A stretch of DNA of 64,000 nucleotides from Pontibacter ramchanderi (GTDB lineage Bacteria > Bacteroidota > Bacteroidia > Cytophagales > Hymenobacteraceae), in the NCBI RefSeq assembly GCF_002846395.1, contig NZ_PJMU01000002.1:620001-684000 (forward strand), written 5' to 3'. Positions 1 to 64,000 of the stretch are shown here, piece by piece. The first letter of the stretch is position 1; each line of letters starts with the position of its first letter. The notes beneath the pieces were generated by a model that was not told the DNA's origin, did not search any database, and saw nothing but the letters and a program-made list of their open reading frames with translations. The translations under genes were made by a program, and so were the position numbers.

Positions 1-1563
1 TCGAGCACCTCCATTTCGGCGGCGCTGGGTATGGCCGTGGCCTCCCAATATAAAAAAGAAGAGGACCGTCACCACATTGCCGTGATCGGTGATGGCGCCA
101 TGACAGGCGGTATGGCCTTTGAGGCTCTCAACCACGGCGGCGCAACCAACGCCAACCTGCTCGTCGTGCTCAACGACAACTGCATGAGCATCGACCCGAA
201 CGTGGGTGCTCTGAAAGAATATTTAACCGACATTACCACCTCCCGCACTTACAACAAGCTGCGCGATGAGCTGTGGAACGTGCTTGGCAAGATCAGCAAA
301 TTCGGTCCGAACGCACAGCACATTGCTTCTAAAGTAGAGAGCGGTATCAAAGCCACTTTGTCGAAGCAGAGCAACCTGTTCGAAGGCCTCAACTTCCGTT
401 ATTTCGGCCCGATTGACGGGCACGACATCAACCACCTGGTGTCGGTGATGGAAGACCTGAAGCGCATACCGGGTCCGAAAATCCTGCACGTGCTTACGAC
501 CAAAGGCAAAGGCTTTGCCCTGGCCGAGAAAGACCAGACTAAATGGCACGCGCCAGGCCTGTTCGATAAGATAACCGGGGAGATCTATAAAAAGCACTAC
601 GACACACCACAGCCGCCGAAGTACCAGGATGTTTTCGGACATACCATCGTGGAGCTGGCTGAGAAGAACGAGAAGATCATGGGGGTAACACCTGCCATGC
701 CATCTGGCTGCTCGCTCAACATCATGATGAAGGCCATGCCCGACCGTGCCTTTGACGTAGGTATAGCCGAACAGCACGCGGTAACTTTCTCCGCTGGCCT
801 GGCCACGCAGGGTATGGTTCCGTTCTGCAACATCTACAGTACGTTCATGCAGCGCGGCTACGACCAGGTGGTGCACGATGTGTGCCTCCAGAACCTGCAC
901 GTGGTGTTCTGCCTCGACCGAGCCGGTTTTGCCGGTGCCGACGGCCCAACCCACCACGGTGCCTACGACATTGCCTACATGCGCTGCATCCCGAACATGG
1001 TAGTAGCTGCCCCGATGAACGAGCAGGAACTGCGCAACATGATGTATACTGCCTCGCAGGAAGGCGCCGGACCATTCACGATCCGCTACCCGCGCGGCGA
1101 AGGCGTTATGCCGAACTGGCGCACCCCACTCGAGCTGCAGCAGATCGGCAAAGGCCGTACGATTCAGGAAGGTGAAGAAGTAGCCATCCTGACATTCGGC
1201 CACATCGGCAACTACGCTGTGGATGTTTGCCAGAAACTGAGCTACGACGGCATCAACCCGGGCCACTACGACATGCGTTATTGCAAGCCGCTGGACGAAG
1301 AGTTGCTGCACCACATTTTCAGCAAGTACAGCAAAGTGATTACTGTAGAAGACGGCTGCCTGCAAGGCGGTTTCGGTAGCGCAGTGCTCGAGTTCATGGT
1401 CGACAACGGCTATACCTCCCAGGTGAAACGCCTCGGTATACCTGACCAAATCTTCGAGCACGGTTCCCAACTGGAGCTGCACCGCGACGCTGGCTTCGAC
1501 CCGACTGCCATTGAGAACACCGTAAGAGAGATGATCGGTGTAACGTCGAAAGTTTCGGTTTAA
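1..1563 (+). CDS. dxs: 1-deoxy-D-xylulose-5-phosphate synthase, 5'-truncated by window edge
   Basis: Condenses pyruvate and glyceraldehyde-3-phosphate to DXP, the first step of the MEP isoprenoid pathway. The frame is open from base 1, where the SSTSISAALGMA segment typical of Dxs is already under way, so the true start lies upstream. 520 residues are present of the family's usual ~640. The thiamine-diphosphate motif GDGAMTGG and a following LNDN are near the left end. The transketolase-like core has AEQHAVTF and DRAGFAGADGPTHHG. It ends in TAA at 1561 and is followed at once by a strong terminator, so it is the last gene of its unit. Identity is firm. Confidence 0.97.
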   Translation, partial: SSTSISAALGMAVASQYKKEEDRHHIAVIGDGAMTGGMAFEALNHGGATNANLLVVLNDNCMSIDPNVGALKEYLTDITTSRTYNKLRDELWNVLGKISKFGPNAQHIASKVESGIKATLSKQSNLFEGLNFRYFGPIDGHDINHLVSVMEDLKRIPGPKILHVLTTKGKGFALAEKDQTKWHAPGLFDKITGEIYKKHYDTPQPPKYQDVFGHTIVELAEKNEKIMGVTPAMPSGCSLNIMMKAMPDRAFDVGIAEQHAVTFSAGLATQGMVPFCNIYSTFMQRGYDQVVHDVCLQNLHVVFCLDRAGFAGADGPTHHGAYDIAYMRCIPNMVVAAPMNEQELRNMMYTASQEGAGPFTIRYPRGEGVMPNWRTPLELQQIGKGRTIQEGEEVAILTFGHIGNYAVDVCQKLSYDGINPGHYDMRYCKPLDEELLHHIFSKYSKVITVEDGCLQGGFGSAVLEFMVDNGYTSQVKRLGIPDQIFEHGSQLELHRDAGFDPTAIENTVREMIGVTSKVSV

Positions 1564-1597
1564 GATTAAGGTAAACCATTTGTAAGAAACATAAAAA

Positions 1598-1636
1598 AAC
1601 CTCCGCAGTTCGTGATGAGCTGCGGAGGTTTTTGTT
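1598..1636 (+). terminator. Rho-independent terminator of dxs
   Basis: An 11-bp perfect stem (AACCTCCGCAG at 1598-1608 with CTGCGGAGGTT at 1620-1630) is followed by a T-rich tract. It sits 35 bp after the dxs stop. Confidence 0.9.
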
Positions 1637-1750
1637 TGTCTGAATCTTTACACAAAGCCCTATGCCATTGATTTGCAGTATTTTAGAATCTACAGGATTA
1701 ATTTAGGAGAACAATCGGTATTGAGAGCCCTGTAAATCCTGATTCAGACA
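1637..1750. repeat. Intergenic repeat with TGTCTGAATC/GATTCAGACA ends (copy 1)
   Basis: A 114-bp element starts with TGTCTGAATC (1637-1646) and ends with its exact reverse complement GATTCAGACA (1741-1750). The inside carries AGGATT and AATCCT words in opposite orientations. The same ends recur at 11104-11258, and one end recurs near 63654. It carries no open frame. It fills nearly all of the dxs to hydrolase gap. Confidence 0.7.
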
Positions 1751-1793
1751 TTTAGCTATCTTTACAAACCAACACCTAAATACTACACAGACT

Positions 1794-2573
1794 ATGACAA
1801 AACACACTACTTATACCGACCACGGCGCTGGCGATACACTCGTATTCCTGCACGGCTTCTGCGAAAGCACCGATGTTTGGGCTGAATTTACCAAGCCGTT
1901 GCAGCAGAAATTCAGGACCATTGCGCTAGACCTGCCTGGCTTCGGCAACAACACCCAAGGTATAGCCGACTACAGTATGGAAAGTATGGCGGACTATGTG
2001 AAGGCAAAGCTGGAAGAACTCAACGTGAAGAAGTGCATCCTGGTGGGCCACTCCATGGGGGGCTATGTGAGCATGGCGTTCGCCGAAAGGTATAGTCACA
2101 TGCTCAGCGGCCTCTGCCTCTTCCATTCTTCCGCCCTCCCCGACACCGACGAAAAGAAGGACAACCGTAACAAGACCATCGAGTTTGTGGAGAAGCACGG
2201 TGTGGAGAAGTTCATGCAATCCTTCATTGAGCCCCTCTTCTACAGCGAGAACCGCGATCGACTACAAAAGCAAATCGCTATGATGAAAGAGATTGGCACC
2301 AATACACCTAAGGAAAGCGTAACGGGTGGCCTGGCCGCCATGCGCGACCGACAGGATAGAACCGATGTGCTGACCGCAGCTAAATTCCCTTTGCTGTTCA
2401 TCTTTGGCAAAGAGGACGGTGCCGTACCACTTGACAAAGCGCTGGAGCAATGCCACCTCCCCGACAACAGCATGGTCTACTTCCTCGGCAAAACCGGCCA
2501 CATGGGCATGTTCGAGCGCACCTACGAAACGCGGAAGGCGCTGGAGAAATTCGCCGAAACGATTTATGGGTGA
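1794..2573 (+). CDS. alpha/beta-fold hydrolase
   Basis: A 259-residue cytoplasmic serine hydrolase of the MhpC/RsbQ-like group. The nucleophile elbow GHSMGG puts Ser at residue 87. Asp208 in GKEDGAVP and His236 in GKTGHMGMF complete a plausible triad, and HGF at 20-22 fits the oxyanion-hole loop. No signal peptide is seen. The next gene, an MFS transporter, starts inside its last codons (8-bp overlap), so the two are translationally coupled. The substrate cannot be told from sequence. A TATCTTTA sequence about 35 bp upstream resembles a -7 box. Confidence 0.9.
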   Translation: MTKHTTYTDHGAGDTLVFLHGFCESTDVWAEFTKPLQQKFRTIALDLPGFGNNTQGIADYSMESMADYVKAKLEELNVKKCILVGHSMGGYVSMAFAERYSHMLSGLCLFHSSALPDTDEKKDNRNKTIEFVEKHGVEKFMQSFIEPLFYSENRDRLQKQIAMMKEIGTNTPKESVTGGLAAMRDRQDRTDVLTAAKFPLLFIFGKEDGAVPLDKALEQCHLPDNSMVYFLGKTGHMGMFERTYETRKALEKFAETIYG

Positions 2574-3741
2574 TTTAACCTTAGCGCCAACAAGATATTT
2601 GCTCCCAACTATTGTGTTCTCGCAATTTGCGGGCACGTCGCTTTGGTTTGCCGGCAATGCGGTGCTGCCCGAGCTACAGGCTTCGTTGCAGTTGCAGGAT
2701 GGGGCGCTGGCTATGCTCACCTCGGCGGTGCAGTTGGGGTTCATAGCGGGCACACTGGTTTTCGCGTTCCTTTCGCTAGCCGATCGGGTGTCGGCTCGTT
2801 TACTGTTTATGCTATGTGCTTTGCTGGGTGCTGTAGCCAATGCGTTGGTGGCATTTGCAGCCAAAGATCTGTACGCAGTGCTGCTGTTCCGGGCCCTCAC
2901 AGGCTTTCTTCTGGCGGGCATCTACCCGGTAGGCATGAAAATAGCCGCTAGCTGGTATAGCACCGGCTTGGGAAAAGCCATTGGCTACCTGGTTGGGGCA
3001 CTGGTACTGGGTACTGCCTTTCCGCACCTGATCCGGGCATTGGGTGCTACGCTTCCGTGGCAGCACGTGATGTTCGCAGTTAGTGTGCTGGCTGCGGTTG
3101 GCGGGGTGCTCCTATACCTGTTGGTGCCCGATGGCCCATACCTGAAAAAGGGCGTTACCTTCAAAATGGGGAATATGCTGCTGGCTTTCCGTGACCTTGG
3201 TTTCCGATCGGCCGCTTTTGGCTACTTTGGGCACATGTGGGAACTGTATACCTTATGGGCTTTCACGCCGCTGGTCCTGGCCCTGGCATTGCCTCAACTC
3301 ACTCCTGGCGAAGTATCGGCTTATAGCTTTGCTGTGATTGCGGCCGGGGCGGTAGGGTGTATCGGGGGCGGCTATTTATCGCAGGTATGGGGAAGCGCAC
3401 GCGTTGCGTTTGTGCAGCTCCTGCTGTCTGGACTGTGTTGCCTGCTATCGCTCATCGTGTTTCAGGTCAATGCACCACAGCTGCTTATACCTTTCCTGCT
3501 TTTCTGGGGCGTGGTAGTAGCTGGTGACTCCCCGCAGTTTTCGGCTTTAACTGCCCAAACAGCCCCTCCGCAACTGGTGGGCACAGCGCTTACTGTGGTG
3601 GTAGCCATCGGATTTGCCATTACCGTGGTCAGCATACAACTCACCGGTTTCCTGTTATCGCAGTTTGAGCTACACCATACGTTGGCGCTGCTGGCCATCG
3701 GCCCCGCCCTTGGTTTGCTGGCACTGCGCCGTTTGGTGTAA
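2566..3741 (+). CDS. MFS transporter
   Basis: A 391-residue polytopic membrane protein with about 12 hydrophobic segments and the two-half layout of the major facilitator superfamily. The ATG at 2566 overlaps the hydrolase stop by 8 bp and begins directly before the first membrane helix. An upstream in-frame ATG would add 54 low-complexity residues that simply reread the hydrolase gene, so I rejected it. A loop with PDGPYLKKGVTF probably links the two halves. Substrate is unknown. The coupling suggests it moves the substrate or product of the neighbouring hydrolase, which is inference. Confidence 0.87.
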   Translation: MGDLTLAPTRYLLPTIVFSQFAGTSLWFAGNAVLPELQASLQLQDGALAMLTSAVQLGFIAGTLVFAFLSLADRVSARLLFMLCALLGAVANALVAFAAKDLYAVLLFRALTGFLLAGIYPVGMKIAASWYSTGLGKAIGYLVGALVLGTAFPHLIRALGATLPWQHVMFAVSVLAAVGGVLLYLLVPDGPYLKKGVTFKMGNMLLAFRDLGFRSAAFGYFGHMWELYTLWAFTPLVLALALPQLTPGEVSAYSFAVIAAGAVGCIGGGYLSQVWGSARVAFVQLLLSGLCCLLSLIVFQVNAPQLLIPFLLFWGVVVAGDSPQFSALTAQTAPPQLVGTALTVVVAIGFAITVVSIQLTGFLLSQFELHHTLALLAIGPALGLLALRRLV

Positions 3742-3810
3742 TTTCTGTAGCGTTCTGTTCCAGCTATACCTGTTTTTTGAGCATATAGCTGCTAAATTTC
3801 AAGGCAACAA

Positions 3811-3842
3811 AAAAGCCGACCCAAATATAGGTCGGCTTTTTT
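3811..3842. terminator. Bidirectional terminator between convergent genes
   Basis: Stem AAAAGCCGACC (3811-3821) pairs with GGTCGGCTTTT (3830-3840), with A/T tracts on both flanks. It can serve the MFS gene on the + strand and the lipoprotein gene on the - strand. Confidence 0.88.
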
Positions 3843-3868
3843 GGTCAAAACGGCTTAAAGTATGGCCT

Positions 3869-4300
3869 TTATTCTACCTCCATCTCCATTTTAGAACCGT
3901 CGGCTGCCACCAGGTCCATCTCTTTGTCGGTCAGTTTTTCTACCGTAAAGTTTTGCGACTCATTTGCGCCTTCAAATGTAAGCGATAAACGTCTGCCTGC
4001 CTGATCGTAAGTCCAGGTGCCTGTCTGTAGTGAGCCACCGCCGCCCATGGCAAACCGACCATCGGAATAGAACTGCATCGTTTCTTTTTTCTCCTCTGAG
4101 GTCAGTTTATCCTTATCGCCGGAGGCTGTTGTTTCTTTGGCGGCTTTCCAGGTCTTGCTGCTGCCCCCAGAGATCATGTTGGCATTGCCGGCGTTGTCCT
4201 TGTCTCCGCCGCAGCTTGTCATAAAGGCCATCAGCACGAAGGCCATTACAAACGTAAAGTAGGCTTTCGCCTGTTTCAGATTCGTGTTCATTTTATTCAT
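3869..4300 (-). CDS. Lipocalin-like lipoprotein, function unknown
   Basis: A 143-residue protein with a signal peptide ending in the lipobox MTSC, so it is a predicted lipoprotein. A Gly/Lys/Thr-rich linker follows. The C-terminal part, with a pattern like FYSDGRF...GTWTYD and DLVAADGS, resembles the lipocalin-like/DUF5004-type beta-barrel lipoproteins common in Bacteroidota. An internal ATG three codons in (4289-4291) is an alternative start. It is monocistronic, convergent with the MFS gene and divergent from the LysM gene. No specific function can be assigned. Confidence 0.75.
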   Translation of the reverse strand: MNKMNTNLKQAKAYFTFVMAFVLMAFMTSCGGDKDNAGNANMISGGSSKTWKAAKETTASGDKDKLTSEEKKETMQFYSDGRFAMGGGGSLQTGTWTYDQAGRRLSLTFEGANESQNFTVEKLTDKEMDLVAADGSKMEMEVE

Positions 4301-4506
4301 AGTTTAATGGTTATCACTTGCACTTACTTACCAAAAGAGGCGTGCATAGAGTACGGTTAAAACTTTTTTAAAGTTGATAAAAACCATGTAATCCGGCAGG
4401 GATAAAGCGCACCACAACTATGCGCCCCGTTTGGCGTATTTATTTAAGCAGCTGCGCTTTTGCGGCTGTGCCAGAAATTATTTACTGACATCAAAAAATT
4501 TGAAAT

Positions 4507-4815
4507 ATGGGATTGCGTGATTTTTTCAAGAAGGGAGAAAAGGAACCCGTAAAGGCTCCAAACCCAACCAACCGCCAACCAGGCGACAGCACTTTTTTTA
4601 ACCAGCAGGCACCGCAGCAACCAGCGGCTCAGCCAGCAGCGGGGGGGCAAGACACCTATACCGTGAAGAGCGGCGATTCGCTCTCCAAGATTGCCAAGCA
4701 CTACTACGGCGATGCCAATGCCTGGAAAAAGATCTATGAAGCCAACAAAGCCACAATCGGAAACAACCCTGACCTGATCAAACCAGGCCAGCAGTTTGTG
4801 ATTCCGAAGCAGTAG
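4507..4815 (+). CDS. Small LysM-domain protein
   Basis: A 102-residue protein with a charged N-terminus (GLRDFFKKGEKEPVK), a Pro/Gln/Ala-rich linker at about 20-47 and one LysM domain at 49-100 (TYTVKSGDSLSKIAKHYYG to IKPGQQFVIP). LysM binds N-acetylglucosamine-containing glycans such as peptidoglycan. No signal peptide is visible, as in the cytoplasmic YgaU/Kbp-like LysM proteins, but the BON domain of that family is missing. A 20-bp perfect terminator hairpin follows the stop. Confidence 0.85.
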   Translation: MGLRDFFKKGEKEPVKAPNPTNRQPGDSTFFNQQAPQQPAAQPAAGGQDTYTVKSGDSLSKIAKHYYGDANAWKKIYEANKATIGNNPDLIKPGQQFVIPKQ

Positions 4816-4827
4816 GTTGAATAACAC

Positions 4828-4871
4828 AAAACAGGGAGAGCCGGCTAGTGATAGCCGGCTCTCCCTGTTTT
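4828..4871. terminator. Terminator hairpin, 20-bp perfect stem
   Basis: The arms at 4828-4847 and 4852-4871 are perfect reverse complements with a GTGA loop. They have A/T ends on both sides, so it can work for the LysM gene and for the convergent gene on the - strand. Confidence 0.9.
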
Positions 4872-4894
4872 GGAGGTATACGGTCAGGTACGCT

Positions 4895-6169
4895 TTAAAA
4901 GCGTCCTCCCCCAAATTGCCAGTTACCGCCGCCAGGCAAGTTTTCTTCCCGCTCGGCCATAAAGGCACGGCCTTTCATGCGGATAGGCAGTGTCATCACT
5001 ATATCCACTGGTTTCCCGTTTCGGGTGCCGGGTTGCCAATCAGGCATTTTGTTGAGCATCTTGATCACCGCTTCATCCAGTGCCGGGTCTAAGCTTTTGA
5101 TAATGGAAGGATTTTTCACTTTGCCCTGTGCGTCCACGGTGTAAATGGCAACTACTACTCCCTGCAGATTCAGATTGGCCAGGTGATTCGGCAACTTCAG
5201 GTATGTGTTGAGGTGGCTCTGTAGCCCTTTCTTAAACACGGGTAGCACAAGGGGTATCCCAAACTCCAGCGTATCGATGCCACCAGTTGCGAACGGTTGC
5301 ATGATTTTATAATAGTGCTTGGCAGTGGCTTTTACTTTTTTATCAAGCTCCACTTTCTCGACTTGGCAGTTGAACACATCGGCTACAACTGGGTAGTTTT
5401 TTTCGTAGTAGGCAGGGTCCGGGCGCCACCACGTTGGATTTTGCGCGTGCTCCTTTTCGGGCTCCGGCTCCACCGGCAGTTTGTTCCCGAATGTATATTT
5501 CGACTTAACTTTGCCATTGTCGTACACTACACCACCGCGGGGCAATCCCTCCTCACCAAAAAACTGTCGCACAACAGGATCACCGCCCTCAGGCCCATAG
5601 GTCCATTCACCAGCTTGATAACCATCCTTATAGGTCCCTGTCTTTACCATGCGCGCACCGCTCTCATCCAGCGTAATGGCAATATAGATGCCGTTACCGT
5701 CCCGCACAGTCTGCTCGCCCTCATGGTTCCAGAAGCTCAACACCCGCTTGGAGTAGCCATCATACTCTGCCACCATCAACGGTTTCCCATCCGGCCACCA
5801 GAACTCCCATGTTCCTGTCAGCTTGAATCCGTCGTACTTTCCTTTGCAGTCGAGTTGCCCGTTGGGGTAGTAGAAGGTCCAGGTCGCCCACATCTTTCCG
5901 TCCTGGTAGTGGCCTTTCGCTTTTACCGTGCCGTCGGCGTAATAGTCGGTTACTGTATAGTTGAAGGGTGGATACTTTAGGTCCCTCAGGTTTCGGAGCG
6001 AATCCGGGAAGTAGGCCAGGCGCCTGTATACGGCGGCCTCCGACTTCGTTACCTCCCACTTGGCATTGTAAGGTATAACAATTGGTTGGTAGGTAGCGGG
6101 GTCGGTGTTTTGCGCAAAGGAGGCCTGCACAAACGAACAGGCAATGATAAAAAGTAAAAAGTGCTTCAT
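4895..6169 (-). CDS. MORN/YwqK-repeat protein with C-terminal TonB domain
   Basis: A 424-residue exported protein. It has a signal peptide (about 1-19, ending ASFAQ). A region at about 70-230 holds MORN/YwqK-type repeats of the form YYPNGQLDCKGKYDG and FWWPDGKPL. A spacer follows, then a C-terminal TonB-like domain at about 325-405 (VVVAIYTVDAQGKVKN, DEAVIKMLNKMPDWQPGTRNGKPV). Bacteroidota often attach TonB_C modules to periplasmic proteins. It is probably periplasmic and bound to the envelope. There is no toxin partner nearby, despite the antitoxin label often given to YwqK repeats. Confidence 0.85.
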   Translation of the reverse strand: MKHFLLFIIACSFVQASFAQNTDPATYQPIVIPYNAKWEVTKSEAAVYRRLAYFPDSLRNLRDLKYPPFNYTVTDYYADGTVKAKGHYQDGKMWATWTFYYPNGQLDCKGKYDGFKLTGTWEFWWPDGKPLMVAEYDGYSKRVLSFWNHEGEQTVRDGNGIYIAITLDESGARMVKTGTYKDGYQAGEWTYGPEGGDPVVRQFFGEEGLPRGGVVYDNGKVKSKYTFGNKLPVEPEPEKEHAQNPTWWRPDPAYYEKNYPVVADVFNCQVEKVELDKKVKATAKHYYKIMQPFATGGIDTLEFGIPLVLPVFKKGLQSHLNTYLKLPNHLANLNLQGVVVAIYTVDAQGKVKNPSIIKSLDPALDEAVIKMLNKMPDWQPGTRNGKPVDIVMTLPIRMKGRAFMAEREENLPGGGNWQFGGGRF

Positions 6170-6194
6170 AGAAAGGGAGATGGAATCCTGAAAT

Positions 6195-6233
6195 AAAAAA
6201 GCCCACCAAACTCAGGAGTCCGGCGGGCCTTTC
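6195..6233 (-). terminator. Terminator of ndk
   Basis: Read on the - strand, GCCCGCC pairs with GGTGGGC through one G:U wobble and is followed by a run of T. The wobble pairs only in the - strand transcript, which fixes the direction and assigns it to ndk. Confidence 0.8.
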
Positions 6234-6258
6234 TAATCAATAAGTAGTCTTTTAGCGC

Positions 6259-6678
6259 TTAGAAACGCTCGTCGGCAGCGAAGAAGAAGTCACCTTCGAT
6301 CTGGGCGTTCTCGTCAGAGTCAGAGCCGTGCACGGCGTTTGCCTCGATAGACTTGGCGTATACCTTACGGATCGTGCCTTCCTCAGCCTGTGCCGGGTTG
6401 GTAGCGCCGATCAGTTTGCGGAAATCCTCCACAGCGTTGTCTTTCTCCAGAATCATGGCTACGATCGGGCCAGAAGACATGTATTTTACCAGGTCACCGT
6501 AGAAAGGACGCTCTTTGTGCACTTCGTAAAACTTACCGGCACGCTCCTCAGTCAGTCTTGTCTTCTTCATCGCCACGATGCGGAAGCCGCCTTCCTCAAT
6601 CATTTTAGTAATGCCGCCAATGTGGTTCTCAGCCACTGCATCCGGCTTAATCATGGTAAATGTGATGTTTCCAGCCAT
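6259..6678 (-). CDS. ndk: Nucleoside-diphosphate kinase
   Basis: Transfers the gamma phosphate from ATP to nucleoside diphosphates through a phosphohistidine. It is 139 residues, the normal family length. The active site is NAVHGSDS with His117, and Lys11 in the TMIKPDAV start motif is the conserved ATP contact. A TAATTTTG box lies 41-48 bases upstream on the same strand, giving it its own promoter. It is divergent from the DHH gene. Confidence 0.98.
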
Positions 6679-6718
6679 GTCTATTCTGTTAATGTGTATA
6701 TGTTTCGTTTAGAAGCTG

Positions 6719-6726
6719 CAAAATTA
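6719..6726 (-). promoter_or_regulatory. Bacteroidota -7 box for ndk
   Basis: On the - strand these bases read TAATTTTG, an exact match to TAnnTTTG. They lie about 40 bases upstream of the ndk start. A clear -33 TTTG was not seen. Confidence 0.6.
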
Positions 6727-6938
6727 GCGCATTTAGCTTAATTATAGCAGCACTTGCGCCATACTTTCTGCAAATATTTATGCCGGTTCGCTTCTGGCTA
6801 TACCTGCTACCTATACCTGCACCATCGCTTCAGACCGCCTTGAAGCGTCTTAAAACGCTATTTTATTGCATTAGAAGTTATTTCTTCAGAAATTCGCGCC
6901 TTATATCCCTATTAATCAGCGGATTTATAGCAAGCTTT

Positions 6939-7955
6939 ATGCATGACATTAATGCTCTCAAAGAGCTCCTGAGAGAACCTAAAGAGGTGATGATCACCAC
7001 ACATCACAAACCGGACGCCGATGCGTTGGGTTCGTCACTGGGTCTGGCCGGCTACCTCAAAAAGCTTGGGCACCGGGTTACGGTGATCACGCCTTCTGAC
7101 TACCCGAGCTTTCTGACCTGGATGGAGGGCAATGATGATGTGCTCATTTACTCTGAGAAAAACGACGCCCTCGTACGCCGTATCATCGAAGAGTCGCAGA
7201 TGATCTTCTGCCTCGACTTCTCCAACCTGTCCCGTATCAACGAGATGGGCGAATACATCCGCAATGCCAAGGGCACCAAGGTGCTGATCGACCACCACCT
7301 GCAGCCCGAAGACTTTGCCGACCTCGACTACTCCAACCCGCAGGCCGCCGCAACCGCCGAACTGGTATACGATTTGATCAAGGCCCTCGGCGACGGCGAC
7401 CTGATTGACACAGGTATAGGCGAGTGCCTCTATGCCGGCATTATGACCGACACCGGTTCTTTCCGCCATCCAAGCACCTCCAAAAATGTGCACCTGATCA
7501 TTGCCGACCTGCTGCACATTGGTGTGAACACCTCCAACATTCACCGTCTGATCTACGACAGTTCCACGGAATTGCGCCTGCGCTTTCTGGGTTATGCCCT
7601 GAAAGACAAACTGGTGGTGCTCCCGGAGTACAGAACAGCTTATATTGCCATTACGGCTGATGAGCTTAAGGCCTACGACTCCAAAACAGGTGATACCGAG
7701 GGGCTGGTGAACTTTGCGCTTTCCATTGAGGGCATTGTTTTTGCCGCCGTGATCATCGACCGCGTGCAGGCCGTGAAAATGTCATTCCGCTCGGTGGGTA
7801 ATTTCTCTGTGAACGAGTTCGCCCGCGCCAACTTTAACGGCGGCGGACACAAAAACGCAGCCGGCGGCATGTCGCTCGACACGCTGGACAATACCGTAGC
7901 CAAATTCGAAGGCCTGCTGCCTGCTTACAAAGAGCAGTTACAGGCATCTTGTTAA
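6939..7955 (+). CDS. DHH/DHHA1 phosphoesterase, NrnA-like nanoRNase
   Basis: A 338-residue DHH-family phosphoesterase. Motif I is HHKPDADALGSS (about 22-33), the DHH motif is in LIDHHLQP, and the C-terminal DHHA1 domain ends with the substrate-binding FNGGGHKNAAGG. NrnA-type members degrade oligoribonucleotides of a few bases and dephosphorylate pAp with Mn2+. I chose the ATG at 6939, because an in-frame ATG at 6780 would add 53 hydrophobic, unconserved residues. Two FKBP lipoprotein genes follow on the same strand. Oligo-RNase versus pAp phosphatase activity cannot be separated by eye. Confidence 0.92.
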   Translation: MHDINALKELLREPKEVMITTHHKPDADALGSSLGLAGYLKKLGHRVTVITPSDYPSFLTWMEGNDDVLIYSEKNDALVRRIIEESQMIFCLDFSNLSRINEMGEYIRNAKGTKVLIDHHLQPEDFADLDYSNPQAAATAELVYDLIKALGDGDLIDTGIGECLYAGIMTDTGSFRHPSTSKNVHLIIADLLHIGVNTSNIHRLIYDSSTELRLRFLGYALKDKLVVLPEYRTAYIAITADELKAYDSKTGDTEGLVNFALSIEGIVFAAVIIDRVQAVKMSFRSVGNFSVNEFARANFNGGGHKNAAGGMSLDTLDNTVAKFEGLLPAYKEQLQASC

Positions 7956-7985
7956 GTAACAAACACTTTATCCAACCTATAACCC

Positions 7986-8948
7986 ATGCTATTTAAATCA
8001 AAGTTCTTATTGCCGGTGCTAGCCGGTGCCATGTTGCTGCAGTCTTGCGGCGATAAAAACAAAAGCGACGAATTTTATACCACGCCAGACGGCCTGGCTT
8101 ATAAAATATATGAGCAAAAAGATGGTGAGTATGTGAACCGTGGCGAGATCGATGCCAACGACTCCACAGGCGCCCGTCTTGGCCAGGTGATCACGATGCA
8201 CATGTCATACCGCACCGCCGACGACTCTTTGCTGTTCGACTCGCGCCAGCAGGGCCAGCCGGTGATGCTTCCGGTAATGGAGCCAACCTTCAAAGGCAGT
8301 CTTGAGAACGCCCTAACCATGATGCGTGCTGGTGACAGCGGCGTGTTCAAGATCAGTGTAGACTCACTTTTCGCCAACACATTCAACCAGCCGATGCCTC
8401 CATTCATCAAGCCGGGTACGCATTTCACGTTCTTCCTGAAAGCCGAAAAGGTGCAGTCTGAGCAGGAAGCCGTAGCTGATCAGCAGAAGATGTTTGAGGA
8501 GCAGATGCTGGCCCAGCAGGAGCGCGCCAAAGAGCAGATCAAGATTGATGATGCCAAAATTCAGGAGTATATCAAAGAAAAAGGCCTGAAGAACGTGCAG
8601 AAAACCGACGCTGGTGTGTACTATGTGATAACAGAAGCTGGCAAAGGCCCGAAAGCCAAAGCTGGTGATAACGTATCGGTGCATTACAAGCTGTCTTTCC
8701 TGGACGGCAAAGAACTGGAGTCTTCTTACGACAATCCGATGAGCGGTGGCCAGCCTTTCTCTTTCCCGCTTGGCCAGGGCCAGGTAATTCAGGGTTGGGA
8801 CGATGGCATTGCCCAGCTGAACAAAGGCAGCAAGGCGATCCTGCTTATACCTTCTACACTGGCCTACGGCGAGCAGGCACGTGGCGAGCAAATGCCAGCC
8901 AACTCGATCCTGCGCTTCGACGTGGAGCTTGTTGACATCAAAAACTAA
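7986..8948 (+). CDS. FKBP-type peptidyl-prolyl isomerase lipoprotein with two FKBP folds
   Basis: A 320-residue lipoprotein (lipobox LLQSC, Cys21). An N-terminal FKBP-like half at about 50-155 is degenerate. A charged helical linker at about 155-205 (QQKMFEEQMLAQQERAKEQ) follows. The C-terminal FKBP at about 220-320 is complete, with the active-site signature FPLGQGQVIQGWDDGI and LAYGEQ. It isomerises prolyl bonds in envelope proteins. Related FKBP lipoproteins in Flavobacterium include the gliding protein GldI, but no other gld gene is near, so I do not assign that role. The next gene, 28 bp downstream, is a smaller paralogue. Confidence 0.92.
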   Translation: MLFKSKFLLPVLAGAMLLQSCGDKNKSDEFYTTPDGLAYKIYEQKDGEYVNRGEIDANDSTGARLGQVITMHMSYRTADDSLLFDSRQQGQPVMLPVMEPTFKGSLENALTMMRAGDSGVFKISVDSLFANTFNQPMPPFIKPGTHFTFFLKAEKVQSEQEAVADQQKMFEEQMLAQQERAKEQIKIDDAKIQEYIKEKGLKNVQKTDAGVYYVITEAGKGPKAKAGDNVSVHYKLSFLDGKELESSYDNPMSGGQPFSFPLGQGQVIQGWDDGIAQLNKGSKAILLIPSTLAYGEQARGEQMPANSILRFDVELVDIKN

Positions 8949-8976
8949 TTTCTAAGTACCCTTTAACCCGATTACC

Positions 8977-9519
8977 ATGCATCTGACAAATCCAAAGCAG
9001 AAACTGAGCGCCTGGTTTGTAAAGGCTCTCTTCTTGCTCGTAGTGGTCGCTTCGTTTTCATCCTGCAAGGAGGACAACGAAAACCCTTATTATGTAACAC
9101 CAGAGCAGGTCGAAGCCCAGAAAAAACTGGATGAGCAGACGATCAGAAAGTACTTCCGGGCTAACAATGTGGACACGACCAAAGTAGTGCGCCTGAACAG
9201 CGGCCTTTACATCCTGACCAAAAAAGCCGGAGAAGGCAATGTAATCAAGGCTGGCCAGTATGCTGAGGTAAATTATGTGGGCCGCAACGTGAGCAATGAT
9301 GTTTTTGACAGCTCTTTCAGAGCCGGAAAACCATTTTCGGTACTGGTAGGTGCCGGTCAGGTGATTAAAGGCTGGGACGAGGGACTTCAGCAGATGCGCA
9401 AGGGAGAGGAAGCCAACCTGTATATCCCTTCCTACCTGGGGTACGGCATGTACGGCAGCGGTAACATCCCGCCAAACTCGGTGCTGATCTTCGAAATAGA
9501 CGTACTGAATGTACGCTAG
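8977..9519 (+). CDS. FKBP-type peptidyl-prolyl isomerase lipoprotein, single domain
   Basis: A 180-residue lipoprotein (lipobox SFSSC, Cys30). A helical N-terminal part is followed by one FKBP domain at about 85-180, containing VLVGAGQVIKGWDEGLQQM and LGYGMYG. It probably shares a transcript with the upstream two-domain paralogue. A terminator follows 18 bp after the stop. The substrate and cellular process are unknown. Confidence 0.92.
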   Translation: MHLTNPKQKLSAWFVKALFLLVVVASFSSCKEDNENPYYVTPEQVEAQKKLDEQTIRKYFRANNVDTTKVVRLNSGLYILTKKAGEGNVIKAGQYAEVNYVGRNVSNDVFDSSFRAGKPFSVLVGAGQVIKGWDEGLQQMRKGEEANLYIPSYLGYGMYGSGNIPPNSVLIFEIDVLNVR

Positions 9520-9537
9520 CAACTAATTGATACAAGC

Positions 9538-9569
9538 AAAAAAGGCGGTGCACATGCACCGCCTTTTTT
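9538..9569. terminator. Bidirectional terminator between FKBP gene and recO
   Basis: A 15-bp perfect stem (AAAAAAGGCGGTGCA with TGCACCGCCTTTTTT) lies between the convergent FKBP and recO genes. Confidence 0.9.
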
Positions 9570-9574
9570 GTTTA

Positions 9575-10285
9575 TCAGCTCAGTACTTCTGACAGGATCG
9601 CCAGCGATTTTATTTCGCCCAGCCGCTCGACGTGGAGCTGGTAGTAGCGGATCAGGATAGAAAGCATTTCGCGGCGCACCTTGCCATTAGGTACAGCCGC
9701 TTGCTCCGGCGTGTGCAGCAGTTGGTCAAAAAGCTGTTCGTAAGCCTGCAAAGCCAGCACGGGCGGAGCATCGGTGAGGGACTGCGCATTGGGCGAGAAA
9801 GCGACCTGCTCTACTATTTCCGTTCCGCTGCTCGGCCCGAAGCCCAGATGGTGGCTCAGGTGCAGCAAAAAAACCAGGTGGAAGTTTTCAAAATGGTCCT
9901 GTAATTCGTCGAACTCGATGATGGCGTTGAACAGGAAATGAAACAGCGTCGGGTTCTCCTCCTCTTCCTTCACAGTGCGCGACACCATCTCCGAGAGAAA
10001 CAGAAGGATGCTGCTCTTGCGGATATCGAAAGGGATGGTCGCAAACGGGTAGGCACTTTTATATTCGGAGATACGGGTAAGACCTCCTTTGTGCGAGGTA
10101 TAGACCACCATATCGAGCAGGGTGAAAGGTTGGAACAGGGCAATGCGGGAGCCGGTGCCTTTTTTACGCACGCTGTTCACAATGTACGACTGCACGCCCA
10201 ATTGCTCGGTGTATACCTTAGCAATGATCGACGACTCGCGAAACTTGATGTAATTGAGTACGATGCCTCTTGTCTTGACTAACAT
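9575..10285 (-). CDS. recO: DNA repair protein RecO
   Basis: RecO anneals complementary ssDNA and loads RecA on SSB-coated gaps with RecR. It is 236 residues, the family length. The N-terminal OB fold opens with KTRGIVLNYIKFRESSIIAKVYTE, and the helical C-terminal part has the FHFLFNAIIEFDE and LLHLSHHLGF segments usual for Bacteroidota RecO. The four-Cys zinc site found in some RecO proteins is absent. It is a single gene, convergent with the FKBP gene. Confidence 0.93.
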   Translation of the reverse strand: MLVKTRGIVLNYIKFRESSIIAKVYTEQLGVQSYIVNSVRKKGTGSRIALFQPFTLLDMVVYTSHKGGLTRISEYKSAYPFATIPFDIRKSSILLFLSEMVSRTVKEEEENPTLFHFLFNAIIEFDELQDHFENFHLVFLLHLSHHLGFGPSSGTEIVEQVAFSPNAQSLTDAPPVLALQAYEQLFDQLLHTPEQAAVPNGKVRREMLSILIRYYQLHVERLGEIKSLAILSEVLS

Positions 10286-10429
10286 TTACTCCAGTACGGC
10301 TATTTGAGTGATACAGATTTGGCCAGACATGGGGTCTGCCTCGTGCTACAGGTACAGAGATATCGTACAGCCAAAACAACAGCTCCTACAGGTGTAGGCA
10401 ACCGCATCAGCCAAGGTATAGCTTCCCAA

Positions 10430-11026
10430 TTATTTGTTCTGCTTTCTTAATCCTTCCTGAAAACAGTGGCGGCAGCGGGCTTCGTACGATTCGGTTTCGC
10501 CCAGCAGCACCTGTTGCTCAGATGGGGAGTTCCGGAAGGAGTAAGTCGCGATATCGCCGCACTGCACACAGATGGCATGCACTTTGGTAACGTACTCTGC
10601 CACGGCCATCAGGGCCGGCATCGGCCCGAAAGGCTTGCCCAGGTAGTCCATGTCAAGGCCGGCGGCGATTACGCGCACACCGCTGTTGGCCAGTTTCACG
10701 CATACCTCAGCCAGGCCGTCGTCAAAGAACTGCGCCTCATCTATACCTACCACATCGCAGCTACCGCCCAAGAGTAGCATGTCCTGCGCAAAGTCTATCG
10801 GTGTGGATCTTATGGCATTGGCGTTGTGCGACACCACGTCCTCGTCGTGATAGCGTTTGTCGATGGTCGGCTTAAAGATCTCCACCTTCTGCTTGGCAAT
10901 CTTGGCTCTGTTCAGTCTTCGGATCAGCTCCTCTGTCTTCCCCGAAAACATCGATCCGCAGATCACCTCTATCCACCCTCTTCTTATTGCGTGGTTATCA
11001 TTCCCAACGCGCGGTTCTATAAACAT
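10430..11026 (-). CDS. tdk: Thymidine kinase (type II)
   Basis: Phosphorylates thymidine with ATP in the salvage pathway. It is 198 residues. The P-loop GSMFSGKT is at 24-31, the Walker B/catalytic segment DEAQFF is near 96-101 (Glu97 likely the base), and two Cys pairs (CVQC and CRHC) in the C-terminal lasso fit the structural zinc site. It lies 144 bp upstream of recO on the same strand. I saw no regulatory element in that gap. Confidence 0.97.
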
Positions 11027-11391
11027 CTACTATTCTGTAATGGCTGGCTAAATTGTTTAATTGTTGATTGCCAATTGTTGGTTGTTAATTGTTGATTGTT
11101 ATTTGTCTGAATCAGGATTCACAGGATCAAAGAGGGCCCCTACCCCCACGGATTCACAGGATTACCTTTCCACTATGAGATTACTGATTAAATGAATTCT
11201 GAAAATTATAAAATCCTTTAAATCCTTGGGGTAGGGGCCCTATATAAAGATTCAGACAGTATCACTGGTGTACGATTATGACAGGCCGCAACCTGCCCCC
11301 ACAAGCACACGCCAATGCTGCGTAGCACCACGACGTTACGGTGTAACGTCGCTACATTTCAACTTTCTCCCTTTCTAACTTTCTACCTTTC
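11027..11391. other. Gene-free gap holding repeats
   Basis: 365 bp between tdk and the ferredoxin gene. It begins with a TTGTTGATTG-type AT-rich stretch (about 11054-11103), holds the 155-bp terminal-inverted-repeat element at 11104-11258, then GC-richer sequence with a hexamer repeat TAACG/CGTTA around 11333-11350. It ends in pyrimidine-rich CTTTCT repeats (11356-11395). No open frame has gene-like features. Confidence 0.6.
11104..11258. repeat. Intergenic repeat with TGTCTGAATC/GATTCAGACA ends (copy 2, palindromic)
   Basis: Outer ends TGTCTGAATC (11104-11113) and GATTCAGACA (11249-11258) are exact reverse complements. A second nested pair, GGGCCCCTACCCC (11134-11146) with GGGGTAGGGGCCC (11228-11240), is also exact. 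The whole element could fold into a long hairpin with a roughly 80-base interior. The inner word GGGTAGGGGCCCTAT is found again in the partial copy at 63598-63663. Short, non-coding and dispersed, it fits a MITE- or REP-like element. Confidence 0.8.
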
Positions 11392-11712
11392 TTAACTATA
11401 CTTCATATGCGGGAGCATGGTCTGCCGAGGCACGCGGCCTTGCGCATCTCCGCTCACCAATGTACACTGGCAGGTCAGTCTTTCGTTAGTCTGTAGGCGG
11501 CCTCTGCTCCGGTAGCGCTCCTCGCTCTCGGTGAGCGGCCCAAAGTGCTCCAAACCCTCTTGCACGATAATGCGGCAGGTGGTGCAGCGGCCCTTGGCTC
11601 CGCAGGCGTGCATCCAGTCTATGCCGGCGGCTTGCAGGGCCTGTAGCAGCGTTTGCCCGGATGCTACTTCTACCTGCCGATCGAACAGATTTTGCACCGT
11701 TAAGTTTGGCAT
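11392..11712 (-). CDS. 2Fe-2S ferredoxin-like protein
   Basis: 106 residues with a plant-type [2Fe-2S] pattern: Cys37, Cys43 and Cys46 in ACGAKGRCTTC, with a later Cys81 (or Cys83) in LTCQC as fourth ligand. I chose the ATG at 11712, because the longer reading starts inside the divergent gene. It may be an electron carrier, partner unknown. It is divergently transcribed from the 378-residue unknown gene with only 35 bp between starts, so their promoters must overlap. Confidence 0.85.
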   Translation of the reverse strand: MPNLTVQNLFDRQVEVASGQTLLQALQAAGIDWMHACGAKGRCTTCRIIVQEGLEHFGPLTESEERYRSRGRLQTNERLTCQCTLVSGDAQGRVPRQTMLPHMKYS

Positions 11713-11747
11713 ATTATTTATTAACTTTACGAAAGAAAGGTATACCA

Positions 11748-12884
11748 ATGGAAGACAAATATAATCAATTAAGGCTTGAACGTTACAGCAAAGAACTGGC
11801 AAATGTGCTTTGCGACCGCCACTTTGCTGCACACGACACCATCAACGGACCCCAACTAATTGGCTTCACGCCCATTAAACAGGTTAACCTGTTTGTGATA
11901 AAAGAGCTGTTGCTGAAGTGGCATCACGAAATGGCCAACCTGCGCAGCCCTTATTTTGACTATGAGCATGAAGAGGTGAAAGAGGCGCTGCTCAACTTCA
12001 TGAACGTGCTTTCGCGCAAGATCCTCATCAAGCGCGATGCATTTGAACCGCTGCTCCAGAAGGCCATCCTCGACACATTTCTGCTCAAACTGGCTCCTGT
12101 GGCTACGTTCGAGGAGAAGTTTCTGCGCATTCAGGAAGACATAACCCTGCCCAAACTGCAGGAAAATCTTAAGTACATCGAACTGGACAAGCCCCTGTTC
12201 GCTGGCTTTGTAGGCACGCTCTCCCCTTCTAACCGCGACCGCGACTACATCCTGAGCAGGTTTAAGCTATACCTGAACGCCAACCGCGAAAACATTGCAC
12301 CGCTTGCTGAGGTATTAACGGCCTTTAACAGCCTGCTGCCTGTTACCGAGGAAGAAATCAGACAAGAACAGATTTCGCCTTTGGCCGCTTATGCCGCCTC
12401 GATCGGTAAACCTACGCCTGCTGCCCCTATTGAGGAGAAGGACGTGGTAGCGCCCATACACATGGCGCAGCGCGAAGCCTCTATACCTGCAGCAGCACCC
12501 ATTCCGGCCCCGGTAGCAGCTGCCCCAAGGCCAGCCACTATCGCAGAAAACAACCTGAACGAGCGCTTCAAGGCGGAGCGCCCTACCATGAACGAGAAGT
12601 TCAGCAAGCCGGCAGCCTCCTCTATTGGCGAATCATTGGGCAACACCAAGATAGAGTCGCTTAAAAACTCTATTTCAATTAACCAGCGCTTCAGCTTCAT
12701 AAACGAGCTGTTTGACGGCGACAACATGACCTATTACAACACGATTCAGCAGCTGGACCAGTTCAGAACACCGAACGAGGCCACGCACTTTGTGACCAAC
12801 GACCTGGCCCGCCGGTATGACTGGAGCAAAAAGCAGGACAGCGTGAACAAGCTGCTTCGCCTGATCGAGCGCAAATTCGCCTAG
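11748..12884 (+). CDS. Conserved hypothetical protein, 378 residues
   Basis: I do not recognise the family. The N-terminal 200 residues are helical and soluble (KYNQLRLERYSKELANVL, then LLKWHHEMANLRSPYFDYEH). A Pro/Ala-rich linker at about 225-285 follows, and the C-terminal 80 residues (SINQRFSFINELFDGDNMTYYNTIQQLDQF) look like a compact helical domain. This tail motif resembles one seen in uncharacterised Bacteroidota proteins. There is no signal peptide or membrane segment. The ATG at 11748 is chosen because the longer frame runs into the divergent ferredoxin gene. A terminator follows. Confidence 0.8.
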   Translation: MEDKYNQLRLERYSKELANVLCDRHFAAHDTINGPQLIGFTPIKQVNLFVIKELLLKWHHEMANLRSPYFDYEHEEVKEALLNFMNVLSRKILIKRDAFEPLLQKAILDTFLLKLAPVATFEEKFLRIQEDITLPKLQENLKYIELDKPLFAGFVGTLSPSNRDRDYILSRFKLYLNANRENIAPLAEVLTAFNSLLPVTEEEIRQEQISPLAAYAASIGKPTPAAPIEEKDVVAPIHMAQREASIPAAAPIPAPVAAAPRPATIAENNLNERFKAERPTMNEKFSKPAASSIGESLGNTKIESLKNSISINQRFSFINELFDGDNMTYYNTIQQLDQFRTPNEATHFVTNDLARRYDWSKKQDSVNKLLRLIERKFA

Positions 12885-12909
12885 CCGCAGGCCGGCAAGC
12901 ACAGTAGAT

Positions 12910-12944
12910 AAAAGACCTCTCCCGCGGGAGCAGGTCTTTTTTTT
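12910..12944 (+). terminator. Rho-independent terminator
   Basis: AAAAGACCT at 12910-12918 pairs with AGGTCTTTT, enclosing a CTCCCGCGGGAG inner stem, then a T run. It ends the 378-residue gene's transcript. Confidence 0.88.
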
Positions 12945-13193
12945 CGCCTATCGGCTTTAGCCTCAAACCACTACCCCGGATCAAATTTTACCAAAGCAAA
13001 ATAATTCAATACAGGGATGCCTTCAGGCGTTGCAAATACGGATTCGAAACATTATTTATGCATTTTCTTTGGGCAGCAAGCGAGGTGCGGCGTTGCTTTT
13101 GACGCTGTTTCCGGGAAAGAAAACTTTAACTTTATGCAACACCCAAAGAACAACCGTGCGTACTAACAATTCAAAATAACCTTATTATCAGCC
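12945..13193. other. Intergenic gap
   Basis: It has no gene-like frame. A TAACTTTA sequence at 13127-13134 resembles a -7 box for the acidic-protein gene at 13194, but the nearest TTTG (13098-13101) is 25 bp away, longer than the usual spacing. Confidence 0.4.
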
Positions 13194-13580
13194 ATGAGAG
13201 ACGATTTCGATTACGATGACGACTTAGATTACAGCTTCGATGATGAAGAGGAGGATGATGACTTCGGGATGACCTTCGAAGAGGACCTGTACCTGATGAT
13301 ACGGGAGAAGCTCCGCGATACCATACAAGAGTTTAAGGGCGAGCACCCTAGCCTGAAGAAGCTGGAGACGCACGTAAGTAGTTTTAAAGTGAATGCCAAG
13401 AACACAGACGACTCAAAGTTCTACCCATTGGCTGCTAAATTGCTGCTCGAACACATAAAACCCCTTACACAAGACTCTGAAGAGATTTTGGAAATTTACG
13501 AGAATATGCAGACCGACATCGGCCGCTTCAAAAACCAGCGCGCACATGGCCATGAAGGAGAGTTTTACCTGACTGCCTAA
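13194..13580 (+). CDS. Highly acidic conserved hypothetical protein
   Basis: 128 residues, unrecognised. The first 35 residues are mostly Asp/Glu/Tyr (a DDDLDYSFDDEEEDDDF run). The remaining ~90 residues look like a folded helical domain (LYLMIREKLRDTIQEFKGEHPSLKKLETHV, EILEIYENMQTDIGRF). It has no signal peptide or cysteines. The acidic tail could mimic nucleic acid or bind a basic partner, which is inference only. It is a single gene with its own strong terminator. Confidence 0.75.
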   Translation: MRDDFDYDDDLDYSFDDEEEDDDFGMTFEEDLYLMIREKLRDTIQEFKGEHPSLKKLETHVSSFKVNAKNTDDSKFYPLAAKLLLEHIKPLTQDSEEILEIYENMQTDIGRFKNQRAHGHEGEFYLTA

Positions 13581-13602
13581 AAATAATTCGGCATCATCTA
13601 TA

Positions 13603-13640
13603 AGAAAAAGCCACTCTGTTCGTTCAGGGTGGCTTTTTCT
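13603..13640 (+). terminator. Rho-independent terminator
   Basis: AGAAAAAGCCACTCTG pairs with CAGGGTGGCTTTTTCT (one G:T wobble), 16 bp, 23 bp after the stop at 13580. Very AT-rich DNA follows (13641-13680). Confidence 0.88.
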
Positions 13641-13817
13641 ATATATAAATATAAATTATTTATAATATTTATGCCTGTTTCACCAAAAGGGCAAACTTTT
13701 TGCAAGCTAATTCACAATCAAATATACTTGATTATCGTAGGTATAGTACCCTTCACCCTGTTTTATAATAATACCGATACAGAGTCGATTGACTTCGTAT
13801 AAGAATTAATATTTATT

Positions 13818-13825
13818 TATCTTTG
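13818..13825 (+). promoter_or_regulatory. -7 box ahead of PH-domain-like gene
   Basis: TATCTTTG is an exact TAnnTTTG match in the otherwise gene-free 13641-13894 stretch, which holds nothing else I recognise apart from its high AT content. Confidence 0.5.
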
Positions 13826-13951
13826 TGCCGGACTTGCATGCAACCTTTTGGTGCTTCCGGGAATCCTGGATATAGTTAACACCAATTATTAGCTGTGATA
13901 CACTCGCTACGACTCAATACGAAGATAAACAAACTTAATACTCCATCAGGA

Positions 13952-14416
13952 ATGGCAGTAACACGACTTCTTGGTGGTGAAAGGCACCTTATCCAAACAG
14001 TGGATAAGAAATTGACCCTTACAACGCACCGCGTTATACTACGTCAGAAAAACTGGCTCATCAAGAGCTACCAGTCTGTGATGCTCGAGGATATCACCTC
14101 GTGGCAGATCAAGGCAACGGGCAAACCCCTTTACCTCGCTTTCAGCGTTGTTTCAGCCTTCTTCGTTTATTTCAACGATGTTTTTGCTTTACTCAGCGGC
14201 TTTTTCCTGATGCTATACCTGATGACGCGGCAGCACCGCATCCACATCGAGGCGCCCCACACTACCATGATCCTACCGATAGTGGATGTGGAGGAAAACA
14301 GACTCAGTAGCATGATAGAGTTGGTGCGGCAGGCCAAGCGCGAACGTATGGAAACGCTGAAGCAAGAAGCAGGCACTTCCCTTGTATTTGAGACAGAACA
14401 TAAAAAGAGCGCCTAG
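13952..14416 (+). CDS. Membrane-anchored bacterial PH-domain-like protein
   Basis: From the ATG at 13952 it is 154 residues. A GTG at 13895 would add 19. The pattern LLGGERHLIQTVDKKLTLTTHRVIL is the usual opening of bacterial PH-like (bPH) domains. A hydrophobic hairpin of two membrane segments (about residues 55-90: LYLAFSVVSAFFVYF, FALLSGFFLMLYLM) interrupts the fold, and a charged helical tail follows. The stop codon lies in the centre of the terminator palindrome. Function unknown. Confidence 0.75.
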   Translation: MAVTRLLGGERHLIQTVDKKLTLTTHRVILRQKNWLIKSYQSVMLEDITSWQIKATGKPLYLAFSVVSAFFVYFNDVFALLSGFFLMLYLMTRQHRIHIEAPHTTMILPIVDVEENRLSSMIELVRQAKRERMETLKQEAGTSLVFETEHKKSA

Positions 14417-14432
14417 GCGCTCTTTTCTTTTA
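14403..14432 (+). terminator. Terminator overlapping the stop codon
   Basis: AAAAGAGCGCCT/AGGCGCTCTTTT is a perfect 24-bp palindrome (14403-14426) followed by a T-rich tract. The TAG stop of the preceding gene is at its centre. Confidence 0.85.
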
Positions 14433-14521
14433 AATCCTTTTCGCGGGGCTCAACTGGTGCCAATTAATTGCGCCCGTCTCTCAGAATTGCTATATTTAGG
14501 GCCTTTAAATGCCATTGAGCC

Positions 14522-15514
14522 ATGCCAGCAGAAGAATTAGTGTATCAGGAACAGGTGAAAGACCACCAGCAGAAAATCAAACAGGTCTTTCAGGAAGTGG
14601 GGAAAGTCGTAGTGGGGCAGTCCTACATGGTCAATCGCCTGCTGATCGGTCTGTTTACGGGTGGCCACATACTGCTGGAAGGCGTACCCGGCCTGGCCAA
14701 AACGCTTACCATCAACTCGCTGGCCCGTGCCCTGCGCCTCGACTTCCAGCGCATCCAGTTCACGCCTGATTTACTGCCCGCCGACCTCATTGGCACCATG
14801 ATCTACAATCAGAATGCGTCCCAGTTTGAGGTAAAGAAAGGACCTATTTTCGCGAATCTCATCCTGGCCGACGAAGTGAACCGCTCCCCCGCCAAAGTGC
14901 AGTCGGCGCTGCTGGAGGCCATGCAGGAAAAGCAGGTAACCATCGGCGAGACCACTTATAAGCTCGATCTTCCGTTTCTTGTTTTAGCTACCCAAAACCC
15001 GGTGGAGCATGAAGGTACCTACCCACTGCCTGAGGCGCAGGTAGACCGCTTCATGATGAAAGTATATATCGACTATCCGAAGAAAGCCGACGAACTGGAG
15101 ATTATGCGCCGCATGGCTAACATGGCCTTCAACGACACCGTGAACAAGGTGCTTTCCAAGGAAGACATCTTCGCCATCAGGAGCGAGATCAACCAGGTGC
15201 AGATATCGGAGACGCTGGAGAAGTATATTATTGAGTTGGTTTTTGCGACCCGCCGGCCTGCCGAGTATGACCTCAACGAGTTTGCCGACTACATCCAGTT
15301 TGGCGTGTCGCCGCGTGCCAGCATCGCCCTGAACCGTGCCGCCAAAGCTATTGCCTATTTCGATGAGCGCGATTATGTGCTACCCGAAGACATCAAAGAA
15401 GTAGCGCACGATGTGATGAACCACCGCATCATCCTGAACTACGAAGCTGAGGCAGACGGCATCCGCACCAAAGACTTCATCGAGGCCATTCTGCGTAAGG
15501 TGCCGATCAGCTAA
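14522..15514 (+). CDS. MoxR-family AAA+ ATPase
   Basis: 330 residues, the standard MoxR length. Walker A is GVPGLAKT (54-61), Walker B is LILADEVN (Asp117/Glu118), and a sensor-type QNPVEHEGTYPLPEAQVDRF segment and C-terminal lid follow. MoxR proteins act as chaperones that help assemble or activate vWA-domain proteins. The usual DUF58 and vWA partners are not in the window, so this copy stands alone. TATATTTA upstream, near 14491, is a possible -7 box. It is followed by a 20-bp perfect terminator stem. Confidence 0.95.
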   Translation: MPAEELVYQEQVKDHQQKIKQVFQEVGKVVVGQSYMVNRLLIGLFTGGHILLEGVPGLAKTLTINSLARALRLDFQRIQFTPDLLPADLIGTMIYNQNASQFEVKKGPIFANLILADEVNRSPAKVQSALLEAMQEKQVTIGETTYKLDLPFLVLATQNPVEHEGTYPLPEAQVDRFMMKVYIDYPKKADELEIMRRMANMAFNDTVNKVLSKEDIFAIRSEINQVQISETLEKYIIELVFATRRPAEYDLNEFADYIQFGVSPRASIALNRAAKAIAYFDERDYVLPEDIKEVAHDVMNHRIILNYEAEADGIRTKDFIEAILRKVPIS

Positions 15515-15534
15515 TATAATCACATGGCACATCG

Positions 15535-15585
15535 AACGGGCAATGGCGCCGCATTACACCAGATGCGGCGCCATTGCCCGTTTTT
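15535..15585 (+). terminator. Terminator hairpin, 20-bp perfect stem
   Basis: The arms at 15535-15554 and 15563-15582 are exact reverse complements, with a TTTTT tract after. It ends the moxR transcript. Confidence 0.92.
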
Positions 15586-15687
15586 ATGCCTTATTATAAC
15601 TACCGCTTTCTTATAGCCGTACCTTAAACTCCCAGAACTACTGGTACAGCCACAGGCTTTTTCTATATCATCATGAAGGTATAAGTT

Positions 15688-15876
15688 ATGTTAAAAGGTT
15701 TATTCAGATTTTGGCTGCTGAGCAAATTGTTTGGCGGGAGAGGCAGCGCCGGTGACGGAAGAGGCCGGGGTGGATGTGGCGGCATTGGTTGCCTGGGCAT
15801 TATTGTGCTGGCCGTGCTGGCTTACTTTCTGTTTCAGTACCTGGGCGGAGACGGCAGTGCTGCGACCGATTTTTAA
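15688..15876 (+). CDS. Small Gly-rich membrane protein
   Basis: A 62-residue protein. A short basic/hydrophobic N-terminus (LKGLFRFWLLSKLF) is followed by a glycine-arginine segment (GRGSAGDGRGRGGCGG), then one clear membrane helix (GCLGIIVLAVLAYFLFQYL). It is probably a real small membrane protein rather than chance, because the helix is well formed and the gene sits between two terminators. No function can be assigned. Confidence 0.6.
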   Translation: MLKGLFRFWLLSKLFGGRGSAGDGRGRGGCGGIGCLGIIVLAVLAYFLFQYLGGDGSAATDF

Positions 15877-16389
15877 GGTATAGCTCTTTGAGGACAAAAG
15901 ATGACTTGACAATGGACAAAAGATGCTGTTGCGCAAGGTTGCCAGAAATAACTAACTGGAGGCAGACCGTACGCTTCTTTCCAACTGACTAGGTCATTCC
16001 TGCTTTCTGCTACAATCTTTGGTGCATTCCCATAAAGTCCTTTGTCAACAAACCCTTAGGTATAGGCATAACTAAAAAGACCCGCTCTTACGAGGCGGGT
16101 CTTTGTGCGTGATGTGGGAGACTAAGCCACACCACTATTGATTGCTGCAATTGATCTCACCCATAATGCGCAATCAGTTTCTTATGAAGGCAGGATTGAT
16201 GCAACAAAACTATACACGCTATATTAGCTTTAGATTATTGTAAGGTTACTATATTGTTAAAACTCACGAAAATCCCACAGCACTCGCCGCCATCACCGGG
16301 TCCTCGCCATGCCTGCAAACGCCTGACCAACACACAGAAACTTATATTAACTGTATGTCAACAACTTACAGACAAATATTAATCTTTAT
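15877..16389. other. Long gap upstream of the phosphate block
   Basis: About 510 bp without a credible gene. It contains the terminator at 16074-16104. The remainder is unremarkable AT-rich sequence up to the phosphate-type operator that starts at 16390. Confidence 0.5.
16074..16104 (+). terminator. Terminator hairpin
   Basis: AAAGACCCGC pairs with GCGGGTCTTT across a short loop. It lies about 200 bp after the small membrane protein gene, with no other gene between. Confidence 0.7.
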
Positions 16390-16444
16390 TAATACAAACT
16401 TAACTCCCCATTAATATTGGGGTAATATAACCCTTCTACTTTTG
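16390..16444 (+). promoter_or_regulatory. Putative Pho box plus -7 element (copy 1)
   Basis: Four direct repeats at exact 11-bp spacing: TAATACAAACT, TAACTCCCCAT, TAATATTGGGG, TAATATAACCC (16390-16433). The last repeat starts 18 bases before TTTG of TACTTTTG (16437-16444). The same design precedes the two porin genes. PhoB/PhoP operators are built from 11-bp direct repeats (TTAACA-type in Bacillus), so this is a likely PhoB site driving the TonB receptor and lipoprotein. Confidence 0.8.
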
Positions 16445-16469
16445 TCGCATCAATCAGACTACAATTACA

Positions 16470-19214
16470 ATGCGACAGAATCTCACCACAGTTCTATTTT
16501 TCCTGTTATCCGCTTTCCTTTCCGTGCATGCGCAGACGGGTAGTATACAGGGGGCCATCAAAGACGCTAAAAACGGCGAAGAGCTGATCGGCGCCATCAT
16601 CAAGGTGCAGGGAACGGGGCTGGGTGCTCCGTCGGATGCATTCGGTAAGTTCCGGATCGACAACGTGAAAGAGGGAACTTATACCTTAGAAGTGAACAGC
16701 CTGTCCTACACCCCGAAAACGATTGCCAATGTAACCGTATCGGCAGGCAAAACAACCACCCTGGATGTGGCGCTGGAGCAAAGCACATCTCAGCTGTCGG
16801 AGGTGACGATCACAGCAAAGGGAAACAGGGAAACAGAGCAGATCCTACTCCTGGATCAGAAAAAGGCGGTTATCGCCACGCAGGCCATTGGCGCGCAGGA
16901 GCTCTCCCGCAAAGGCGTCAGCAATGCCGAGGGTGCCGTAGCCAAGATCTCAGGCGTCTCGAAACGCGACGGCGTGAAGAACGTGTTTGTCCGTGGCCTG
17001 GGTGACCGTTACAACACCACTACCCTGAATGGTTTTGCTATACCTTCCGAAGACCCGGAATTCAAGAACATCTCTCTCGACTTCTTCACGAGCGATATCA
17101 TCCAGTCGGTCGATGTGAACAAGACCTTTTCATCATCCATGAACGGCGATGTAGGGGGGGCGTTGATTAACATCAATTCCAAAGAACTGATGGATGACAA
17201 TGCCTTTCAAATTGGAATCTCAACCGGCATAAACAGCCAGGTGCCAGGCAGTGATTTTTACCTCCCCGGAGGGCTGAACAGCTTGGGCTATGCCACTTCC
17301 TCCAACGGTCCGATAGATCTGAATAGCCGACCAGAGGATGTCTCCCGCTATACCTCTAACCACTCCTTCAACACCTCGCTCAACCCGGTTCAGAAAAACC
17401 CGCTGCTCAACGGCGGTCTTTCGATAGCGGGCGGCAGCCAGTTCCTGGGCAAGCATCGCTTTTATGTGATGGGCTCTATGGATAACAAATACCATTACCA
17501 GGAGGGCGTCAGCCGATTGATCACGGCCACCAACCCTGAGAACCCTTTCAAAGACTTCGACTACAAACAGTCTACCCGTAGCGCTTCCCACATGCTGGGG
17601 GGTAACCTGGAGTTTAACCTCAACAACAGCCAACTGCGCTTTAACTCCCTATACCTGCATACAGCCACGGCTGCCGCCTATAACTTCTATGGCAAAGAAA
17701 CCGAGCTGTTCCAGAAAGCGGACGAATTTAACTCGGAAGGCCACACCCGTCGCCTGCAGGTCAACGACAACACCGCTTTCATTAACCAGCTAATCTGGAA
17801 CGGCGACCTGTCGGATAGAATAAAGTTTAACGTGGGTGCTGCCGTAAACCGCGTTATTGGCCAGGAGCCTGACCGCCGCACCATTATGCTTCCTTCAGTG
17901 GGAGATGGCAGGGTAGAATTAGGTATAGGAGAAGGAAGAATCCAGCGCTTCAACTATAAAATAACGGAAACCGCCCTCCTTCCCAAAGCCAACCTGCAAT
18001 ACGCGCTCTCGACAGACCCCGACAAACTGTCTTATGTTGAAGTAGGCTACGACGGCAGAATCAGCGGGAAAGACTTCTCGGCTCCCATTTATAACTACAT
18101 CTGGGATGTTAGCCAAGGCCCTGCTCCTGTTTTCCCGCTGAGCGACATCAACCTGGACCCTTACCTAAACCAGGAAGGGTTGACTAGCGGCCGCTTCTTG
18201 CTGGAGCAAAACCTGGACGTTTACGACGTGAAAAGGATGAACCACGGTGCCTATGTAGACATGGTGCACAAGGCCGGAAACAAGCTTACCTTAAATACAG
18301 GCCTGAGAGCAGATGATGTGTATATGAAGATAAACTATAACGTGAACCGCGGCGCAAACCAGGGCTCTAACGTGATGGACAAATTCTTCTTATCGCCCAG
18401 CTTTAACGCCAAATACGAGCTCGACGACAAAAACCACCTGAGAACAGGCATGAGCCGCACCTATACCCTGCCACAGGACAAGGAGCTATCGCCCTTTATC
18501 TACCAGGGCATCTTCGGAAAAGAAAACGGTAACCCGAACCTGAAGCCTTCTACCAACTACAACTTCGACCTGAAGTGGGACTTTTACCCATCCACAGAGG
18601 AGCAGATATCGGTGAATGCATTTTACAAGCACATTCAGAATCCGATTGCGCGGGTAGACCAGGGCAACTCAGCAGGCCTGGCCACATACGACAACGTGTC
18701 GGACCATGCCGTGGCAGCAGGTGTAGAGGTAGAGGTTAGAAAGTCGCTGATGAACTTTGCAGAGAAACACCGTTTGAACGCCGGCCTGAACGCGTCCTAC
18801 ATTCACACGAGAATAGAAGATCTTCCTAGCTTCTTTGCACAGAACACCTCTTCTACTCTGGAGGGCGCTGCCCCCTACGTACTGAACGCGGACCTGACCT
18901 ATAACCTGGTAACCAGCAGAAATACAAGCCTGACATCGGCCGTAGTGTTAAACTACCTAAGCGATAAGGTACACACCATCGGTACGCGCGGTTACACTAA
19001 CCTGATTGAGAAAGGCATCACCACACTGGACTTTATCACAACGCTGGGCCTCAACGACCACCTCAAATTCAACATAAAGGCGAAAAACCTGCTGAACCCG
19101 GCCTACAGGCTGACCAGAGAAGGCGCCGGCTCCGACACCAAGGCCCAGAGCGTAACGATCGGCAGCTACAAAAGGGGCGCTCAATTCGACTTCGGGGTAA
19201 CCTACCAGTTTTAA
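16470..19214 (+). CDS. TonB-dependent outer-membrane receptor, predicted phosphate-regulated
   Basis: 914 residues. Signal peptide 1-22 (ending SVHAQ), a carboxypeptidase-regulatory-like domain at about 24-110 (GSIQGAIKDAKNGEELIGA), a plug at about 125-245 (VRGLGDRYNTTTLNGFAIPSEDPEFKNI), then a beta-barrel ending in F (FDFGVTYQF). It imports a ligand across the outer membrane using TonB energy. The four-repeat Pho-type promoter and the pst genes 7 kb downstream point to a phosphorus compound. No SusD partner follows; instead a beta-helix lipoprotein does. The ligand is inference. Confidence 0.95.
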   Translation: MRQNLTTVLFFLLSAFLSVHAQTGSIQGAIKDAKNGEELIGAIIKVQGTGLGAPSDAFGKFRIDNVKEGTYTLEVNSLSYTPKTIANVTVSAGKTTTLDVALEQSTSQLSEVTITAKGNRETEQILLLDQKKAVIATQAIGAQELSRKGVSNAEGAVAKISGVSKRDGVKNVFVRGLGDRYNTTTLNGFAIPSEDPEFKNISLDFFTSDIIQSVDVNKTFSSSMNGDVGGALININSKELMDDNAFQIGISTGINSQVPGSDFYLPGGLNSLGYATSSNGPIDLNSRPEDVSRYTSNHSFNTSLNPVQKNPLLNGGLSIAGGSQFLGKHRFYVMGSMDNKYHYQEGVSRLITATNPENPFKDFDYKQSTRSASHMLGGNLEFNLNNSQLRFNSLYLHTATAAAYNFYGKETELFQKADEFNSEGHTRRLQVNDNTAFINQLIWNGDLSDRIKFNVGAAVNRVIGQEPDRRTIMLPSVGDGRVELGIGEGRIQRFNYKITETALLPKANLQYALSTDPDKLSYVEVGYDGRISGKDFSAPIYNYIWDVSQGPAPVFPLSDINLDPYLNQEGLTSGRFLLEQNLDVYDVKRMNHGAYVDMVHKAGNKLTLNTGLRADDVYMKINYNVNRGANQGSNVMDKFFLSPSFNAKYELDDKNHLRTGMSRTYTLPQDKELSPFIYQGIFGKENGNPNLKPSTNYNFDLKWDFYPSTEEQISVNAFYKHIQNPIARVDQGNSAGLATYDNVSDHAVAAGVEVEVRKSLMNFAEKHRLNAGLNASYIHTRIEDLPSFFAQNTSSTLEGAAPYVLNADLTYNLVTSRNTSLTSAVVLNYLSDKVHTIGTRGYTNLIEKGITTLDFITTLGLNDHLKFNIKAKNLLNPAYRLTREGAGSDTKAQSVTIGSYKRGAQFDFGVTYQF

Positions 19215-19284
19215 CAATTAGTTAATATTTCGTTCACATTCAGTTGATCTCTCAACCTTAATATTGTATAAACAATCAAAGAAA

Positions 19285-20412
19285 ATGAAAAAGACAATCC
19301 TTTACCTATTGATGATCCCATTCGGGTTATTCTCGTGCAAAGACGACGAAACGACAACGCCAAGCCCTACAGTGAGCAGCGAACTGAGCGGTGACATCTC
19401 CACTGATGTAACACTTGATCCAAAAATCGAATATAAATTAACCGGCTCGCTGCTGGTAGTGAACGGTGGTAAGCTCAGAATACCGGCTGGCACGGTTATC
19501 AAGGCTGAGAAAGGCTTTAACAAGTATATCCTGGTGGAGCAGGGCGGCCAGATCTTCGTGAACGGCACAGCCGACAAACCAGTTCGAATCACATCGGGAG
19601 CGGCTACTCCTAGCCAGGGCGACTGGGGCGGTTTGATCATCAACGGCAAGGCTAAACTTTCCGGCCCGGCAGGCAAAGTAACCACCAGCACCACAGAAGT
19701 AAACCCGGCCGTTATCTATGGCGGCGACAATAACAACGACAACTCTGGCTCTATCGAATACCTGATACTGGAGTATACCGGCGCGAAATCATCAGCAGAC
19801 ATCGAGCACAATGGCCTGACCCTGAACGGTGTGGGAAGCGGTACCAAGATCGAGAACGTTTACATCCCATACGGTGCTGACGATGCCGTTGAATTCTTCG
19901 GCGGCTCTGTAAACGTAAAGAACCTGCTGGTGGTAGACTCGGACGACGATATGTTTGACGTGACGCAGGGCTGGACCGGCACACTGGACAACGCTTACGG
20001 TGTTTGGAAGGCCGGCTACACCAGTACGGAGTCAGACCCTAGAGGCGCTGAGTTGGACGGCAACCTGGACGGCAATACTCCAGGCGACGTGAACCAGTCT
20101 GACTTCTTCTTCAAGAACATCACCATTGTAAACGAGTCTACTTTCGAAATGCAGGATGCCGTGAAAGTACGCAGAGGCGCTAAGGCCAACATTACAAACC
20201 TGCTGGTGAAAGGCGGTTCTGTAACGGACGTGATCGACATGACAGATGGCAAGGGCAATGGCCATGCCGGAACTGTGATTGAGTATAAAAACGACGGCAT
20301 GGTGGTTAAAGGCCAGGAAGTTAAAAACCCTGACAACGCCAACATCAAATCTAACGCCGCTATCACAGGTGCCAACACCTCCGCATTCGGCTGGACTGGT
20401 TATAAGTTCTAA
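19285..20412 (+). CDS. Beta-helix-like lipoprotein paired with TonB receptor
   Basis: 375 residues from the ATG at 19285; an ATG seven codons earlier is less likely. The signal peptide has the lipobox LFSC. The mature part has repeated short turns rich in G, N, D and V (GGKLRIPAGTVIKAEKG, GGQIFVNGTADKPVRITSG, GDWGGLIINGKAKL), typical of right-handed parallel beta-helix proteins. It lies 70 bp after the receptor and ends in a terminator, so the two form one unit. It is probably a surface or periplasmic ligand-binding partner. The exact role is unknown. Confidence 0.85.
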   Translation: MKKTILYLLMIPFGLFSCKDDETTTPSPTVSSELSGDISTDVTLDPKIEYKLTGSLLVVNGGKLRIPAGTVIKAEKGFNKYILVEQGGQIFVNGTADKPVRITSGAATPSQGDWGGLIINGKAKLSGPAGKVTTSTTEVNPAVIYGGDNNNDNSGSIEYLILEYTGAKSSADIEHNGLTLNGVGSGTKIENVYIPYGADDAVEFFGGSVNVKNLLVVDSDDDMFDVTQGWTGTLDNAYGVWKAGYTSTESDPRGAELDGNLDGNTPGDVNQSDFFFKNITIVNESTFEMQDAVKVRRGAKANITNLLVKGGSVTDVIDMTDGKGNGHAGTVIEYKNDGMVVKGQEVKNPDNANIKSNAAITGANTSAFGWTGYKF

Positions 20413-20469
20413 TTGACGCTGAACACACAACAATTGAAATACGCAGGGGTGGACTAGACTACCTCTCAT

Positions 20470-20508
20470 AAAAAAGGAGCCCGGGCAGCAAGTCCGGGCT
20501 CCTTTTTT
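20470..20508 (+). terminator. Terminator of receptor-lipoprotein unit
   Basis: A 15-bp perfect stem AAAAAAGGAGCCCGG with CCGGGCTCCTTTTTT. Confidence 0.9.
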
Positions 20509-20560
20509 GGTGCCATACCTGTCTTTGTTCCCTGGAGCCCCAATAACTAAACAAACAACT

Positions 20561-20615
20561 TAACATTAACTTAACACTGGCATAACAACCGGGTAATATT
20601 AGTACCTGACCTTTG
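20561..20615 (+). promoter_or_regulatory. Putative Pho box plus -7 element (copy 2)
   Basis: Four 11-bp repeats: TAACATTAACT, TAACACTGGCA, TAACAACCGGG, TAATATTAGTA (20561-20604). TTTG at 20612-20615 is again exactly 18 bases after the start of repeat four and is followed by TGGC, as in copy 3. Two TTAACA words spaced by 5 bases match the Bacillus PhoP box. It drives the first porin gene 130 bp downstream. Confidence 0.82.
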
Positions 20616-20747
20616 TGGCGTCGAAAATGAAAGCAACACAAAATCAGCTGATTAGTGTCTTTCAGGTCCGACACTGCCCCCTTGAAGCGAGTAGACTCCG
20701 CCGAAAGAACAGACTGGGGTAGATAGTAAACCATACTCACCCAAACC

Positions 20748-22037
20748 ATGAAGTTACCAACAGTAATGCGGGCTATCCTGATGGCAGGATTAGTCACTGG
20801 CTTTTTGATTCCGGAAGAAGCAAAGGCACAAGTCGCAGACTCCACAGCACAGGCCGCCTCAGTGGTGGTGCAACAGCCCGCCCCTGCCACAGTGCAGGAA
20901 GCCCCCAAAAAAAAGGCTTGGTACGATAAGATCTCGCTTCGCGGCTATGCGCAGGTACGTTACAACCGCCTCCTCGAGACAAACCCCAACCTCAAGTGCG
21001 ACCAGTGCGACAAATCTATTGGAGAGGGTGGTGGTGTATTCCTGCGTCGCGGGCGTCTGATCTTTAGCGGCGATGTAAGCGATCGTCTCTCCATTTACAT
21101 TCAGCCCGACTTCGCCTCCTCGGCCTCATCCAACGCCTTGCATTTCTTCCAGCTTCGCGATGCCTACTTTGATGTGTCGCTCGACAAGGCCAAGGTATAC
21201 CGCTTCCGTGTGGGTCAGAGTAAGATCCCGTACGGTTTCGAGAACCTGCAGTCGAGCAGCAACCGCCTGGCGCTGGACCGGAACGACGGCTTAAACAGTG
21301 CCATTGCCAACGAGCGCGACCTGGGTATTTTCTTTTACTGGACTCCAGAGGTGATTCAGGAGCGCTTTAAGATGCTGACAGACGCGGGCTTGAAGGGAAC
21401 AGGCAATTATGGTGTATTTGGCATCGGTATTTACAACGGCCAGACGGCCAACAAACCGGAGGCCAACAACACGCAGCACATCGTGACCCGTTTTTCGTAC
21501 CCTTTGCTAGTGGGAAGCAAGCAAATTATTGAGCCCGGCATACAGGCTTATAAAGGCAGGTATGTGGTTACGCCAGACCAGGTATCGTCGGGGGTAGGTA
21601 TAGCCGAGAAGTACCTAAAGGAGGGATTTGACGACGAACGCATCGCCGCTTCGTTGGTCGTGTACCCGCAGCCTTTCGGTTTTCAGGCCGAGTACAACGT
21701 GGGCCGTGGTCCGGAGTTTAACCCGGAAAATAACGCCATTGAAGTGAAAAACCTGCATGGCGGCTATGCGCAGGCCATGTACCGCAAAGAAGTTGGCTCG
21801 CAGGTGCTTATACCTTTTGTGAAGGTGCAGCACTACGAAGGTGGTAAGAAACACGAGCGCGATGCCCCCGGCTACAGCGTATATGAAACCGAAATCGGCG
21901 TGGAGTGGCTGGTGCACAAAAGCGTGGAGCTTACAGCTGACTACAGCATCGGCGACCGCACCATCCGAAACGCCCAGAACTTCGACAACCGCCAGCACGG
22001 TAGCCGCCTAAGGCTGCAGGCCCAGTTTAATTTTTAA
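20748..22037 (+). CDS. OprP/OprO-type phosphate-selective porin
   Basis: 429 residues. Signal peptide of about 29 residues (ending AKAQ), a short Ala/Pro linker, then a beta-barrel of the phosphate-selective porin O/P family (SLRGYAQVRYNRLLE, FLRRGRLIFSGDVSDRLSIYIQPDF, RFRVGQSKIPYGFENLQSS) ending in RLQAQFNF. It lets anionic solutes, chiefly phosphate, cross the outer membrane. It is transcribed alone from a Pho-type promoter and ended by its own hairpin. A second family member follows. Confidence 0.93.
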   Translation: MKLPTVMRAILMAGLVTGFLIPEEAKAQVADSTAQAASVVVQQPAPATVQEAPKKKAWYDKISLRGYAQVRYNRLLETNPNLKCDQCDKSIGEGGGVFLRRGRLIFSGDVSDRLSIYIQPDFASSASSNALHFFQLRDAYFDVSLDKAKVYRFRVGQSKIPYGFENLQSSSNRLALDRNDGLNSAIANERDLGIFFYWTPEVIQERFKMLTDAGLKGTGNYGVFGIGIYNGQTANKPEANNTQHIVTRFSYPLLVGSKQIIEPGIQAYKGRYVVTPDQVSSGVGIAEKYLKEGFDDERIAASLVVYPQPFGFQAEYNVGRGPEFNPENNAIEVKNLHGGYAQAMYRKEVGSQVLIPFVKVQHYEGGKKHERDAPGYSVYETEIGVEWLVHKSVELTADYSIGDRTIRNAQNFDNRQHGSRLRLQAQFNF

Positions 22038-22052
22038 GCAGTGACTATACCT

Positions 22053-22090
22053 GAAAGAGCCGCTTTCTCATGTGAGATAGCGGCTCTTTC
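22053..22090 (+). terminator. Terminator of first porin gene
   Basis: GAAAGAGCCGCT (22053-22064) pairs with AGCGGCTCTTTC (22079-22090); it is 15 bp after the stop. Confidence 0.85.
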
Positions 22091-22163
22091 ATTTAAATAG
22101 GGTAAGGAAGAACCGTCTCACTATACCTTTCCTACCCTCGCTTTCGCATCAAACCTTAATTCT

Positions 22164-22218
22164 TAACATAACCGTAATATGACCATAACTTTCAGGTAAT
22201 ACTAAAGCGGTTGTTTTG
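22164..22218 (+). promoter_or_regulatory. Putative Pho box plus -7 element (copy 3)
   Basis: Four 11-bp repeats: TAACATAACCG, TAATATGACCA, TAACTTTCAGG, TAATACTAAAG (22164-22207). TTTG at 22215-22218 is 18 bases after the start of repeat four. It stands ahead of the second porin gene and, by readthrough, pstSCAB-phoU. Confidence 0.82.
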
Positions 22219-22286
22219 TGGCGAGATTCAAAGCGAGGCAATGGACTGACTACCCAAACCTTTCTAACTGAATCTCTTTAAAGAAA

Positions 22287-22334
22287 ATGCTTGCCATTAG
22301 CTTAATTCTCACCTTAACTAATACAGCAAATTGA
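22287..22334 (+). CDS. Possible 15-codon leader peptide overlapping the porin start
   Basis: An ATG at 22287 opens a 15-codon frame (MLAISLILTLTNTAN) whose TGA stop overlaps the TTG start of the second porin as TTGA. The arrangement would allow translational coupling from a good ATG to a weak TTG. It is short and could be chance. Confidence 0.3.
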   Translation: MLAISLILTLTNTAN

Positions 22335-23518
22335 ACCAAAAACTCACCGGCGTATGCCTGGCTTTCCTTTTTGCCTGCCTCTTCGCTTTCAACACACACG
22401 CACAAACAACCAACAACACCACTTTCGGCAAAGGACTACGCTTCGTAGCAGCCGACTCCTCTTTCAGCATGCAGCTCGGCACCCGATTTCAGCTACTTTA
22501 CCAGGGAGGTCATGATCCTAACACCAAGAACTGGGAAGACCGCTTTCTGATTCGCCGTGCCCGCCTTAAATTCGACGGCTTCGCTTTCTCCCCAAGACTG
22601 GTGTACAAGATTGAGCTCGGCCTGAGTAACAGCGACATCGGCAGCGACGTACCCGACGTGACCAACAACGCCGACAACATTATTCTCGACGCCGTAGCCA
22701 AGTGGGCCCTTACCCCCAACCTGCACCTATGGGTGGGACAGGCCAAACTGCCGGGCAACCGCGAGCGCGTCATCTCTTCGCAGAAGCTCCAGTTTGTGGA
22801 CCGCAGTCTGCTCAACTCCCGCTTCAACCTCGACCGCGATGCCGGCCTGCAGTTGCACCACGAGCATAAGGTAGGTCAGGTGGTACTCCGGGAAATAGGA
22901 TCGCTCTCGATGGGTGAAGGCCGCGATATCACGGTAAACAACTCGGGTGGCTACGACTATACGGGTCGCTTCGAGATACTGCCTTTGGGTGACTTTAAGG
23001 GCGGTGGTGATTATGTGGGCAGCGACATCGAGCGCGAACAAACGCCTAAGCTGTCGCTCGCCGCCTCTTACGACTTCAATGCCAATGCCGCCCGCGAGCA
23101 GGCACAACTCGGCGACTTTCTGAGCGAGACCCGCGACCTGCGCACCTGGTTTGTGGATGCCATGTTCAAGTACCGTGGTTTCTCGGCCATGGGCGAATAC
23201 GCTAACCGCAAAGCCCCTGATGGCCCAGTAGTGCTGCGCGACGAACGCGGGGGCGTGGAGGAAACCTTTGTGACAGGCAGTGCGCTGAACCTGCAGGCTG
23301 GCTACCTCCTCCCAAGCAACTGGGAAGTGGCCGGACGCTATACCGACTACACCCCAACAACCGAAACACGTTTGCGAGCTCAGGACCAGTATACCTTGGG
23401 TATTTCAAAATACATTGTGGGGCATTCGCTCAAAGTGCAGAGCGACGTGACGCTGATACAGGAGGCTGGCCGCGACGACCGCACACAGTTCCGCTTGCAA
23501 ATGGAATTGGCGCTATAA
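22331..23518 (+). CDS. OprP/OprO-type phosphate-selective porin (second copy)
   Basis: 395 residues, from a TTG start at 22331. This start gives a good signal peptide (NQKLTGVCLAFLFACLFAFNTHAQ), and no in-frame ATG precedes the barrel. Family features include GTRFQLLYQGG, FLIRRARLKFDGFAFSPRLVYKIELGLS and WVGQAKLPGNRERV. It has a Pho-type promoter and lies 86 bp ahead of pstS with no terminator between, so it probably leads the pst transcript. It differs clearly from the first porin and is not a recent tandem copy. Confidence 0.9.
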   Translation: MNQKLTGVCLAFLFACLFAFNTHAQTTNNTTFGKGLRFVAADSSFSMQLGTRFQLLYQGGHDPNTKNWEDRFLIRRARLKFDGFAFSPRLVYKIELGLSNSDIGSDVPDVTNNADNIILDAVAKWALTPNLHLWVGQAKLPGNRERVISSQKLQFVDRSLLNSRFNLDRDAGLQLHHEHKVGQVVLREIGSLSMGEGRDITVNNSGGYDYTGRFEILPLGDFKGGGDYVGSDIEREQTPKLSLAASYDFNANAAREQAQLGDFLSETRDLRTWFVDAMFKYRGFSAMGEYANRKAPDGPVVLRDERGGVEETFVTGSALNLQAGYLLPSNWEVAGRYTDYTPTTETRLRAQDQYTLGISKYIVGHSLKVQSDVTLIQEAGRDDRTQFRLQMELAL

Positions 23519-23604
23519 AGCAACTACCTGAATAACAAAACAGTATAGCCGCTTAATAACTCAAACCAAACACACTCATCTTATAAACTCAAACCCAGAA
23601 TCCT

Positions 23605-24588
23605 ATGCTAAACCTTAGCTTTTCTAAATTTAAACTGAGCGCCGCCCTGCTACTTAGTGCCTCGTTGGCCTTCACGTCATGCGGAGGCAATAGCGGCCAG
23701 GAGGCTGGCAGTGACCTATCAGGTGCCATCCAGATAGACGGTTCTTCCACCGTATACCCTGTAACAGAGGCTGTGGCCGAAGAGTACCGTGCCGAGGCTC
23801 CCAATGTGAAAGTAACCGTGGGCGTGTCAGGTACAGGCGGTGGCATGAAGAAATTCACCCGTGGCGAAATCGACATCGTGAACGCATCGCGCTCCATGAA
23901 CGAGGCAGAAGCCCAGACGGCAAGCGAAAATGGTATTTCGTATGTGCAGCTTTCGGTGGCCTACGACGGCCTGACAGTGGTGGTGCACCCTTCAAACGAC
24001 TGGGCCAAGGACATTACCGTAGCTGAACTGAAAAAGCTGTGGGAGCCCGAAGCGCAAGGCAAAATCATGCGCTGGAACCAGATTCGCCCGGAGTGGCCTG
24101 ACCAGGAGATACACCTTTACGGTGCAGGCGTAGAGTCCGGCACGTACGACTACTTTACGGAAGCCATTGTGGGCAAGAGCCACTCGAGCCGCGGTGACTA
24201 CACGGCCAGCGAAGACGACAATGTACTGGTGCAGGGTGTTTCAACAGATCCACTGGCCCTCGGCTTTTTTGGCTACGCCTACTATGAAGAAAACAAAAGC
24301 AAGCTTAAGGCTATACCTGTAGACAATGGCTCAGGCGGCGTGCTGCCATCGTTGGAAACCGTGAAAGACGGTTCATACGCTCCGCTTTCGCGCCCATTGT
24401 TCCTATACATCAGCTCAAAGGCCATTGCAAAGCCTGAGATCGTGGACTTTGTAAACTTCTACCTCGAAAACGCAGGCGAACTGTCGCAGGAAGTGGGTTA
24501 CATCGCCCTGCCCGACAATGTGTACAAAGAGCAGCAACAGAAGTTCGACGAGTTTGCCAAAAGTGGCGCAACAGCCAATCAACAGTAA
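23605..24588 (+). CDS. pstS: Phosphate ABC transporter, substrate-binding lipoprotein
   Basis: Binds periplasmic phosphate for PstCAB. 327 residues with signal peptide and lipobox FTSC (Cys26). The N-terminal motif IQIDGSSTVYPVTEAVAEEY and VGVSGTGGGMKKFTRGEIDI are the classic phosphate-coordinating loops. ASRSMNEAEA and GVESGTYDYFTEAIVG also fit. It is the first gene of pstSCAB-phoU. Confidence 0.96.
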   Translation: MLNLSFSKFKLSAALLLSASLAFTSCGGNSGQEAGSDLSGAIQIDGSSTVYPVTEAVAEEYRAEAPNVKVTVGVSGTGGGMKKFTRGEIDIVNASRSMNEAEAQTASENGISYVQLSVAYDGLTVVVHPSNDWAKDITVAELKKLWEPEAQGKIMRWNQIRPEWPDQEIHLYGAGVESGTYDYFTEAIVGKSHSSRGDYTASEDDNVLVQGVSTDPLALGFFGYAYYEENKSKLKAIPVDNGSGGVLPSLETVKDGSYAPLSRPLFLYISSKAIAKPEIVDFVNFYLENAGELSQEVGYIALPDNVYKEQQQKFDEFAKSGATANQQ

Positions 24589-24612
24589 TACACTGAAATA
24601 ACCAGCGCAGGT

Positions 24613-25536
24613 ATGGCCTTTGGGAACAAAAGCTATACCTGCGCTTCAATCCATAACACCTTGAGAGTACAGGAGAAAATAATAGAAGGCTTGCTGTGGC
24701 TGTCAGCCGCCATCACCATACTGATCACAGTCAGTATCATTTGGGTGTTGCTGTCGGAGTCGGTCAAGTTTTTTGGCGAAGTGTCTATACTGCGCTTCCT
24801 GACAGAGAAGGAATGGACGCCGCTTTTTGCTGACAAGAAGTTTGGCATTCTGCCGCTTGTGGCGGGCACCTTTCTCACCACAGCCATTGCCATCGCGGTG
24901 GCGCTGCCAATCGGGCTCACCATCGCCATCTACCTGAACGAGTACGCCCACGCCCGTTTCAAAACCTTTGTTAAACCGCTGCTCGAAGTGCTGGCCACTA
25001 TCCCTACGGTAGTCTATGGCTTCTTCGCCCTTACGGTGGTCACGCCGTTTCTGCAGTCCTTTATACCTGGGTTGGCGGGTTTCAACGCCCTGTCGGCTGG
25101 TATCGTCATGGGCATTATGATCATCCCGATGATCTCGTCGCTGAGCGAAGACGCCATCAGTGCCGTGCCCCGCTCCCTGCGCGAAGCCGCCTACGGCATG
25201 GGCTCCACCCGACTGCAGACCGCTTTTGGGGTGATGGTGCCCGCCGCTTCGTCAGGTATACTGGTGTCAGTGATTCTGGCAATATCGAGAGCTGTGGGCG
25301 AGACCATGATCGTAGCCATTGCCGCAGGTCAGCAGCCACGCCTCACACTCAACCCGCTGGTACCGATCGAGACGATTACCACTTACATCGTGCAGGTGAG
25401 TCTGGGCGATGTGCCGCACGGCTCGCTGGAGTACCGCACCATTTTCGCAGCAGGTATGACGCTGTTCTTGTTCACGTTCCTGCTGAACAACCTCAGCTTC
25501 TGGATTAAAAAGAAATATCAGGAAAAGTATGACTAA
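24613..25536 (+). CDS. pstC: Phosphate ABC transporter permease PstC
   Basis: 307 residues, about six membrane helices. The permease EAA-type loop is [23 protein letters not shown], and [13 protein letters not shown] follows. The ATG at 24613 is the only start that keeps a sensible N-terminus. It overlaps pstA by 8 bp. Confidence 0.95.
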
Positions 25537-26386
25537 CTCCGAGAAAAACCGCCTTAAAGACAAGGCCTTTCAGGTGTTTGGCGTCTTCTGTACGCTAATT
25601 GGCCTGGTGGTGCTGGCCATCTTCCTGATCGACATCGTAATTGAGGGCATTGGCCGCATTGACTGGGACTTCCTCACCAGTCTGCCATCGCGCCGCGCTG
25701 CCAGTGCCGGTATACTCACAGCCTGGGCCGGCACCCTCTGGATTTTGGTGCTGTCTGCCGTTATCGCTTTCCCGCTAGGTATAGCCGCTGGCGTATACCT
25801 GGAGGAATATGCCAAAAAGACGAAACTCTCGAACTTCCTGGAGATTAACATTGCTAACCTGGCGGGTGTGCCGTCTATTATTTATGGTTTGCTGGGCCTG
25901 GAGCTGTTCGTGCGCATGATGAACCTGGGCGGTGTTTTACTGGCTGGTGCCCTGACGCTCTCCCTTTTGATTCTACCCATCGTGATTGTTACCACCCGTG
26001 AGTCCATCAAGGCTGTTCCGCGCACCATCCGCGACGGCTCATTTGCGCTGGGTGCTTCCAAGTGGCAAACCGTATGGCACCAGGTGTTGCCTGCCTCTTT
26101 TGGCGGCATCCTCACCGGGGTGATTCTGGCACTCTCCAGGGCAGTGGGCGAAGCCGCTCCGCTGATCGTGATCGGGGCGCTGGCCTATGTGCCGTTTGTT
26201 CCTAAATCGCCCATGGATGAATTTACGGTGCTGCCGATTCAGATTTTCAATTGGACCTCGCGTCCGCAGGCGGCCTTTTTGACCAATGCGGCGGCGGCCA
26301 TCATTATCTTGTTACTGATCACCTTCTTGCTCAACGGCATTGCGGTATACCTGCGCCACCGGCAGCAAAAGAAAATAAAATGGTAA
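25529..26386 (+). CDS. pstA: Phosphate ABC transporter permease PstA
   Basis: 285 residues, six membrane helices. The EAA loop is [23 protein letters not shown], with [15 protein letters not shown] and [14 protein letters not shown] as PstA signatures. It starts 8 bp before the pstC stop, and pstB follows after 10 bp, so the three are tightly coupled. Confidence 0.95.
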
Positions 26387-26396
26387 GTTTTCACCC

Positions 26397-27161
26397 ATGA
26401 CTAAAAAACACAGCAAGTTAGAAGCCATTAACCTCGACGCCTACTATGGCGACTTTCATGCACTCAAAGGCATTAACATCGCCATGGAGGAAAAGGCCGT
26501 AACCGCCTTTATCGGTCCCTCGGGTTGTGGCAAGTCCACGTTTCTGCGCACGCTTAACCGTATGAACGACTACATTGACGGCTTTAGGATAGAAGGCCAG
26601 GTACTGCTGGACGGCCGTGACATTTACGCCGCTGACGTGCGGGTGGACGAACTGCGCAAGGAAGTGGGCATGGTGTTCCAGAAACCCAACCCTTTTCCGA
26701 AGAGCATTTTCGAGAATGTGGTGTACGGCCTAAAGATCCAGGGTATAAAAGACAAAAATGTGCTGCAGGAGGCTTGTGAGAAATCGCTGCAGCATGCTGC
26801 TCTCTGGAACGAGGTGAAGGACAAGCTCGACAAGTCGGCCCTGGCACTTTCGGGTGGTCAGCAGCAGCGCCTGTGCATTGCCCGTGCCCTGGCCATACAG
26901 CCGTCTGTCATTCTGATGGATGAGCCTGCCTCAGCCCTCGACCCCATTTCGACAGCAAAGATTGAGGACTTGATCCACGAACTGAAGAAGGATTACACCA
27001 TTGTAATAGTGACGCACAACATGCAGCAGGCCGGCCGTGTCAGCGACCACACCGCCTTTTTTTACATGGGCGAACTGGTGGAATATTCCAAAACCAAGAC
27101 CATGTTCACCAGTCCAAAAGACACCCGCACGCAGAACTACATCACAGGCCGCTTCGGTTAA
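26397..27161 (+). CDS. pstB: Phosphate ABC transporter ATPase PstB
   Basis: 254 residues. Walker A is GPSGCGKST (40-48), Q-loop in [19 protein letters not shown] signature LSGGQQQR, Walker [15 protein letters not shown]-loop IVTHNMQQA. PstB couples ATP hydrolysis to phosphate import and, with PhoU, signals to PhoR. The NPFPKSI segment is diagnostic of PstB. Confidence 0.97.
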
Positions 27162-27222
27162 CAGTTGCTTACCGCCGTTTCACGTATAGAAATTTAGTCT
27201 CACTCAAAATAACGACTTACGA

Positions 27223-27900
27223 ATGCTACATATTGATGAAGAACTTAACCGGCTGCGGGAAAAACTGCTGGAGATGTGGGACTTGGTGGACCACCAGCTC
27301 AACAGCGGACGCGAAGCTGTTATGAACGCTGACCATGAACTGGCTGACCGCATTATCAAGCTCGAGCGCAAGGTTAACAACTACGATATCAAAATCGACC
27401 GGATGTGCGAGAATTTCCTCGCCCTGTACACCCCTGTAGCAGTAGACCTGCGGGCTGTACTCGCCCTGCTCAAGATAAACACGAACCTTGAGCGAATTGG
27501 CGATACGGCTGAGAGCATGGCCCACTTCGTAAAAAAACTCGACCGCCCTTTTACCCCGGAACTAGTAGAGCTCACCAATATGATGGTGATGTATGACCAG
27601 GCGCTGGCCATGTTCCGCGACTGCCGCGTTGCTTTAGTACAAGATGATCCAAAGCTCGCCAAGGAGGTCATTAAGCTCGACAAGGCCCTCAACAAAATTT
27701 ACCGCAAGTCAGACAGGGTTATCACTAAGTACCTGCAAGCCAACTCTGACCAAATACCTGAAGCATTAGCCATCTTCTCTATCATCAAAAAGCTGGAGCG
27801 TGCAGGCGACCAGGTAACCAACATGGCTGAAGAAATTATCTTTTACCGGGAGGCAAAGGTGGTGAAGCACAAAAGAAAGAAGAAAAAGAAGGACGATTAA
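27223..27900 (+). CDS. phoU: Phosphate signalling regulator PhoU
   Basis: 225 residues, two three-helix PhoU repeats with the usual metal-site pattern (EELNRLREKLLEMWDLVDHQL, TNLERIGDTAESMAHF, KKLERAGDQVTNMAEEI). It restrains PhoR/PhoB signalling when PstSCAB senses enough phosphate. The last residues are a very basic tail (KHKRKKKKKDD) not usual in the family. phoB/phoR are not in the window. A terminator lies about 65 bp downstream. Confidence 0.95.
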   Translation: MLHIDEELNRLREKLLEMWDLVDHQLNSGREAVMNADHELADRIIKLERKVNNYDIKIDRMCENFLALYTPVAVDLRAVLALLKINTNLERIGDTAESMAHFVKKLDRPFTPELVELTNMMVMYDQALAMFRDCRVALVQDDPKLAKEVIKLDKALNKIYRKSDRVITKYLQANSDQIPEALAIFSIIKKLERAGDQVTNMAEEIIFYREAKVVKHKRKKKKKDD

Positions 27901-27962
27901 GTTGCTGATGGCTGAATTACTGGTTTGTTTGGAGTAGACTCAGCAGGTATAGCTATTTCACG

Positions 27963-27992
27963 GGCGCAGGCACAGAACCCTGCGCTTTTTTT
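27963..27992 (+). terminator. Terminator of pst-phoU
   Basis: GCGCAGG (27964-27970) pairs with CCTGCGC (27979-27985), then seven T. Confidence 0.85.
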
Positions 27993-28203
27993 ATGCTGTA
28001 GCTCTCCAGTTCCGGGTATTAAAACCGGAAGTTGTGGGCAGGCGAAACCCATACCTGCCAGCTGTCCACCAGCAGAGCTCCAGTCATACCTCATTCCGTC
28101 TCCTACGCAGCCAGTCAGGCCCTTTACCCGGTTTCAGGATCTGGCATATATCTAAGCCCCGATCGCGGCTGTCGCCACTTTAGCAATTATACAATTTGTG
28201 TCG
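27993..28203. other. Gap between phoU terminator and ccm promoter
   Basis: No gene seen. The ccmB frame stays open across part of it, but the extension lacks any family similarity. Confidence 0.4.
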
Positions 28204-28211
28204 TACCTTTG
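28204..28211 (+). promoter_or_regulatory. -7 box of the ccm genes
   Basis: TACCTTTG, an exact TAnnTTTG match, lies 15 bases ahead of the chosen ccmB start. A weaker TTTA stands about 21 bases further upstream. Confidence 0.6.
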
Positions 28212-28226
28212 CGCAAAATTACAAAG

Positions 28227-28895
28227 GTGCTGTTCAAAGAAGTCATATACCTCATGCAGAAGGATTTTCTGCTGGAGTGGCGGCAGAAGTATGCGTTCAA
28301 TGGCATGCTGCTCTACGTCAGTAGCACGGTGTTCGTCTGCTACCTCAGCTTCGGGCTCCGCTCGAATGCGCTGCAAGTGCCCGTCTGGAACGCCCTGTTC
28401 TGGATCATCCTGCTCTTTACGTCGGTGAACGCGATCGCCAAGAGCTTTATGCAGGAGAACCGCGGCCGGCTGCTTTACTTCTACTCCATCGTGAGTCCGC
28501 AGGGGATCATCCTGGCCAAGATTCTCTACAACGCCTGCCTGATGCTGGTGCTGGCCTTGCTGTGCTTTGGCTTTTACGCGTTTGTGCTGGGCAACCCAGT
28601 TGAGGATATCCCGATGTTTTTGCTCAGCATTTTGCTCGGGGCCATCGGCTTTTCCACATCGCTCACCATGATTTCAGGTATAGCCTCCAAGGCAGCCAAC
28701 AGCAGCACGCTGATGGCAGTGCTTAGCTTTCCGGTGATCGTGCCGATGCTGCTGATGCTGATCAAAATGTCGAAAAACGCCATGGACGGACTGGAGCGTT
28801 CAGCCAGCCTCGACGAACTACTCACTTTGCTTGCCATAAACATGATCGTTGTCACTGTTTCTTATATTTTGTTCCCGTACCTTTGGCGTTCGTAA
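28227..28895 (+). CDS. ccmB: Heme exporter permease CcmB
   Basis: Membrane subunit of the CcmAB(CDE) complex that releases holo-CcmE in System I cytochrome c maturation. 222 residues from a GTG at 28227, matching the ~220 usual for CcmB, with six membrane segments. The start KEVIYLMQKDFLLEWRQKYAF is typical of Bacteroidota CcmB. An ATG nine codons later (28254) is possible but would cut this conserved start. The promoter at 28204 argues against any longer form. ccmA is not adjacent. Confidence 0.9.
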   Translation: MLFKEVIYLMQKDFLLEWRQKYAFNGMLLYVSSTVFVCYLSFGLRSNALQVPVWNALFWIILLFTSVNAIAKSFMQENRGRLLYFYSIVSPQGIILAKILYNACLMLVLALLCFGFYAFVLGNPVEDIPMFLLSILLGAIGFSTSLTMISGIASKAANSSTLMAVLSFPVIVPMLLMLIKMSKNAMDGLERSASLDELLTLLAINMIVVTVSYILFPYLWRS

Positions 28896-29086
28896 GGTAT
28901 GCCATTAAGAAACAAGGTATAGCCGAAGCGAGACAAGGTATAAGTAACTGAACCAACGAAAATTAAAACAGACCGTTCCAGCGCAGGTTGGTGACAATTT
29001 GAGCGGCAGAACTGTTAGAGATAAAAAAGGATAAAGTGGAAAACGGCGCAGGCTGGCTTCCATCATTAAGAAGAGAAGACGGAACA

Positions 29087-29752
29087 ATGAAGAAGAATTG
29101 GTGGAAAATACTGACCGTGTTGCTGCTGGTGTTTACTGTGGTGGTGGGTATGTTGTCGGATGTTCCCCGACTGGCCATCCTGAATGAGACGATCCGAAAC
29201 CTTTACTTTCACGTACCGATGTGGTTTGGCATGATCCTGATCCTACTGGTATCGGTGGTGTACTCGATCAAATACCTGCGCAAACCGAGCATTAAAAATG
29301 ACATCATTGCGCACGAAGCCGCTAAGGTGGGCATCCTTTTCGGCGTTTTAGGCATTGTGACAGGTATGGAGTGGGCCAAATTTACGTGGGGCGAATACTG
29401 GAGTAACGACCCGAAACAGAACGGCGCGGCTATTGGCCTGCTTATCTACTTTGCCTACCTGGTGCTGCGCAGCTCTTTTGCCGAGCAGCAGCAGCGCGCG
29501 CGCATCAGCGCCGTGTACAACATCTTCGCCTTTGCGGCCCTAATCCCACTGCTGTTCATCCTGCCCCGCCTCACCGACTCGCTTCACCCGGGCAACGGCG
29601 GTAACCCCGGCTTTAACGCCTACGACCTCGACAGCAGCCTACGCATGGTGTTTTACCCGGCCGTGCTGGGCTGGACGCTGTTGGGCGTGTGGATCATAAA
29701 CGTGAAATCAAGACTCGAATTACTGAGACAACGCATATATGAAAATGTTTAG
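29087..29752 (+). CDS. ccmC: Heme handling protein CcmC
   Basis: 221 residues, six membrane helices. It carries the tryptophan-rich heme motif in the form GMEWAKFTWGEYWSNDPKQNGA (the WGxxWxxDP core), plus conserved His residues in FHVPMW and SLHPGN. It attaches heme to CcmE. The ATG at 29087 is preferred, because the longer frame adds 17 unconserved residues. It overlaps the next gene by 14 bp. Confidence 0.93.
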   Translation: MKKNWWKILTVLLLVFTVVVGMLSDVPRLAILNETIRNLYFHVPMWFGMILILLVSVVYSIKYLRKPSIKNDIIAHEAAKVGILFGVLGIVTGMEWAKFTWGEYWSNDPKQNGAAIGLLIYFAYLVLRSSFAEQQQRARISAVYNIFAFAALIPLLFILPRLTDSLHPGNGGNPGFNAYDLDSSLRMVFYPAVLGWTLLGVWIINVKSRLELLRQRIYENV

Positions 29753-30014
29753 AATACTGGCCATTTGCCTCTTCATGCTGGGTATGCTGCTCACTTTTGA
29801 GCCGGCTATGGCCCAGGATCAGATGGTGGAGTTCTCATCGGCTCCGCAGCAAAACATCGAGATGGCCGACGCACTGCGCCAGGATGGCAAAATCTACGTG
29901 GTGGTAGCCGTGCTGCTCACGGTGTTGGCGGGTGTGCTGTTCTACCTCATTGCCATCGATCGAAAGGTAGGCCGACTGGAAAAACAGTTGAAAGACGAAT
30001 ATGTGAACCGCTAA
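29739..30014 (+). CDS. CcmD-like small membrane protein
   Basis: 91 residues: a signal-like hydrophobic N-terminus (ending AMAQ), a short linker, then one membrane helix (IYVVVAVLLTVLAGVLFYLIAI) and a charged tail (DRKVGRLEKQLKDE). The helix plus charged tail fits the CcmD family, which stabilises the CcmC/CcmE complex. The cleavable-looking N-terminus is typical of the Bacteroidota form. It starts inside the end of ccmC. An imperfect GGCC hairpin with T tract (30013-30056) may end some transcripts here. Confidence 0.75.
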   Translation: MKMFRILAICLFMLGMLLTFEPAMAQDQMVEFSSAPQQNIEMADALRQDGKIYVVVAVLLTVLAGVLFYLIAIDRKVGRLEKQLKDEYVNR

Positions 30015-30130
30015 AGGCCACGGGCTCTAGCAGTATTTAAGGCAGCCGGCCTTTTATACCTAACGCGCAACGGCCACTACGGGATTATTTGCGTAGAAAT
30101 GCTCATTTATTATGTATAAATACTTAAAAG

Positions 30131-30448
30131 ATGAGCATCACCCTTAATCCCCGACTATACGTTTCGCTGAGCCCACTGGACCATGTAAAGCCGCACCCGA
30201 TAAACGACGGTCGTTTTGACCCTGCCTATGCCTACAAAGTGCTGGGCGTGTACAATGCCAGCGAGACATCGGAGTGTTTCTTTATACTAAGCAACACCCA
30301 CGGCGAAATGTGGTTTATTTCGCAGCGCCACCTGCGCACCCACAAGCTACTGGACTCCGATGAGTTTTTTGTGGCACTGGAGTCACAGCACAACGGTTTG
30401 GCGGATGAAACTAAAGTACTGCCCATTGCAAGCAGCGGCACCCACTGA
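30131..30448 (+). CDS. Hypothetical protein within the ccm cluster
   Basis: 105 residues, unrecognised. No signal peptide or membrane segment. It contains a compact alpha/beta-looking core (AYKVLGVYNASETSECFFILSNTHGEMWFISQRHLRTHKLL). It reads like a small cytoplasmic protein. It lies between ccmD and ccmE, with 116 and 133 bp on either side, so it may have its own signals. No known Ccm component matches it. Confidence 0.65.
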   Translation: MSITLNPRLYVSLSPLDHVKPHPINDGRFDPAYAYKVLGVYNASETSECFFILSNTHGEMWFISQRHLRTHKLLDSDEFFVALESQHNGLADETKVLPIASSGTH

Positions 30449-30581
30449 CAGGTATAAGACCGATGGTGTGTGAAGCTCGTTTTAGGGCAAAAAATGATAA
30501 ATATCCCTATCCGCGATGGATTTATAACTTCCCCGCGCGTGTTAGGCTATCAGAAAAGGAGAATCTATACTTCAGATAAAG

Positions 30582-31007
30582 ATGAAAAAGTCACACATCA
30601 TCGGCATTATCGTTATTGCACTGGCCATTGGCATCATTATGACCACAGCCGGCGACGCAAGTACCTATGTTTCATTTGGCGACGCCATTGAGCTGGCCAA
30701 AGACGGCAACACGACCAAAGTACACGTAGTGGGCCGCCTCAAAAAAGACGATCAGGGTCACATCGTGGGTATGCAGTACGATCCATTGAGAGACCCAAAC
30801 TACTTTGCCTTTACCTTGGTAGACACCAACCGCTTCGAGCAGCGCGTAGTCTACTTCAATCCCAAGCCACAGGACTTTGAACGTTCCGAACAGGTTGTGA
30901 TCACGGGCAACATGCAAAATGAAGTATTCGTGGCCGACAAGATTCTTCTTAAGTGTCCGTCCAAGTACACAGAGACCGAAATCCAGACCAACACCGCAGG
31001 AATATAA
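30582..31007 (+). CDS. ccmE: Heme chaperone CcmE, Cys (CxxxY) variant
   Basis: 141 residues: an N-terminal membrane anchor (about 5-21), then the OB-fold domain (VHVVGRLKKDD, FTLVDTNRFEQRVVYF, QVVITGNMQNEVFVADKILLKCPSKY). In classic CcmE the heme-binding residue is His in HxxxY. Here that position is Cys125 with Tyr129 (CPSKY). This CxxxY type is known from Desulfovibrio and archaea, where CcmG and CcmH are missing. Neither gene is in this cluster. It delivers heme to CcmF. Confidence 0.93.
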   Translation: MKKSHIIGIIVIALAIGIIMTTAGDASTYVSFGDAIELAKDGNTTKVHVVGRLKKDDQGHIVGMQYDPLRDPNYFAFTLVDTNRFEQRVVYFNPKPQDFERSEQVVITGNMQNEVFVADKILLKCPSKYTETEIQTNTAGI

Positions 31008-31093
31008 ATCCAGTTAGAAGTTAAAAGTGAAGAGTCTTTTATACCTCTTCCACTTTCTAACTTTTGAACTTTCTAACTTTCTAACTTATCAAG

Positions 31094-33691
31094 ATGATTA
31101 ATACGCTAATTGGAGACTTTGGCCACGCGAGTGTGATTGTGGCTTTTGTAGCGGCCATTGTAGCCTCCTATGCTTATTTTATGGCCTCGCGCCAGCAAAC
31201 CGAAGAGAGCGGCGATACCAGCTGGCGCAAACTGGCACGCGTTGCCTTTTATGTGCATGCGATTGCAGTAGTGGCCATTATCTTCAGCCTTTTCAACATC
31301 ATTTACGAGCACCGCTACGAGTATTACTATGCCTGGAGCCACTCGTCTAATCACCTGCCGGTGCACTACATGATCTCCTGTTTCTGGGAAGGTCAGGAAG
31401 GCTCGTTCCTGCTGTGGATGTTCTGGCACGTGGCCCTGGGCGTGGTGCTGATGAATGCGGGTAAGAAGAACAAGCAATGGGAAGCGCCTGTGATGGCCAT
31501 CTTCTCTTTTGTGCAGATCTTCATCTCTTCCATGATTCTGGGCGTGGTGATCGGCGATTTCAAGTTGGGCTCCTCCCCTTTTATCCTCATGCGCGATTTT
31601 ATGGCCGACGCCCCCGTGTTTGCCATGGATCCGAACTTTAGACCAGCCGACGGCACGGGCCTGAACCCACTGTTGCAGAACTACTGGATGGTGATTCACC
31701 CGCCGACCCTTTTCCTGGGTTACGCAGCGGCACTGGTTCCTTTTGCGTTCGCTATTGCCGGTCTCTGGAAGGGCAAATTCAGCGAGTGGATTCGTCCTGC
31801 GTTGCCTTGGTCTCACTTCGCGGCCGTAACGCTGGGTATCGGTATTATGATGGGAGCTTACTGGGCCTACGAAACGCTGAACTTCGGTGGTTACTGGAAC
31901 TGGGACCCGGTAGAGAACGCCGTATACATTCCGTGGCTCGTGCTGGTAGGTGGTATCCATACCATGATCGCCTACCGCCGCAGCAAGCAAGGTCTGCGTG
32001 CTACGTTCATCCTGGTTATCACCTCGTTTGTCCTGATTCTGTACGCGACCTTCCTGACCCGAAGCGGTATCCTGGGTAATGCCTCCGTGCACTCTTTCAC
32101 CGACTTAGGTTTGTCAGGTCAGCTATTCACCTACATGATGGCCTTCACGGTGCTAGCCATCGGTCTGTTGGTTTATAATTGGAAAAAGATCCCGACCACC
32201 GAGAAAGAGCTTTCGACTTACAGTGCTGAGTTCTGGGTATTCATTGGGGCTGCCGTGCTTTGCCTGGCTGCGTTCCAGGTACTCGTAACCACTTCTATCC
32301 CTGTGTACAATTCTTTCCTAGGCTTCTTTGGGATAGAGTCAAACGCGGCCCTGCCTGCCGATCAGGTGGAGCACTACACGAAGTTCCAATTATGGGCAGG
32401 TGTTGCCATCGCTATTCTGACAGGTATAGGCCAGCTGCTATGGTGGAAAAAGGCAAACAAGAAAAGCTTCAAGGATGCCATCACCATGCCACTCATGCTC
32501 ACACTGCTATTCGCTAGTTTGGTGATCATTCTTTCCAACAAGTTCGATGTCTTCACTTTCCAACTCGACAACCCGGTCTACATCCTGCTGTTTGTGGTAT
32601 CGCTGTTTGCAGTGTTTGCCAACTTCAGCATTATCCTTGGTTTGCTGCAGAAGAAAGTAACTTTGTCAGGTGGTGCCGTGGCCCACATAGGTATAGCTCT
32701 GATGTTGATTGGTATCCTGTTCTCTTCAGGTTACTCCAACATCATTTCGCAAAACAACTCAGGTCTGCTTTACTCACGGGAGTTCCCGGATGAAATTAAC
32801 CGCGACAACGTGCTACTGTGGCGCAACACTCCAGTGCAGATGGACCGCTTTAAGGTAAGCTACCATGGGCAGTATCAGGAGGTAAAAGGTGTTCCAGGTT
32901 ATGTAACCAAAGAGCTTCTTTATCAGACTGACGACATGTACAAGGCTATTGCCCGAGGTAAAATTCAGGTGAAGGATAAAGTATATTTCGAGACAGGCGA
33001 CACGCTGGAACTGGTTTCGCCGGAGAACACCTACTACGAAGTGAGCTACGAGAGTGACAAGGAGAATTTCGTGCTATACCCAAGAGCACAGGTTAACCCA
33101 AATATGGGCCTCCTCGCCTCTCCCGACATCAAACACTTCCTTGGAAAAGACCTCTACACACACGTTTCTACAGTGCCAGATCCGAATGAAGAGAAGGATT
33201 GGGGCGAACTGCAAGAATACGAACTTTCTGCTGGCGACACCATTGTTATCAACGATTACATTGCAGTGTTCAACGGCATCGAGCAAATTGAGCAGGTTCC
33301 TGGTGTGCAGCTGGCCGAAGGCGACGTAGCAGTGCAGGCCGCCATGAAGATCATGGGTGAGCGCAAAAACTACCATGCCCACCCTGTGCTCATGATCAAA
33401 GACCAGATGATGGGCCGCGTGCCGGAAGTGATCGAAGACTTAGGTATACGCATTACCTTCCTCAACATCGATACAGAGAACCACCGCTTCAAGATCGGTG
33501 TAAACGTGACACAGAAGGATTACATCATCCTGAAAGCTATGGAGAAGCCTTTTGTAAATATCCTTTGGATCGGCACGATCATCATGTCCATCGGCTTTGT
33601 GATGGCCATCGTGCGTCGTAACAAAGAAGGTGGTTCTGGCGAAGGGAAAGCTCCGAAGGTGAAGGAGGAAAGAAAGGCGCAGGTAGCGTAA
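31094..33691 (+). CDS. ccmF: Cytochrome c heme lyase CcmF
   Basis: 865 residues, longer than the ~650 of E. coli CcmF because of an extended C-terminal periplasmic part. The WWD-type heme motif is GGYWNWDPVENA (265-276), with HPP (202-204) and further conserved His in membrane helices. About 12-15 membrane segments. It ligates heme to apocytochrome CXXCH motifs with CcmE as donor. It is the last ccm gene, followed by a 15-bp perfect hairpin. A pyrimidine-rich CTTTCTAACT repeat precedes it. Confidence 0.95.
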   Translation: MINTLIGDFGHASVIVAFVAAIVASYAYFMASRQQTEESGDTSWRKLARVAFYVHAIAVVAIIFSLFNIIYEHRYEYYYAWSHSSNHLPVHYMISCFWEGQEGSFLLWMFWHVALGVVLMNAGKKNKQWEAPVMAIFSFVQIFISSMILGVVIGDFKLGSSPFILMRDFMADAPVFAMDPNFRPADGTGLNPLLQNYWMVIHPPTLFLGYAAALVPFAFAIAGLWKGKFSEWIRPALPWSHFAAVTLGIGIMMGAYWAYETLNFGGYWNWDPVENAVYIPWLVLVGGIHTMIAYRRSKQGLRATFILVITSFVLILYATFLTRSGILGNASVHSFTDLGLSGQLFTYMMAFTVLAIGLLVYNWKKIPTTEKELSTYSAEFWVFIGAAVLCLAAFQVLVTTSIPVYNSFLGFFGIESNAALPADQVEHYTKFQLWAGVAIAILTGIGQLLWWKKANKKSFKDAITMPLMLTLLFASLVIILSNKFDVFTFQLDNPVYILLFVVSLFAVFANFSIILGLLQKKVTLSGGAVAHIGIALMLIGILFSSGYSNIISQNNSGLLYSREFPDEINRDNVLLWRNTPVQMDRFKVSYHGQYQEVKGVPGYVTKELLYQTDDMYKAIARGKIQVKDKVYFETGDTLELVSPENTYYEVSYESDKENFVLYPRAQVNPNMGLLASPDIKHFLGKDLYTHVSTVPDPNEEKDWGELQEYELSAGDTIVINDYIAVFNGIEQIEQVPGVQLAEGDVAVQAAMKIMGERKNYHAHPVLMIKDQMMGRVPEVIEDLGIRITFLNIDTENHRFKIGVNVTQKDYIILKAMEKPFVNILWIGTIIMSIGFVMAIVRRNKEGGSGEGKAPKVKEERKAQVA

Positions 33692-33713
33692 ACTGTTGAA
33701 TTGTATTAGATTT

Positions 33714-33745
33714 GTAAGGCAGGCCTTTGTAAAGGCCTGCCTTAC
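33714..33745 (+). terminator. Terminator of ccmF
   Basis: GTAAGGCAGGCCTTT (33714-33728) and AAAGGCCTGCCTTAC (33731-33745) are exact reverse complements. No long T tract follows. Confidence 0.75.
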
Positions 33746-33808
33746 TTGCTTTTAGTACTCTTAATAGTTGTCGAAAAGTGTATCAATTGGTTACCTTTAA
33801 GTGATACC

Positions 33809-34726
33809 ATGGAAAATGGCAATAAACTATACCTTAAACCTGTTGGAGGTCTTTGCAACAGAATGCGTGCTATTGATTCTGCTGTTTTTTTGGCAGATCA
33901 ATTTGGCAAGCGACTAGTTGTATTCTGGGGAAGGGATAGGTGGCTAAATTGTAGGTATGCTGATCTGTTTAGGCCATCTTACGGTTTTGATGTCATAGAA
34001 GAAAGGCAATGGCTAGGCAAGAAGTCACCTTTTCCTTATCTGCCTGGCTCCAAACCAACGAGCTTGGTTAAAAGTAGCCTCTACGCGTTGACTAAAGCCG
34101 CACTCCAAATCAACTCAGAGATATGGTATGAAGATATTGAGCATGCTGTGGCACAACTGGATAACGCCATTCAGCCTCAAAATATTAAAAAAATGGCGGA
34201 TTATGACGCACAGTCGCTAAAGCACATAAAACCACTACTACAAACTCAAGACTCAAAAGGCAGTAGCTTTATATGCTCCGCCTGGAAATTATCTGCAGAC
34301 CAAAGTTATGCCCAGCATTTTGTCCCTACTAATGCATTACTAAATCAAATAACAAGTCTAAGCAACCACTTTACGAACACAGTTGGCGTTCACATACGTC
34401 GCAGCGACCACACAGCCTCTATTAAGTATAGTACTTTAGAGAAATTCATCAAAGCAATGGATTTTGAAGCAAAGGAAAATAATGCGAACTTCTTTTTAGC
34501 AACAGATTGCAAAGAAACTGAGAATGAAATTCTTAAGCAGTTTCCAGGTAAAGTGACAACTTATCAGAAAGACAGTTTCAGCAGGAACACTGTTCAAGGT
34601 ATACAAGGTGCTTTGATTGATTTGTATTGCCTTTCTAAAACAGATAAGATCTTAGGCTCTTATTACAGCTCATTCTCGCAGGTGGCCGCAGAACTTTCAG
34701 GTATAGAAGAGATTACAATTCATTAA
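33809..34726 (+). CDS. Fucosyltransferase-fold glycosyltransferase (HxRRxD type)
   Basis: 305 residues. The N-terminus has KPVGGLCNRMRAIDSAVFLAD, and the middle has VHIRRSDH, the GDP-sugar binding HxRRxD motif shared by alpha-1,2/alpha-1,6 fucosyltransferases and NodZ. A C-terminal segment (LIDLYCLSKTDKILGSYYSSFSQVA) also fits. The ATG at 33809 is preferred over an upstream TTG. TACCTTTA at 33792 with TTG 21 bases upstream may be its own promoter. AT-rich codon use differs from flanking genes. It is paired with the next glycosyltransferase. Acceptor unknown. Confidence 0.8.
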   Translation: MENGNKLYLKPVGGLCNRMRAIDSAVFLADQFGKRLVVFWGRDRWLNCRYADLFRPSYGFDVIEERQWLGKKSPFPYLPGSKPTSLVKSSLYALTKAALQINSEIWYEDIEHAVAQLDNAIQPQNIKKMADYDAQSLKHIKPLLQTQDSKGSSFICSAWKLSADQSYAQHFVPTNALLNQITSLSNHFTNTVGVHIRRSDHTASIKYSTLEKFIKAMDFEAKENNANFFLATDCKETENEILKQFPGKVTTYQKDSFSRNTVQGIQGALIDLYCLSKTDKILGSYYSSFSQVAAELSGIEEITIH

Positions 34727-34733
34727 GAGACAC

Positions 34734-35879
34734 ATGGCGTCCACTCTCATCAAATCACTAAAACGTAAACTAAACAGTGCATTCTACGTTTCTCTGCGAC
34801 TATTTAATTACTACCCTTTTTTCTCTTACCTCCACGGCCGGGGCGAGAAGATCAACTTGACAGAAGAGTACGAATTAGAGTTTACAAAAGACGAAAAAGC
34901 ATTTCTTAAAGCATGTGCTGCATCCTACAATTATTTTGAGTCAGACTTTGCGCTTGGGCACAGACAAAAAGAACTATCAATCTACAAACTGAAAGACGTC
35001 ACATTTTTAAGTCATACTGGAGCTATAATGCTTGATCACAAACTAATTGTAGAATCAGCTTCCAGTGTAACCAGACTTACAGCAACGAAGGCATTTCGGG
35101 ATTTCAGCTTGCTACTTCCTCATTCGTATGCGAAGGGCGCATTCACTACCATTCAGCATAGTCATTGGGCTGACAACAATATTTCTCACTGGCTGATTGA
35201 CTGCTTGCCACGCGTCTACATCATCACCCACTTAGTCAAAGAACCTGTCACACTTCTAATGTGGAGCGGGTTACATCCCTATCAGAAACAAATGCTGGAT
35301 TATCTACTTCGTGATTATCCTCATATTAAGGTAAAATACATCAGCAAGCATCACAAAATAAAGATCGCCCGCTTTTACCTGCCATCTTTCGTAGCGGCAA
35401 CATTTAGTGCATACCTACCTCCACATGTAAGCCACTGGCTTAGAGAAAAACTTTGGGATGGATACAGGATTGATCGGACTAACCCTAAAAAACGAATTTA
35501 TATCAGTCGATCCAAGGCTAGACTCCGTCGTGTCTTGAATGAACACGAATTGATTGTTCTTCTTGAGCAATTCGGCTTTATTACTGTCTGGGCTGAGAAT
35601 TTAGATTACAGATCACAAATTCAGTTATTTTATGATGCAGAGGCGGTGGTTTCGTCTCACGGAGCAGGCTTGACTAATATACTTTTTTCCGAAAAATGCC
35701 ATGTCCTGGAGTTTCATCCTGCAAAAATTATGAAAGCACACTATATGCTTTTAAGTAAGGGGCTTGGTTTTGATTACACCCCAATTATAGGTTCTTCTGG
35801 AGATGAATTAGAATCATACACAGTACCTTTGCCAGAAGTATCGCAATGGCTTCACTCAAATTTTAAACCCACCCCATGA
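34734..35879 (+). CDS. Glycosyltransferase family 61 protein
   Basis: 381 residues. The C-terminal half holds the family's landmark DAEAVVSSHGAGLTNILF and the preceding KKRIYISRSKARLRRVLNE. The middle segment IQHSHWADNNISHWLIDCLPRV is also typical of GT61 (DUF563). No signal peptide. AT-rich like its partner, lying 7 bp after it. Its TGA overlaps the ATG of the next gene (ATGA). It probably adds a sugar to a surface glycan. Confidence 0.85.
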   Translation: MASTLIKSLKRKLNSAFYVSLRLFNYYPFFSYLHGRGEKINLTEEYELEFTKDEKAFLKACAASYNYFESDFALGHRQKELSIYKLKDVTFLSHTGAIMLDHKLIVESASSVTRLTATKAFRDFSLLLPHSYAKGAFTTIQHSHWADNNISHWLIDCLPRVYIITHLVKEPVTLLMWSGLHPYQKQMLDYLLRDYPHIKVKYISKHHKIKIARFYLPSFVAATFSAYLPPHVSHWLREKLWDGYRIDRTNPKKRIYISRSKARLRRVLNEHELIVLLEQFGFITVWAENLDYRSQIQLFYDAEAVVSSHGAGLTNILFSEKCHVLEFHPAKIMKAHYMLLSKGLGFDYTPIIGSSGDELESYTVPLPEVSQWLHSNFKPTP

Positions 35880-36655
35880 AAATCAGCATCATCGGTTCCG
35901 GCAACGTGGCCTGGCATTTGGGCAAAGCACTGAAACAGGCGGGGCATGAGATAGTGGCCGTATACAGCCCGACTGTGCCGAACAGGGAAGAGTTGGCGAG
36001 GGTGCTGGCTCCCGCAACAGCCATCGCCTCATTGGATATGCGCGCTACCGGGGCAGAACTTGTTGTGATTGCTGTACCGGATGCGGCCATTGCTTCGGTC
36101 GTGGCGGCAGTGCAGGTCCCAGCAGGGGCTATTGTAGTTCATACCTCAGGCTCGCAGCCATTGGCGGTTTTACAAGGTATACCCGGTGCTCGGCCGGGTG
36201 TGTTTTACCCCTTGCAGACTTTCTCAAAATCGAAAGCCGTAGATTTCAGAGCTATACCAATGCTACTGGAGGCAGAAGATGAGCAAACTCTAAGCGGCTT
36301 GCAACAGGTGGCTAAGAGTATTTCTGATGAAGTGTATGTAGTGGATTCCCGGAAAAGAAAACAGCTGCACCTGGCGGCGGTGTTTGCCTGTAACTTTACG
36401 AACCATCTGCTAGGTATAAGCTATGAATTGCTTCAACAGGCCGCACTCCCACATACTTTGCTGCACCCCCTTATCCAGGAAACAATTGCCAAGGCACTGC
36501 AAAACCATCCTTTTCAGGTGCAGACCGGGCCAGCTGTGCGCCACGACCAGAACGTGATCGAAGAGCACCTGAACCTGCTGCAAGACCAGCCGGATTACCA
36601 ACAGGTATACCACTTGCTCACACATAGCATTCAGGACCATTCCCCTAAGAAGTAG
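35876..36655 (+). CDS. Rossmann-fold DUF2520 oxidoreductase-like protein
   Basis: 259 residues. The NAD(P)-binding opening KISIIGSGNVAWHLGKALKQAGH (GxGNVA) is followed by a DUF2520 C-terminal helical domain (KRKQLHLAAVFACNFTNHLLGISYEL). The family resembles F420-dependent and pyrroline-5-carboxylate reductases, but substrates are unknown. GC content returns to the local norm here, so the two glycosyltransferases upstream look inserted. Confidence 0.87.
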   Translation: MKISIIGSGNVAWHLGKALKQAGHEIVAVYSPTVPNREELARVLAPATAIASLDMRATGAELVVIAVPDAAIASVVAAVQVPAGAIVVHTSGSQPLAVLQGIPGARPGVFYPLQTFSKSKAVDFRAIPMLLEAEDEQTLSGLQQVAKSISDEVYVVDSRKRKQLHLAAVFACNFTNHLLGISYELLQQAALPHTLLHPLIQETIAKALQNHPFQVQTGPAVRHDQNVIEEHLNLLQDQPDYQQVYHLLTHSIQDHSPKK

Positions 36656-36720
36656 CAAGTCCCACCGTAACCTATTCACTCCCCTGTTGTTATATTCGGT
36701 AAAGGTATAAAGCGCCCGGC

Positions 36721-36751
36721 TTTGAATCGGAGGGCATGTTTCATAACTTTG
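36721..36751 (+). promoter_or_regulatory. Full-consensus Bacteroidota promoter of the ferredoxin gene
   Basis: TTTG (36721-36724), 19 bases, then TAACTTTG (36744-36751). This is an exact match to the TTTG-N19-TAnnTTTG consensus, 20 bases ahead of the ATG. Confidence 0.8.
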
Positions 36752-36771
36752 CACCTTAAATAGCAAGACTC

Positions 36772-37101
36772 ATGAAAATTGTAAATATAACTTTCAAGTT
36801 CGCTGACGGCTCACCCGATCAGGTCCTCCCGGCTGTGGAGGGTGAATCGGTGCTGGACGTGGCGCTTAACAACGACATCAAGCTGCAGCACAACTGTGGC
36901 GGGGTGTGTGGTTGCAGTACCTGCCATGTGTACATCGAGTCGGGTATGGACGACCTGCCCGAGATCTCTGACAAGGAGGAGGATTATATAGACCGCGCCA
37001 TAGACCCGCGCATCAACTCCCGTTTGGGCTGCCAGTGCGTGCTGCAAGGAAACGAGGATATCGTCGTAACAATTCCGCCTCAGGATTTCCTGGGCCATTA
37101 A
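36772..37101 (+). CDS. fdx: ISC-type [2Fe-2S] ferredoxin
   Basis: 109 residues. Cluster ligands are Cys42, Cys48, Cys51 (NCGGVCGCSTC) and Cys87 (LGCQC). The acidic helix GMDDLPEISDKEEDYIDRA and DPRINSRLGCQ are typical of the adrenodoxin/ISC ferredoxins that supply electrons to Fe-S cluster assembly. It is followed 69 bp later by iscX. Confidence 0.93.
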   Translation: MKIVNITFKFADGSPDQVLPAVEGESVLDVALNNDIKLQHNCGGVCGCSTCHVYIESGMDDLPEISDKEEDYIDRAIDPRINSRLGCQCVLQGNEDIVVTIPPQDFLGH

Positions 37102-37170
37102 TGGCAGGCACTCCGTACCATTTGTACTGAGCCGCTTGCTGATAACTGTTTACTGATAACTGAAAAAGAT

Positions 37171-37413
37171 ATGGATAAGAATTATGAACCGCCCATTCAC
37201 TGGAATGACTATGAAGACATAGCCATGGCCCTGTATGAGAAATTTGGCGATGACTTTAACGAATCGAAAATCTACCGCGTACGCTTTACCGAGCTACTGG
37301 ACTGGGTGCTTTCACTGCCAAACTTTGTGGGCAAGCGCGAGGAGTCTAACGAAGGGCACCTGGAGCAAATTCAGGCGGCCTGGGTATACGAGTGGCGCGA
37401 CAACCAGGACTAA
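37171..37413 (+). CDS. iscX: IscX-like Fe-S assembly accessory protein
   Basis: 80 residues; E. coli IscX is 66. The pattern IHWNDYEDIAMALYEKFGDDFNESKIYRVRFTELLDWVLSLPNF...EGHLEQIQAAW is a clear IscX match (tryptophan near the start, DP/D-rich loop, LEAIQ-like end). It binds IscS and iron and modulates sulfur transfer. No iscS or iscU is adjacent. It ends before a terminator. Confidence 0.9.
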   Translation: MDKNYEPPIHWNDYEDIAMALYEKFGDDFNESKIYRVRFTELLDWVLSLPNFVGKREESNEGHLEQIQAAWVYEWRDNQD

Positions 37414-37465
37414 GCAGACATTCAGTCCTGAAAAATTCGTAATATTAAATTAAATATATAGTTTT

Positions 37466-37500
37466 AAAGGTCCTTTCCGGTGGAAGGACCTTTTTCTTTT
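37466..37500 (+). terminator. Terminator of fdx-iscX
   Basis: AAAGGTCCTTTCC pairs with GGAAGGACCTTT (one bulge), then a T-rich tract. Confidence 0.85.
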
Positions 37501-37505
37501 ATCCT

Positions 37506-38003
37506 ATGTCTATCACACAACCTGACCTTACACGCATCAATACCTTTGTGTTTGATGTAGACGGCGTACTGACGGATGGCTCCCTCTACGTGTTTGCCGA
37601 CGGCGAAAAAGTGCGCGCCTTCAACATCAAAGACGGTTTCGCCATTAAGCACGCCTTGCGACAGGGGTACAATGTAGCCATCATTTCAGCCAAAAATGAG
37701 CCCGGAGTACGCGTACGACTCGAAGAACTGGAAATTGAAGATATCTTTCTGGGGGCGGATGACAAGGTGGATACGCTCGAGAATTACCTATACATGCAGG
37801 GCGTCCATCCCGCCACAGTAGCCTACATGGGCGACGACATGCCCGACCTGGAAGCAATGCAGCGGTGTGGCCTCAGAGCCTGTCCGGCCGACGCGGCGGA
37901 TGACATTCGCGAGATTTGCACCTTCATTTCAACCAAAGAAGGAGGCAAGGGTGCTGTGCGTGAGCTGATTGAGAAAATCATGAAAGTGCAGGACACGTGG
38001 TAG
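37506..38003 (+). CDS. kdsC: KDO-8-phosphate phosphatase (HAD, KdsC type)
   Basis: 165 residues. HAD motif I is FVFDVDGVLTDGSLY. Motif II is in AIISAKNE, and motif III/IV is GDDMPDLEAM. It lacks a cap domain, as in tetrameric C0 HAD phosphatases. KdsC frees phosphate from KDO-8-P for LPS core synthesis. CACPADAADD-like RACPADAADD and the GGKGAVRELIE end are typical. Confidence 0.92.
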   Translation: MSITQPDLTRINTFVFDVDGVLTDGSLYVFADGEKVRAFNIKDGFAIKHALRQGYNVAIISAKNEPGVRVRLEELEIEDIFLGADDKVDTLENYLYMQGVHPATVAYMGDDMPDLEAMQRCGLRACPADAADDIREICTFISTKEGGKGAVRELIEKIMKVQDTW

Positions 38004-38120
38004 GCACGTTATACTTTTCTTCAATCAAATAGCAAATTTCTTTTACATAAAAATTTGCATATATATAATTATTTTTTAATCTTACAGACAGTTTATTTAA
38101 AATTATTTATTTTCATTTTT
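38004..38120 (+). promoter_or_regulatory. AT-rich leader of the cold-shock gene
   Basis: 117 bp, strongly AT-rich. It includes a GCAAATTT/AAATTTGC hairpin (38032-38058) followed by T-rich sequence, which may end kdsC transcripts. The rest may be the 5' UTR that controls cold-shock mRNA. The function is inferred from the family. Confidence 0.4.
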
Positions 38121-38315
38121 ATGAAGACAGGAAAAGTAAAGTTCTTTATTGAGTCAAAAGGATTCGGATTCATCACCGAAGACGAAACAAATGAGGATTT
38201 CTTCGTGCACGTAACTGGCCTGAACGGCTTGCAAATTCAGCAGCACGACCGCGTAGCTTTCGATACGCAGGAAGGCAAAAAAGGAATCAATGCGGTAAAC
38301 GTACAGCGTCTCTAA
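38121..38315 (+). CDS. Cold-shock domain protein
   Basis: 64 residues from the ATG at 38121. The earlier in-frame start is in the AT-rich leader and adds only Ile/Leu/Phe. RNP1-like KGFGFIT and RNP2-like DFFVHVT motifs are present, with an end at AVNVQRL. It is an RNA/ssDNA chaperone of the CspA family. A hairpin terminator follows. Confidence 0.95.
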   Translation: MKTGKVKFFIESKGFGFITEDETNEDFFVHVTGLNGLQIQQHDRVAFDTQEGKKGINAVNVQRL

Positions 38316-38333
38316 CAGCTATACACCGATAAG

Positions 38334-38361
38334 AAAACCCCTTTCAGCGAGGGGTTTTTTT
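38334..38361 (+). terminator. Terminator of cold-shock gene
   Basis: AAAACCCCT (38334-38342) pairs with AGGGGTTTT (38350-38358), then T. Confidence 0.85.
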
Positions 38362-38426
38362 ATGCCCTGTGTTTGAGGTGCCACCTCCCGGTCTTAACTT
38401 TACAAGGGCTATACCTGTTTCTTGTC

Positions 38427-39272
38427 TTGAAAGAATTTCTATCTCTCATCCGTTTCCCAAACCTGCTGCTCATCGTCCTGAGCCAGGCGCTGGTGCAGGC
38501 CAGTTTGCTGAGCGCGGGCATAAACTTTTCAGGTATAGTAACGCCTGACTTTTTGGTGCTCACCCTCTCCACCGTATTCATTGCCGCGGCGGGCTACATC
38601 ATCAACGATTATTACGACGTCAAGATCGACGCCATCAACAAACCTGAGCGGGTGGTGGTGGGCAAAAGCATCCGGCGCAGGCCGGCCATGTTTATACACA
38701 TGCTGCTTTCGTTTGCAGGCATAGTGCTTGGCTTTTGGCTTTCGCTGCCGGTGGGCCTCATCAATGTGGGTGCGGTTCTGCTCTTGTGGGGCTATTCTGA
38801 CCGACTGAAAAAACTGCCTTTGGCGGGCAACCTGGTCATTGCGCTTTTGTCTGCTTCTATGTTGCTGGTCGTGGCTGTGTATGCCGGCAAGCTCAACAAC
38901 ATCACCATCAGTTATGCCGTGTTTGCCTTTCTGATTTCGCTAATCCGGGAGATCGTAAAAGACATGGAAGACGTGCGCGGCGACGCCTCCTTCGACTGTC
39001 GCACAATCCCGATCGTGCTGGGTATGCGACGCGCCAAATACGTGCTATATCCTATCATCGCGCTTTTTCAGGCCTTCCTGTTGGTGGTCATCTTCCACCC
39101 CGTTACAAACACCAGGTTCGACATCTACATGCTGCTGCTGGTGTTGCTGCCCAGCATCTGGATGACGGTAAAACTGGCCCGGGCCGACCGTAAACGCGAC
39201 TTCACTTACCTGAGTAACTTGGGTAAGCTCATCATGCTGACCGGCATTTTGTCCATGCTGCTGATCAATTAA
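38427..39272 (+). CDS. UbiA-family prenyltransferase
   Basis: 281 residues from TTG at 38427, eight to nine membrane helices. The first Asp-rich motif is NDYYDVKID. The second is DMEDVRGDASFDCRT. These bind Mg-diphosphate of the isoprenoid donor. The pattern resembles geranylgeranylglycerol-phosphate transferase-like members seen in Bacteroidota, so the product may be a lipid or quinone precursor. A start at TTG 38373 would add 18 residues. The start is uncertain because no ATG precedes the first helix. Confidence 0.85.
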   Translation: MKEFLSLIRFPNLLLIVLSQALVQASLLSAGINFSGIVTPDFLVLTLSTVFIAAAGYIINDYYDVKIDAINKPERVVVGKSIRRRPAMFIHMLLSFAGIVLGFWLSLPVGLINVGAVLLLWGYSDRLKKLPLAGNLVIALLSASMLLVVAVYAGKLNNITISYAVFAFLISLIREIVKDMEDVRGDASFDCRTIPIVLGMRRAKYVLYPIIALFQAFLLVVIFHPVTNTRFDIYMLLLVLLPSIWMTVKLARADRKRDFTYLSNLGKLIMLTGILSMLLIN

Positions 39273-39430
39273 GCCATACCTGTTCAGCAGCTATACCTAT
39301 GTGTGGGCATGGCAGGCATAATGTTGAGGCTACCAAGGGGTTAGGGCTTGCGTTTTAAGTGCGCTTTTTGTTATTTACAAAGTTCGATTGCCTGCGCAAC
39401 GAACAACTGCACCTGAACCTACCTTACCTT

Positions 39431-39868
39431 ATGAACAAACTTCACCAGTTACTCGAGGCCTATGGGCTTCGAAAAACGAAGTGCCGTATAGAGGTGCTTC
39501 GATTGTTTCTTGAACATCGCCACGCCCTGGCCCATTCCGCAATTGAGCAGCAGCTTGGTCCGCAGTTCGACCGGGTGACGCTGTACCGCACGCTGCATGC
39601 CTTTGAGGAGCATGGCCTGCTACATAGCATCCCCAGCACCGATGGCATTACACGCTATGCCCTGTGCCGGCAAGCCTGCAACAAACATCGCCACCAGCAC
39701 GACCACATTCACTTTAGCTGCACTGCCTGTGGCCATACCTATTGCCTGAATGAAGTATACGTGCCTACACTGCGCATACCGGCAGGCTATCAGGTAAAGG
39801 AATTTCAGTTTTGTGTGCAGGGGGTATGTGACAAGTGCGTGCTTCAGCCTGTTGGGGAGCTGGCGTAG
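39431..39868 (+). CDS. Fur-family transcriptional regulator
   Basis: 145 residues from the ATG at 39431. The winged helix has LRKTKCRIEVLRLFLEHRHALAHSAIEQQL and DRVTLYRTLHAFEEHGLLH. The metal-binding half has HRHQHDHIHFSCTACGHTYCL and a second CxxC (CDKC), the structural zinc site. It may be Zur-, Fur- or PerR-like; a Zur-like assignment is a guess from the short HRHQHDH motif. No regulated target is evident next to it. Confidence 0.88.
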   Translation: MNKLHQLLEAYGLRKTKCRIEVLRLFLEHRHALAHSAIEQQLGPQFDRVTLYRTLHAFEEHGLLHSIPSTDGITRYALCRQACNKHRHQHDHIHFSCTACGHTYCLNEVYVPTLRIPAGYQVKEFQFCVQGVCDKCVLQPVGELA

Positions 39869-39932
39869 GTGTTTACTTTACCTGATTATCCCCGATCCTG
39901 AAGCATACATAACCTGTACATCACTCTTTTTT

Positions 39933-40436
39933 ATGGCCACATCTACTTTAACCACCGCCGACCAGTTTCGCAGCATTGCCTCGTCGCCCAGCAAGCTTCG
40001 GCTTTTTATGCTCTCCAGTCTGCCGATGGCATACTTGGCCGGCCTTCGGGTGAAGTCTCTCGCCGAGGAGCGGGCAGTGGTGACCATTTCCTACAAATAC
40101 CTGAACAAAAACCCGTTCAAATCTATTTACTTCGCCAGTCTGAGCATGGCTGCCGAGCTTTCGACGGGGTTGCTGTGCATGGCGCAGACATACAAGGCAG
40201 ACCCGGCCGTTTCGATGCTGGTCGTGCATATGGAGGCAGATTTTATGAAGAAGGCGGTGGGCAGGATCACCTTTTCCTGCGAGGACGGGTTGGCTATAAA
40301 GGCTGCAGCTGACCAGACGAAAGCCACAGGTGCGGGTGTAACAGTGGTGGCTACCAGCACAGGTATAGACGAGACTGGCGATAAAGTAGCGGAATTCCGT
40401 TTCACCTGGTCGATGAAAGCGAAACTCAAAAAATAA
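39933..40436 (+). CDS. DUF4442 hotdog-fold protein
   Basis: 167 residues from the ATG at 39933. The pattern MAYLAGLRVKSLAEERAVVTISYKYLNKNPFKSIYFASLSMAAELSTG matches DUF4442, a hotdog-fold family related to PaaI-type thioesterases. No catalytic role is proven. It lies 64 bp after the Fur gene. Confidence 0.8.
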   Translation: MATSTLTTADQFRSIASSPSKLRLFMLSSLPMAYLAGLRVKSLAEERAVVTISYKYLNKNPFKSIYFASLSMAAELSTGLLCMAQTYKADPAVSMLVVHMEADFMKKAVGRITFSCEDGLAIKAAADQTKATGAGVTVVATSTGIDETGDKVAEFRFTWSMKAKLKK

Positions 40437-40608
40437 GTTAAGTCTTTGATATTAGACAGTTGCTCTAGAAGAAAGCTTGATTGCAAAAGCGAACACACTT
40501 GAGCAATGGCGAACTGCATAGGTAGCTTTTATACCTTTTACCTGCGCATGAGGCAAATTTTCCAGACATCAGTATATATAATTTCAGCTTACCACTGATC
40601 CTTCTGTC

Positions 40609-41148
40609 ATGAAAACATACATTGTACTGCTACGAGGTGTGATGCCTACCGGGAAGAACAGGGTGCCGATGGCGCAGCTGCGGCAAGTTTTGACTGATGT
40701 GGGCTTTCAAAAGGTACGCACCTGGATTCAGAGCGGGAACGTTGTGCTCCAAAGCGATTTGTCCCCTAAAGAATTGGAGATAAAAGTGCACCACTTGATT
40801 AAAGAGCATATTGGGCCGGAACTGGCCATTGTGGTAAGAACAAGCGACGAACTCAGGCAAATGCTGGATAACAATCCATTTCAGGGAGAAGCCTACCCAA
40901 TTGACCGGGTGTTCTTTACATCACTGCAGGAGTTGCCCGACAAGGAGAAAGTAGAAGAACTGCTGGCTCAGAATTTCTCGCCTGAAGAGCTTCACATCGA
41001 TAGCACGGCAGGCTATATGTTCATCCCGCAGGCTCACAGCAGCAGCAAGCTCAGCAACAATCTGCTGGAGCGCAAACTCAAAGTGTCCTCCACCTCCCGC
41101 AACTTCAACACCATTACCAAAATGATTGCCTGGGCTGAAGAAGAGTAA
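40609..41148 (+). CDS. DUF1697 family protein
   Basis: 179 residues. YIVLLRGVMPTGKNRVPMAQLRQVLTDVGFQKVRTWIQSGNVVL is the diagnostic opening of DUF1697, and RNFNTITKMIAWAEEE is the usual end. The function is unknown. The next gene, DUF1801, starts 50 bp downstream. Confidence 0.88.
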   Translation: MKTYIVLLRGVMPTGKNRVPMAQLRQVLTDVGFQKVRTWIQSGNVVLQSDLSPKELEIKVHHLIKEHIGPELAIVVRTSDELRQMLDNNPFQGEAYPIDRVFFTSLQELPDKEKVEELLAQNFSPEELHIDSTAGYMFIPQAHSSSKLSNNLLERKLKVSSTSRNFNTITKMIAWAEEE

Positions 41149-41198
41149 GTTGAGTGCAGGCAAACCAGATTCAGAAGCGCAAAAGCCACAAAACCAAG

Positions 41199-41666
41199 AT
41201 GCAATCCACCGCCCCAACACCCGAGCTATACCTGACCGAACTGCCTGAAGAGCGTCAGCAAATTATGAGCGACCTGAGGAGGGTCATACTCAAGAACCTG
41301 CCAGCAGGCTTCGAAGAGGTAATGGGTTATGGTATGATCAGCTACGTGGTTCCCCATACGCTATACCCTGCCGGTTACCACTGCGACCCCAAACAGCCAT
41401 TGCCTTTTATGGCCATTGCTTCACAAAAGAACCACATCGCCGTTTACCACATGGGGATATATGCCAATGAAAACCTGCTTAACTGGTTTAAAACAGCATA
41501 TTCCAAACAAAACAAAACCAAGCTCGTCGTGGGCAAAAGCTGCATCCGCTTCCGGAAGCCGGAGCATGTACCATTGCAACTCATTGGTGAATTAGCTTCT
41601 AAGCTAACGCCACAGGAGTGGGTCAATACTTATCAGGTTATGATCAAAAAAGCAGTGAAGCCGTAA
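41199..41666 (+). CDS. DUF1801 (YdhG-like) family protein
   Basis: 155 residues from the ATG at 41199. ERQQIMSDLRRVILKNLPAGFEEVMGYGMISYVVP and the C-terminal KLVVGKSCIRFRKPEHVPLQLIGELASKLTPQEW fit DUF1801, an iron-chaperone-like fold. The function is not established. It is co-oriented with DUF1697 and followed by a terminator. Confidence 0.87.
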   Translation: MQSTAPTPELYLTELPEERQQIMSDLRRVILKNLPAGFEEVMGYGMISYVVPHTLYPAGYHCDPKQPLPFMAIASQKNHIAVYHMGIYANENLLNWFKTAYSKQNKTKLVVGKSCIRFRKPEHVPLQLIGELASKLTPQEWVNTYQVMIKKAVKP

Positions 41667-41715
41667 ATTTTAGCAGAATACTGCCCACTGATAACCTTTC
41701 TAAAATTATACACAG

Positions 41716-41742
41716 GCTGTCCCAACCAGGGCAGCTTTTTTT
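41716..41742 (+). terminator. Terminator after DUF1801 gene
   Basis: GCTGTCCC pairs with GGGCAGC (one bulged base), then seven T. Confidence 0.82.
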
Positions 41743-42156
41743 ATACTTGCCTCACTATCAAATTGATATTCACCTAATTAGCTACACCTACCTGAGGCTC
41801 TCTGTGCTACGGTACTCCAGATTCTATGACGAAGGCCATCTTTATGACTGAGCCACATCATATACAGAGTCTATATATAGCTATAATATTGTTTAACTGA
41901 AAGTGAGACACCCAGCGCTTCCATTTGCGGGGGTAGCATTATAGAAACATCGCCCTACGCCTTGCCCTTATCGCAGGCTCTATGAAAACAAGGCAGCAAC
42001 TGTCTAAAAGCATAGCCACTTAATTTAAAACTTATGGGAACCCCCAGCTTTAACTCCTCCTGAAGCGGCTCCATTGTGGAGCAGCGGGCACTGTCAGGCC
42101 CCTACAGCCTGAATAGCAAATTGAAAAAATCCAATTAACCTTTAAAGTATAATCAA
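41743..42156. other. Upstream region of the electron-transfer operon
   Basis: 414 bp without a credible gene. I looked for a riboswitch-like pattern and saw none I could name. A short inverted repeat (GGCTCC/GGAGC, about 42065-42085) is present but weak. Promoter signals for the operon must lie here, but I found no TAnnTTTG close to the start. Confidence 0.45.
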
Positions 42157-42843
42157 ATGAAACGCATAAGCATACATTTCTTCCTGACCGCAATGATTCT
42201 GATCAGCGGCCTTGTTTATACAGGCTGTACACACGAGGACGACATCGCTCCTTCCGCAGGCAATAAGATTGAGCGTGGCCAGGCCTCCTACACAACAGGT
42301 GTAGATAAGTGGAAGCTAGACAAAACGCACTCCAGCGTCCTTTGGGAAACAGCCTACCTGGGCTCCGGCGGCTTGCTCACAGGCCGTTTCAATAACTTCG
42401 GGGTCACCAGCCTCAAATTCGAAGAGTCTAACCCAGAGAACATCGCTTTCGAAGGTTGGGTGCGCTTAAACACAGTGAACACTGGCGAGCCCGGCCGTGA
42501 TGCAGGTTGTCTTCTGGGCACTTTCGGCACAGCTGCCGGTCTGACCGACGAAGCCAACAACCTTGCTACCCTCAAATCTAAGAAGGTGGAATTCAGCAAA
42601 ACCGACAAGAGCTACATCGTAACCTTCGACATGACCTTTATGGGCCGAACAAAGGAGTATACCGGCAAACTGAACTACGTTCCCAAAGCCACTATTCCTG
42701 CATCGGGCACTGCCGCCGAATACCAGATATTTGGCTTACAGATGGAATTCCAGTTCATGGCTAAAACTGACTTCGGAGTTGTCTCTACTAATATAGCCGA
42801 CAAGGTGGGAGTTACTCTCAATATGAACTTCAATAATAAATAA
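42157..42843 (+). CDS. YceI-like lipoprotein
   Basis: 228 residues. Signal peptide with lipobox VYTGC (about Cys24), then a YceI lipocalin-like barrel (YTTGVDKWKLDKTHSSVLWETAYLGSGGLLTGRFNNFGV, LKSKKVEFSKTDKSYIVTFDMTFMG). YceI proteins bind polyisoprenoid chains, including quinone-like ligands. It is the first gene of an eight-gene run ending with a cytochrome c. In this context it may bind quinone or a related carrier (inference). Confidence 0.9.
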   Translation: MKRISIHFFLTAMILISGLVYTGCTHEDDIAPSAGNKIERGQASYTTGVDKWKLDKTHSSVLWETAYLGSGGLLTGRFNNFGVTSLKFEESNPENIAFEGWVRLNTVNTGEPGRDAGCLLGTFGTAAGLTDEANNLATLKSKKVEFSKTDKSYIVTFDMTFMGRTKEYTGKLNYVPKATIPASGTAAEYQIFGLQMEFQFMAKTDFGVVSTNIADKVGVTLNMNFNNK

Positions 42844-42865
42844 GCAGCCTTTAAAGGTATTCACG

Positions 42866-43240
42866 ATGAAAAGGATATTCTCACTACTAGCAATAGCCTC
42901 CTTGTCTGTTGGCCTGACCAGCTGTTACGAGGACGTGATCAGCCCGGGCTCAGACCCGAACGGCCCGCCACAGGAAGTCAGCCTGAGCGGCGACCTGATC
43001 CCGATCTTTGAAAAGAACTGCGCCATGTCGGGCTGCCACAGCGCTGATGCTAAGAAGCCTGCTCTTACTGCCGATAAAGCCTATACCGAGCTGATGTCAG
43101 GCGGGTATGTCAACACCATGGTTCCGGATAAGAGCCCAATCTATACTGTAGCAAAGCCAGGGGGTTCTATGCCTACCCTGAATCCGAAGGATCTGCAGAA
43201 GCTGCTGGACTGGATACGAAACGGTGCACCTAACAATTAA
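42866..43240 (+). CDS. Lipoprotein cytochrome with CX4CH heme site
   Basis: 124 residues. Lipobox GLTSC (Cys20). The heme site is CAMSGCH (Cys52, Cys57, His58), with four residues between cysteines rather than two. A Met in GGSMPTL (Met102) is the probable distal ligand. The C-terminal helix LQKLLDWIRNGAPNN is typical of small c-type domains. It probably accepts or passes electrons at the periplasmic face. CX4CH sites are known in a few multiheme cytochromes. Confidence 0.85.
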   Translation: MKRIFSLLAIASLSVGLTSCYEDVISPGSDPNGPPQEVSLSGDLIPIFEKNCAMSGCHSADAKKPALTADKAYTELMSGGYVNTMVPDKSPIYTVAKPGGSMPTLNPKDLQKLLDWIRNGAPNN

Positions 43241-43267
43241 AAAATCCGGATTTTAAATTCTCATATC

Positions 43268-44194
43268 ATGAAGACAGCAATACTGTTACTCAGCAACTCT
43301 TGTCTCCGGAAGGTATACCCGGCACTTATGGCCCTGCTGCTTGTCAGCGGCGTGGCCGTGGCGCAGGATGACTCTACGGTGGTTCAAACAGAAGTACAGC
43401 CCAAGGTTGACAAGCCTGTGAAGAACACCTTTGAAAGCGGTTGGATCATTGACAACCAAACGGTGATGGTGCCAATAAAGGGCACGTTCCAGATGGACAT
43501 TATGCACCGCTTCGGTACCGTGAACAGAGGCTACGACGATTTCTACGGTCTGTTTGCGCCATCCAACATCCGGCTTGGCTTCAACTACACGCCTATCAAC
43601 AACCTGATGGTGGGTGCCTCACTCACCAAGCAGAACATGACCTGGGAGGGCTACCTCAAATACGCCATCCTGAAGCAGACGCAGTCGGGCGGGATGCCGG
43701 TGAGCATCACCTACTTCGGCGATATCGCCTATGACTCACGTGCCAAAGACAATTTCGTCTACAGATCGGATCGGTTCTCTTACTTTAACCAGTTGATCAT
43801 TGCGCGCAAGGTAACCAATGCCTTCTCAGTGCAGGTAGCTCCAAGCCATACCCACATCAACAGTGTGTACGGCTACTTTGCAGAGCCTGGCGTGGTGAAA
43901 GGGGAAATGAAGCATGACCACTTCGCGGTGGCTGTGTCGGGCAGGCTGAAGGTAACAGAGAGCCTGGCGCTAATCGGCAACTACGACCAGCCGCTTACCC
44001 AGCACCCGACCAACAACCCGACCCCGAACATCTCATTAGGTATTGAAGCCAGCACCAGTGCGCACGCGTTCCAGATTTTTGCCGGCAACTACGCCAGCAT
44101 TACGCCGCAGCGCAACAACTACTACAACCGAAATGACTTTACGGAGCGTCAGTTCCTGATCGGCTTCAACATCACAAGATTGTGGAACTGGTAG
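43268..44194 (+). CDS. DUF5777 family beta-barrel protein
   Basis: 308 residues. A signal peptide of about 33 residues (ending VAVAQ), then an outer-membrane-type barrel (TFQMDIMHRFGTVNRGYDDFYGLFAPSNIRLGFNY) ending RLWNW. The pattern matches DUF5777, seen in Bacteroidota next to cytochrome genes. It is probably an outer-membrane partner, perhaps a channel or electron conduit scaffold. No function is proven. Confidence 0.85.
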   Translation: MKTAILLLSNSCLRKVYPALMALLLVSGVAVAQDDSTVVQTEVQPKVDKPVKNTFESGWIIDNQTVMVPIKGTFQMDIMHRFGTVNRGYDDFYGLFAPSNIRLGFNYTPINNLMVGASLTKQNMTWEGYLKYAILKQTQSGGMPVSITYFGDIAYDSRAKDNFVYRSDRFSYFNQLIIARKVTNAFSVQVAPSHTHINSVYGYFAEPGVVKGEMKHDHFAVAVSGRLKVTESLALIGNYDQPLTQHPTNNPTPNISLGIEASTSAHAFQIFAGNYASITPQRNNYYNRNDFTERQFLIGFNITRLWNW

Positions 44195-44241
44195 CCTACC
44201 TGTTATAACCGTTATTTTTTTAACCATAGTCAGACTTTCTC

Positions 44242-44475
44242 ATGAAACCTTTAAAATCTTACCTATCGCGCAGGAAATTCACTTTTCTAGGCCTAGGCGT
44301 GCTTTCATCTTTCACCGTGTTCAGGTTCTTCGCCCCTGCCAACGACAAGGGCAACAAGAAGATGGTCCGGATGCTGGCCCAGGATGGCACCTTGGTAGAG
44401 GTGGATGCGTCCCTGCTCACTGCCAGCAAAAGAAAGGTATCGACTGATGAGGTACAGCACTGGATAAAAAAATAA
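44242..44475 (+). CDS. Small Tat-signal protein resembling N-terminus of the next gene
   Basis: 77 residues. The twin-arginine motif SRRKF (9-13) precedes a hydrophobic segment. After it, VRMLAQDGTLVEVD (42-55) matches VKLLSVDGEEIEVD (45-58) of the next, Fe-S protein: the same spacing, with LxxDGxxxEVD shared. It has no cysteine. It looks like a free-standing copy of the N-terminal segment of the Fe-S subunit, possibly a structural subunit of the same complex. It is not a known family to me. Confidence 0.75.
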   Translation: MKPLKSYLSRRKFTFLGLGVLSSFTVFRFFAPANDKGNKKMVRMLAQDGTLVEVDASLLTASKRKVSTDEVQHWIKK

Positions 44476-44503
44476 CGGTTTTTTATTTTTTAACACGATC
44501 GAG

Positions 44504-45430
44504 ATGAAAGAGAAAGACAACTCCCGGAGACAGTTCCTCACGACGGGCCTGCTGGCGACCCTGGCCATAGGATGCACTTCCGAAGACCCCTTTACCGCGG
44601 CCGTTGACGCCTCGGTGGAGCCGAGTGGCGAAAAGGTGAAACTGCTCTCCGTTGACGGTGAGGAGATCGAAGTGGACCGTGCATTCCTGAAGCCGGTGCC
44701 GCACATGCCGAGCGTATCGGCTCTTGAGGCCAGGGCGGGTTTTCCAGGCAAAAAGTTTGTGATGGTGATTGACCTGAGTCGGTGCAAGAACCTGAAAAAG
44801 TGCCAGTCGGCCTGTAACCACATGCACCAGGTGCACCCCGGCCAGGGTTGGATACAGATCCATGCCATGCAGGACGCAGCCAACACGGCACCTTACTGGC
44901 AGCCCTCGCTCTGCATGCACTGCGACGAGCCTCCTTGCGTAAAGGTATGCCCCGTAGACGCCACCTTTAAGCGGCAGGACGGCATTGTGGCCATCGACAG
45001 CGACCGCTGCGTTGGCTGCCGCTTCTGTATGGCGGCCTGCCCTTACTCCGCCCGTGTATTTAACTGGGAGAAGCCGCTGATTACGGAGGTGCAGGCTGCT
45101 CAGCCCTACTCCTGCGAAACCAGCACCCCGCAAAAAATCGGTACGGTGGGCAAGTGCGACTTCTGCCCGGATATGGTGCGCAAAGGCGAACTGCCACACT
45201 GCGTGACGGCCTGCCCGAACGGCGTGTTCATGTTTGGCGACATGAACGAAGACACCGTGACCAATGGTCCGGAAACTTTCCGTTTCAGCGAACTGATCAA
45301 GGACAAAGCTGGCTACCGCCTTATGGAAGACCTCGGCACCAAGCCAAACGTGTACTACCTGCCGCCAGTAAACCGCAACTTCCCTTTTGAGGAGGGCTAC
45401 AACACAGCGGCCGCCCAGAAAGGAGCTTAA
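44504..45430 (+). CDS. Tat-exported Fe-S electron-transfer lipoprotein, four-cluster type
   Basis: 308 residues of the DmsB/NrfC class. Twin-arginine SRRQFL (7-12) and lipobox Cys24. Four cluster motifs: Cys94-Cys100-Cys104; Cys137-140-145-149; Cys169-172-175-179; Cys218-221-233-237. In motif one the usual second Cys (position 97) is Leu, so this cluster may be [3Fe-4S]. It carries electrons between the quinol-side NrfD protein and the periplasmic cytochromes. No catalytic molybdopterin subunit is adjacent. Confidence 0.92.
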   Translation: MKEKDNSRRQFLTTGLLATLAIGCTSEDPFTAAVDASVEPSGEKVKLLSVDGEEIEVDRAFLKPVPHMPSVSALEARAGFPGKKFVMVIDLSRCKNLKKCQSACNHMHQVHPGQGWIQIHAMQDAANTAPYWQPSLCMHCDEPPCVKVCPVDATFKRQDGIVAIDSDRCVGCRFCMAACPYSARVFNWEKPLITEVQAAQPYSCETSTPQKIGTVGKCDFCPDMVRKGELPHCVTACPNGVFMFGDMNEDTVTNGPETFRFSELIKDKAGYRLMEDLGTKPNVYYLPPVNRNFPFEEGYNTAAAQKGA

Positions 45431-45448
45431 CCCTAAACCCCTACTCAA

Positions 45449-46768
45449 GTGGAAAAGGAAATCAAATTATCAGAAGCGCAAATTACGGCCGATCTGTATC
45501 CCCGCAAGTTCGGCCTGCCTGGCATGCTGTGGACAAGCCTGCTGATTGCCATCTGCCTGGTGGGCGCCTATGCCTACTACCTGCAGCTGCGCGACGGCCT
45601 GGGCGTAACCGCCCTCCGCGACTATGCCTCCTGGGGAATCTACATCTCCAACTTTGTGTTCTTTGTGGCCATCAGCTTGGTGGGATCCCTGATCACTGCA
45701 GTGCTGCGGCTGAGCAACGTGCACTGGAGCACACCCCTCACACGCATTGCCGAGATCATAGCCGTGTCGGGCATCGTGTTTGCCGCCATCATCATCATTG
45801 TCGACATGGGCCGTCCTGACAGGTTCCTGTACGTGATGATCCATGGTCGTTTGCAGTCGCCCATCATTTGGGACGTGGTCGTGATCAGTACCTACCTCGT
45901 TATCAGCCTGCTGCTGCTCTACATCCCGTTGCTGCCCGATCTGAAGATCATGCTGCAGCACAAGGAGAAGAATATCAAATGGTTGAACAAGGTATACCAC
46001 TTCCTGGGCTCGTTCTGGGTGGGTTCTAAGGAACAGTTCCGGCTCAGCGAAAAAGCGATCAACATCCTGGCCGTTACCATCATTCCGGTGGCTTTCTGTA
46101 TACACACGGTTACGTCCTGGCTGTTTGCCACCACCTACAGGCCGGGCTGGGACAGCACCAACTTCGGGGCCTACTTCATATCAGGGGCATTCCTGGTGGG
46201 AGCCGGTGCCGTGGTGGTGGCCATGTATGTCTTCCGCAAGGCTTACCACCTTGAAAAATACATCACCGATGACCACTTCAACAAGATGGGCAAGATCGTA
46301 GTGTTGCTTGCCCTGCTATACCTGTACTTCAACATTAACGAGTACCTGGTACCAGCCTTTAAGATGAAGAAGTTTGAAGTAGAGCACCTGGAGGGTTTGT
46401 TTACGGGACACTTCGCTGGCATCTTCTGGTTCGCCATCGCCACCAGTATGGTCCTGCCCATCCTGATCCTGCTGTTTAAATCTGGTCGCAAGCCGCTGCC
46501 GATGTTCATTGCGGGTCTGCTCGTGGTAGTGGGTGCCTGGTGCAAGCGTTTCCTCATTGTAACCCCCACCATGCTGCACCCCATGCTGCCTATGACGGAC
46601 GCACCAGAGGAATTCATGCACTACTTCCCAACCTGGCAGGAGTCCGCCATCACGCTTGGCTCACTGGCTGGGGCATTGCTGATCGTGACGTTCTTCACGC
46701 GTATTCTGCCGATCATTCCTGTACAAGAAACTATAGCCGAACAACATGAAACGGATAAAGACAACTAG
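45449..46768 (+). CDS. NrfD/PsrC-type quinol-interacting membrane protein
   Basis: 439 residues, from a GTG. About nine or ten membrane helices. PRKFGLPGMLWTSLLIAICLVGAYAYYLQ, VTALRDYASWGIYISNFVFFVAISLVGSLITAVLRL and the Asp/Gly-rich VDMGRPDRFLYVMIHGRLQSPIIWDVV are the NrfD quinone-site pattern. It is in the same family as ActC/ActF of alternative complex III and PsrC. It is the membrane anchor of this module. It overlaps the next gene by 23 bp. Confidence 0.93.
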   Translation: MEKEIKLSEAQITADLYPRKFGLPGMLWTSLLIAICLVGAYAYYLQLRDGLGVTALRDYASWGIYISNFVFFVAISLVGSLITAVLRLSNVHWSTPLTRIAEIIAVSGIVFAAIIIIVDMGRPDRFLYVMIHGRLQSPIIWDVVVISTYLVISLLLLYIPLLPDLKIMLQHKEKNIKWLNKVYHFLGSFWVGSKEQFRLSEKAINILAVTIIPVAFCIHTVTSWLFATTYRPGWDSTNFGAYFISGAFLVGAGAVVVAMYVFRKAYHLEKYITDDHFNKMGKIVVLLALLYLYFNINEYLVPAFKMKKFEVEHLEGLFTGHFAGIFWFAIATSMVLPILILLFKSGRKPLPMFIAGLLVVVGAWCKRFLIVTPTMLHPMLPMTDAPEEFMHYFPTWQESAITLGSLAGALLIVTFFTRILPIIPVQETIAEQHETDKDN

Positions 46769-47684
46769 TGCAGGCCTGTTCTTCCTGCTGCTATTCTTAG
46801 CCACCAGCCTGTCTGCGCTGGCCCAGGAGGTCGAAAAAGCCGACTTAAATCTCAACCTGCGGTACTTCCTGAAGAACAACAAGGTCCCCTACCTCACCGT
46901 GGAAACCAACACCAAGGTGGAGCGAAGATTTGAGCCAGTGCAAGGCATGGCCGTAGCGGTATACCTGAACGAGGTGGCCCCCGAAAACCTGCTGGCCAAC
47001 GTCGTGACCAAAGAAGACGGGAAAGCGACTGCGGTAATACCACCGGACAAGCGAGAGGTCTGGAACAGTTCGCACCAGCATACCTTTATCGGGGTGGCAG
47101 AGGAGAGCGAGCGCTTCGAGGAGACCACCAGCGAAATAGAGATAACCAAGGCCCGCCTGGCCATCAGCACCGACACCACAGACGGAGCACGCAACGTGAT
47201 GGTGTTGCTGGAGGCGCTGGACGACGAGGGCAACTGGATTCCGGTAGAGGAGGCTGATGTGAAAATAGGGATACAACGGCTTAATACGGTACTGCCTGTT
47301 GGCCCAGACGATGCCTATACCACCGACGAAGAGGGCGTGGCGCTGGCAGAGTTCACACGCGATGGACTGCCTGGCGATGACAATGGCAACCTGATGCTGG
47401 TAGCCACAGTGCTGGATAACGACACCTACGGCACCCTGACGTTGGAAGAAGCGGTTGCCTGGGGGGCCATTGTGGCGCATTCAAACGATTTTGACAAGCG
47501 CAGCCTTTTCGCCACCCGCGACAAGGCGCCTTATTGGCTGCTGTTCCTGTCTGGTTTTATCTTTTTCACAGTATGGGGCACAATCGCCTATCTGGTATAC
47601 CTGCTCATGAGGATCAGGAAACTAGGCAAAACCAAACCTGCCACCAAACCCGAACCTGCTCCCGTGGAATTGACACCTGCATGA
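46746..47684 (+). CDS. Membrane-anchored periplasmic protein of the electron-transfer operon
   Basis: 312 residues. Signal peptide (ending ALAQ), about 230 residues of beta-rich periplasmic domain (GMAVAVYLNEVAPENLLANVVTKEDGKATAV, then KIGIQRLNTVLPVGPDDAYTTDEEGVALAEF), and one C-terminal membrane helix (WLLFLSGFIFFTVWGTIAYLVYLLM). The two similar extracellular segments look like Ig-like or carboxypeptidase-regulatory folds. It overlaps the NrfD gene by 23 bp, which ties it to the complex. I do not recognise it. Confidence 0.85.
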   Translation: MKRIKTTSAGLFFLLLFLATSLSALAQEVEKADLNLNLRYFLKNNKVPYLTVETNTKVERRFEPVQGMAVAVYLNEVAPENLLANVVTKEDGKATAVIPPDKREVWNSSHQHTFIGVAEESERFEETTSEIEITKARLAISTDTTDGARNVMVLLEALDDEGNWIPVEEADVKIGIQRLNTVLPVGPDDAYTTDEEGVALAEFTRDGLPGDDNGNLMLVATVLDNDTYGTLTLEEAVAWGAIVAHSNDFDKRSLFATRDKAPYWLLFLSGFIFFTVWGTIAYLVYLLMRIRKLGKTKPATKPEPAPVELTPA

Positions 47685-47744
47685 AATAAGGTATAGAGGC
47701 CCATTATAGCTAAGAATCAACATTCACTTTTAAATATTACAATC

Positions 47745-48143
47745 ATGAAAAATTCTATTCTATTGCTCGGACTGGCTACCCTCTTCATCACGCTGGTAGC
47801 TTTCGCTCCTGCGCAGAAAAGCAAGCCTTGGCCTGTGCCTGAGAAATTCGAAAAAATGAAAAACCCTGTGGCTGCCGATGAGGCTTCACTAAAGGCGGGC
47901 AAATCGCTATACACAAAGCACTGCGAATCTTGCCACGGCAAGAAAGGGAAAGGCGATGGCTCTAAATCAGCCCAGTTGGACACCGATCCAGGCAACTTCC
48001 CGAAAGACCTGCCAGGGCAGTCTGACGGTGCGTTGTACTACAAAATTGTAGAGGGTCGTGATGACATGCCGTCCTTTAAGAAGAAGATTCCAGACGCAGA
48101 AGATAACTGGCACATTGTAAACTACATGCGTACGTTTAAATAA
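47745..48143 (+). CDS. Class I c-type cytochrome
   Basis: 132 residues. Signal-like N-terminus (ending APAQ). Heme site CESCHG with Cys60, Cys63 and His64. Distal Met108 in GRDDMPSFKKKI. DNWHIVNYMRTF is the usual C-terminal helix. It is a small periplasmic electron carrier, probably the acceptor of the module. It is the last gene of the eight-gene run. Confidence 0.93.
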   Translation: MKNSILLLGLATLFITLVAFAPAQKSKPWPVPEKFEKMKNPVAADEASLKAGKSLYTKHCESCHGKKGKGDGSKSAQLDTDPGNFPKDLPGQSDGALYYKIVEGRDDMPSFKKKIPDAEDNWHIVNYMRTFK

Positions 48144-48467
48144 TCCAGTGGGACGTTTATCCCAGATCATCTAACCCAGTTATATCCGACATGTTGAGAG
48201 TGGATGTTTAACTCTGGCCGATGTAGCGAACGTAAAGCTGCATCGGCTGGGTTAGATCCCTCTACTTCCCTGACCTAGCAAAAAGACCCAACTTAACGGG
48301 TGCTCCTGTCCCTGGGATTAGCAAACCCCCTTTCTTGGTTTAGCCAGGGACCGAACCGCTCGCTCCTGCACTGTGCAGGCCTGGAAAAGGCACACGCTCC
48401 TAGCATCGAAGCGCGTGTACCCTGAATGATGCACTATTGAGTTCGCCAATCCTTTAAACGATACTTC
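48144..48467. other. Highly structured non-coding region
   Basis: 324 bp without a gene. It contains a short TGGGA/TCCCA hairpin (48148-48165), an 11-bp inverted repeat with inner hairpins (48169-48257), a CCCTGG/CCAGGG pair (about 48310-48349), CCTGCA/TGCAGG (about 48365-48379) and ACACGC/GCGTGT (about 48392-48418). Five folds in a row suggest a structured RNA or a mobile-element remnant rather than plain spacer. Confidence 0.5.
48169..48257. repeat. 11-bp inverted repeat bounding a three-way-junction-like fold
   Basis: ATCTAACCCAG (48169-48179) and CTGGGTTAGAT (48247-48257) are exact reverse complements. Between them, GCCGATGTAGC (48217-48227) pairs with GCTGCATCGGC (48237-48247) with one G:T, and AGAGT (48197-48201) with ACTCT (48211-48215). 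The ends fit RYYYAAC and GTTRRRY, the ends of integron attC sites, but there is no integrase or array. Confidence 0.6.
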
Positions 48468-49034
48468 ATGAATCGTAATAGGGCATGCATCGGTTTACTC
48501 TTACTCTTTTTGTTCTTCTCGCCCAATCTCAGTGCCCAGCACCAGAAAGGGGCACATACCCAAAGTCACACTTCCACCGAATCGTCGGACACTCACAAGC
48601 TAAGGCATAATCGCCTGAGTGTGCTCCTATACCACAGCTATGTTCGAATCAGGGCACCACAAGGGCCTCACTTGGTCGTGATCCCCTCCATAGGCTTAGA
48701 CTACGAGTACTGGTTTACCCACCAATTCGGGCTTGGAATCCACAACGACCTGATATTTACACACAAAATCCAGGAAGACCTGCTGTCTGACAACGCATTC
48801 CCGTTCCTGAGTTCTCTGGATGCCCTCTGCAGAATACACAAAGGGCTAGTGCTTGTGTTAGGCCCAGGAGTAGAATTCGAGCATAAAGAGCACTTGTTCT
48901 TTTTCAGGGGTGGTCTGGAGTATGAGATCAATCTGGGTGGGCACTGGGACGTGTGCCCGACCATATTCTATGACAACCGCAGGCACGCTTACAACACCAG
49001 TTCCATTGGCATAGGTATAGGAAAGACCTTTTAG
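48468..49034 (+). CDS. Hypothetical outer-membrane beta-barrel-like protein
   Basis: 188 residues. Signal peptide (LLLFLFFSPNLSAQ), a His/Thr/Ser-rich linker, then alternating beta strands (HLVVIPSIGLDYEYWFTHQFGLGIHNDLIF, FFFRGGLEYEINLGGHWDVCPTIFYDNRR) ending SIGIGIGKTF, like small eight-strand barrels. No known family was identified. A CTTTTAGT/ACTAAAAG hairpin at the stop may be a weak terminator. Confidence 0.75.
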   Translation: MNRNRACIGLLLLFLFFSPNLSAQHQKGAHTQSHTSTESSDTHKLRHNRLSVLLYHSYVRIRAPQGPHLVVIPSIGLDYEYWFTHQFGLGIHNDLIFTHKIQEDLLSDNAFPFLSSLDALCRIHKGLVLVLGPGVEFEHKEHLFFFRGGLEYEINLGGHWDVCPTIFYDNRRHAYNTSSIGIGIGKTF

Positions 49035-49117
49035 TACTTTACACTAAAAGAAAGTTCACTAGCAAATTGCGACAGCCTTTTTTAGCTTCCTATGCTGGCT
49101 TCTATACCCAAACCCGC

Positions 49118-49125
49118 TATATTTG
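49118..49125 (+). promoter_or_regulatory. -7 box ahead of purN
   Basis: TATATTTG, an exact TAnnTTTG match. It lies inside the longer purN frame, so it argues for the shorter start at 49149. Confidence 0.5.
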
Positions 49126-49148
49126 CAGCTTCATTACAAAGCCTTACT

Positions 49149-49742
49149 TTGGAACGAGCAGACAAAAAGAACATAGTCATTTTTGCTTCGGGTTCGGGCA
49201 GCAACGCACAGCGCCTGATGGAGTACTTCGAGCACCACCCAGACATTCGTGTGGCCGCCCTGTTTGCCAACAACCCAAAAGCGTATGCCCTAAAACGAGC
49301 CGAGACATTCCACGTCCCGGCTTTTTTATTTTCCCGCGACGAGTTTTACAACACCACCAAGGTGCTGGAGCAGGTGCAGTCGTTCAAGCCCGACCTGATC
49401 GTGCTGGCAGGCTTCCTGTGGCTGGTACCCCAGAACTTCCTGAAGGCCTTCCCCGACCGCATCATCAACATCCACCCGGCCCTGCTGCCGCAGTACGGTG
49501 GCAAAGGCATGCACGGGCTCAATGTACACACGGCCGTGGTGTCCGCCGGAGATAAGGAGTCGGGTATAACTATACACCGCGTGAACGAGGAATATGACAA
49601 AGGCGAGTTCGTGCTGCAGGAGCGCTGTCCCGTGCACCCCGGCGACACTCCCGAGGACTTAGCCGCCCGCGTATTGGAACTCGAGCACAAGTATCTGCCA
49701 GAGGTCGTGGAAAAACTGGTGTTGCAAACAGCCAAGAATTAG
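49149..49742 (+). CDS. purN: Phosphoribosylglycinamide formyltransferase
   Basis: Transfers a formyl group from 10-formyl-THF to GAR in purine synthesis. From TTG 49149 it is 197 residues; from ATG 49092 it is 216. The KNIVIFASGSGSNAQRLMEYF start and NIHPALLPQYGGKGMHG active-site loop (Asn, His) are clear, with Asp in SGITIHRVNEEYDKGE. A -7 box within the longer version favours the shorter start. purH follows after 135 bp. Confidence 0.93.
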   Translation: MERADKKNIVIFASGSGSNAQRLMEYFEHHPDIRVAALFANNPKAYALKRAETFHVPAFLFSRDEFYNTTKVLEQVQSFKPDLIVLAGFLWLVPQNFLKAFPDRIINIHPALLPQYGGKGMHGLNVHTAVVSAGDKESGITIHRVNEEYDKGEFVLQERCPVHPGDTPEDLAARVLELEHKYLPEVVEKLVLQTAKN

Positions 49743-49877
49743 AAATTCTGCTGGCAAACACCCATGAAGTGGCTCGAAAATCAAGTATAGCAACCCAAAA
49801 CGGAATAGCTATACCTGAGACAGGCCCCAAAAAATACATTAGCACACTAAAAATTAACCCATTAGCCCATTAACCAC

Positions 49878-51401
49878 ATGCAATCTGTCAAAATCAAATC
49901 CGCACTTATCTCGGTTTACTACAAAGACCGCCTTGAGCCACTGGTAGAGCTCCTGAAGCAGCACAATGTCACGATCTACTCCACAGGCGGCACGCAGGCT
50001 TTCCTGGAAGAGCAGGGCGCTGAGGTAGTAGCCGTAGAAGACCTGACTGCCTATCCTTCTATTTTCGGAGGCCGCGTAAAGACCCTGCACCCGAAAGTGT
50101 TCGGAGGCATTCTGCACCGCCGTGCAAACGAGAGCGACCTGACCGAGCGAGAGCAGTACGAGATCCCTCCTATTGATCTCGTGGTAGTTGACCTATACCC
50201 GTTTGAAGAAACAGTGGCATCGGGCGCTTCGGAAGCGGATGTGATCGAGAAGATTGACATCGGGGGCATTTCCCTGATCAGAGCAGCTGCCAAAAACTTC
50301 CAGGATGTGCTGATCGTGTCCTCGCGTGAGCAGTACGACGAAGTGGTGGAGATCTTGAAAGAGAAAGATGGTGCTACCGAACTGGCAGATCGCAAGCGTT
50401 TCGCCGCTAAGGCTTTTGACATCTCCTCTAACTACGACACGCACATCTTCAACTACCTGAGCAAAGAGCAGGACTTGAACGTGTTCAAGCAGAGTGTGCG
50501 TGAGGCAACCCCACTGCGCTACGGCGAGAATCCACATCAGCAGGCAACTTTCTTCGGCAAGTTGGAGGACCTGTTTGAGCAACTGAACGGCAAGCAGCTT
50601 TCTTACAACAACCTCGTGGATGTGGACGCTGCCGTAGCACTGGGCGCTGAGTTCGAGGAGCCGGCTGTGGCTATCCTGAAGCACACCAACGCCTGCGGTT
50701 GCGCAACGGGCGAAACCATAAAAGAAGCCTACCTGAATGCGCTTTCTACTGATCCCGTTTCGGCTTTCGGTGGCGTGATTATCGCCAACCGTGCTATTGA
50801 CATGGGCGCTGCTGAGGAGCTGAACAAGTTGTTCTTCGAAGTGCTGATCGCCCCTGATTTCGACGCTAACGCACTTGACTTGCTGCGCACCAAAAAGAAC
50901 CGCATTCTGCTTAAGCAGAAGCCAGTGGAGTTGCCAACCAAGCAGTTCAAGACGCTTCTGAACGGCGTGATCGAACAGGACAAAGACTTACAGACCGAGA
51001 CAGAGGCTGACTTCAGAACGGTGACCAAGCGTGAGCCCTCTGCCGAAGAGAAAAAGGCATTAGTATTCGCAGCCAAGGTTTGCAAGCATACCAAGTCCAA
51101 TACCATCGTGTTTGCCACAGATAAAATGATGATCTCCAGCGGCGTGGGCCAGACTTCCCGTGTAGACGCCCTACGCCAGGCTATTGAAAAAGCCAAGAGC
51201 TTTGGCTTTGACCTTAGCAACACTGTGATGGCATCCGACGCGTTCTTCCCCTTCCCGGACTGCGTGGAGATTGCCGATCAGGCAGGTATAAAAGCCGTGG
51301 TGCAGCCGGGTGGCTCTATCAAAGACCAGGACTCGATCGACTACTGCGACGCCCACAACATGGCCATGGTGATGACGGGCGTGCGCCATTTCAAGCACTA
51401 A
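49878..51401 (+). CDS. purH: Bifunctional AICAR transformylase/IMP cyclohydrolase
   Basis: Last two steps of purine synthesis. 507 residues. The N-terminal IMP cyclohydrolase has the MGS fold (STGGTQAFLEEQGAEV, DLYPFEETV), and the C-terminal AICAR transformylase has AILKHTNACGCATG (catalytic Lys-His) and SDAFFPFPDCVE. Strong terminator after. Confidence 0.97.
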   Translation: MQSVKIKSALISVYYKDRLEPLVELLKQHNVTIYSTGGTQAFLEEQGAEVVAVEDLTAYPSIFGGRVKTLHPKVFGGILHRRANESDLTEREQYEIPPIDLVVVDLYPFEETVASGASEADVIEKIDIGGISLIRAAAKNFQDVLIVSSREQYDEVVEILKEKDGATELADRKRFAAKAFDISSNYDTHIFNYLSKEQDLNVFKQSVREATPLRYGENPHQQATFFGKLEDLFEQLNGKQLSYNNLVDVDAAVALGAEFEEPAVAILKHTNACGCATGETIKEAYLNALSTDPVSAFGGVIIANRAIDMGAAEELNKLFFEVLIAPDFDANALDLLRTKKNRILLKQKPVELPTKQFKTLLNGVIEQDKDLQTETEADFRTVTKREPSAEEKKALVFAAKVCKHTKSNTIVFATDKMMISSGVGQTSRVDALRQAIEKAKSFGFDLSNTVMASDAFFPFPDCVEIADQAGIKAVVQPGGSIKDQDSIDYCDAHNMAMVMTGVRHFKH

Positions 51402-51421
51402 GGTATAACCTTCGCAACCTC

Positions 51422-51452
51422 AAAAGCCTCGCCCAATTGGGTGAGGCTTTTT
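51422..51452 (+). terminator. Terminator of purH
   Basis: AAAAGCCTCGCCC pairs with GGGTGAGGCTTTT (one G:T), AATT loop, T tail. Confidence 0.88.
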
Positions 51453-51591
51453 ACTTAGCAGCCCATCCAATTTTATACCTATACCTGCGTTATGTAGGTC
51501 ATCAAAGAGAATTGTATGGAACGTGGGCAAGAAAAAAATTGAAAACTTTTACCTCTTCCGCCTCAGCATTATTAATTCCGCTGAAAATCAC

Positions 51592-51599
51592 TAATTTTG
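51592..51599 (+). promoter_or_regulatory. -7 box of the mre operon
   Basis: TAATTTTG, exact TAnnTTTG, 72 bases ahead of mreB. No clear -33 element is seen. Confidence 0.5.
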
Positions 51600-51671
51600 C
51601 GGCTAGTTTTTGATTGGAAATATTGTATATTAAACATATAACAGGCAGCCGCACGCCTTCAACAAATAAGA

Positions 51672-52697
51672 ATGGGACTATTTAACTTTCTTACCAGCGA
51701 TATAGCCATTGACTTGGGTACCGCCAATACCCTGATCATTCATAACGATAAGATTGTGGTAGACGAGCCGTCTATCATCGCCGTGGACCGGACCACGGGT
51801 CGTGTACTTGCCATTGGCCGCAACGCCATGCAGATGCACGAGAAAACCCACGAGAACATCAAGACCATTCGTCCGCTGAAAGACGGTGTGATCGCCGACT
51901 TCCACGCCGCCGAGGAAATGATCCGTGGCATGATCAAGATGATCGACACGGGCCGCCGCTTGTTCCAGCCTTCGCACCGCATGGTGATCTGCATACCTTC
52001 AGGTATAACCGAGGTGGAGAAACGTGCCGTACGTGACTCAGCCCAGCACGCCGGCGCCAAAGAGGTATGGATGATCCAGGAGCCAATGGCCGCTGCCATA
52101 GGTATAGGCATCGACGTGGAGCAGCCGATCGGCTCCATGATCGTGGACATCGGGGGTGGTACAACAGAAATTGCTGTAGTGGCCCTTTCGGGTATCGTGT
52201 GCGATCAGTCTATCCGCATCGCCGGCGACGTGTTCACCAAGGACATTCTGGATTACATGCGTCGCCAGCACAACCTGCTTATCGGTGAGCGCTCTGCCGA
52301 GAAAATCAAAATAGAAGTAGGCTCTGCGCTTACTGAGCTAGAAAACCCGCCTGCCGATTACGAGATCCGCGGTCGTGACCTGATGACAGGTATACCGAAA
52401 GTGATCAAGGTAACTTACCAGGAAATCGCGATTGCGCTTGACAAGTCGGTGTCGAAGATCGAGGAAGCGGTACTGAAGGCGCTCGAGATTGCGCCGCCGG
52501 AGCTGTCTGCCGACATTTACGACAACGGTATTCACCTGACGGGCGGTGGCGCCTTGCTGCGTGGCTTCGACAAGCGCCTGGCTGCCAAAACCAAACTGCC
52601 GATCCACATTGCCGAAGATCCGCTTAGAGCGGTTGTGCGCGGCACGGGTGCGGCTATCAAAAATCTGGAAGGCTTTAAGAACGTTCTGCTGACCTAA
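51672..52697 (+). CDS. mreB: Rod-shape actin homologue MreB
   Basis: 341 residues. ATP-binding phosphate 1 IDLGTANTLI, phosphate 2 VDIGGGTTEIAV, adenosine motif LTGGGALLRGFD, and EPMAAAIGIG in between. It forms membrane filaments that guide elongation enzymes. It heads mreBCD-mrdA-rodA, with gaps of 9 bp or less or overlaps throughout. Confidence 0.98.
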   Translation: MGLFNFLTSDIAIDLGTANTLIIHNDKIVVDEPSIIAVDRTTGRVLAIGRNAMQMHEKTHENIKTIRPLKDGVIADFHAAEEMIRGMIKMIDTGRRLFQPSHRMVICIPSGITEVEKRAVRDSAQHAGAKEVWMIQEPMAAAIGIGIDVEQPIGSMIVDIGGGTTEIAVVALSGIVCDQSIRIAGDVFTKDILDYMRRQHNLLIGERSAEKIKIEVGSALTELENPPADYEIRGRDLMTGIPKVIKVTYQEIAIALDKSVSKIEEAVLKALEIAPPELSADIYDNGIHLTGGGALLRGFDKRLAAKTKLPIHIAEDPLRAVVRGTGAAIKNLEGFKNVLLT

Positions 52698-52706
52698 GCA
52701 CCCCGC

Positions 52707-53570
52707 ATGCGGAATCTATTTGCTTTTATTTACCGGTTCCGTGCATTCCTCATATTTGTGCTGCTGGAGGCACTGTGTATTTTCCTGATTGTGCGCTACA
52801 ACACATACCAGGGAGCTGCCATGTTCAACTCCGCCAACACTTATGTGGGGCGTGTGTTGGAGTTCCAGAGCGGCATTACCGACTACTTCCGGCTGGCGTC
52901 TATTAACAGCACGCTTGCCGATGAAAACGCTGTGCTGCGCCAGCAACTCATGTCGTACAGGCAGGACGCTGAGGCAGACAGCACCGACCGGCTTGACGGC
53001 ACCTACTTTGCCGCTTCCGACTCCGCCAAGTCAGAGCCCTTTATTCTGCATGCAGGCCGGGTAATCAACAATTCCATCCGGCGCACCAACAATTACCTGA
53101 CATTGTCGGCAGGGAGCCTGGATGGCGTGAAGCCTGGCATGGGCGTTATCTCGCCAAACGGAGCTGTAGGGCGCGTTAAAACTGTGTCGAAGCACTACGC
53201 CACAGTAACCTCCCTGCTGCACTCGCAAATGCTGATCTCGGCCAAAATGAAGAAGGACAATACCTTTGGCACCATCAAGTGGACGGGTGGCGACTACCGC
53301 ACGGCTCTGCTCGACTACATCCCCTTGCACATCAAGCCAGAGGTGGGCGACACCATTGTGACCAGTGGCTATAACACGGTGTTTCCGGAAGGCATCATGA
53401 TCGGTACCATCAGCGAAGTGGAGCGTGAGTTAGACAAGAGTTTTTACACGATCCGGGTGAAGCTCTCCGTGGATTTTGCCCAGCTCTCATATGTGTATGT
53501 GGTTGAGAACCCACGCCGCCCGGAGCAGGATTCGTTGGAAATTGAAGCAGGAATACTACCCCATGAATAA
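52707..53570 (+). CDS. mreC: Rod-shape protein MreC
   Basis: 287 residues. One N-terminal membrane helix, a coiled-coil stretch (about 60-100), then the MreC beta-domain (GRVINNSIRRTNNYLTLSAGSLDGVKPGMGVISPNGAVGRVKTV). It links MreB to periplasmic enzymes. It overlaps mreD by 8 bp. Confidence 0.93.
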   Translation: MRNLFAFIYRFRAFLIFVLLEALCIFLIVRYNTYQGAAMFNSANTYVGRVLEFQSGITDYFRLASINSTLADENAVLRQQLMSYRQDAEADSTDRLDGTYFAASDSAKSEPFILHAGRVINNSIRRTNNYLTLSAGSLDGVKPGMGVISPNGAVGRVKTVSKHYATVTSLLHSQMLISAKMKKDNTFGTIKWTGGDYRTALLDYIPLHIKPEVGDTIVTSGYNTVFPEGIMIGTISEVERELDKSFYTIRVKLSVDFAQLSYVYVVENPRRPEQDSLEIEAGILPHE

Positions 53571-54087
53571 CAGCCTAGGTATACGACACATCGTGCAGTT
53601 CGTGCTGTTTGTCACGCTGCAGATCCTGCTGATGGACAACCTGGTGCTCTTCAGCACGGGCTTCAGCTTCATCTACATTGCCTTCCTGCTGTTTCTGCCG
53701 CTTCAGATTAACAGGGTGCTGCTGCTGTTCCTGGGCTTTATAGTGGGCTTTGCGGTAGACATCTTCTACGATACCATGGGCATACACGCGGCGGCCAGTG
53801 TGCTGCTGGCATATTTAAGACCGATGGTTTTGAACCTTCTCACACCACGCGATGGTTACGATACCAATGATTCGGTGAACATACACATTATGGGCTGGCG
53901 CTGGTTCCTGGCTTATGCGCTCACACTGATACTGGCACATCACACAGCGGTCTTCCTGCTTGAGATTTTCAGTCTGGAGGGCTTGTCGGCCGCAGTGCCC
54001 AAAATACTGCTGAGCACCTTGTTCACCGGGGTAGTTATGGTTATATTGCAGTTACTGTTCTTCTCCCTTAAGAGAGCGAATAGATGA
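53563..54087 (+). CDS. mreD: Rod-shape protein MreD
   Basis: 174 residues, about five to six membrane helices, with the mid-sequence FLGFIVGFAVDIFYDTMGIHAAASVLLAYLRP typical of MreD. The ATG at 53563 overlaps mreC by 8 bp; an upstream reading would reuse mreC codons out of frame. It overlaps mrdA by 4 bp. Confidence 0.9.
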   Translation: MNNSLGIRHIVQFVLFVTLQILLMDNLVLFSTGFSFIYIAFLLFLPLQINRVLLLFLGFIVGFAVDIFYDTMGIHAAASVLLAYLRPMVLNLLTPRDGYDTNDSVNIHIMGWRWFLAYALTLILAHHTAVFLLEIFSLEGLSAAVPKILLSTLFTGVVMVILQLLFFSLKRANR

Positions 54088-55916
54088 ATTATCTCGAAAA
54101 CAGAAAATACGTCATCCAAGCCATATTTCTGGTAGTCGGCATCGTCTACGCACTGCGCCTGTTCTACATCCAGGTAATCGACAGCAGTTACAAGCAAGCC
54201 GCCGAAACCAACGCGATCAAGACGATCATTCAATATCCTTTCCGGGGCCTGATCTACGACCGCAATGGCGAGCTGCTGGTGCAGAACACTCCCGTGTACG
54301 ACCTGATGATCGTACCAAAAGAGGCACGCAACATCGACACCCTGCGGCTGGCCAATATGCTCGACATTACCTTGGAAGATGCCCGCGAACGCTTCAAAAA
54401 GGCCCGCACCTATTCCTGGGTAAAGCCCTCCATCTTCCAGCAGATGCTAAGCACGGCAGACTTCGCCCATATTCAGGATAACCTCATCGACTTCCCCGGC
54501 TTTTATATCAATGCCCGTACGGCCCGTGGCTATCCGCACCAGAGTTTAGGACACGCGCTTGGTTACATTGCCGAGATCAGCCCGAAGCAGTTGGAGGACA
54601 GCACCTACAAGGGCTATCGCCCCGGCGACTACATTGGCAAGGCAGGTATAGAGATGGCCTACGAGAAGTACCTGATGGGCCAGCGCGGCGTGAAGTACAA
54701 GATGGTGAACGTGCGCGGCATCGACAAAGGCTCGTTTAAGGACGGGGCTTATGACACCCTTTCCATCGCCGGCCAGAACATGGTAAGCACGATTGACTTG
54801 GATTTGCAGGCCTACGGCGAATACCTGATGAACGGTGCCAAGGGCAGTATCGTGGCCATTGAACCGAAAACCGGTGAAATCCTGGCCTATGTTTCGGCGC
54901 CTTTCTACGACCCCAACCTGTTCACGGGCAAAGACTACGGCAAGAACTACATGCAGCTGCTGCAGGACCCGGACAAGACCATGTTCAACCGCCCGATCAT
55001 GGCCGATCGTAATCCGCCGGGCTCGATCTTTAAGCTCACGCAGGCCCTTATTGCATTGGAAGATGGCGTTATAAACCCGAATACAACATACGCCTGCAAT
55101 AAATCCCTTGTGAATTGCCACCCACACCCATCGCCACTCGATTTGCGTGGGGCCGTGCAGCACTCTTGCAACCCCTGGTTCTTCCAGGCTTACAAGGCCC
55201 TCATTAACCAGGGCAAGTCCAAAAACACCTTTACCGATACATCGCTGGGCCTCAAAGACTGGCGCGAGCATGTGCTCACCTTTGGATTTGGTAAGAAGCT
55301 GGGCATTGACATACCGGGTGAGAAATCGGGCATTATCGCATCTACCGACCTGTACGACCGCGTTTACGGCAAGAACCGCTGGAAATACTCGACCATCTAC
55401 TCGCTCAGCATCGGGCAAGGCGAACTGGGGGTAACGCCACTGCAGATGGCGAACTTCATGGCAATTGTTGCCAACAAAGGTTATTACGTAACGCCCCACC
55501 TGATTCGCTCCATCGGGGAAGACGGAAAACCTCTGGCCGAGAACTACGAACGACACTATACCTCTGTGAAACCGCATCACTTCGACCCGATCATTGAGGG
55601 TATGGCAGAAGTGGTTCGTGCCGGTACAGGCCGCAAGGCCAGCCTGGATAAAATAGGTATAACCGTTTGCGGCAAGACCGGTACGGCCCAGAACCCGCAG
55701 GGACCTGATCATGCCGTGTTTGTAGCCTTTGCGCCGAAGGAAGATCCTAAGATTGCAATCGCCGTCTACGTAGAGCATGGCAAGTGGGGAGGCCAGTCAG
55801 CTGCCCCAATTGCGGGCCTGATGATTGAGAAGTACATGACAGACTCTATCTCTGCCCTCAAAGTCCAGGAGAAGTGGGTGTTGAGCCGTGAGTATTTGAA
55901 TATTAAATCGAAATAA
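54084..55916 (+). CDS. mrdA: Penicillin-binding protein 2 (elongation transpeptidase)
   Basis: 610 residues. One N-terminal membrane helix, dimerisation domain, then a transpeptidase domain with SxxK (Ser314-Lys317 in GSIFKLTQ) and KTG in CGKTGTAQNPQ. It cross-links peptidoglycan during elongation with RodA, which follows 3 bp later. Linked ends and order match the rod operon. Confidence 0.96.
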   Translation: MNYLENRKYVIQAIFLVVGIVYALRLFYIQVIDSSYKQAAETNAIKTIIQYPFRGLIYDRNGELLVQNTPVYDLMIVPKEARNIDTLRLANMLDITLEDARERFKKARTYSWVKPSIFQQMLSTADFAHIQDNLIDFPGFYINARTARGYPHQSLGHALGYIAEISPKQLEDSTYKGYRPGDYIGKAGIEMAYEKYLMGQRGVKYKMVNVRGIDKGSFKDGAYDTLSIAGQNMVSTIDLDLQAYGEYLMNGAKGSIVAIEPKTGEILAYVSAPFYDPNLFTGKDYGKNYMQLLQDPDKTMFNRPIMADRNPPGSIFKLTQALIALEDGVINPNTTYACNKSLVNCHPHPSPLDLRGAVQHSCNPWFFQAYKALINQGKSKNTFTDTSLGLKDWREHVLTFGFGKKLGIDIPGEKSGIIASTDLYDRVYGKNRWKYSTIYSLSIGQGELGVTPLQMANFMAIVANKGYYVTPHLIRSIGEDGKPLAENYERHYTSVKPHHFDPIIEGMAEVVRAGTGRKASLDKIGITVCGKTGTAQNPQGPDHAVFVAFAPKEDPKIAIAVYVEHGKWGGQSAAPIAGLMIEKYMTDSISALKVQEKWVLSREYLNIKSK

Positions 55917-55918
55917 GT

Positions 55919-57247
55919 ATGCCAACGGGAGGACAGGGATTACTCAAGGAGAGAGTGGTGCAGCCGAGTAGCCGTCGCCAGTCAACCACTGTGTTCGGTA
56001 ACCTGGACTGGTTCACGGTGCTGATTTACTTTGTGCTGGTATGTCTGGGTTGGATGAACATCTACGCGGTGGTTTACAGCCCCGACAACGTGGTGAACAT
56101 CTTCAGTTTCGATATCAACTCCGGCAAGCAATTGGTATGGATCGGTACGGGCGTGATTCTGATGATCGTGCTGATCGTCGTCGATTACAAGGTATACGAG
56201 CACCTAGCCTACCCTATTTACGGCGGCATCATCCTGCTGCTGCTCTTCACGCTGGCTGTGGCCAATCCGGTGGCAGGTTCCCGCTCCTGGCTTGACCTGG
56301 GCGGTGGCGTACGCTTGCAACCCGCCGAGCTGGCCAAGTTTGCAACGGCATTGGCTATCTCTAAATTCCTGAGCCAGGTGAGTTTGCGCCAGCAGAAAAT
56401 GAAAGACCAGATGATTCTGGCGGCCATCACGTTCCTGCCAGCAGTTATCATTATCCTGCAAAACGAAACCGGTTCGGCTCTTGTGTTCGGTGCTTTTATC
56501 CTGGCTTTCTTCCGCGAGGGCATGTCACCGCTCATCCTCATCATCGGAGGTTCTGCGGCAGCTATTTTCATCCTAACGTTACTAGTGCCCAAGCTATACC
56601 TGCTTATAGGGGTAGCGGCGCTCATGGGCCTGGCCATGTTCCTGGACTACCGCCTTATGCGCCGCTTCAAGACCATGATTGCACTCTTTGTGCTGGTGGT
56701 GGGCATGGTGTTCAGCGTGGATTACTTTGTGAACGACATCCTGCAGCCGCACCAGCAAAACCGTATCAAAGCGCTCATCAACCCCGAGGCCGATCCGCTG
56801 GGCTATGGTTGGAACGTGACGCAGTCGAAGATCGCGATCGGTTCGGGTGGTTTCTGGGGCAAGGGCTTTCTGGAGGGTACGCAAACCAAGTTTGATTTTG
56901 TGCCGGAGCAGAGCACCGACTTTATCTTTTGTACCATTGGCGAGGAGCACGGTTGGGTGGGCAGCACCATTCTGATCGGCCTTTTTATGCTACTCATGAT
57001 GCGGATTGTGTACATTGCCGAGCGACAGAAATCTGTCTTTGGCCGGACCTATGGCTACTGCGTCGTGTCGGTCATTTTCTTCCACTTCGTCATCAACGTG
57101 GGCATGACCATTGGCCTGGCACCGGTGGTAGGTATACCGCTCCCCTTCTTCAGCTATGGTGGTTCTTCCCTTTGGTCGTTCACCATCCTTTTGTTTATCC
57201 TACTGGCCATTGATGCAAACCGGAACAGGGAGCTAGTAAGGCAATAG
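55919..57247 (+). CDS. rodA: Rod-shape SEDS glycosyltransferase RodA
   Basis: 442 residues, about ten membrane helices. SEDS motifs: GSRSWLDLGGGVRLQPAELAKFA, HGWVGSTILIGLFMLLMMR and GIPLPFFSYGGSSLWSFTI. It polymerises lipid II with PBP2. It is the last gene of the rod operon and precedes a terminator. Confidence 0.96.
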   Translation: MPTGGQGLLKERVVQPSSRRQSTTVFGNLDWFTVLIYFVLVCLGWMNIYAVVYSPDNVVNIFSFDINSGKQLVWIGTGVILMIVLIVVDYKVYEHLAYPIYGGIILLLLFTLAVANPVAGSRSWLDLGGGVRLQPAELAKFATALAISKFLSQVSLRQQKMKDQMILAAITFLPAVIIILQNETGSALVFGAFILAFFREGMSPLILIIGGSAAAIFILTLLVPKLYLLIGVAALMGLAMFLDYRLMRRFKTMIALFVLVVGMVFSVDYFVNDILQPHQQNRIKALINPEADPLGYGWNVTQSKIAIGSGGFWGKGFLEGTQTKFDFVPEQSTDFIFCTIGEEHGWVGSTILIGLFMLLMMRIVYIAERQKSVFGRTYGYCVVSVIFFHFVINVGMTIGLAPVVGIPLPFFSYGGSSLWSFTILLFILLAIDANRNRELVRQ

Positions 57248-57258
57248 CATTTTTAGAG

Positions 57259-57291
57259 AAGGCGATGTAGGGCAATTACATCGCCTTTTTT
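57259..57291 (+). terminator. Terminator of the rod operon
   Basis: AAGGCGATGTA (57259-57269) pairs with TACATCGCCTT (57277-57287), then T. The rest of the gap to 57528 shows nothing I recognise. Confidence 0.87.
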
Positions 57292-57528
57292 ATATGCACC
57301 TTTTCCGCTGAGCGTAGCCTCCGCACTGATTCACACACTTTAAACTATACATATTCCTATACGTAATAATTTAACAACATTTAGTTCACGTTATACCATA
57401 GCAGTCTAATCCGCTTTTTGCCCTTTTGAAAAATCCGGGTTGCCATTTCCTCCCCTGTCAGTAGTCTCAGTATTGGGCTACTTGTGTTTTTGATTTATAT
57501 CCTTCAAAACACTTTAATCAATCAACCC

Positions 57529-57801
57529 ATGCCCAAATTCGTTATTGAAAGAGAGATACCAGATGCCGGCAAACTGACACCAGATCAGCTAAAAGCTATT
57601 TCGCAAACCTCCTGCGGCGTGCTCGACAAGATGGGCCCCAAAATTCAGTGGGTCCAGAGTTTTGTAACTGACGATAAAATTTACTGCATTTACAACGCAC
57701 CAAATGAGGAGATGGTGCGGGAACATGCCAAGCAGGGAGGCTTTCCGGCTAACAAAGTTAGCCGGGTAGGCACTGTGATAGACCCAACTACCGCTGAGTA
57801 A
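57529..57801 (+). CDS. DUF4242 family (nickel-binding-like) small protein
   Basis: 90 residues from the ATG at 57529. MPKFVIEREIPDAGKLTPDQLKAISQTSCGVLDKMGPKIQWVQSFVTDDKIYCIYNAPNEEMVREHAKQGGFPANKVSRV matches DUF4242, whose characterised relative SCO4226 binds nickel. It is a ferredoxin-like alpha/beta fold. The upstream in-frame extension is not conserved. Its role here is not known. Confidence 0.85.
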   Translation: MPKFVIEREIPDAGKLTPDQLKAISQTSCGVLDKMGPKIQWVQSFVTDDKIYCIYNAPNEEMVREHAKQGGFPANKVSRVGTVIDPTTAE

Positions 57802-57819
57802 ACTGGCCCGACACATACT

Positions 57820-57868
57820 TAAGGTATAGCCCCTGTTACCGGCAAATTAGAATCGGGCCTATACCTTA
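57820..57868. repeat. Inverted repeat built from the AGGTATA motif
   Basis: TAAGGTATAG (57820-57829) and CTATACCTTA (57859-57868) are exact reverse complements. They stand between convergent genes and overlap the stop of the - strand gene. It may act as a weak terminator, but no T tract follows. Confidence 0.5.
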
Positions 57869-58983
57869 GCGCTATACCTGATCAGTGAGGTTGTTGTCAG
57901 TTTAGAAACGGGCTGACCAGTTTTAGGATTGATGAACCTGACGCGCCCTAGCCGCATCAGCTTTTCAAAGGCTACTTTGTAGTTCTCCAGGGTATAATGC
58001 GTGCCGGTACTGTGCTTTTCGTAAATATGTTGGATCGTGCGGTTGTTATAGGCAGCTTGCGAATGTGAAAGTTCCTGCGCCAGGCTAACTATGGAGTATT
58101 GGTAGTGCTCGTGAAACAACGCGGTCTGCTGCTGTTGCAGATTAGCACCAAACAGCGGCACACCGTCCTCCTGGTAGTCGCTGTACCCTTCCAGCAGTTC
58201 TTTCAACCGTAGGTATACCTGATTTGACTTCGCCGTGAAGACCAGGTAGTGGCTCGTCTGCTTTTTATCGGGTGCATTGATGCGGAAACAGAGGGTTAAG
58301 AAACCGTTGCGCCGGAAAATCTCCTCGAAGCAATTTAGTATGTACTCCTCCCTTCTCTCTGTATTTTTGTGTTGCCTATAAAAGGTCTTTACCTGCTCTA
58401 ACCCCTCGCCAAGGAATTGATGCCATAAACTGTTCGCTTTGGCTTTCCTTATAGCATGTTCCAACAGCTTCGGGTTAAAGAGCATGATCAGGTCTGTTCT
58501 GCCTGCCCGCAAGGCACTCAGTAGCAGTTGCTGTGCTATACCTTCCAGACTAGGATCCAAAAAAGCAAGATCAGGTTGTACGCTCTCCAGCAGTTGCGCT
58601 GTCAGTGTATCGTCATCGGTTTCAGACAGCAAGATGGGCAGATGTATCAAATCGTGGTAGAAAGGCAGCTGCTCTACCTTGCGCTGCAACGTTACCAGGG
58701 CACTTGGGTCGGCATCGTAATAGAGGGTGCTTATGCCTTTGTTCAGGTCGACTCTGGATCCCGTGCTTTTGTATACCTGTCGTAGCAGTTGCAGGGCAGC
58801 GGGAGTTGTGTCGTCGCTATCCAGGCCAGTTTGTGCATCCAGAAAGACAAGTGGCACTTCAGGCGATGGGATTTGCTGCAGCACTGTTGTCGCCCATACC
58901 TCAAACAGGCGGGGCAGTAGTTCCGCCTTTATCTCTTGGGCTATTCGCTCTGTTTTGAAAAAATCGCTGGGTGCTGCGGGCAT
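57859..58983 (-). CDS. TcmP-like (three-Cys-motif partner) protein, orphan
   Basis: 374 residues. The start FFKTERIAQEIKAELLPRLFEVW and a methyltransferase-like fold (VPLVFLDAQTGLDSDDTTPAALQLLRQ, then DLAFLDPSLEGIAQQLLLSALRAGRTDLIMLFNP) fit TcmP, including FLDP where typical members have FIDPFG. The first motif, usually DGFAGPG, is here DAQTGLD, so it is degenerate. The C-terminal part looks like a winged helix. TcmP normally sits beside a three-Cys-motif protein; none is here. Assignment is by pattern, so moderate. Confidence 0.55.
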   Translation of the reverse strand: MPAAPSDFFKTERIAQEIKAELLPRLFEVWATTVLQQIPSPEVPLVFLDAQTGLDSDDTTPAALQLLRQVYKSTGSRVDLNKGISTLYYDADPSALVTLQRKVEQLPFYHDLIHLPILLSETDDDTLTAQLLESVQPDLAFLDPSLEGIAQQLLLSALRAGRTDLIMLFNPKLLEHAIRKAKANSLWHQFLGEGLEQVKTFYRQHKNTERREEYILNCFEEIFRRNGFLTLCFRINAPDKKQTSHYLVFTAKSNQVYLRLKELLEGYSDYQEDGVPLFGANLQQQQTALFHEHYQYSIVSLAQELSHSQAAYNNRTIQHIYEKHSTGTHYTLENYKVAFEKLMRLGRVRFINPKTGQPVSKLTTTSLIRYSAKV

Positions 58984-59339
58984 GGGTTGTAATGCTGTCT
59001 ACTATCAGGTTGCTGGTTATACCTGTACGAAAGTGTTGGTTTAGGTATACAAATATAAAGCCTGGCAAAATAAAAAGCTCTAGCACTAGACGTCACAAGA
59101 TTCCTTTCAGTTATTCAGGACTAGGAACAAGGGTTTTGTAAAGTCTGCACAATATTGATTAACAACTCAATATGAATTGCAAAGTGTTCAAATCAAGGCT
59201 TAATCAGGCAATGTAAAGCAACATTTCTACTTATAATTGTATAGACATTAATTTTTAACACAAAATATAAATAATTAAAACTAATATAATCCAACAAAAA
59301 GGTTTGTGTTACGTATAATAATCTATATATAGCAAAAGT
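58984..59339. other. AT-rich gap
   Basis: 356 bp, becoming very AT-rich from about 59090. No gene or repeat recognised. It flanks the AT-rich lipoprotein gene. Confidence 0.5.
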
Positions 59340-59831
59340 ATGAAGCCTTATAATAATATTACTGTTAAGACAATACTAGTACCATTGTTGGTATTTTTGT
59401 TGTTTGCGTCTTGTAAAGATGAAAAAGATCCCGAGCCCGTATCTGAAACAATAATGGACCTTAAGGTGATGAAACAAAAGAAATCATCATCTGGACAAAC
59501 AATTACAGAGCCTGCTTCAGCAATTATTCACGTTTGGAAGGCTGAAAACCGCGAGTTTGATGTTGCAGCGTCTCCAGACATACACTTCGGTTATGTTTAT
59601 GACAAGATCAGCCAATCCTATGTGACAATGAACTACGGAGCAATTGGCTCTAAAATGCGCGAAAGGATTGAGCCTGGTAAGTATTTTGTCTTTGTTCTCC
59701 TTCCCAAGTCCTCCGATAACACTAGCTTGGCATATTCATATTCATATTTTGAAATCAAGAAGGGAGAGACGTTGAATTTGGTTAGGACTTTCAGCCACAA
59801 TGTAAGCCCAGGAGCTTATGAGAGCTGGTAA
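59340..59831 (+). CDS. Hypothetical lipoprotein, AT-rich gene
   Basis: 163 residues. Signal peptide with lipobox LFASC, then a beta-rich domain (SAIIHVWKAENREFDVAASPDIHFGYVYDKISQSYVTMNYGAIGSKMRERIEPGKYFVFVLLP). No known family. Base composition is clearly lower in GC than its neighbours, which suggests recent acquisition. It is followed by an imperfect hairpin (59877-59924) and a strong terminator. Confidence 0.7.
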   Translation: MKPYNNITVKTILVPLLVFLLFASCKDEKDPEPVSETIMDLKVMKQKKSSSGQTITEPASAIIHVWKAENREFDVAASPDIHFGYVYDKISQSYVTMNYGAIGSKMRERIEPGKYFVFVLLPKSSDNTSLAYSYSYFEIKKGETLNLVRTFSHNVSPGAYESW

Positions 59832-59985
59832 GAAGCAAATAAAACCTTTAACTATACTTCATGTAAAGTCATTCCTATCGTTTCATTTCCTTTAGCATTA
59901 AGTTAAAATGTTAGATGAAACGATTATTAAAAGCTATCTTATTAAGTTTAATACAATGTATTTTGTAGAGAGGATAGGTTAAGCG

Positions 59986-60049
59986 AAAGCAATAAAAAGA
60001 CAGCCCCACCTAATCTGAGGACTAGGTGGGGCTGTCTTTTTATTGCTTT
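59986..60049. terminator. Very strong bidirectional terminator, 27-bp perfect stem
   Basis: The arms at 59986-60012 and 60023-60049 are exact reverse complements over 27 bases with a 10-base loop. The T-rich outer ends serve both directions, closing the lipoprotein gene and the tRNAs on the - strand. Confidence 0.9.
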
Positions 60050-60065
60050 AATCAGATTATTATAG

Positions 60066-60149
60066 TACCAGGAGCGGGAATCGAACCCGCACGAGCTTGC
60101 GCTCACAAGATTTTAAGTCTTGCGTGTCTACCAGTTCCACCATCCCGGC
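60066..60149 (-). tRNA. tRNA-Leu (TAA)
   Basis: The reverse complement folds as a tRNA with a long variable arm. Acceptor GCCGGGA pairs with TCCTGGT (two G:T), anticodon stem CAAGA/TCTTG with loop CTTAAAA (anticodon TAA), and T arm GCGGGTTCGATTCCCGC. CCA is not encoded. Confidence 0.95.
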
Positions 60150-60180
60150 GCCTTCCGAACGTTATTCGGAGGGGTGACTT

Positions 60181-60215
60181 TAAAAAACAAAGACGTTGCT
60201 TATCACAACGTCTTT
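60181..60215 (-). terminator. Hairpin between the two tRNA genes
   Basis: AAAGACGTTG (60189-60198) pairs with CAACGTCTTT (60206-60215), with a T-rich tail on the - strand. It may end or separate the tRNA-Gly transcript. Confidence 0.7.
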
Positions 60216-60233
60216 ATCAATTTGCCTTTTTTG

Positions 60234-60306
60234 AGCGGGAGACGAGGTTCGAACTCGCGACCTCGACCTTGGCAAGGTCGCGCTCTACCAACTGAGCTAC
60301 TCCCGC
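60234..60306 (-). tRNA. tRNA-Gly (GCC)
   Basis: The reverse complement folds into a standard 73-base tRNA. Acceptor GCGGGAG pairs with CTCCCGC, anticodon stem CGACC/GGTCG with loop TTGCCAA (anticodon GCC), and T arm CGAGGTTCGAACTCG on the genomic + strand. No encoded CCA. Confidence 0.96.
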
Positions 60307-60473
60307 TTTTAGTCATTCCCTAAACCCCCTTAGCGATTTAGTGATACAAAGATATAGACAAAATTTCAGAAGTCAAGAGGCAGCGCTAAAATTTTCTATC
60401 ACTTTTGCTTTTTGCACTGATTTTCAGCGAGAAAATTTTCTAAAAATCTTTAGCCACCGCCCCGCTATACCTG

Positions 60474-63104
60474 TTAGCGTACCACTTCGCCTTTATCTTT
60501 CAACAATAATTTGAGTTCGTTGAGTTTCAAAAGTGCCTCTACAGGCGTTATGGTGTTAATATCGAGTTGTTCCATCAGCTCTTTCACACGCTGCAGCTGC
60601 GGGTCTTGCAGCTCGAACATGCTGAGTTGGTAGTTGTTTTTCGGGGCTGACTTCATGCGCTGCTTCGGTGCCTGCTCCGATACTTTCTCTTTCTCGAGGT
60701 GATGCATGATCTCGTCGGCACGCAGCACCACACTGTTCGGCATACCGGCCATCTGGGCCACGTGTATACCAAAGCTGTGCTCACTGCCGCCCTCTACCAA
60801 TTTGCGCATAAACAGAATCTTGCCACCCGTCTCTTTCACCGACACATTGAAGTTCTTCACGCGGGTCAGGTCCTCAGCCAGTTGGTTGAGTTCGTGGTAG
60901 TGCGTGGCGAATAGGGTCTTGGCCCGGAATTTCGGGTGGTTGTGCAGGTGTTCTACAATCGACCAGGCTATCGAAATGCCGTCGTAGGTACTTGTGCCGC
61001 GCCCAATCTCGTCCATCAGCACCAGACTGCGGTCCGAAAGGTTGTTCAGAATACTGGCCGTCTCGGTCATCTCCACCATAAAGGTCGATTCGCCTTTCGA
61101 GAGGTTATCCGAAGCGCCCACGCGGGTAAATATCTTATCAATGATGCCGATGCTGGCAGCCTCGGCGGGCACAAAGCAACCAATTTGCCCCATCAGCACA
61201 ATGAGGGCGGTTTGGCGCAACAGGGCGCTTTTACCGGCCATGTTCGGCCCCGTGATGATGATGACCTGCTGCTCCTCGTTGTCGAGGTAGATATCATTCG
61301 GCACGTACTCCTCCCCCAACGGCAGTTGCTTCTCGATCACCGGGTGGCGGCCTTTGCGTATGTCGAGCACGTGCCCGTCGTTCACCTCCGGCTTCACGTA
61401 GTTGCCAGCCACGGCTATACCTGCAAAGGCGCTCAGGCAGTCGATGACGGCGATGACCTTGGCGTTTTGCTGAATCTGCCCCACGTAGTCCATGGCCTGC
61501 AGCACGAGCTCGTTGAACAGCCCGAACTCGATGGTGTAGATGCGCTCCTCGGCATTCAGTATTTTTTCTTCGTAGGTTTTGAGCTCTTCGGTAATGTAAC
61601 GCTCGGCGTTTACCAGCGTCTGCTTGCGAATCCAGCTGGCAGGCACCTTGTCTTTGTGCGCATGCGTTACCTCAAGGTAGTAGCCAAACACCTTGTTGTA
61701 GGCGATTTTAAGCGAGCTGATGCCCGTATTGCGTACTTCCCGCTGTTGCAGTTGGGCCAAATAGTCCTTGCCCGAAAAAGCGATTTTTCGCAGCTCGTCC
61801 AGCTCCTCGTTCACCCCATCGTTTATCATGTTGCCCTGATTCGTGAGCATCGGGGCATCCGGCTTGAGCATGTTCTTGATTTCCTCACGCAGTCCGTCGC
61901 AGGGCGCCAATTGGTCAGCCAGTTTCACGAGGGCAGGTATACCGCTTGCCGTCAGCATTTTCTTGATCGGATGAATGGCATCCAAGGCCTTGGCCAGCTG
62001 CATCAGCTCCCGTGGGTTCACGCGGCGCACGGCCACTTTGGAGATGAGGCGCTCGAGGTCGTTGATTTGCTTGAGGTGCAGGTATAGTTCATCGAGCAAC
62101 TCGCTGTGGTTGGTGAGCGCCTCCACCGTATCAAGGCGGCGTTTGATTTGCACTACATCCTTGAGCGGCAGCACCACCCACTTTTTGAGTAAGCGGGCAC
62201 CCATTGGCGTAGTGGTCTGGTCCAGAATCTGAATCAACGGCACGCCATCCTGATTTTGCGGGTATACCAACTCAAGATTACGCACCGTGAAGCGGTCGAG
62301 CCATACGTACTTGTCCTCCTCTAATCTAGAGATAGTCGCAATGTGGCTGATTTCGTTGTGGTGCGTTTCGGATAAGTAATGGAGTATAGCGCCCGCAGAA
62401 GTAATCCCCTCCTGCATGCCCTCTATACCAAAGCCTTTGAGCGAAGTCGTACTAAAATGCCGCGTCAGGGACTCATAAGCGAAGTCGTAGCTAAACACCC
62501 ACTCCTCTAGGGCATAGTAGCGAAAGTCAGGGCCATAGCTCTGGAAGAAAGTTTCTTTCTCGCGCTTACAGAATAGTACCTCCGCCGGCGCCAGACTTTG
62601 CAGAAGCTTGCCTACATAGTTCTTATCGCCCTGTGCTGTGATGAACTCACCGGTCGAAATATCCAGAAAGGAAACGCCTGCCTCGGTTTTGCCGAAATGC
62701 ACAGCCGCCAAGTAGTTGTTGCTGCGTTTTTCGAGCACTTGGTCGTTAAAGGACACGCCGGGTGTTACCAGCTCGGTTACACCTCGTTTCACAATGCCTT
62801 TCACCGATTTCGGGTCTTCGAGTTGGTCGCAGATAGCGACGCGCTCACCGGCTCTTACCAGTTTGGGCAGATAGGTATCGAGGGAGTGGTGCGGGAAGCC
62901 CGCCAGCGCCGTCTCCGAAGTGGAGCCGGCACCGCGCTTGGTCAGCACGATGTCGAGTATCTTACTGGCCTTGATGGCGTCTTCGCCAAAGGTTTCGTAA
63001 AAGTCCCCTACCCTGAATAGCAGCAGCGCCCCCGGATGCTTCGCCTTAATGGCGTTGTATTGTTTCATTAGTGGGGTTACTGTTCCGTTGTCTCCTCCTT
63101 TCAT
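60474..63104 (-). CDS. mutS: DNA mismatch repair protein MutS
   Basis: 876 residues. The N-terminal mismatch-binding domain carries the Phe-x-Glu motif in RVGDFYETFGEDA. The C-terminal ATPase has Walker A GPNMAGKSALLRQ, Walker B LVLMDEIGRGTSTYDG and FATHYHELNQL. It recognises mismatches and recruits MutL. The ATG at 63104 fits; one twelve codons further in (MKQYNAIKAKHPGA) is also possible. Confidence 0.97.
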   Translation of the reverse strand: MKGGDNGTVTPLMKQYNAIKAKHPGALLLFRVGDFYETFGEDAIKASKILDIVLTKRGAGSTSETALAGFPHHSLDTYLPKLVRAGERVAICDQLEDPKSVKGIVKRGVTELVTPGVSFNDQVLEKRSNNYLAAVHFGKTEAGVSFLDISTGEFITAQGDKNYVGKLLQSLAPAEVLFCKREKETFFQSYGPDFRYYALEEWVFSYDFAYESLTRHFSTTSLKGFGIEGMQEGITSAGAILHYLSETHHNEISHIATISRLEEDKYVWLDRFTVRNLELVYPQNQDGVPLIQILDQTTTPMGARLLKKWVVLPLKDVVQIKRRLDTVEALTNHSELLDELYLHLKQINDLERLISKVAVRRVNPRELMQLAKALDAIHPIKKMLTASGIPALVKLADQLAPCDGLREEIKNMLKPDAPMLTNQGNMINDGVNEELDELRKIAFSGKDYLAQLQQREVRNTGISSLKIAYNKVFGYYLEVTHAHKDKVPASWIRKQTLVNAERYITEELKTYEEKILNAEERIYTIEFGLFNELVLQAMDYVGQIQQNAKVIAVIDCLSAFAGIAVAGNYVKPEVNDGHVLDIRKGRHPVIEKQLPLGEEYVPNDIYLDNEEQQVIIITGPNMAGKSALLRQTALIVLMGQIGCFVPAEAASIGIIDKIFTRVGASDNLSKGESTFMVEMTETASILNNLSDRSLVLMDEIGRGTSTYDGISIAWSIVEHLHNHPKFRAKTLFATHYHELNQLAEDLTRVKNFNVSVKETGGKILFMRKLVEGGSEHSFGIHVAQMAGMPNSVVLRADEIMHHLEKEKVSEQAPKQRMKSAPKNNYQLSMFELQDPQLQRVKELMEQLDINTITPVEALLKLNELKLLLKDKGEVVR

Positions 63105-63341
63105 ACCTGTATATCTTTGCTGGGAATGCTCTCCCGGTTAATCTAAAATTATTGTTCTGTTTGGCGCGAGCGTCTTCGCTCAAGACGGCTATCGTGGGGC
63201 CTCTGGCCCAATGGATTTATACCGTAAATTTCGCATTAGCACAACTTGCGGTTATTTATGGAGCCAGTTCGTAACTGGGGTAGCCAGAGCTGAAGGTATA
63301 GCTACCTGAGTTGTTCTATAGCTTGCCCTGGCCGGGCGGGC

Positions 63342-63424
63342 CTTACTTTTTTCCTTGATGAAAAAAGTAAGCAAAAAAATCAAGACGATTTTGAACTCGC
63401 TGACCGCTCAAACAAAAAATCGTC
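63342..63424. repeat. Palindromic repeat region
   Basis: CTTACTTTTTTC (63342-63353) and GAAAAAAGTAAG (63360-63371) form a 12-bp perfect hairpin. ACGATTTT and AAAATCGT just downstream form a second one. This type of hairpin with AAGTAAGCAAAAAAATC is a recurring intergenic element in many Bacteroidota genomes, as far as I recall. Confidence 0.6.
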
Positions 63425-63597
63425 GTTGGTGCACCCGGCACCGCTATCTGCTGCGTAGGCTCTGTGCGAGTTACCTTATAATGCGTGCCAGTGGTCTGTG
63501 TGGTCTGTGCTACAGAGTTTATACTTTAAAAGTGTCAACCACAGATTCCCCGCCTTGGACAAGGAGGGGTTAGGGGTGGTTTGACCTGATATCTGAG

Positions 63598-63663
63598 ATA
63601 ATCCTGTTAATCCTTAAATCCTGTAAATCCTTAGGGTAGGGGCCCTATGTAAAGTTTCAGACA
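63598..63663. repeat. Partial copy of the TGTCTGAATC-family repeat
   Basis: It contains AATCCTGTTAATCC and AAATCCTTAGGGTAGGGGCC, then CTATGTAAA and GTTTCAGACA (63654-63663). The right half matches the right half of copy 2 (GGGTAGGGGCCCTAT, then TTCAGACA). The left end is missing or degenerate. Confidence 0.7.
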
Positions 63664-63674
63664 ACCCTATTCGC

Positions 63675-63682
63675 TATCTTTG
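63675..63682 (+). promoter_or_regulatory. -7 box of the methyltransferase gene
   Basis: TATCTTTG is an exact TAnnTTTG, just after the repeat end and 72 bases ahead of the ATG at 63755. The repeat may supply part of this promoter. Confidence 0.5.
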
Positions 63683-63754
63683 TACCCAAAGTATAGCCTA
63701 CGCTATACCTGTCAACGGAAGTCTTTTGCCTCAACACCCATTACCAATAGCCCA

Positions 63755-64000
63755 ATGCGTAAACTCTCCATGGACGACCTCAACCGCGACTCGGTTGAAG
63801 AATTCAAAAATAAGAAAAAAATACCGTTAGTCTTGGTGCTCGACAATGTGCGCAGCCTCAATAATGTGGGCTCGGTTTTTCGCACGGCCGACTCCTTTAT
63901 GGTGGAGAAGGTATACCTCTGCGGCATTACCGGCACGCCGCCTCACCGCGACATTGAGAAAACCGCCTTGGGCGCCACTGAATCGGTGGAATGGGAGCAT
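63755..64000 (+). CDS. SpoU/TrmH-family RNA methyltransferase, 3'-truncated by window edge
   Basis: 82 codons are present from the ATG at 63755, still open at the last base. VLVLDNVRSLNNVGSVFRTADSF and KVYLCGITGTPPHRDIEKTALGATE are the SPOUT 2'-O-methyltransferase pattern (N..R..E/S-type motif 1). It uses SAM to methylate tRNA or rRNA ribose. The target is not decidable from this fragment. Confidence 0.92.
   Translation, partial: MRKLSMDDLNRDSVEEFKNKKKIPLVLVLDNVRSLNNVGSVFRTADSFMVEKVYLCGITGTPPHRDIEKTALGATESVEWEH

Follow-up and report, generated by a model that had tools for sequence, protein, structure and literature searches.

PHO boxes have been described as tandem head-to-tail 11-nt units (8 + 3) positioned by the promoter in front of phosphate uptake genes (PMC4415409, PMC1906773). 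Among Bacteroidota, PhoB of B. fragilis was reported to bind a 512-bp fragment of the pst promoter in an EMSA, as described without a mapped box (PMC3547664). The low-phosphate regulon of F. johnsoniae (the PhoBR operon, PusCD) is described as including receptor, lipoprotein and OprP genes near phoBR, along with SusCD genes accompanied by phosphoesterases, PlcP and a glycosyltransferase (PMC8115612). As to small RNAs, FopS of the FopS/GibS family in B. thetaiotaomicron pairs at the translation starts of susC mRNAs; it is reported to have 14 copies and a 5'-end seed, in a bile/PUL context (PMC11697453). The OppZ and CarZ RNAs of Vibrio cholerae are 3'-UTR RNAs that pair with the mRNA of their own operon (PMC7398697).

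Within a 64-kb window of the Pontibacter ramchanderi genome (64,000 nucleotides), we analysed a block of genes starting with a TonB-dependent receptor with carboxypeptidase-regulatory domain, plug and barrel (16470..19214, +) and its partner, a lipoprotein-like gene without Pfam or NCBIfam match (19264..20412, +), homologues of which, 31-42% identical, adjoin the receptor in other genomes. These are followed by two Porin_O_P porins, the first OprP-type with an ATG at 20748 (20748..22037, +), the second with a TTG start codon according to the ORF finder (22331..23518, +), and by pstS, pstC, pstA, pstB and phoU (23605..27900, +). The gene kinds, matched by annotation, resemble those of the F. 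johnsoniae regulon, where OprP is not induced and which, as described, comes without the operator or small RNA found here (PMC8115612). We consider it probable, at roughly three in four, that in this block a PhoB-driven base-pairing small RNA tunes, and probably represses, the receptor and the porins, which would be PhoB-driven themselves.

Base-by-base reading showed four TAAY units in 11-bp steps, with TTTG 18 b after the start of the fourth unit, exactly as the earlier note had claimed for three sites. Operator 1 (16390..16444, +), 5' of the receptor, has its units at 16390/16401/16412/16423 and TTTG at 16441; operator 2 (20561..20615, +), 5' of the first porin, at 20561/20572/20583/20594 and 20612; operator 3 (22164..22218, +), 5' of the second porin and pst, at 22164/22175/22186/22197 and 22215. 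A fourth exact copy, absent from that note's list, lies on the minus strand (16259-16205), where TAGTTTTG adjoins the RNA gene described below. The window holds five matches to the pattern at <=3 mismatches, four of them exact, with 0.03 expected per 64 kb from dinucleotide shuffles. In ten Pontibacter relatives operator 1 has 0 mismatches in 9/10 and one mismatch in 1/10, and operator 4 has 0 mismatches in 10/10; furthermore, TAA is invariant in all four units across 30 aligned sites, which were picked by the pattern itself. The distance of 18 b to TTTG is found at 4/4 window sites and in the relatives, with few exceptions in one base. The fixed offset to the -7 box that had been proposed stands for the position of TTTG (18 b, 3/3 sites) and not for the complete element: TAnnTTTG, reportedly the -7 box consensus of Bayley 2000, is complete at 16437 (TACTTTTG, 16437-16444, +) and at the minus-strand site, and the -7 regions of operator 2 (GACCTTTG) and operator 3 (TTGTTTTG) depart from it. 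The sites share with the PHO boxes of PhoB, PhoP and SphR (E. coli, B. subtilis, Streptomyces, cyanobacteria) the tandem 11-nt direct repeats and the fixed short distance to a promoter element and, judged by gene position, they would also control phosphate uptake and scavenging genes. Their TTAAC core is close to the cyanobacterial CTTAACCT; unlike in those PHO boxes, four TAAY-core units here stand at a fixed 18 b from the TTTG of a Bacteroidota-type -7 element. The unit number, put forward earlier as a difference from E. coli, means little. A PHO box is described as two 11-nt units, with the number of units varying (PMC4415409), and a set of four is nothing out of the ordinary.

Downstream of operator 4 there is no sizeable gene; instead, we found a structured RNA, a candidate small RNA of ~130 nt (16072..16204, -) with putative ends, three hairpins and a 3' intrinsic terminator. 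Hairpin H1 (16139..16176, -) carries the loop GGGUGAGA at 16155-16162, H2 (16109..16135, -) the loop CUUAGUCUC at 16118-16126, and H3 (16077..16103, -) is a covarying intrinsic terminator followed by a U tract. The mean unpaired probability is 0.86 for GGUGAG of the H1 loop (57 RNAs) and 0.96 for (U)UAGUC of the H2 loop (58 RNAs). The RNA alignment holds up to the terminator, past which the sequence diverges. Double changes occur at 11/27 pairs among 11 sequences, with a covariation score reached by 0/500 shuffles, and at 24/27 pairs in the alignment of 71 matches (A2), which was fitted to the model and still holds doubtful rows (g4, L103, L107, L096-second and L097). The covariance model R1 detected the RNA in 50/50 genomes of the genus (g1) and in 3/5 sister genera (8/8 g2, 2/2 g3, 14/16 g5), the remaining two g5 genomes yielding it in a targeted search; across 241 genomes of the order it gave nine matches, all within the family, and in the own genome one. 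Rfam returned nothing over the RNA at E<=1 (positions 15400-16600) or at E<=0.1 in L046, L076, L085 and L098, and elsewhere in the searched sequence only sub-threshold miRNA and whalefall-1 matches. R1 matches in g4 (8/120 genomes, E 5.6e-5 to 0.008), L103 (g5) and L107 (g1) have no receptor/lipoprotein context and were rejected as chance, as was a second match in L096; in L097 (g3) loop 2 is present and loop 1 changed, again without that context. A small-protein reading was likewise rejected: the RNA strand has one 20-aa ORF, and in L032 a base deletion puts the H1-region AUG out of frame.

The RNA occurs in two layouts. In layout A, to which the window belongs, it stands alone behind an operator of its own, ends in its own terminator and diverges from the receptor gene; in layout B, seen in other genomes, it forms the 3' UTR of an operon in which the receptor and lipoprotein genes follow a Pho operator.

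In both the 5' end of the receptor mRNA and the porin leaders, the best-conserved words are complementary to the loops GGGUGAGA and UUAGUCUC. In the window, complements of the H1 loop are TCTCACC at receptor codons 4-6 (16481..16487, +), CTCACC just 5' of the porin 1 ATG (20736..20741, +) and TCTCACC 5' of the porin 2 start (22307..22313, +); the H2 loop is complemented over 6 nt by AGACTA in the receptor leader (16456..16461, +), alone no better than chance, and in its core by TGACTA in the porin 2 leader (22247..22252, +), in a predicted hairpin loop. Receptor codons CTC ACC are invariant in 16/16 genomes, and codons 5, 6, 7, 9 and 10 are invariant in these 16 genomes versus 2/42 later columns. 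Of the six-mers kept in at least 15/16, four lie in receptor 5' ends and eight in the RNAs, and 3/4 of the former are reverse complements of kept RNA six-mers (0.008 expected; three controls gave 0). Among genus porin leaders CTCACC and TGACTA are each present in 19/22, joint first among all hexamers (background tiles 5.8% and 3.2%); CTCACC is lacking in 3/22 and, among layout-B receptors, CTCAC in 1/16 (L132, G180). The compared sequences are related, and these counts are not independent events. Porin leaders of other genera contain GACTA in 8/9 RNA-positive versus 0/10 RNA-negative genomes, a comparison that draws porin matches from only 10/14 RNA-positive and 10/30 RNA-negative genomes (a partial match, L260, was dropped) and is weakened by leader length (209 nt versus 142 nt); against the six long RNA-negative leaders the result is still 8/9 versus 0/6 (p 0.0014). 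In general, the target words are largely absent from RNA-negative genera. The g3 RNA has GGGUGAAAAC/GGGUGAAAAU in its loop, and the g3 porins have GTTTTCACCC/TTTCACCC at their sites (2/2); for the g3 receptors the prediction held by half, with GAGACTAA in both 5' ends and the loop-1 site in neither. As in base-pairing small RNAs, conserved loops predicted to be unpaired are complementary to conserved target words.

Duplex energies in single species were only modestly better than shuffles and too weak as proof of pairing: in layout A, p was 0.007-0.10 for loop 1 and 0.34-0.88, no better than chance, for the loop-2 site, and in layout B 0.003-0.17 for the energy sum (L090, L085 and L086 excluded). 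Accessibility of the target words was not above background (0.55 and 0.63 versus 0.56). No full-length target of loop 2 was found, the complement GGGWGACTAAKCC occurring once each in 13/19 genomes and always inside the RNA itself. In 204 family genomes the matches to the pattern GAGACTAAN{8,38}CTCACC, sorted by eye, fell on the antisense strand of the RNA itself, on the receptor leader of layout B and on a few scattered places besides, and in the own-genome SusC, PlcP and MarC leaders both words together were not found.

We propose that all four clusters serve as operators for a PhoB-type response regulator. Its monomers would sit head-to-tail on the four units of 11 bp, a set distance away from the -7 element, and under phosphate scarcity would turn on the genes for phosphate uptake. 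The fourth operator would drive the ~130-nt small RNA with its two conserved loops, of which loop 1 would pair with CUCACC words near the receptor and porin start codons and loop 2 with GAGACUAA/UGACUAA words in the receptor and porin leaders. The RNA would then give the Pho response a feed-forward or feedback arm, its most likely effect being reduced translation of the receptor and the porins, which PhoB itself would induce. It is possible, if unlikely, that it pairs with the same mRNAs and activates them by opening porin leader hairpins or protecting the mRNA. The genus porin leaders are long (~90-130 nt up to CTCACC) and some hold GACUA in the loop of a predicted hairpin, a layout also known for activating small RNAs, and a common inducer of RNA and targets fits either sign; five porin leaders were predicted to fold no more stably than their shuffles (z -0.4 to -1.8). 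Against activation, CTCACC lies in the first receptor codons and at or shortly before the porin starts, and pairing at a start region usually blocks initiation. Moreover, FopS at the susC start regions of Bacteroides is reported to repress (PMC11697453), and the proposed targets here are likewise translation start regions of outer-membrane transporter mRNAs. Unlike multicopy FopS with its 5'-end seed, the RNA gives one R1 match in its own genome, carries its conserved words in two apical loops and stands behind a Pho operator.

From operator anatomy together with gene content we infer both the regulator and induction by phosphate scarcity. The whole genome (4.43 Mb) contains six exact pattern matches, three with one mismatch, none with two and ten with three, and the reversed-pattern control gave 17 matches in total at <=3 mismatches. 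The earlier note would have counted its reading as refuted if the pattern stood at many unrelated promoters, and this is so in part: bare-pattern matches were found at two promoters (C1:1383351 and C4:76788), neither of them among the 16 matches that the refined site model gives at E<=10, and a different regulator of the OmpR type may act there. Beyond the training sites, the two best genome matches of that model precede phosphoesterase loci, one SusCD with a calcineurin-type phosphoesterase, the other a PlcP-like phosphoesterase with a glycosyltransferase. Receptor and porin operators recur before such genes in relatives, and the best-scoring locus of each genome, the only one considered, leads into a receptor or porin in 29/29. 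The genome also encodes a PhoB/PhoR-like pair (L003), its best profile matches being PhoB and PnpS/PhoR with scores below the curated cut-offs (for the best PhoB candidate 224.8 versus 296.2 and 208.5 versus 270); the DNA-binding domain of the candidate matches the E. coli PhoB entry 1gxp (E 1.2e-23). The phosphoesterase loci and the relatives support the claim that the three clusters noticed earlier are Pho-type, likely PhoB, operators, which would make them genuine control sites for phosphate starvation. Control by a different member of the OmpR family, or by several paralogues that recognise similar sites, seems improbable. Six OmpR-type regulators are encoded in the genome, the bare pattern also stands at a SulP gene adjoining a CusR-like pair and at an outer-membrane protein gene, and at phoB itself no such operator is found even with 4 mismatches to the pattern allowed; on the other hand, the strong sites mostly precede phosphate uptake or scavenging genes, and the SulP and outer-membrane protein sites are not listed by the refined model. 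In F. johnsoniae, furthermore, a receptor-lipoprotein pair alike by annotation lies by phoBR and is reported as induced at low phosphate (PMC8115612).

Operator 4 directly abuts the RNA in 16/30 genus loci, which are all 16 with a divergent receptor. In layout B the operator lies directly before the receptor in 16/20 RNA-bearing operons, and in the other 4/20 the lipoprotein gene comes first with the operator before it. Since in these relatives a Pho operator heads the operon whose 3' UTR is the RNA, Pho control would be kept in both layouts. In layout B the RNA starts within about 25 nt of the last gene's stop codon (53 nt in one case), and its mRNA has GAGACTAA at the 5' end; complementarity of a 3'-UTR RNA to its own mRNA, as in OppZ/CarZ, is found in layout B only. 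This arrangement would also suit an element acting only in cis, which would serve as a terminator and, from the 3' UTR, pair with the 5' end of the message that carries it (circularisation, stability). Such a role is very improbable: in layout A an operator and a terminator of its own flank the RNA, which diverges from the receptor, and the porin mRNAs that contain matching words begin at separate operators. Both features also set the RNA apart from OppZ/CarZ: the same RNA also occurs here as an independent gene behind a Pho operator, and sites that match it are present in porin mRNAs with starts of their own. We favour the small RNA acting on several mRNAs and find it fairly likely that, across several Hymenobacteraceae genera, its two kissing loops jointly set the output of the PhoB-driven TonB receptor and both OprP-type porins, with 3'-UTR/free-gene switching during which Pho control and the words were kept. 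Least probable of all is that the complementarity is a by-product, the words being kept for promoter, ribosome or protein reasons and matching the loops by chance: they do lie in functional places (5' end, signal-peptide codons) and single-species energies are unremarkable, but the reverse-complement match is far above controls, synonymous codons are frozen, the words are rare where the RNA is absent, and loop and site changed in match in the g3 porins.

Our impression, rather than the outcome of a survey, is that inducers and targets are known for only a few small RNAs of Bacteroidota; here a single locus of 6 kb yields predictions for the inducer site, the RNA, its seeds and its target sites. 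The analysis offers a sharp definition of a Pho operator for a Bacteroidota lineage and would add an RNA arm to its phosphate response. Moreover, the 3'-UTR and free-gene layouts within one genus would provide a natural series for RNAs becoming independent genes.

The earlier note had described three four-unit operators on the plus strand, upstream of the TonB receptor (16390), the first porin (20561) and the second porin with its pst unit (22164), and we found them as claimed: TAAY units step by 11 bp and TTTG lies 18 bases past the start of unit four. The window contained five matches to this pattern at up to three mismatches, four of them exact (0.03 expected, from dinucleotide shuffling of the whole stretch 100 times), the additional exact copy being located on the minus strand (16259-16205) between a MoxR-type gene (14522-15514) and the TonB receptor (start 16470). 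The gene order of the neighbourhood is TonB-dependent receptor, lipoprotein-like gene (no Pfam match for its protein), two Porin_O_P porins, pstS, pstC, pstA, pstB and phoU. Directly 3' of the MoxR-type gene, a very strong 20-bp inverted repeat with a T run (15536-15581), likely a terminator, attracts sub-threshold miRNA matches in Rfam. Genome-wide (4.43 Mb), the bare pattern yielded six exact matches, three with one mismatch, none with two and ten with three, and the reversed-pattern control 17 matches at up to three mismatches.

The closest named genomes (10 loci; receptor identity 77-93%, best segment) are Pontibacter, family Hymenobacteraceae, and the genus labelled g1 was therefore taken as Pontibacter. 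The receptor operator recurs in all ten relatives (no mismatch in nine, one in one), as does the minus-strand operator, without mismatch in any. Nine loci have one or two more downstream sites at 0-1 mismatches, 11 in total, each with a porin homologue behind it (11/11); locus L033 has no further downstream site at up to two mismatches. In an own-genome scan with a refined, sequence-only model, built from 30 sites themselves picked by the pattern, the four training sites ranked top, followed by a site (E 8.9e-5) at a SusC gene that has SusD and a calcineurin-type phosphoesterase behind it. Next, at E 9.7e-4, was a PlcP-like Metallophos_2 gene accompanied by a glycosyltransferase, ahead of C3:918224 with no target named (E 0.0035) and a MarC gene (E 0.0041). 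The SusC-SusD-phosphoesterase cluster (L200, 477-8618), with an exo/endo-phosphatase-family gene further downstream, is likely under Pho control and resembles the PusCD clusters of Flavobacterium. At L201 (1466-3291), an exact operator precedes the PlcP-like phosphoesterase and the glycosyltransferase, whose role is possibly phospholipid replacement during phosphate starvation. Across the family, 52 of 60 genomes had a match at E<=0.01, and the top-scoring locus in each of 29 genomes leads to the receptor, porin 1 or porin 2 (29/29), eight g5 porin sites among them falling outside the training set.

Recurrence before the receptor and porins, together with the refined-model matches at phosphoesterase genes, supports the Pho-type reading. 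The PHO box is defined as two 11-nt units, their number varying (PMC4415409, available text), so the operator itself is a known kind of site; the four units held to distinguish it from E. coli are present, although by the same source unit number varies anyway. According to the available portions of further reports, cyanobacterial PHO boxes have at least three units with the core CTTAACCT (PMC1906773), PhoB of B. fragilis binds its own pst promoter (PMC3547664), and F. johnsoniae carries at phoBR OprP, which did not respond there, and a strongly low-phosphate-induced receptor-lipoprotein pair with annotations like those of the window's pair, as well as SusCD-phosphoesterase clusters and PlcP (PMC8115612). 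Judged from sequence, the L003 response regulator, paired with a PhoR-like kinase, is the likeliest candidate for control of these sites; PhoB models match it best, with scores below their cut-offs, and its own gene has no operator within four mismatches. The bare pattern also occurred at two other promoters, both of TTTTTAAT flavour: L007 (1501-1555, minus strand, no mismatch), before a SulP-like transporter adjoining a CusR-like two-component pair, and L015 (1501-1555, plus strand, one mismatch), before an outer-membrane-protein-like gene. Both are absent from the refined model's matches, and thus TAAY x4 by itself is not specific; these two sites perhaps belong to another OmpR-type regulator.

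Beyond the minus-strand operator, about 130 nt (16204-16072, minus strand) are conserved in 11 genomes as far as a stem-loop followed by a U tract, past which the sequences diverge. No ORF of at least 80 aa lies between this operator and the MoxR-type gene, and the sole ORF of at least 20 aa overlapping 16204-16072 on that strand is 20 aa long. RNAalifold predicts three hairpins, H1 with conserved loop 1 (GGGUGAGA), H2 with conserved loop 2 (UUAGUCUC) and the terminator H3, with double compensatory changes in 11 of 27 base pairs (11 sequences). The covariation score of 0.395 was matched by 0 of 500 shuffles and drops to 0.08-0.14 with partners slid. The folding energies of four individual sequences lie 3.3-4.8 sd under those of shuffled copies; Rfam 15 gave no match over this candidate small RNA. 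At E<=0.01 its covariance model, R1, had matches in 82 of the family's 204 genomes (g1 50/50, g2 8/8, g3 2/2, g5 14/16, g4 8/120, g6 0/8); the g4 matches, weak and lacking genomic context, were set aside. The two g5 genomes with no R1 match (G139, G143) have the target words in the receptor leader, and a targeted search placed the RNA some 4 kb further on in the downstream direction, at E 6e-8 and 2e-10. Among 241 genomes of the order there were nine matches, all within the family.

In layout A, the window's type (16 of 30 genus loci examined), the operator immediately adjoins the RNA without mismatch and the receptor is divergent. In layout B, the RNA belongs to a receptor-lipoprotein operon and starts up to about 25 nt past the stop codon of the lipoprotein gene or, in certain genomes, of the receptor gene (53 nt in one case). 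Sixteen of 20 layout-B operons traced upstream have the operator immediately before the receptor (at most two mismatches, the usual one being TAAA instead of TAAY in the fourth unit), and the other four before the lipoprotein gene, the first gene there. Since both layouts have the operator, the RNA is predicted to stand under the same operator kind in every case followed. At four lipoprotein-first loci (L082, L092, L095, L115), TTTTCTCACC(C)AATCT, complementary to loop 1, lies about 25 nt before the receptor ATG, and the leader word order is reversed relative to other layouts. A second RNA-like copy in a g3 genome (L097, 3001-3125, minus strand), away from receptor and lipoprotein genes, keeps loop 2 and has loop 1 changed to GGGUGACG.

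Mean unpaired probability was 0.86 for the H1 loop and 0.96 for the H2 loop (averaged over 57 and 58 of 59 RNAs), versus 0.35 for nt 21-110. All 16 layout-B receptor mRNAs carry GAGACTAA 5-6 bases past TTTG, likely near the mRNA 5' end, and 15 of 16 carry CTCAC 15 or 21 bases past the A of ATG. In a word test blind to the loops, four six-mers recurred in 15 or more of 16 receptor 5' ends and eight in 15 or more of 16 RNAs; three pairs matched as reverse complements, versus 0.008 expected, with no match in the same-sense, reversed or complement controls. AGACTA and TCTCACC are present in the layout-A receptor, whose codons 5, 6, 7, 9 and 10 (CTC ACC ACA .. CTA TTT) do not vary across 16 genomes, whereas among conserved, degenerate columns further on just 2 of 42 are fixed. 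Two results count against pairing: the single-species duplex energies are modest, and shuffled controls do as well as the loop-2 site of layout A.

CTCACC and TGACTA each occur in 19 of 22 genus porin leaders (200 nt past TTTG, both window porins included), tied top among all hexamers; their background frequencies over 2,498 tiles are 5.8% and 3.2%. TGACTA is again tied top in g5 porin leaders (8/8; CTCACC 5/8). RNA-positive genomes of other genera have GACTA in 8/9 and CTCACC in 6/9 porin leaders, against 0/10 and 1/10 in RNA-negative g4/g6 (Fisher p 1.2e-4 and 0.02), the RNA-negative leaders being shorter. In the two g3 genomes, where the loop is altered to GGGUGAAAAC and GGGUGAAAAU, the site in the porins reads GTTTTCACCC and TTTCACCC (2/2); by our reading of the start codon this site encodes Met-Phe-Ser-Pro, as in g5 porins, and the change would be silent relative to g5. 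The g3 receptor 5' ends keep GAGACTAA and lack the loop-1 site. GACUA sits in predicted hairpin loops of second-porin leaders in the window and three relatives, though the leaders, taken whole, are no more stably folded than shuffled sequences (z -0.4 to -1.8); a loop-loop contact between RNA and porin leaders is therefore plausible, no more. The leader of a phoU-like gene in P. aydingkolensis (L033, ~17320) bears TCTCACCC 25 nt before ATG, and that of the window phoU reads TCTCACTC.

We propose that PhoB~P would turn on receptor, porins, pst and RNA jointly, and that the RNA would pair via two short loop contacts around the receptor and porin mRNA starts. Because the sites lie in the first codons or close to them, and FopS acts at susC start regions (PMC11697453, available text), the RNA would be likelier to repress these mRNAs than to activate them. 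Layout A would be an incoherent feed-forward arm and layout B feedback by the 3' UTR, resembling OppZ/CarZ as described in the available part of PMC7398697. Here we infer expression and processing of the RNA, PhoB binding, regulatory sign and physiological benefit. Repression of outer-membrane protein mRNAs by small RNAs is already known, as is autoregulation from a 3' UTR. Our literature search, in the text available to it, turned up neither a Pho box nor a Pho-driven small RNA in Bacteroidota, absence not being thereby proven; what would be new is control by Pho in this phylum, together with the paired-loop seeds and the existence of two layouts.
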